Source of the DNA: Alphaproteobacteria bacterium
Lineage (GTDB): Bacteria > Pseudomonadota > Alphaproteobacteria > Kiloniellales > J153
DNA: 15,414 bases
Direction of reading: 5' to 3'
Assembly (NCBI GenBank): GCA_003693905.1
Contig: RFLL01000297.1
Location: 1-15,414 of the forward strand
Position 1 is the first letter of the stretch. Each line of letters starts with the position of its first letter. Below, in pieces: positions 1 through 15,414 of the stretch. The notes under the pieces were generated by a model. The model saw only the letters and a list, made by a program, of their open reading frames with translations. It was not told the origin of the DNA and did not search any database. The translations under genes were made by a program, and so were the position numbers.

Positions 1-842
1 GCATGGAGAGCATAACCAACGCCCCCTATCTGCTGCCCAAGGCGCGCGGCGGTTATCGCATGGGGCACGGCGAGGTTCTCGATCACATGTTCATCGACGG
101 CCTCGAAGATGCCTACGACAAGGGACGGCTGATGGGCACGTACGCCGAGGACACGGCGCAGCATTATCAATTTACCCGCGAGATGCAGGACGCTTTCGCA
201 GTCCGGTCCCTGAAGCGGGCCCAGAGCGCGACCGAGGACGGAACGGCGGCGCGCGAAATCGCGCCGGTGACGGTCAAGACACGCAAGGGCGAGGTTACGG
301 TCACCAGCGACGAACAGCCGCGCAAGGCGAACCTCGACAAGATTCCGAGCCTGCGCCCAGCCTTCCGCGAAGGCGGCACGGTCACCGCGGCCAATTCCAG
401 CTCGATCTCCGATGGGGCTGCGGCGCTGGTGCTGATGCGCCGCAGCGAGGCCGAGCGCCGCGGCATCACTCCCCACGTCGTGATCCGCGCCCATGCCACC
501 CATGCTCAGGCGCCGGCATGGTTCACCACGGCGCCCATCGGCGCCATCCGCAAGGTGCTGGACAAGATCGGCTGGAGCACCGACGACGTCGATCTGTTCG
601 AGATCAACGAGGCCTTTGCCGTGGTCACCATGGCGGCGATGCATGAACTCGATCTTTCGGCCGACAAGGTCAACGTGCACGGCGGCGCCTGTGCGCTGGG
701 CCACCCGGTCGGCGCTTCGGGCGCGCGCATTCTGGTCACGCTGATCAATGCGCTCGAAAAATACGATCTCAAGCGCGGGGTGGCGGCTCTGTGCATCGGC
801 GGCGGCGAGGCCACGGCGGTGGCGGTGGAGCGGGTCCGCTAG
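1..842 (+). CDS. Acetyl-CoA acetyltransferase (thiolase), 5'-truncated by window edge
   Basis: Thiolase that condenses two acetyl-CoA to acetoacetyl-CoA or cleaves acetoacetyl-CoA with CoA; cytoplasmic. The window enters at the conserved 'GGMES-NAPYLL' region, so roughly the first 110 residues, with the acylated nucleophilic Cys, lie upstream. The first whole codon is at 3, and the ATG there is internal methionine, not a start. The visible 279 codons carry the later thiolase signatures: NEAFA, the GGACALGHPVGASG block with catalytic His (codon 234 of the visible part), and the C-terminal CIGGGEA block with catalytic Cys (codon 264). The region is intact to the TAG stop. DUF1272 follows 9 bases later, so co-transcription is likely. 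In a genome with liu genes nearby it could process acetoacetyl-CoA from leucine breakdown, but a role in polyhydroxybutyrate synthesis or general beta-oxidation cannot be excluded. The family call is very safe; the physiological role is inferred. Confidence 0.95.
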   Translation, partial: MESITNAPYLLPKARGGYRMGHGEVLDHMFIDGLEDAYDKGRLMGTYAEDTAQHYQFTREMQDAFAVRSLKRAQSATEDGTAAREIAPVTVKTRKGEVTVTSDEQPRKANLDKIPSLRPAFREGGTVTAANSSSISDGAAALVLMRRSEAERRGITPHVVIRAHATHAQAPAWFTTAPIGAIRKVLDKIGWSTDDVDLFEINEAFAVVTMAAMHELDLSADKVNVHGGACALGHPVGASGARILVTLINALEKYDLKRGVAALCIGGGEATAVAVERVR

Positions 843-851
843 GGAGCCGGC

Positions 852-1043
852 ATGGCGTTGCAGATGAAGCCCGCGTGCGAGCGTTGCGAAGCGGTGCTAG
901 CGGTTGACGATCCGGCGTATATTTGCAGCTATGAGTGCACGTTCTGCGGCGACTGCGCGCAGGACATGAGCCACGTGTGCCCGAACTGCGGCGGCGAACT
1001 GGTCGTTCGCCCGCGCCGGCGTCCGGCGACAGTTGTAGTCTGA
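852..1043 (+). CDS. DUF1272 family small Cys-rich protein
   Basis: A 63-residue protein of the DUF1272 family, whose function is unknown. Eight cysteines fall in four CxxC-like pairs (C9/C12, C25/C29, C32/C35, C43/C46), in the family pattern ICSYECTFCGDCA and VCPNCGGEL, which suggests two zinc-binding knuckles. The C-terminus is basic (PRRRP). The ATG is preceded by AGGGAG at a good distance, and that ribosome site overlaps the thiolase stop codon. Translation coupling and a shared transcript with the thiolase are therefore likely. Length and cysteine spacing fit the family as I remember it, so it appears complete. Nucleic-acid or protein binding is only a guess from the zinc-ribbon look. Confidence 0.88.
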   Translation: MALQMKPACERCEAVLAVDDPAYICSYECTFCGDCAQDMSHVCPNCGGELVVRPRRRPATVVV

Positions 1044-1114
1044 ACGCCGCTGGCCGGGGCGGCCGGCCGTGCCGCGCAGGTAGACAGTTGCATCCGCATC
1101 AAAGGGGGGAAGCC

Positions 1115-1807
1115 ATGCCGACGGTGTTGCTGACCGGTGCCAATCGCGGCATCGGACTGGAATTCGCCCGCTCTTTCGCGGCTGACGGCTGGCGCGTGAT
1201 CGCCTGCTGCCGCAACCCGGACAAGGCACGCGATCTGAAGGCGCTGGCCGCCACCGCGCCGGAGCAGATTTCGGTGCGCCGGCTCGATGTGACCGACGGT
1301 CTCAAGGTGGCCAGCCTCGCCCGCGAGCTGGCCGACGTGGCCATCGACGTCCTGCTCAACAACGCCGGCGTCTATGGTCCGCGCACCGGCTTCGGTGAGA
1401 CCGATTACGATGCCTGGCTGCCGGTTTTTGCAGTCAACACCCTGGCGCCGATGCGCATGGCCGAGCGCTTTGTCGAACATGTCGCGCGCAGCGAGCGGCG
1501 GCTGATCGTCAACATTTCCAGCCGCATGGGCTCGATCACCGAAAACACCACCGGCGGTGCCTACATCTACCGCTCGTCGAAGGCGGCTCTCAACATGGTC
1601 GGCAAGTCGCTGGCCATCGACCTGGCCGAGCGGGGCATCGCCGTCGTCGCCTTCCATCCCGGCTGGGTCCAGACCGACATGGGCGGACCCAACGCCCAGA
1701 TCACCGTGGCCGAAAGCGTGGCCGGCATGCGCCGTCTGATCGACCGGCTGACGATTGACGACAGCGGTCGCTTCTACGCCTACGACGGGCGCGAAATTCC
1801 CTGGTAG
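1115..1807 (+). CDS. SDR-family NAD(P)-dependent oxidoreductase
   Basis: A 230-residue classical short-chain dehydrogenase/reductase; cytoplasmic, using NAD(P)(H) on an unknown carbonyl or alcohol. Rossmann signature TGANRGIG at residues 7-14, the adenine-pocket Asp in LDVTD (D58), NNAG at 82-85, catalytic Asn108, Ser135/136 in NISSRMGS, and the YxxxK pair Y152/K156 are all present. After the active site, HPGWVQTDMGG resembles the C-factor/sniffer-type carbonyl reductase subgroup. The frame is open upstream to 935, but the start at 1115 is chosen because GGGGGGA lies just before it and the protein then begins directly with the nucleotide-binding strand. It lies 71 bases after DUF1272 on the same strand and ends 39 bases from the convergent dioxygenase gene. 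The substrate cannot be told from sequence. Confidence 0.93.
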   Translation: MPTVLLTGANRGIGLEFARSFAADGWRVIACCRNPDKARDLKALAATAPEQISVRRLDVTDGLKVASLARELADVAIDVLLNNAGVYGPRTGFGETDYDAWLPVFAVNTLAPMRMAERFVEHVARSERRLIVNISSRMGSITENTTGGAYIYRSSKAALNMVGKSLAIDLAERGIAVVAFHPGWVQTDMGGPNAQITVAESVAGMRRLIDRLTIDDSGRFYAYDGREIPW

Positions 1808-1846
1808 GGGCGTGCGGATGCGGTGGCCGGGGACGCGGGAAGGGTT

Positions 1847-2512
1847 TCAGACCTCGACCCAATAGCGCAGCAGATTGGTGTGCACCCAGTCGAAGCGTTC
1901 GCGGATTTCCGGATCGGGCAGGGCGGCCACGGTTCTGTTGCGCAGGGTTTCGAGTTCGAGCAGGATCCGGCGCTGGGCTTCATCGCGCAGCATCGACTGG
2001 ATCCATCCAATCGCCGCCCAGCGGCTGCCGCTTTCCACCGCCTCGACCCGGTGCAGCATGCCCGAGGGATAGACGATGGCATTGCCCGCCGGCACCCGGA
2101 TGCGCTGCTCGCCGTAGGGTGTCTCAAGCACGAAGTCGCCGCCAGTGTAATCGTCCGGGTTGGTCAGGGCCACGGTGAACGACAGGTCGGTGCGCATGGG
2201 CTGACCGCGCACGCCGCCCATCAGGGCCGCGTCCATGTGCGTCCTGTAATACATACCCGGATCGTAGCGATTGAATTCGAGCGTGATCTGTTTGGGCAGG
2301 GCATAGCTTTTGAATTCGCCCCGTCGCATCAGGGCGCCGACCACGATGCGCAGCGCCTTGTCGAATTCGGGCGCCGCGCGATCGACCTGAAGATTGCGTT
2401 TGAGTGTCGCGGTGCCGCTGACCGTGCCGTCGACGAAGCGGGCTGCTTCCACGATCCGCCGCACTTCGGCAAGCTGGTCGTCATCGAGCACTCGTTCCAG
2501 ATGAAGAAGCAT
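1847..2512 (-). CDS. PKHD-type Fe(II)/2-oxoglutarate-dependent hydroxylase (PiuC/YbiX-like)
   Basis: A 221-residue member of the Fe(II)/2-oxoglutarate dioxygenase superfamily, prolyl-4-hydroxylase-like, in the bacterial PKHD-type (PiuC/YbiX) group. The iron ligands are visible as HMD (H92, D94) and H154 in YPSGMLHRVEAV; the 2-oxoglutarate-binding Arg is R164 in RWAAIGWIQS. The length fits the family (about 225 residues). The start at 2512 is supported by GGAGG a few bases upstream; the longer open frame beyond it is an antisense extension into the acyl-CoA dehydrogenase promoter region. PiuC-type genes are often next to TonB-dependent iron receptors and iron-regulated, but no receptor lies in this window. 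The substrate is unknown. It is transcribed divergently from the acyl-CoA dehydrogenase. Confidence 0.93.
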   Translation of the reverse strand: MLLHLERVLDDDQLAEVRRIVEAARFVDGTVSGTATLKRNLQVDRAAPEFDKALRIVVGALMRRGEFKSYALPKQITLEFNRYDPGMYYRTHMDAALMGGVRGQPMRTDLSFTVALTNPDDYTGGDFVLETPYGEQRIRVPAGNAIVYPSGMLHRVEAVESGSRWAAIGWIQSMLRDEAQRRILLELETLRNRTVAALPDPEIRERFDWVHTNLLRYWVEV

Positions 2513-2576
2513 GATCGCCTCCGGCCTTTGCCCTGTGGTTCCTGTCGTCCGGTCTGTGCCTGCCCGGCCCGGGGCG

Positions 2577-2605
2577 ATCATAGTCGAGCACCGGCGCCGA
2601 TTCCA
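2577..2605 (-). promoter_or_regulatory. Possible sigma70-type promoter for the dioxygenase gene
   Basis: On the minus strand TGGAAT (2605-2600) and TATGAT (2582-2577) are separated by 17 bases, about 65 bases before the dioxygenase ATG. The -10 matches five of six consensus bases and the -35 only three. It lies in the 151-base divergent intergenic region (2513-2663), which must also hold the promoter of the acyl-CoA dehydrogenase; I saw no convincing plus-strand match. This is a hand-found match only. Confidence 0.3.
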
Positions 2606-2663
2606 CGCCGGAGGAGAATGCTTTAGTCTGGGGTGAAGAATCGGGAAAAGCGGAGGCGGAAAG

Positions 2664-3833
2664 ATGAACGGCCAGGTGCAGGGCGGCAACCGGGCGCTTC
2701 TCAGCGAGGAACAGACCCTCATTCGCGATACCGCACGCGCCTTTGCGCAGGAGCGCCTGGCCCCCAACGCCGCGCTCTGGGACCGTGAATCGCGTTTTCC
2801 CGAAGAGGCGATTGCCGAGATGGGCCGGCTCGGCTTTCTCGGCATGCTGGTGCCGCCGGAGTGGGACGGCGCCGGCGCCGATCATGTGTCCTATGCGCTG
2901 GCCCTGATCGAGATCGCCGCCGGGGACGGGGCGTGCTCGACGATCATGGGCGTGCACAATTCGGTCGGCTGTCTGCCGATCCTGAAATACGGCAGCGCGG
3001 CGCAGAGGGAACGCTTTTTGCGGCCGATGGCGCGCGGCGAGATGCTGGCCGCCTTCTGTCTGACCGAGCCCGGTGCCGGGTCCGATGCGGCGGCGATCCA
3101 GACCCGGGCCGAACGGGTCGGCAACCACTACGTCCTGAACGGCACCAAGCAGTTCATCACCTCGGGGCGCCACGCGCGGGTCGCCATCGTCTTTGCCGTC
3201 ACCGACCCCGCGCGGGGCAAAAAGGGGATCAGCGCCTTCATCGTACCCACCGATACGCCCGGTTACATCGTTGCCGGAACCGAACGCAAGATGGGCCAGA
3301 AGGCTTCGGATACCTGCCAGATCGTGTTCGACAACTTGAAGCTGACGCCGGATCTGCTGCTGGGGCAGGAGGGCGAGGGGTATCGCATCGCCCTGTCCAA
3401 TCTGGAAGGCGGACGCATCGGCATCGCCGCACAGTCGGTCGGCATGGCCCGGGCGGCTTATGAGGCCGCACTTGCTTATGCAAAGGAACGTCGCACCTTC
3501 GGGACGCCGATCATCGCCCATCAGGCGGTCGGGTTCCGACTTGCCGACATGGCAACCGAATTGCATGCGGCCGAGCTCATGGTTCTGCACGCCGCGGCAT
3601 TGCGCGATGCCGGGCGCCCGTGCCTCAAGGAAGCGGCGATGGCCAAGCTGTTCGCCTCCGAGATGGCCGAACGCGTCTGCTCGGCCGCCATTCAGATCCA
3701 TGGCGGCTATGGCTATCTGGCCGATTTTCCGGTCGAGCGGATTTATCGCGATGTGCGCGTGTGCCAGATCTATGAGGGGACGTCGGAAATCCAGCGCCTT
3801 ATCATCGCCCGTCAGATCGCGGCCGAGGATTGA
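2664..3833 (+). CDS. Acyl-CoA dehydrogenase, short/branched-chain type
   Basis: FAD-dependent acyl-CoA dehydrogenase of 389 residues, which forms a trans-2,3 double bond in an acyl-CoA and passes electrons to ETF; cytoplasmic. The family blocks are all present: an N-terminal helical domain, [24 protein letters not shown], then [29 protein letters not shown] and a C-terminal [15 protein letters not shown]. Glu371 in YEGTSEIQR sits at the usual short/medium-chain catalytic-base position. At the position where isovaleryl-CoA dehydrogenase has its base (the LDLERL region) this protein has Gly250. It is therefore probably a butyryl- or 2-methylbutyryl-CoA-type enzyme, in spite of the leucine genes nearby. 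GGAGG at 2652 precedes the ATG by 7 bases. The stop is followed 50 bases later by the HAD gene. Confidence 0.93.
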
Positions 3834-3883
3834 CCGGCCGCCTGCTGTCGGCCCGTTCTCGGGCGGGAATGGAGGGCTCGGCC

Positions 3884-4705
3884 ATGACTTCCGATATCAC
3901 GACCTGCGGCATGCCATCGGCGCCGTCCGTGCGCGGCGTTCTGCTCGACATCGGCGGCGTGGTCTACGTCGGTGAGGCGCCGCTGCCGGGGGCGGTCGCG
4001 GCCGTTGCGCGCCTGCGCGCGGCCGGGATCAAGCTGTGCTGCCTGACCAACACGACCCGCGCACCGCGGCGCGTCGTGGTCGAACGGTTAGCTCGCATGG
4101 GCGTGAACATCGCGCCGGAGGCGGTCCTCACGCCGGCGATGGCGGCCCGTCGGGCACTGCACGAGGACGGCCGTCGCCCGCATTTTCTGATCCATCCCGC
4201 CCTGGCGGAGGATTTCGCCGACCTTGCTCCACCCCCGGATGCGCCGGCGGCGGTGGTTGTCGGTGATGCCGGCGAAGGGTTCACGTATGCGGCCCTCAAC
4301 GCCGCCTTCCGGGTGCTGGTCGAAGACGACGCCGCGTTCCTGGCCCTGGCCAGAAACCGCAGCTTCCGCGACGCCGACGGGCGACTGAGCCTCGATGCCG
4401 GCGCCTTCGTGGCGGCGCTGGAATACGCCAGCGCGCGCCCGGCCACGCTCTATGGCAAGCCGGCGCCGGCGTTCTTCGCCGCCGGGCTTGCCGTTCTCGG
4501 CTGTGCGCCGGACGAGGCGGTCATGATCGGCGACGATGTCGAGGCCGATATCGCCGGCGCGCAGGCCGCCGGAATCGCCGCCGTGCTGGTGCGCACCGGC
4601 AAATACCGCGCCGGGGACGAGGCCCGCATCGACCCGCCACCGCGCGCGCTCGCCGCCGATCTGGCCGCCGCCGTCGATTGGATCGTCGCTCGGACCCGCG
4701 GGTAG
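3884..4705 (+). CDS. HAD superfamily IIA phosphatase, LHPP/HDHD2-like
   Basis: A 273-residue haloacid dehalogenase phosphatase with a type II cap, closely resembling LHPP (phospholysine/phosphohistidine inorganic pyrophosphate phosphatase). Motif I reads LLDIGGVVY: the nucleophile D22 is present, but the usual second Asp of DxD is Gly24, as in LHPP, which has DISG. Motif II is LTNTT (T55), motif III Lys192 in LYGKPAPAFF, and motif IV IGDDVEADI (D217, D218). The cap contains VVVGDAGEGFTY, also LHPP-like. The frame is open up to a TTG at 3830 and an ATG at 3869; 3884 was chosen for GGAGGG seven bases before it. It follows the acyl-CoA dehydrogenase and runs convergently towards the histidine kinase, 8 bases away. 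Human LHPP acts on phosphohistidine; whether this protein does is untested. Confidence 0.9.
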   Translation: MTSDITTCGMPSAPSVRGVLLDIGGVVYVGEAPLPGAVAAVARLRAAGIKLCCLTNTTRAPRRVVVERLARMGVNIAPEAVLTPAMAARRALHEDGRRPHFLIHPALAEDFADLAPPPDAPAAVVVGDAGEGFTYAALNAAFRVLVEDDAAFLALARNRSFRDADGRLSLDAGAFVAALEYASARPATLYGKPAPAFFAAGLAVLGCAPDEAVMIGDDVEADIAGAQAAGIAAVLVRTGKYRAGDEARIDPPPRALAADLAAAVDWIVARTRG

Positions 4706-4713
4706 CGAGCGAC

Positions 4714-6198
4714 CTATGCCGAAGGCGTGTCGGAAGCCGGAGGTGCCGCGGGGCCTTCCTCGGGCCGGGTGTGCTCCGGGGCGGCCATCGGCAGTGACAG
4801 AATGAAACGCGAGCCGGAATCAGGCTCGCTGGACAGGGTCAGATCGCCGCCCATGGCCCGGGCCAGATCGCGCGAGATTGCCAGCCCGAGGCCGAACCCC
4901 GGTGTCTGATCGTCCCGTTGCACCGGGGCGGTGCGAAAATCGGGCTCGAAGACCTTTTCCTGCATCTCCGGCGGGATGCCGACACCGGTATCCCAGACCA
5001 CGATGTGCAGGCGGTCGTTGGGGCCGATCACCGTTTCCAGGCCGACCGAGCCGCCGGGGGGCGTGAACTTGATCGCGTTGGACAGCAGATTGACGAGAAT
5101 CTGGGTGCAGGCCAGGGAATCGCCGATCACCCGGCCGCCGACCATCGGTCCGACGCGGCTGATGTCGACGTCGCCCGCTTTGGCGGCAAGGGCGACCATG
5201 GCCTTGGCCTTGGCCACCACCGCGGCGACGTCGACCACTTCCGAACTCAGGACGGGGCGCCCGGCCGTGGCGGCGCCCTGCTGAATCTTGCTCACCAGCT
5301 CGTTGAGGTGGCGTCCGGCCTCGCGGATGGTGCGGAAGCAGTCGAGATAGCGTTCCCCCACCGGCCCGAAGATTTCGTGGAGGCCAAGATCGGCATAGCC
5401 GATGATGGCGTTGAGAGGAGTGCGCATTTCGTGGGCGACGCGGTCGAGGCGCGGTGCCGCGGCGGGCGGGGCCTGCGTCGGTACCGTCTCGCCCGGGGGC
5501 GTGCCGGCCGGTTCCGTCGTCTCTTTCTTCGCGGTGGCGAGGCCGCTTTGCCCCAGGCGCCAAGCCAGATCATGGCTGCGCACCAGCGCTTCTTCGAGGG
5601 CGGCGGCCAGGGCCCGCAGATCGTCGTCGATGTCGGTTTCGGGGCCACGGGAAGCGGTTCCGGCTGTGGGCTCGGGCTCGGTTTCGGGTTCAGGTGCGGC
5701 GTGGCGTGGTTCCGGTCTTGAGCCGGGTGGTGTGCCGTACACCGCGGTACCACGGTACCCGGCAAAGCGCCCGTCGGTATCGTCGAAATAGGGAACGCCG
5801 CTCAACCGGAACGGGATCGGACGTCCGGCCCGGTCGAAGACGAAAAACGGCACGTCGCGAAACGCCTGCCGCTGCCGCATTCGTTCCAGTGCGGCTTCGT
5901 GGGCGGCTTCGTCAGATCCGAAACGTCCCAATTCGCCGAGCGGGCGTCCGACCAGAAGCGGCGCCGGGATGCCGGCATGGGCCGCGATTCGCCGCGATAC
6001 GCTGGTCAGGACGAGATTGGCGTCAGTTTCCCAGAACCAGTCGACCGTTGCGCGCAGAAAATCCTCATAGCGTCCGATCAACTGCGCACGCTTGTGTCGA
6101 TCCGCCGCTATCGTCTCCCCGCCGGCCGGCCTTTCCGGGGCGCCTCTCCGATCCTCCTGATCGGACGCCACCGGTGGCCCCCATCCCGAAGGATGCAT
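4714..6198 (-). CDS. Soluble PAS-domain sensor histidine kinase
   Basis: A 494-residue two-component sensor kinase that autophosphorylates a His. No transmembrane segment or signal peptide is visible, so it is probably cytoplasmic. Order: a PAS domain at about 50-150 (YEDFLRATVDWFWETDAN start), a Pro/Glu-rich linker about 155-185 with EPE repeats, a Pro/Ala-rich stretch, then HisKA with H256 in RVAHEMRTPLNAIIGY. The HATPase domain has the N box NLLSNAIKF (N370/N374), the G1 box DTGVGIP (D403) and the G2 box GFGLGLA (434-439). The C-terminal tail is Pro/Ala/Glu-rich. The ATG at 6198 is preceded by GGAAGGA; a GTG at 6243 would add 15 residues. No response regulator lies in the window, so it is an orphan here. 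The signal sensed is unknown. Confidence 0.93.
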   Translation of the reverse strand: MHPSGWGPPVASDQEDRRGAPERPAGGETIAADRHKRAQLIGRYEDFLRATVDWFWETDANLVLTSVSRRIAAHAGIPAPLLVGRPLGELGRFGSDEAAHEAALERMRQRQAFRDVPFFVFDRAGRPIPFRLSGVPYFDDTDGRFAGYRGTAVYGTPPGSRPEPRHAAPEPETEPEPTAGTASRGPETDIDDDLRALAAALEEALVRSHDLAWRLGQSGLATAKKETTEPAGTPPGETVPTQAPPAAAPRLDRVAHEMRTPLNAIIGYADLGLHEIFGPVGERYLDCFRTIREAGRHLNELVSKIQQGAATAGRPVLSSEVVDVAAVVAKAKAMVALAAKAGDVDISRVGPMVGGRVIGDSLACTQILVNLLSNAIKFTPPGGSVGLETVIGPNDRLHIVVWDTGVGIPPEMQEKVFEPDFRTAPVQRDDQTPGFGLGLAISRDLARAMGGDLTLSSEPDSGSRFILSLPMAAPEHTRPEEGPAAPPASDTPSA

Positions 6199-6321
6199 TG
6201 TTATCCTTCCCCGCGGTTCTTTATTGTGCACCGCGTTTGCCACCCCAGAGGACCGCCGTCGCCGGTTGCCGCGCCTTCCCCCTCCTGCGTCAGGCCCGCG
6301 ACGATGACGGATCCGATAATC

Positions 6322-6350
6322 AGTATAGGTGAGGCTGCGGGGCCGAACAA
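6322..6350 (-). promoter_or_regulatory. Probable sigma70-type promoter for the histidine kinase
   Basis: Reading the minus strand, TTGTTC (6350-6345) is followed after exactly 17 bases by TATACT (6327-6322), which matches the -10 consensus at five of six positions. The -35 keeps the TTG core only. It would give a leader of about 115 bases before the kinase ATG at 6198. In this GC-rich sequence such a -10 is not common, but the call is by eye. Confidence 0.4.
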
Positions 6351-6452
6351 CGATCGGGGATGGTCAACAATCGTGGTTAATGGGCCCGTCCGTGGTTGGC
6401 CGGCAGGCCGACTGGAAAAGGGCGTGTACGCATGAATTATCCCATCAACTCC

Positions 6453-6463
6453 ATGATAATCAT
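6453..6463. promoter_or_regulatory. Perfect 11-base palindrome, Fur-box-like core
   Basis: ATGATAATCAT reads identically on both strands and equals the centre of the classical 19-base Fur box; over the full 19 bases about 13 positions agree with the E. coli consensus. It sits in an AT-rich pocket about 98 bases upstream of the isomerase ATG. Alphaproteobacterial Fur/Mur/Irr sites differ from the E. coli consensus, so the regulator, if any, is not identified. Confidence 0.3.
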
Positions 6464-6560
6464 TTGCACACGGCTCCCAGGCGGTTCCCAGACGGTCTGG
6501 GCGGCGGGGGGCGAATTGGCTATGCTCGAACCATCGTCTGCCAATCGAGGATCTGCGCTG

Positions 6561-7163
6561 ATGGCCGCTCCGATTGAATTCTATTTCGATTTTTCAAGCC
6601 CCTATGGATATCTGGCCGCGCAGCGCATCGACGAGGTGGCCGCGGAGCATGGCCGGACGGTGGCCTGGAAGCCGTTTCTGCTCGGCGTCGCATTCAAGAC
6701 CACGGGCCAGAGTCCGCTGCTCGACATCCCGATCAAGGGCGACTATGCGCGGCGCGATCTCGCACGCAGCGCCCGTCTGTTCGACATCCCCTTCACGCTG
6801 CCCAAGCCGTTTCCGTTCATGTCGGTGGCGGCGTGCCGTGCCGTCTACTGGCTGGAGGAGCGCGACCCCGAGGCGGCCAGGGACTTGTGCAAGGCGCTTT
6901 ATTCCGCCGCTTTCGGCGACGGTCGTTCGATCGCCGAGCCAGGACAGGTGGCGGCCGTCGCCGCCGGGCTCGGCCACGACGAGGGCGATGTTCTGGCGGC
7001 CGTGCAGAATCCGCGCGTCAAGGACCGGCTGCGCAGCGAAGTCGATGCGGCGATCAAGAAAGGGGTGTTCGGATCGCCGTTCTTCATCGTCGATGGCGAG
7101 CCGTTCTGGGGCTACGACCGGCTCGAAGATCTTGGCCTGTGGCTGGACAGCGGCGGCTGGTAG
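6561..7163 (+). CDS. DsbA-fold 2-hydroxychromene-2-carboxylate isomerase family protein
   Basis: A 200-residue thioredoxin-fold protein of the 2-hydroxychromene-2-carboxylate isomerase (NahD)/DsbA-like group, related to kappa-class glutathione transferases. The N-terminus EFYFDFSSPYGYLA carries the Ser (S12/S13) that replaces the redox Cys and activates glutathione in NahD. The C-terminal GSPFFIVDGEPFWGYDRL (from G171) includes the cis-Pro loop typical of the fold. No CxxC is present, so it is not a disulfide oxidase. The frame is open upstream to 6396, with an ATG at 6432, but starting at 6561 places the first strand at residue 5 as in the family, with GAGG about 10 bases before it. No naphthalene or aromatic-ring genes are nearby, so the true substrate is probably another glutathione-dependent isomerisation or conjugation. 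It ends 11 bases from the convergent dehydratase. Confidence 0.9.
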   Translation: MAAPIEFYFDFSSPYGYLAAQRIDEVAAEHGRTVAWKPFLLGVAFKTTGQSPLLDIPIKGDYARRDLARSARLFDIPFTLPKPFPFMSVAACRAVYWLEERDPEAARDLCKALYSAAFGDGRSIAEPGQVAAVAAGLGHDEGDVLAAVQNPRVKDRLRSEVDAAIKKGVFGSPFFIVDGEPFWGYDRLEDLGLWLDSGGW

Positions 7164-7174
7164 GCGGCCGCGAC

Positions 7175-8137
7175 CTACGCTTCGCTCCCGGCAAGAATGC
7201 GCTGATAGAGGGCGGTATCCACATTGCCCCCCGACAGCACCACGCCGACGCGGCGCCCGGCCATGCGCTCCCGTTCCTGTATCAGCGCCGCCAAGGCGGC
7301 GGCACCGGCCCCTTCGGCGACGTTGTGCGTATCGGCGAAATAAGCCCGCATCGCGGCCGCGATCTCGGCATCCGTGACGGTGACGATGCGCTCCGCCCCC
7401 GTGCGGATGATGGCCAAAGCCTGCGCATCGGGGATGCGCACGGCCACGCCGTCGGCCATGGTGTCGGCGCAATCGGTGGCCACGGGCTTGCCGGCGGCGA
7501 ACGACAGGGCATAGGCCGCGGCCCGCTCGGCGACGACGCCGACGATCCGGGTCCGCAGGCCCAGAGCATTGCGCGCGGCGATCATGCCGCAGATGCCGGA
7601 GCCCAAGCCGATCGGCACGTAGACGGTGTCGAGGTCGCTGACGGCGCGCAGCAGCTCCAGGCTGTAGGTGGCGACACCGCGCACCAGAAGCTCGTGAAAC
7701 GACGGCACCATGTGCAGTCCTTCCTTCGCGGCCAGCGCGACGGCATGTTCCTGGGCGGCGTTGAAGTCGTGGCCGTGCTCGATCAGTTCCGCACCCAGCG
7801 CGCGCATGGCCCGGTTTTTCTCCACGCTGTTGCCGTGCGGCACCACGATCACGGCGCGCAGTCCGTAGGCGCGCGCCGCAAAGGCGATGCTTTGACCGTG
7901 ATTGCCCCGGGTTGCGGCGATGACCCCGGCGACACCTCCCCTGCGTGTTGCCAGATCGGCCATGTAGACCAGACCGCCGCGGACCTTGAAGGCGCCGGTC
8001 GGCGTATGGTTTTCGTGCTTGACCCAGACCTCGGCCCCGGTGCGCGTGCACAGCAGAGGCCAGCGATACTGGGGGGTCGGCGCCATGGTGCCATGGACCC
8101 GTTCGGCGGCGGCTTCGATAGCGGCCAGATCGGTCAT
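7175..8137 (-). CDS. PLP-dependent threonine dehydratase-like enzyme (EutB-type)
   Basis: A 320-residue fold-type II PLP enzyme (serine/threonine dehydratase family), expected to deaminate a hydroxy-amino acid to a 2-oxo acid. PLP-lysine K51 lies in TGAFKVRGG; N79 in TRGNHGQS contacts the cofactor; the phosphate loop GLGSG is at 177-181; SGGN near the C-terminus (about 305) completes the site. There is no ACT regulatory domain, so it is a catabolic-type enzyme. Between the Asn loop and the Gly loop it has VPSFHELLVRGVATYSLE instead of the HPFDDP...GQGT segment of ordinary threonine dehydratases. That points to the subgroup that includes hydroxyectoine-utilisation EutB; no ectoine genes are visible here. 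The start at 8137 is supported by AGGAA upstream. It is divergent from liuB across 102 bases. The substrate is uncertain. Confidence 0.9.
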   Translation of the reverse strand: MTDLAAIEAAAERVHGTMAPTPQYRWPLLCTRTGAEVWVKHENHTPTGAFKVRGGLVYMADLATRRGGVAGVIAATRGNHGQSIAFAARAYGLRAVIVVPHGNSVEKNRAMRALGAELIEHGHDFNAAQEHAVALAAKEGLHMVPSFHELLVRGVATYSLELLRAVSDLDTVYVPIGLGSGICGMIAARNALGLRTRIVGVVAERAAAYALSFAAGKPVATDCADTMADGVAVRIPDAQALAIIRTGAERIVTVTDAEIAAAMRAYFADTHNVAEGAGAAALAALIQERERMAGRRVGVVLSGGNVDTALYQRILAGSEA

Positions 8138-8170
8138 GATTGGATTCCTGACATCATGATTCGCGTGGGC

Positions 8171-8199
8171 GTGACAGGGACGCGACCATAGAGCATTAT
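8171..8199 (+). promoter_or_regulatory. Probable sigma70-type promoter of the liu operon
   Basis: GTGACA (8171-8176, five of six -35 bases) and CATTAT (8194-8199, four of six -10 bases) are spaced exactly 17 bases. Transcription would start near 8206 and give a leader of about 34 bases before the liuB ATG. A direct repeat of TCATGATT (8134-8141 and 8154-8161, 20 bases apart) lies just upstream and overlaps the dehydratase start. No strong Shine-Dalgarno was seen before liuB. Confidence 0.45.
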
Positions 8200-8239
8200 C
8201 CGCCGACGTGGAATCGCCCCGATCCCTTGATTCGCGCCC

Positions 8240-9847
8240 ATGACGGTTCTCAAAAGCGCCATCAGCACCCGCTCCGAGGAGTTTCGCCGCAACGCCGAGG
8301 CCCAGCGGGCATTGGTTGCCGATCTGCGGGCCAAGGTCGACCGGATCAAGCTCGGCGGTGGCGCCCGCGCGCGCGAACGCCATCTGGCCCGCGGCAAGTT
8401 GCTGCCGCGCGATCGCATTCGCGCCCTGCTCGATACCGGATCGCCGTTTCTCGAGCTGTCGCAGCTGGCCGCCTACGGCATGTACGACGACGAGGTGCCG
8501 TGCGCCGGGATCATCACCGGCATCGGCCGCGTCGCCGGCCGCGAATGCATGATCGTGGCTAACGATGCCACGGTGAAGGGCGGCACCTACTATCCGATGA
8601 CGGTCAAGAAGCATCTGCGGGCGCAGGAAATTGCGGCGCAGAACCGCCTGCCGTGCCTGTATCTGGTCGATTCCGGCGGTGCCCATCTGCCCAGTCAGGA
8701 CGAAGTGTTCCCCGACCGCGATCATTTCGGACGCATTTTTTTCAACCAGGCCAACATGTCGGCCCGGGGCATTGCGCAGATCGCCCTGGTTCTCGGTTCG
8801 TGCACGGCCGGCGGCGCCTATGTGCCGGCGATGTCGGATGAAAGCGTGATCGTGCGCAATCAGGGCACGATCTTTCTCGGCGGTCCGCCGCTGGTCAAGG
8901 CGGCCACCGGCGAGGTGGTGACGCCCGAGGAGCTCGGCGGTGCCGACGTGCACGGGCGGATCTCCGGCGTCACCGATCACATCGCCGCCAACGACGCCCA
9001 CGCGCTGGCGATCGCCCGGCGTATCGTCGGCAACCTCAACCGGGTCAAGCACCATACGCTCGATCTCGCCGCACCGCGCGATCCGCTCTACGACCCCGAG
9101 GAAATCTACGGCATCGTGCCGGCCGACCTGCGCACCCCCTATGACGTGCGCGAGGTGGTGGCGCGCCTTGTCGACGGCAGCGAGTTCGACGAGTTCAAGG
9201 CGCTTTACGGGACCACGCTGGTGTGCGGGTTTGCCCGCATCCACGGTTATCCCGTGGGCATCCTCGGCAACAACGGCATCCTGTTTTCCGAATCGGCGCT
9301 CAAGGGCGCCCATTTCGTCGAGTTGTGCTGCCAGCGCGGCATCCCGATCGTTTTTTTGCAGAACATCACCGGCTTCATGGTCGGGCGCAAGTACGAGGCC
9401 GGCGGCATCGCCAAGGACGGGGCCAAGCTGGTTACCGCTGTTGCCTGTGCGCGGGTGCCGAAATTCACCGTCATCATCGGCGGCAGCTTTGGCGCCGGCA
9501 ACTATGGCATGTGCGGGCGCGCCTACAGCCCGCGTCTGCTGTGGATGTGGCCGGGGGCGCGCATTTCGGTCATGGGCGGCGAGCAGGCGGCCGAAGTGCT
9601 GAGCACGATCCGCCGCGATGCCCTGGCCAAGGCCGGGCGGGAGTGGCCGGAAGAGGAAGCCCGCGCCTTCAAGACGCCGATTCTGGAACAGTACGAGCGT
9701 CAGGGGCACCCGTACTACGCCTCCGCCCGGTTGTGGGACGACGGCATCATCGACCCGCTCGATACCCGCATGGCGCTGGCGCTGGGCATTTCCGCGGCCC
9801 TCAACGCGCCGATCGAGCCCACGACCTTCGGTGTTTTCAGAATGTGA
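8240..9847 (+). CDS. liuB: Methylcrotonoyl-CoA carboxylase beta (carboxyltransferase) subunit
   Basis: Carboxyltransferase subunit that moves CO2 from biotin to 3-methylcrotonoyl-CoA, giving 3-methylglutaconyl-CoA in leucine catabolism; cytoplasmic alpha6beta6 complex with the liuD product. At 535 residues it has the family's usual length, and it begins in family style ([20 protein letters not shown]). The N-terminal half has [19 protein letters not shown] and the oxyanion loop GSCTAGGAY (186-194). The C-terminal half has the QNITGFMVG region and [11 protein letters not shown] (414-424). These features separate MCC from propionyl- and geranyl-CoA carboxylases with fair certainty; geranyl-CoA carboxylase is the closest alternative, but liuC and HMG-CoA lyase in the same operon favour MCC. 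Two runs of seven T (8736-8742, 9351-9357) are in frame. It is the first gene of the operon. Confidence 0.96.
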
Positions 9848-9853
9848 GGAACC

Positions 9854-10645
9854 ATGCAGCGGCCTCTGTTCATAGAAGAGATCGGCGACGATCACGTGGC
9901 CCGCATCACGCTGACCCGGCCCGAGGTTCACAACGCCTTCAACGATACGCTCATCGCCGAACTGACGACGGTGCTGCGCGGTCTGGGTGACGACGAGCGG
10001 GTGCGCGCCGTCGTTCTCGCCGCACAGGGACGCAGTTTCTCCGCCGGCGCCGATCTCAACTGGATGCAGCGTATGGCCGGCTATTCAGAAGAAGAAAATC
10101 TGAACGACGCCCGGGCTTTGGCGGAGCTGATGCGAACCCTGAACACGCTGCCCAAGCCGACCATGGCGCTGGTCCAAGGGCCCGCCTATGGCGGCGGCGT
10201 CGGGCTGGTCGCCTGCTGCGATATCGCGGTGGCGGCGCAGACCGCCAACTTCTGCCTGTCCGAGGTGCGCCTCGGTCTGATCCCCTCGGTCATTGCGCCC
10301 TATGTCGTTGCCGCCATCGGGGAGCGCGCGGCGCGGCGCTTCTTCCTGACCGCGGAATCGTTCACCGCCGAGGAAGCGCGCGCCGCCGGCCTCGTGCATC
10401 TGGTCGTGCCCGACGAGGCGTTGGAAGACGCCGGCGCACGCATCGTGCGGGCCTTGCTGCGCGGCGGACCGCAGGCGCAGGTCGCGGCCAAGGACCTGAT
10501 CTTCGCCGTCTGCGGGCGCCACGTCGATGACGCCCTGGTCGAAGATACGGCGCAGCGCATTGCACACCAGCGCGCCTCGCAGGAAGGGCGCGAAGGGGTG
10601 GCGGCATTTCTGGAGAAACGCAAGCCGACGTGGATGAAGGACTGA
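9854..10645 (+). CDS. liuC: Enoyl-CoA hydratase/isomerase family, probable methylglutaconyl-CoA hydratase
   Basis: A 263-residue crotonase-fold enzyme, expected to hydrate 3-methylglutaconyl-CoA to HMG-CoA, the step after MCC. The oxyanion-hole segments are [13 protein letters not shown] (about 57-69) and [16 protein letters not shown]; a catalytic Glu (E137) lies in [19 protein letters not shown]. The SAGADLNWM motif and [14 protein letters not shown] are typical of LiuC proteins encoded beside MCC subunits. It begins six bases after liuB, and its ribosome site GAGGA overlaps the liuB stop, so translation is coupled. From sequence alone it could be a general enoyl-CoA hydratase; the operon position makes the specific call likely. 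The frame is complete, ending TWMKD. Confidence 0.93.
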
Positions 10646-11487
10646 GCCCGCCCGTGCGCGCGCCGGGCTCCGGTTGCGCACCTGCGTCCAATCCCGGTTG
10701 CCAATCCGGACCCGGCCCGAAAGCCGGTGCCTGGCTGGTGCGCTGTATCTGCCGCAGCCCGTGGTGGCTGCGGTTGTGGCGCATGTTTCTCGGCGCTTCG
10801 CGCGATCTGGTTCCGATCGTCCTGGTCGTCGCTTTTTTCCAGATCGTCGTTCTGCAGCAGCCGTTTCCCGATCTTGAGCGGGTTCTGATCGGGCTCGTGT
10901 TCGTCGTTGTCGGGCTCAGCCTGTTCGTGCACGGCCTGGAACAGGGCCTGTTTCCGCTGGGCGAGAGCATGGCCCATAGCTTTGCCCGCAAAGGCAGTCT
11001 GAGCGCCCTGCTCGTCTTCGCCTTCTGTCTCGGCTTCGGGACTACGGTGGCCGAACCGGCGTTGATCGCGATCGCCGCCGAAGCGGCCGATGTCGCCGGT
11101 GCCGCCGGGGCCATCCCCGATACCGACGCCGCGCGCGCGACCTATGCCTTGCAATTGCGCCTGACGGTGGCGGTCTCCGTCGGGGCGGCGCTGGTGCTGG
11201 GGGTCTTTCGCATTCTCAAGGGCTGGCCGATCCACCATCTGATCATTGCCGGCTATGTCATCGTGGTCGCAATGACCGCCTTTGCGCCGGAAGAGATCAT
11301 CGGCATCGCCTACGATTCCGGCGGCGTCACCACGTCGACCATCACCGTGCCGCTGGTCACCGCCCTGGGTGTCGGCCTGGCCAGCGTGATCCGCGGCCGC
11401 AATCCGTTGCTCGACGGTTTCGGCCTGATCGCCTTTGCCAGTCTGATGCCGATGATCTTCGTACTGGCCTTCGGCATGATCGTGTAG
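10630..11487 (+). CDS. DUF1538 membrane protein, first of a tandem pair
   Basis: Integral membrane protein of the DUF1538 family, function unknown. About seven hydrophobic segments are visible, beginning at [16 protein letters not shown]. Family signatures shared with its neighbour are [23 protein letters not shown] (T138-E142), [14 protein letters not shown] (Y228 on) and [13 protein letters not shown]. The start is uncertain. The outermost GTG at 10630 overlaps the liuC stop by 16 bases and has GGAGA far upstream, but the first 36 or so residues are Pro/Gly-rich and unlike the family. A GTG at 10738 or an ATG at 10783 may be the true start. The second copy follows after 19 bases, then P-II-like and CBS genes. 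Polar motifs within hydrophobic stretches suggest a transporter or channel, which is inference. Confidence 0.85.
10654..10681 (+). promoter_or_regulatory. Possible hairpin between liuC and the DUF1538 block
   Basis: GTGCGC (10654-10659) can pair with GCGCAC (10676-10681), and inside the loop CCG pairs with CGG. No T run follows, so this is not a standard intrinsic terminator. It could be an RNA stabiliser or attenuating structure between liuC and the downstream genes if the DUF1538 protein really starts at 10738 or 10783. GC-rich DNA gives such pairs by chance fairly often. Confidence 0.25.
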
Positions 11488-11506
11488 CCGGGAGATCCCC
11501 CGTTCG

Positions 11507-12286
11507 ATGGACCTGCTTGCGCAAAGTCTGGGGACGATCTGGGCCACGGTGCGCGATGTGGCGCCGATCGCGGTCATTCTGATCGGGTTTCAGGTCTTCG
11601 TGCTGCGCCGGCGGCCCCCCAATCTGCGTCGTCTCGTGGCCGGTTTCGGCTATGTTCTGATCGGGCTCAGCCTGTTTCTGATCGGCCTTGAGCAGGCGCT
11701 GTTTCCCCTCGGCGAAACCATGGCCCGGCAGTTGACGGCGGACGTCGCCCCTGGTGGCGGGACGCCGGACTGGCGCGATTACGGCTGGGTCTATGCGTTC
11801 GCCGCGGCAATCGGCTTTGCCACCACGGTGGCCGAGCCGGCGCTGATCGCCGTATCACTCAAGGCGGAGGAGGTCTCCGGCGGGACCATCAGCCCCTGGG
11901 GCCTGCGCATCGCGGTGGCCGTAGGGGTGGCGGTGGGGGTTGCGCTCGGCGCCTTTCGCATTGTCACCGGCACGCCGTTGCCGCTCTATATCATGGTCGG
12001 CTACGTGATTGTAATCGTGCAGACCCTGCGCACGATCCGCACCATCATACCCTTGGCCTATGATTCCGGCGGGGTGACGACCTCGACCGTAACCGTGCCG
12101 ATTGTCACCGCGCTGGGCCTTGGTCTGGCGTCCAGCATCCCCGGACGCAGCCCGCTGGTCGACGGCTTCGGGTTGATTGCCTTTGCCAGCCTGTTTCCAA
12201 TCATGTCGGTGATGGGCTATGCAATGCTGAGCGAATGGCTGCGCCGGCGGCGGGTCGCCGGGAGCGGCGATGACGCAGAACGATGA
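11507..12286 (+). CDS. DUF1538 membrane protein, second of a tandem pair
   Basis: A 259-residue DUF1538 membrane protein, paralogous to the gene just upstream. The same signatures appear in the same order: [23 protein letters not shown] (T106-E110), [25 protein letters not shown] (Y185 on; the DSGGVTTST core is identical in both) and [13 protein letters not shown]. About seven hydrophobic segments are seen; a more polar loop around 75-90 (DVAPGGGTPDWRD) and a basic C-terminal tail (EWLRRRRV) are specific to this copy. The ATG lies 19 bases after the first copy's stop; GGGAGA is the nearest purine-rich site, somewhat far away. The two copies probably arose by duplication and may form a heteromeric membrane complex. 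The substrate is unknown. Confidence 0.9.
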   Translation: MDLLAQSLGTIWATVRDVAPIAVILIGFQVFVLRRRPPNLRRLVAGFGYVLIGLSLFLIGLEQALFPLGETMARQLTADVAPGGGTPDWRDYGWVYAFAAAIGFATTVAEPALIAVSLKAEEVSGGTISPWGLRIAVAVGVAVGVALGAFRIVTGTPLPLYIMVGYVIVIVQTLRTIRTIIPLAYDSGGVTTSTVTVPIVTALGLGLASSIPGRSPLVDGFGLIAFASLFPIMSVMGYAMLSEWLRRRRVAGSGDDAER

Positions 12287-12308
12287 TCCGGGGTGGTGAG
12301 GAGGTGCC

Positions 12309-12659
12309 ATGCATTTCAAGCTGATCATGGCCATAGTCGAAGACACCCGCACCGACGCGGTGGTGCGTGCCGCGCGCGAAGGCGGGGCCACCGGGTGCAC
12401 GGTCATCACCTGCGTGCGCGGCGAGGGCCTGAGACCGGGGAAGACGTTTCTCGGCCTCGACCTGACCAGCGCCCGCGATGTTCTGCTGTTCGTGGTGGCG
12501 GCCCCGCTGGCACGTGAAATTCTGGAAACGATCGCCAAGGCGGGACACTTCGACGAGGAACCGGGCTCCGGCATCGCGTTGCAGATCGAAATCGAAGATG
12601 CGGTCGGTCTGAAATCGCAACTGCCGGCAATACAGCACGAAATCGAGGAAGACGTATGA
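12309..12659 (+). CDS. Divergent P-II-like signalling protein
   Basis: A 116-residue protein of the P-II/GlnB-like fold. It starts with the beta strand MHFKLIMAIVED and a helix, then GATGCTVITCVRGEG, where canonical P-II has G-TVTEVKGFG. The C-terminal GSGIALQIEIEDAVGL (86-101) matches the canonical GDGKIF-x-VEEAV region. The T-loop is short (LRPGKTFLGLDL, about 41-52) and lacks the uridylylated Tyr of GlnB/GlnK, so classical nitrogen control is unlikely. P-II proteins bind ATP/ADP and 2-oxoglutarate and often gate membrane transporters, as GlnK does AmtB; by analogy this one may regulate the DUF1538 pair. GAGGAGG precedes the ATG. It overlaps the CBS gene by four bases (ATGA), so the two are translationally coupled. 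Ligand and partner are inferred. Confidence 0.85.
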   Translation: MHFKLIMAIVEDTRTDAVVRAAREGGATGCTVITCVRGEGLRPGKTFLGLDLTSARDVLLFVVAAPLAREILETIAKAGHFDEEPGSGIALQIEIEDAVGLKSQLPAIQHEIEEDV

Positions 12660-13057
12660 CCACCACCGATTATGCCAAGGTCCGCGATGCGATGACCCCT
12701 TCGGTGCGCACCATCGGTGCCATGGCCACGGTGCGCGAGGCGATCGCGGAAATGCGCGAGGCCGGCGTCAGCTCCCTGGTCGTCGAGCGGCGCGACGAAG
12801 CCGACGAGGCCGGGCTGCTGACGGTCTCCGACATCGCGCGCGAGGTGATCGCCAGGAATTGCTCGGTCGATCGCGTCAACGTCTACGAGATCATGTCCAA
12901 GCCGGTGCTGACCCTGCCGGCGGACATGAACATCAAATACGCCGTGCGTCTGCTGGTGCGTTTTTCCCTGTCGCGCGCCCTGGTGGTCGACGAACATCGC
13001 CAGCCGGTGGGAATCGTGACCCTGCGGGATCTGGTGTTGCGTCACGGTGCCGATTGA
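12656..13057 (+). CDS. Tandem CBS-domain protein
   Basis: A 133-residue protein made almost wholly of two CBS domains (about 8-66 and 77-131), each with a family signature: VRDAMTPSVRTIGAMATVREAI...GLLTVSDIAREVI and VYEIMSKPVLTLPADMNIKYAV...PVGIVTLRDLVLR. CBS pairs (Bateman modules) bind AMP, ATP or other adenosyl ligands and act as energy sensors, often on transporters, channels or enzymes. There is no catalytic or membrane domain, so it must act on another protein; the neighbouring DUF1538/P-II genes are the natural candidates. It starts inside the P-II stop codon (ATGA overlap). A 57-base gap without an evident terminator separates it from liuD. The specific ligand is unknown. Confidence 0.93.
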   Translation: MTTTDYAKVRDAMTPSVRTIGAMATVREAIAEMREAGVSSLVVERRDEADEAGLLTVSDIAREVIARNCSVDRVNVYEIMSKPVLTLPADMNIKYAVRLLVRFSLSRALVVDEHRQPVGIVTLRDLVLRHGAD

Positions 13058-13114
13058 GCCGGGGCAAGCGGAAAAGAACGAGGCCGACGCGGGGGGGTGG
13101 AACGGGACCGGGAC

Positions 13115-15133
13115 ATGTTCGACAAGATTCTGATTGCCAACCGGGGCGAAATCGCCTGTCGCATCGCCCGCACCGCCCGACGCATGGGGCTGCGCACGGT
13201 TGCGGTGTATTCAACGGCGGATGTCCGCGCCGCCCATGTCGCCGCCGCCGACGAGGCCTATCCGATCGGTCCTGCCGAGCCGACGCAAAGTTATCTGAAC
13301 ATTGACGCGATGATCGCCGCCGCCCGCAAGGCCGGGGCGCAGGCGGTTCATCCCGGGTACGGTTTCTTGGCGGAAAACGCCGATTTCGCGGCGGCCTGTG
13401 CGGCCGCCGACCTGGTCTTCATCGGGCCGCCGGTCGAAGCGATCCGGGCCATGGGCTCGAAAAGCGCAGCCAAGGCGCTGATGGAAAAGGCCGGCGTGCC
13501 GCTGGTGCCCGGCTATCACGGTGCCGACCAGTCGCCGGCGCGTCTGGCCGCGGCGGCCGACGAAATCGGCTTTCCGGTCCTGATCAAGCCGTCGGCCGGC
13601 GGCGGCGGCAAGGGCATGCGGATCGTGCATCGGCGCGAAGACTTCGCCGCGGCCCTGGATTCGGCCAAGCGCGAGGCGCAGGCCGCCTTTGGCGACGACC
13701 GCGTTCTGATCGAAGCTTACCTGACCCATCCCCGCCACGTCGAAGTGCAGATCTTCGCCGATACCCACGGCCACGTGATCCACCTGTTCGAGCGCGACTG
13801 TTCGGTTCAGCGCCGCTATCAGAAGGTGATGGAAGAAGCTCCGGCCCCGGGCCTGACGGCGCAGCACCGCACCGCCATGGGCGATGCCGCGGTGGCCGCG
13901 GCGCGAGCCGTCGACTACGTCGGCGCCGGCACGGTCGAATTCATCGTGACCGGCGAGCGGTTCTATTTCATGGAAATGAACACCCGCCTTCAGGTCGAGC
14001 ACCCGGTGAGCGAGATGATCACGGGGCAGGATCTGGTCGAGTGGCAGATCCGCGTCGCGGCCGGGGAGCCGTTGCCGTGCGGGCAGGACGATCTGACGAT
14101 CACCGGTCATGCCATCGAGGCGCGGTTGTATGCCGAGGATCCGGCGCGGGACTTTCTTCCCGCAACGGGGCGTCTCAGCCATCTGCATCTGCCGGCCGAA
14201 GACGCCCACGTGCGCGTCGACAGCGGCGTGCGTGCCGGCGACGAGATCACCGTCTACTATGATCCCATGCTGGCCAAGGTGATCGTATGGGATCGCGACC
14301 GCACCAGTGCGCTGGTGCGCCTGCGCCGGGTGCTGGCCGAAACCCGGATCGCCGGGGTGGCGACCAATCTTTCATTTCTGGCCGCGGTGGCGGCGCACCC
14401 GGCCTTTGCCGCAGGGGCCGTCGATACCGGGTTCATCGAGCGCCACAAGGCCGAGCTGATCCCCGTGCCGGGGCCGGTTTCGGACGAAGTGCTCGCTGTG
14501 GCCAGCCTGGCCGAGCTGCTCCTGCGACGGGCCGAGGCCAAAGCGCAGGCGCGCCGATCCAGCGAACCGTTCTCGCCGTGGTTCGATTCTTCGGGCTGGC
14601 GCCTCAACGTCGATACCCACAGCATTCTGTCGCTGCGCGACAACGGGCGCGAGATCGATATCACCGTCTACTATCTGAGCAACGGTTACCGGCTGGTGCT
14701 GCCCGGTGGCGAGGTCGAGGCGCGCGGCGAGCTGTGCGAAGACGGTTCGCTGCTGGTCGATCTCGACGGGCGCCGCTTCACCGCCGCGGTGGTGCGCGAA
14801 CGCGGCGCCATGACCGTGATGCTGCACGGTGGCGCGCATCGCCTGGAGATCGTCGATCCCCTCGAATCGGCGCACGGAGACGACGTCGGCGCCGACCGGG
14901 TCGCCGCGCCGATGCCCGGCAAGGTGGTCAAGCTGCATGTCGAAAGCGGGCAGACGGTCTCGCGCGGCGCGCCGCTGATCGTGCTCGAAGCCATGAAAAT
15001 GGAACATACGCTGGTGGCCCCGGCCGACGGGACGGTGGGCGAGATCTATTACCGGCCCGGGGATCTGGTCGAGGAGGGAGCTGAATTGCTGTCGTTCGAT
15101 CCGACTTCCGGATCGCCGTCGGCGGCGGCGTAA
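13115..15133 (+). CDS. liuD: Methylcrotonoyl-CoA carboxylase alpha (biotin-carrying) subunit
   Basis: Biotin-dependent acyl-CoA carboxylase alpha subunit, 672 residues: it uses ATP and bicarbonate to carboxylate its own biotin and hands CO2 to the LiuB carboxyltransferase. Biotin carboxylase starts with FDKILIANRGEIACRIARTA; the ATP-grasp Gly loop GGGGKGM is at 162-168; ERDCSVQRRYQKVMEEAPAP and EMNTRLQVEHPV (287-298) follow; the carboxylase C-domain has IEARLYAEDPARDFLPATG. The C-terminal biotinyl domain carries EAMKMEH with K628 as biotin attachment site. The length fits MCC alpha. The frame is open to a GTG at 13097; the ATG at 13115 gives the usual MFDKILIAN start. It is separated from liuB-liuC by the DUF1538/P-II/CBS block. 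A propionyl- or geranyl-CoA carboxylase alpha subunit is the main alternative. Confidence 0.95.
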   Translation: MFDKILIANRGEIACRIARTARRMGLRTVAVYSTADVRAAHVAAADEAYPIGPAEPTQSYLNIDAMIAAARKAGAQAVHPGYGFLAENADFAAACAAADLVFIGPPVEAIRAMGSKSAAKALMEKAGVPLVPGYHGADQSPARLAAAADEIGFPVLIKPSAGGGGKGMRIVHRREDFAAALDSAKREAQAAFGDDRVLIEAYLTHPRHVEVQIFADTHGHVIHLFERDCSVQRRYQKVMEEAPAPGLTAQHRTAMGDAAVAAARAVDYVGAGTVEFIVTGERFYFMEMNTRLQVEHPVSEMITGQDLVEWQIRVAAGEPLPCGQDDLTITGHAIEARLYAEDPARDFLPATGRLSHLHLPAEDAHVRVDSGVRAGDEITVYYDPMLAKVIVWDRDRTSALVRLRRVLAETRIAGVATNLSFLAAVAAHPAFAAGAVDTGFIERHKAELIPVPGPVSDEVLAVASLAELLLRRAEAKAQARRSSEPFSPWFDSSGWRLNVDTHSILSLRDNGREIDITVYYLSNGYRLVLPGGEVEARGELCEDGSLLVDLDGRRFTAAVVRERGAMTVMLHGGAHRLEIVDPLESAHGDDVGADRVAAPMPGKVVKLHVESGQTVSRGAPLIVLEAMKMEHTLVAPADGTVGEIYYRPGDLVEEGAELLSFDPTSGSPSAAA

Positions 15134-15160
15134 GGCTGTTGCGACGGGGAGGGCGTTGTC

Positions 15161-15414
15161 ATGCATCTGCCGCGCCGGGTGACGATGGTCGAGGTCGGAC
15201 CGCGCGACGGCCTTCAGAACGAGCCGCGCGCGGTTCCCGCGACGGTCAAGATCGCGCTGATCGAAGCGCTTGCGGCCGCCGGCCTGCCGGTGGTCGAAGC
15301 CGGCGCGTTCGTTTCGCCGCGGTGGGTGCCGCAGATGGCCGACAGCGACGCGGTGCTGCGCGGCCTGCGGCGGCGCTCGGGGGTGCGCTATCCGGTGCTG
15401 GTGCCCAACATGAA
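15161..15414 (+). CDS. liuE: Hydroxymethylglutaryl-CoA lyase, 3'-truncated by window edge
   Basis: HMG-CoA lyase, which splits 3-hydroxy-3-methylglutaryl-CoA into acetyl-CoA and acetoacetate, the last step of the pathway; cytoplasmic TIM-barrel, metal-dependent. Only the first 84 codons are in the window, but they are diagnostic: VTMVEVGPRDGLQNE with the catalytic Arg/Asp pair (R15, D16), and the AFVSPRWVPQMAD segment conserved in the family. The metal-binding His motif and the signature Cys loop lie beyond the edge. The ATG is preceded by GGGGAGGG and lies 27 bases after the liuD stop, so it belongs to the same operon. Confidence 0.95.
   Translation, partial: MHLPRRVTMVEVGPRDGLQNEPRAVPATVKIALIEALAAAGLPVVEAGAFVSPRWVPQMADSDAVLRGLRRRSGVRYPVLVPNM

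Follow-up and report, generated by a model that had tools for sequence, protein, structure and literature searches.

Why should the genes for two DUF1538 membrane proteins be followed by genes for a P-II-like protein and a two-CBS-domain protein, and does their place among apparent leucine-degradation genes indicate what they do? We addressed these questions in the window, which is the whole stretch of 15,414 nucleotides that was analyzed.

A tandem module of four genes

The first-pass annotation had described two DUF1538 genes together with a P-II-like and a CBS gene, and this composition was confirmed by open frames and Pfam matches. The umpA-like, umpB-like, P-II-like, and two-CBS genes lie in tandem, with all four frames open on the + strand, and are listed here with their neighbors and the evidence for each.

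8240-9847: carboxyltransferase, probably methylcrotonyl-CoA carboxylase (MCC) beta (profile matches)
9854..10645, + strand: enoyl-CoA hydratase, not in the module (profile matches)
10738..11487, + strand: umpA-like DUF1538 membrane protein (Pfam DUF1538, NCBIfam, loop charges)
11507..12286, + strand: umpB-like DUF1538 membrane protein (Pfam DUF1538, NCBIfam, loop charges)
12309..12659, + strand: divergent P-II-like protein (Pfam P-II, comparison with the canonical P-II of the same genome, columns of 77 sequences)
12656..13057, + strand: two-CBS-domain protein (Pfam CBS in two stretches, CBS-CP12 5nmu)
13115..15133, + strand: MCC-alpha type biotin carboxylase, not in the module (Pfam BT_MCC_alpha over cut-off)

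The P-II-like and CBS genes overlap by ATGA at 12656-12659, as had been annotated. The earlier umpA start, a GTG at 10630, had to be abandoned, as the enoyl-CoA hydratase frame upstream runs to 10645 and covers it. Visual inspection of the sequence, together with how long the N-termini of relatives are, points to GTG 10738 or ATG 10783 as the likely start, and the UmpA analyses were run on the protein from ATG 10783. The biotin carboxylase start, ATG 13115, was also picked by eye, and its analysis ran from GTG 13097. Terminator-like sites numbered five, compared with 1.5 expected, and all were at or inside genes; we set these sites aside.

The leucine-degradation setting looks local

Because the module is placed between the enoyl-CoA hydratase and MCC-alpha genes, it might serve leucine catabolism, and the first-pass annotation had placed it inside a leucine-degradation operon. 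The genes share a strand and are separated by fairly short gaps, and no sigma-70-type promoter-like site was found, which carries little weight given a chance expectation of 0.4. However, MCC genes were found beside the module in 0/80 named relatives (flanks reaching 6 kb at most, and far less in some cases). Distant enoyl-CoA hydratase matches, with 27% and 32% identity, occurred in the flanks of two of these 80, and a PALP match in one. No flanking gene family was regular, with none present in more than 14/75 loci. The operon setting thus appears to be a local feature, and we regard a role of the module in leucine catabolism as highly improbable.

P-II adjacency is conserved across layouts

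The best 80 named relatives gave 76 uncut loci, and the order umpA-umpB-P-II was found in every one of them, with the CBS gene also present in 75. Distances from the P-II gene to the CBS gene were measured at 74 loci and came to -4 at 64 of them. Within the order sample, the best 30 loci included 29 that were uncut, of which 28 had P-II behind umpB and 27 had CBS. A sample of 249 genomes gave a same-strand, strong P-II-like match within 3 kb of 144 of the 150 DUF1538 matches listed; since random placement would yield well under 1% by our rough estimate, this adjacency exceeds chance. Of the six exceptions, G121:C189 and G093:C78 account for two rows apiece, and G084 and G116 for a single row apiece. 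In each of the latter two genomes, the P-II match sits close to where a different contig ends, which makes a contig break possible. The P-II gene is missing or displaced at G121:C189, G093:C78, and a further locus, L168.

The association extends to other forms of the transporter. A P-II gene follows fused UmpAB, the DUF1538 gene of 11/11 long DUF1538 loci, and that of 7/7 plasmid loci examined (of 9 records), and P-II is also downstream of clostridial DUF1538 proteins. The 11 long loci are those fetched for their DUF1538; L138-L140 were fetched via a P-II match and are therefore not counted as evidence. Beside fused, long, or clostridial DUF1538 proteins, P-II takes the form of one gene, apparently two genes, or a two-domain protein, with weaker evidence for three P-II-like domains in one protein. 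The CBS gene is missing from the examined flanks of several groups; by gene neighborhood, CBS is optional and P-II near-constant in the module. The survey of co-occurrence therefore showed that these families neighbor one another well outside this locus. The annotated idea of a membrane complex with two soluble sensors held insofar as the neighborhood is conserved far beyond this genome, but its two sensors proved unequal.

The P-II-like and CBS proteins could instead be merely co-transcribed with the membrane pair and act on other cytoplasmic targets. Consistent with this possibility, 25 of 103 strong P-II matches in the 249-genome sample had no listed DUF1538 nearby. Some of these reflect contig ends or the length of the list of matches, as L136 has a DUF1538 piece, but no DUF1538 match was found in G022, G117, or G145, which are rated 95-99% complete and have a P-II relative. 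Some stand-alone P-II relatives are near an apparent argB (L116, L120, and L126), and a P-II or CBS domain was found by Pfam in 0 of the best 120 of 6538 fused-UmpAB matches. However, P-II adjoins DUF1538 in both Pseudomonadota and Bacillota whatever the layout, and the layout of P-II shifts together with the transporter type. We consider mere co-transcription rather improbable.

The membrane pair resembles UmpAB

DUF1538 had been annotated as having no known function. This view gives way to work on UmpAB of Halomonas zhaodongensis, a membrane heterodimer that exchanges Na+(Li+,K+) for H+ in E. coli as a two-component antiporter (PMC5484666) and is represented by NCBIfam models NF041627/NF041628. 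Both window proteins matched Pfam DUF1538 (PF07556; cut-off 22.6), with 4.1e-69 and 232.5 bits for umpA and 1.5e-64 and 217.6 bits for umpB. The UmpA-like protein scored 369.6 bits with the UmpA model and 183.9 with the UmpB model, and the UmpB-like protein scored 331.3 bits with the UmpB model and 199 with the UmpA model. These profile scores make the A/B assignment clear, and they miss the equivalog cut-offs of 490 bits for UmpA and 500 for UmpB, so the pair is classed as UmpAB-like and not as an UmpAB equivalog. Because the window proteins score below these cut-offs, and the UmpA cut-off was exceeded in 0/293 genomes of the order sample, we infer the antiport substrate of the window pair from UmpAB.

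Those same scores are compatible with an UmpAB-like pair that carries another solute, such as ammonium or an anion, whether organic or inorganic, with P-II reporting carbon or nitrogen status in the manner of GlnK-AmtB. UmpAB is, according to its authors, the first DUF1538 pair to be analyzed (PMC5484666), and the transporters known to be under P-II control move ammonium, nitrate, urea, and bicarbonate (PMC10710835). However, the pair that was assayed exchanges Na+(Li+,K+) for H+ (PMC5484666), and Vibrio xiamenensis (L103) and Ca. Electrothrix gigas (L084), organisms named in the UmpAB papers, hold the same four genes. We judge a different solute unlikely.

Predicted orientation of the two halves

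Loop charges, taken as even minus odd, were +5 for the window UmpA, predicted N-in/C-out, and -8 for UmpB, predicted N-out/C-in. Among relatives, this bias was positive for UmpA in 76/76 and negative for UmpB in 74/76, with a value of zero in the other 2/76, and 2/13 N-halves of long DUF1538 proteins contradicted the pattern. This test is partly post hoc because the loop limits were set by hand once hydropathy and charge had been viewed in this very family. With these limits already fixed, clostridial proteins showed the expected opposite bias in 5/5 and 5/5. From these charges, we predict that UmpA and UmpB are inserted oppositely as a split inverted-repeat transporter. No repeat was found by hhalign inside a single DUF1538 domain (probability 0.6%), and no solved (PDB) relative of DUF1538 was found by sequence at E up to 10.

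Binding sites of the soluble proteins, altered in P-II

In canonical P-II proteins, R38, K90, R101, and R103 are basic phosphate-binding residues, and the T-loop bears Tyr51. The P-II-like protein matched Pfam P-II (3.1e-11, 43.9 bits; cut-off 25), and we compared it with the canonical P-II of the same genome. Its T-loop region is five residues shorter and has no YRGAEY motif, and its residues at the four basic positions are L, I, G, and K. Across 77 aligned sequences, the K90 column is I/V/M in all 77, the R101 column is G in all 77, the R38 column has no K/R in any, and the R103 column is mostly A/S, with R in 5. As judged from this alignment, the canonical ATP-phosphate residues are absent and the protein is not of the canonical GlnB/GlnK type.

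The CBS nucleotide-binding motif is G-h-x-T/S-x-x-D. Pfam CBS matched the window protein at 9e-23 in two stretches, which correspond to two CBS domains, and the stretches at this position read GLLTVSD and GIVTLRD. The best-scoring solved relative by sequence is CBS-CP12 5nmu. The motif D is kept in 72/75 relatives for CBS1 and 42/75 for CBS2, and CBS1 frequently has L at the T/S position (32 L and 15 T of 75). This two-CBS protein is probably an adenine-nucleotide sensor. Two proteins among the best 120 of 3239 matches, P0241 and P0242, carry both P-II and CBS Pfam domains; we set them aside as evidence of fusion, as they are doubtful singletons with residues missing at the junction.

A proposed P-II-gated antiporter

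Our analysis showed the composition of the module and its conservation, as well as the oppositely biased loop charges of UmpA and UmpB and the altered P-II site; we infer P-II binding, gating, the direction of the effect, and the ligands. The reading that we favor, with somewhat better than even confidence, is that the module encodes a regulated UmpAB-type cation/proton antiporter that is gated by the P-II-like protein and tuned by the CBS protein. UmpA and UmpB, as homologous 7-helix proteins, would pair in opposite orientations into one inverted-repeat antiporter that exchanges Na+, Li+, and K+ against H+, the two halves being encoded by separate genes here and by a single gene in many relatives. 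Presumably trimeric like other P-II proteins, the P-II-like protein would dock on the cytoplasmic face formed by the N-terminus and even loops of UmpA and the odd loops and basic C-tail of UmpB, where it could shut or open antiport according to a small-molecule ligand bound in a manner other than the canonical ATP-phosphate one. The two-CBS protein may tune the same complex in some lineages. Antiport itself was shown by others with an UmpAB pair on a 4.2-kb H. zhaodongensis clone, whose four ORFs include neither a P-II nor a CBS gene (PMC5484666). A term search of that paper found no mention of P-II and CBS, and we found no paper that links DUF1538 or UmpAB with either.

More tentatively, and at slightly less than even confidence, DUF1538 proteins may be widespread, anciently P-II-controlled inverted-repeat antiporters, split into two oppositely inserted subunits or fused, with the number of domains of a dedicated P-II-like gate adapted to a pseudo-symmetry that is two-fold instead of three-fold, and with a CBS nucleotide sensor added in one large group. 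If true, a P-II protein would be dedicated to an antiporter family for Na+, K+, and H+ that is described as heterodimeric, which would connect metabolic signaling with the homeostasis of pH and salt. The two- and three-domain P-II partners could be used to test how the symmetry of P-II is matched to its target, and thousands of protein clusters (at least 6538 DUF1538-type and at least 6590 P-II-type matches) could gain a testable role.

Comparison with known systems

Inverted dual-topology dimers are transporters of two homologous parts, and the opposite orientation predicted for UmpA and UmpB resembles theirs. As in GlnK-AmtB, a P-II gene is linked to a transporter gene and its product is a putative cytoplasmic gate; unlike GlnK, the window P-II is shortened in the T-loop region and has no equivalents of K90 and R101. 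To our knowledge, the AmtB and UmpAB transporter families are unrelated. AmtB is a trimer (PMC10710835), whereas UmpAB is described as a heterodimer (PMC5484666). SbtB-SbtA, in which a divergent P-II-like protein regulates a secondary transporter for bicarbonate (PMC10710835), resembles the regulation proposed for the module, but SbtB matches the P-II profile weakly, over 39/115 positions, and SbtA belongs to another transporter family. In OpuA, CorB, and MgtE, a CBS pair serves as the nucleotide sensor of a transporter (PMC10710835), a role proposed here for a CBS protein that is separate, small, and present in only part of the family. PsmrAB, a paired small antiporter with no identity to UmpAB (PMC5484666), also builds one transporter from two homologous genes, with 3 TM there and 7 TM for UmpA/UmpB. 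The closest counterpart is UmpAB of H. zhaodongensis, which shares the tandem pair of homologous DUF1538 membrane proteins; the window module differs from it by scoring below the equivalog cut-offs and by adding P-II-like and CBS genes.

A DUF1538 module that includes P-II-like and CBS genes

Within the window, which is contig C28 of an assembly that is 60% complete and consists of 455 contigs, the following feature was found:

10738/10783-13057, + strand: four-gene module encoding DUF1538, DUF1538, P-II-like and two-CBS proteins

The first-pass annotation had placed the module start at 10630, which falls inside the frame of an upstream enoyl-CoA hydratase gene; the likelier umpA start is GTG 10738 or ATG 10783. 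The other features that it described (two DUF1538 membrane proteins, P-II-like and CBS proteins, and an ATGA overlap) were all found. The P-II-like protein has 116 residues and the two-CBS protein 133, with the CBS gene start overlapping the P-II gene end by ATGA. NCBIfam holds models for UmpA and UmpB, and each DUF1538 protein of the window scored best against its own model, both below the equivalog cut-offs. The window CBS protein, the best-scoring solved relative of which is CBS-CP12, carries the customary nucleotide-type motif in each half, a motif that is not uniformly kept across the family.

The first-pass annotation knew of no function for DUF1538, which is contradicted by the umpAB genes of Halomonas zhaodongensis, obtained by complementation cloning (Meng et al., 2017; PMC5484666). 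Co-immunoprecipitation and vesicle assays in that report identify UmpAB as a heterodimer with Na+(Li+,K+)/H+ antiport activity. The active 4.2-kb fragment contains four ORFs: umpA, umpB, an efflux permease gene and a citrate transporter gene that is truncated. Because the ORFs described for this clone include neither a P-II nor a CBS gene, the latter genes are not needed for basic antiport in E. coli, and their products look like regulators. A search of the main text of that report returned zero occurrences of P-II, PII or CBS.

The four-gene module is conserved independently of its surroundings

We surveyed DUF1538 genes for co-occurrence with P-II and CBS genes and found that the association recurs beyond the window genome. 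A UmpA profile scan of named genomes yielded at least 586 relatives, the best 80 of which were kept; four loci (L036, L050, L073 and L079) are cut before the P-II position, leaving 76 for counting. Among these uncut loci, umpA, umpB and P-II occur in this order on one strand in 76/76, and a CBS gene is present in 75/76, one of them cut by a contig end; the only uncut locus that lacks CBS is from Aliagarivorans (L048). Of the 74 loci in which the spacing between P-II and CBS was measured, 64 have a value of -4. Vibrio xiamenensis (L103) and Ca. Electrothrix gigas (L084), organisms named in UmpAB papers, encode all four genes.

Sampling the window's phylum, we detected DUF1538 in 105 of 249 genomes; 144 of the 150 DUF1538 matches listed, best first, are accompanied by a same-strand P-II no more than 3 kb away. 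The best 29 loci besides the window's own (L003-L031) feature P-II in 28 and CBS in 20, with some flanks too short to decide CBS. A sample around the order of another genome, G138, gave a DUF1538 match in 58 of 293 genomes; among its best 30 loci, one of which is cut, P-II follows umpB in 28/29 and CBS is present in 27.

Flanking gene families vary, the most frequent occurring in at most 14 of 75 loci, and methylcrotonyl-CoA carboxylase genes were found beside the module in 0 of 80 named relatives within the flanks covered. Based on these findings, we conclude that the conserved unit is the four-gene module rather than the leucine-degradation operon in which the first-pass annotation had placed it, a setting that looks local.

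P-II is the constant partner of DUF1538 and CBS the optional one

P-II and CBS are both present at ten loci encoding fused UmpAB (L006, L010, L118, L129, L130, L181, L182, L186-L188), which is 494-506 residues long with starts chosen for the charge count. At eleven loci chosen by their long fused DUF1538 protein of 569-652 residues (L171-L180, L190), P-II lies downstream in all 11 and no CBS gene was found in the stretch covered. Six of these (L173, L176, L177, L178, L180, L190) have a second small downstream gene that appears P-II-like by eye; of the three second proteins run through Pfam, that of L178 matches P-II below the threshold (E 0.024) and those of L173 and L177 do not match. The other five (L171, L172, L174, L175, L179) encode one protein of 379-420 residues with three P-II-like stretches, for example:

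L171 1899-3161: three-stretch P-II-like protein beside a long fused DUF1538 protein

The middle stretch is clear and the outer two are weak, the third of L179 not being significant; for L171 Pfam detected a single P-II stretch, for L175 two. Such a protein could be a covalent P-II pseudo-trimer.

DUF1538 was found in nine plasmid records. In the seven examined, two of which lack gene annotation at the locus and were read from ORFs, P-II is directly downstream in 7/7 and CBS is absent from 7/7. The downstream P-II has one domain in the Methylocystis and Chelativorans plasmids and two P-II stretches in five Clostridia plasmids, the first stretch being weak in L192; among three clostridial proteins run through Pfam, two stretches were detected for L191 and a single one for both L192 and L195. 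A DUF1538 gene also adjoins P-II at L138-L140, loci chosen by their weak P-II match. As exceptions, no P-II was found beside umpAB on two contigs (G121:C189 and G093:C78), P-II is placed divergently at L168, and L189 (G501:C36), perhaps a remnant module, has no P-II but a CBS gene of the module family, close to a DUF1538 match or fragment that is very short.

Stand-alone relatives of the module P-II occur in several genomes. Those at L112-L117 and L119-L126 have no DUF1538 right beside them, and many of these genomes carry a DUF1538 module elsewhere; three (L116, L120, L126) lie near an apparent argB (N-acetylglutamate kinase) by eye.

Double modules, in which fused UmpAB with P-II and CBS adjoins separate umpA-umpB with its own P-II, were observed at L118 2496-6687, L181 2642-7603 and L182 2541-7524; in the latter two, the separate pair also has its own CBS, plus an extra P-II upstream. 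Single sequences include a 759-residue protein with three DUF1538 repeats by eye (P0001) and two in-frame P-II-CBS fusions with residues missing at the junction (P0241, P0242), which may be assembly errors. On the Chelativorans plasmid, typed conjugative (L194 4004-5342), the first DUF1538 gene is annotated at ~90 residues, and this copy may be incomplete.

UmpA and UmpB appear oppositely oriented

We used a seven-helix layout with loop limits set by hand from hydropathy; PMC5484666 also predicts seven segments. K+R totals were scored as even loops (N-terminus, 2, 4, 6) minus odd loops (1, 3, 5, C-terminus). The score is positive in 76/76 UmpA and negative in 74/76 UmpB, with zero in two. Fused proteins have positive N-halves (16/16) and negative C-halves (16/16), and long proteins have positive N-halves in 11/13, two being negative, and negative C-halves in 13/13. 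Clostridial proteins, which had no part in setting the loop limits, show the same pattern with unchanged limits (5/5 and 5/5). Relatedness within each group means that its rows are not independent observations, but the charge sign is consistent across architectures and two phyla, which suggests opposite membrane insertion of UmpA and UmpB. The simplest reading is that UmpA is N-in/C-out and UmpB is N-out/C-in, as halves of one inverted-repeat transporter. The words "topology" and "inverted" are absent from the main text of PMC5484666.

The module P-II has an altered site

The window genome encodes a canonical P-II elsewhere (G000:C234). Alignment with this protein revealed that the module P-II has a T-loop region five residues shorter and no YRGAEY motif. 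Across 77 module P-II proteins, the K90 column is I/V/M, the R101 column is G and the R38 column is without a basic residue; in canonical P-II these three residues have roles in ATP binding. Nine positions (G26, G29, G38, G40, F47, G49, G88, G100 and Q104, window numbering) are invariant in 77/77. Because several of these are missing from the canonical protein, their invariance suggests a different ligand or binding mode. Judged by its sequence, the module protein is not a canonical P-II.

Proposed mechanism and relation to known systems

Alongside the observed gene content, conservation, charge pattern and altered P-II site, we propose a model in which a P-II-like trimer would bind the cytoplasmic face of UmpAB and gate antiport, with the CBS protein contributing nucleotide sensing. 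The P-II-like ligand would be something other than ATP/ADP bound canonically. We speculate that two- and three-domain P-II proteins beside fused transporters would be a natural way round a restriction of P-II symmetry, adapting it to a transporter with two-fold rather than three-fold pseudo-symmetry.

Text searches of PMC5484666, PMC12093952, PMC10030654, PMC13255231, PMC5996927, PMC6055358 and PMC7221264 returned no P-II or CBS partner of DUF1538 or UmpAB; the lone "PII" match, found in PMC7221264, is part of a sequence motif. Wider searches likewise found nothing on this pairing, judged by titles and abstract openings, in a literature scope that excludes most subscription papers and preprints. 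Taken together, the P-II-linked transporter is of a known kind, and what is new here is the different transporter family and the unusual regulator.
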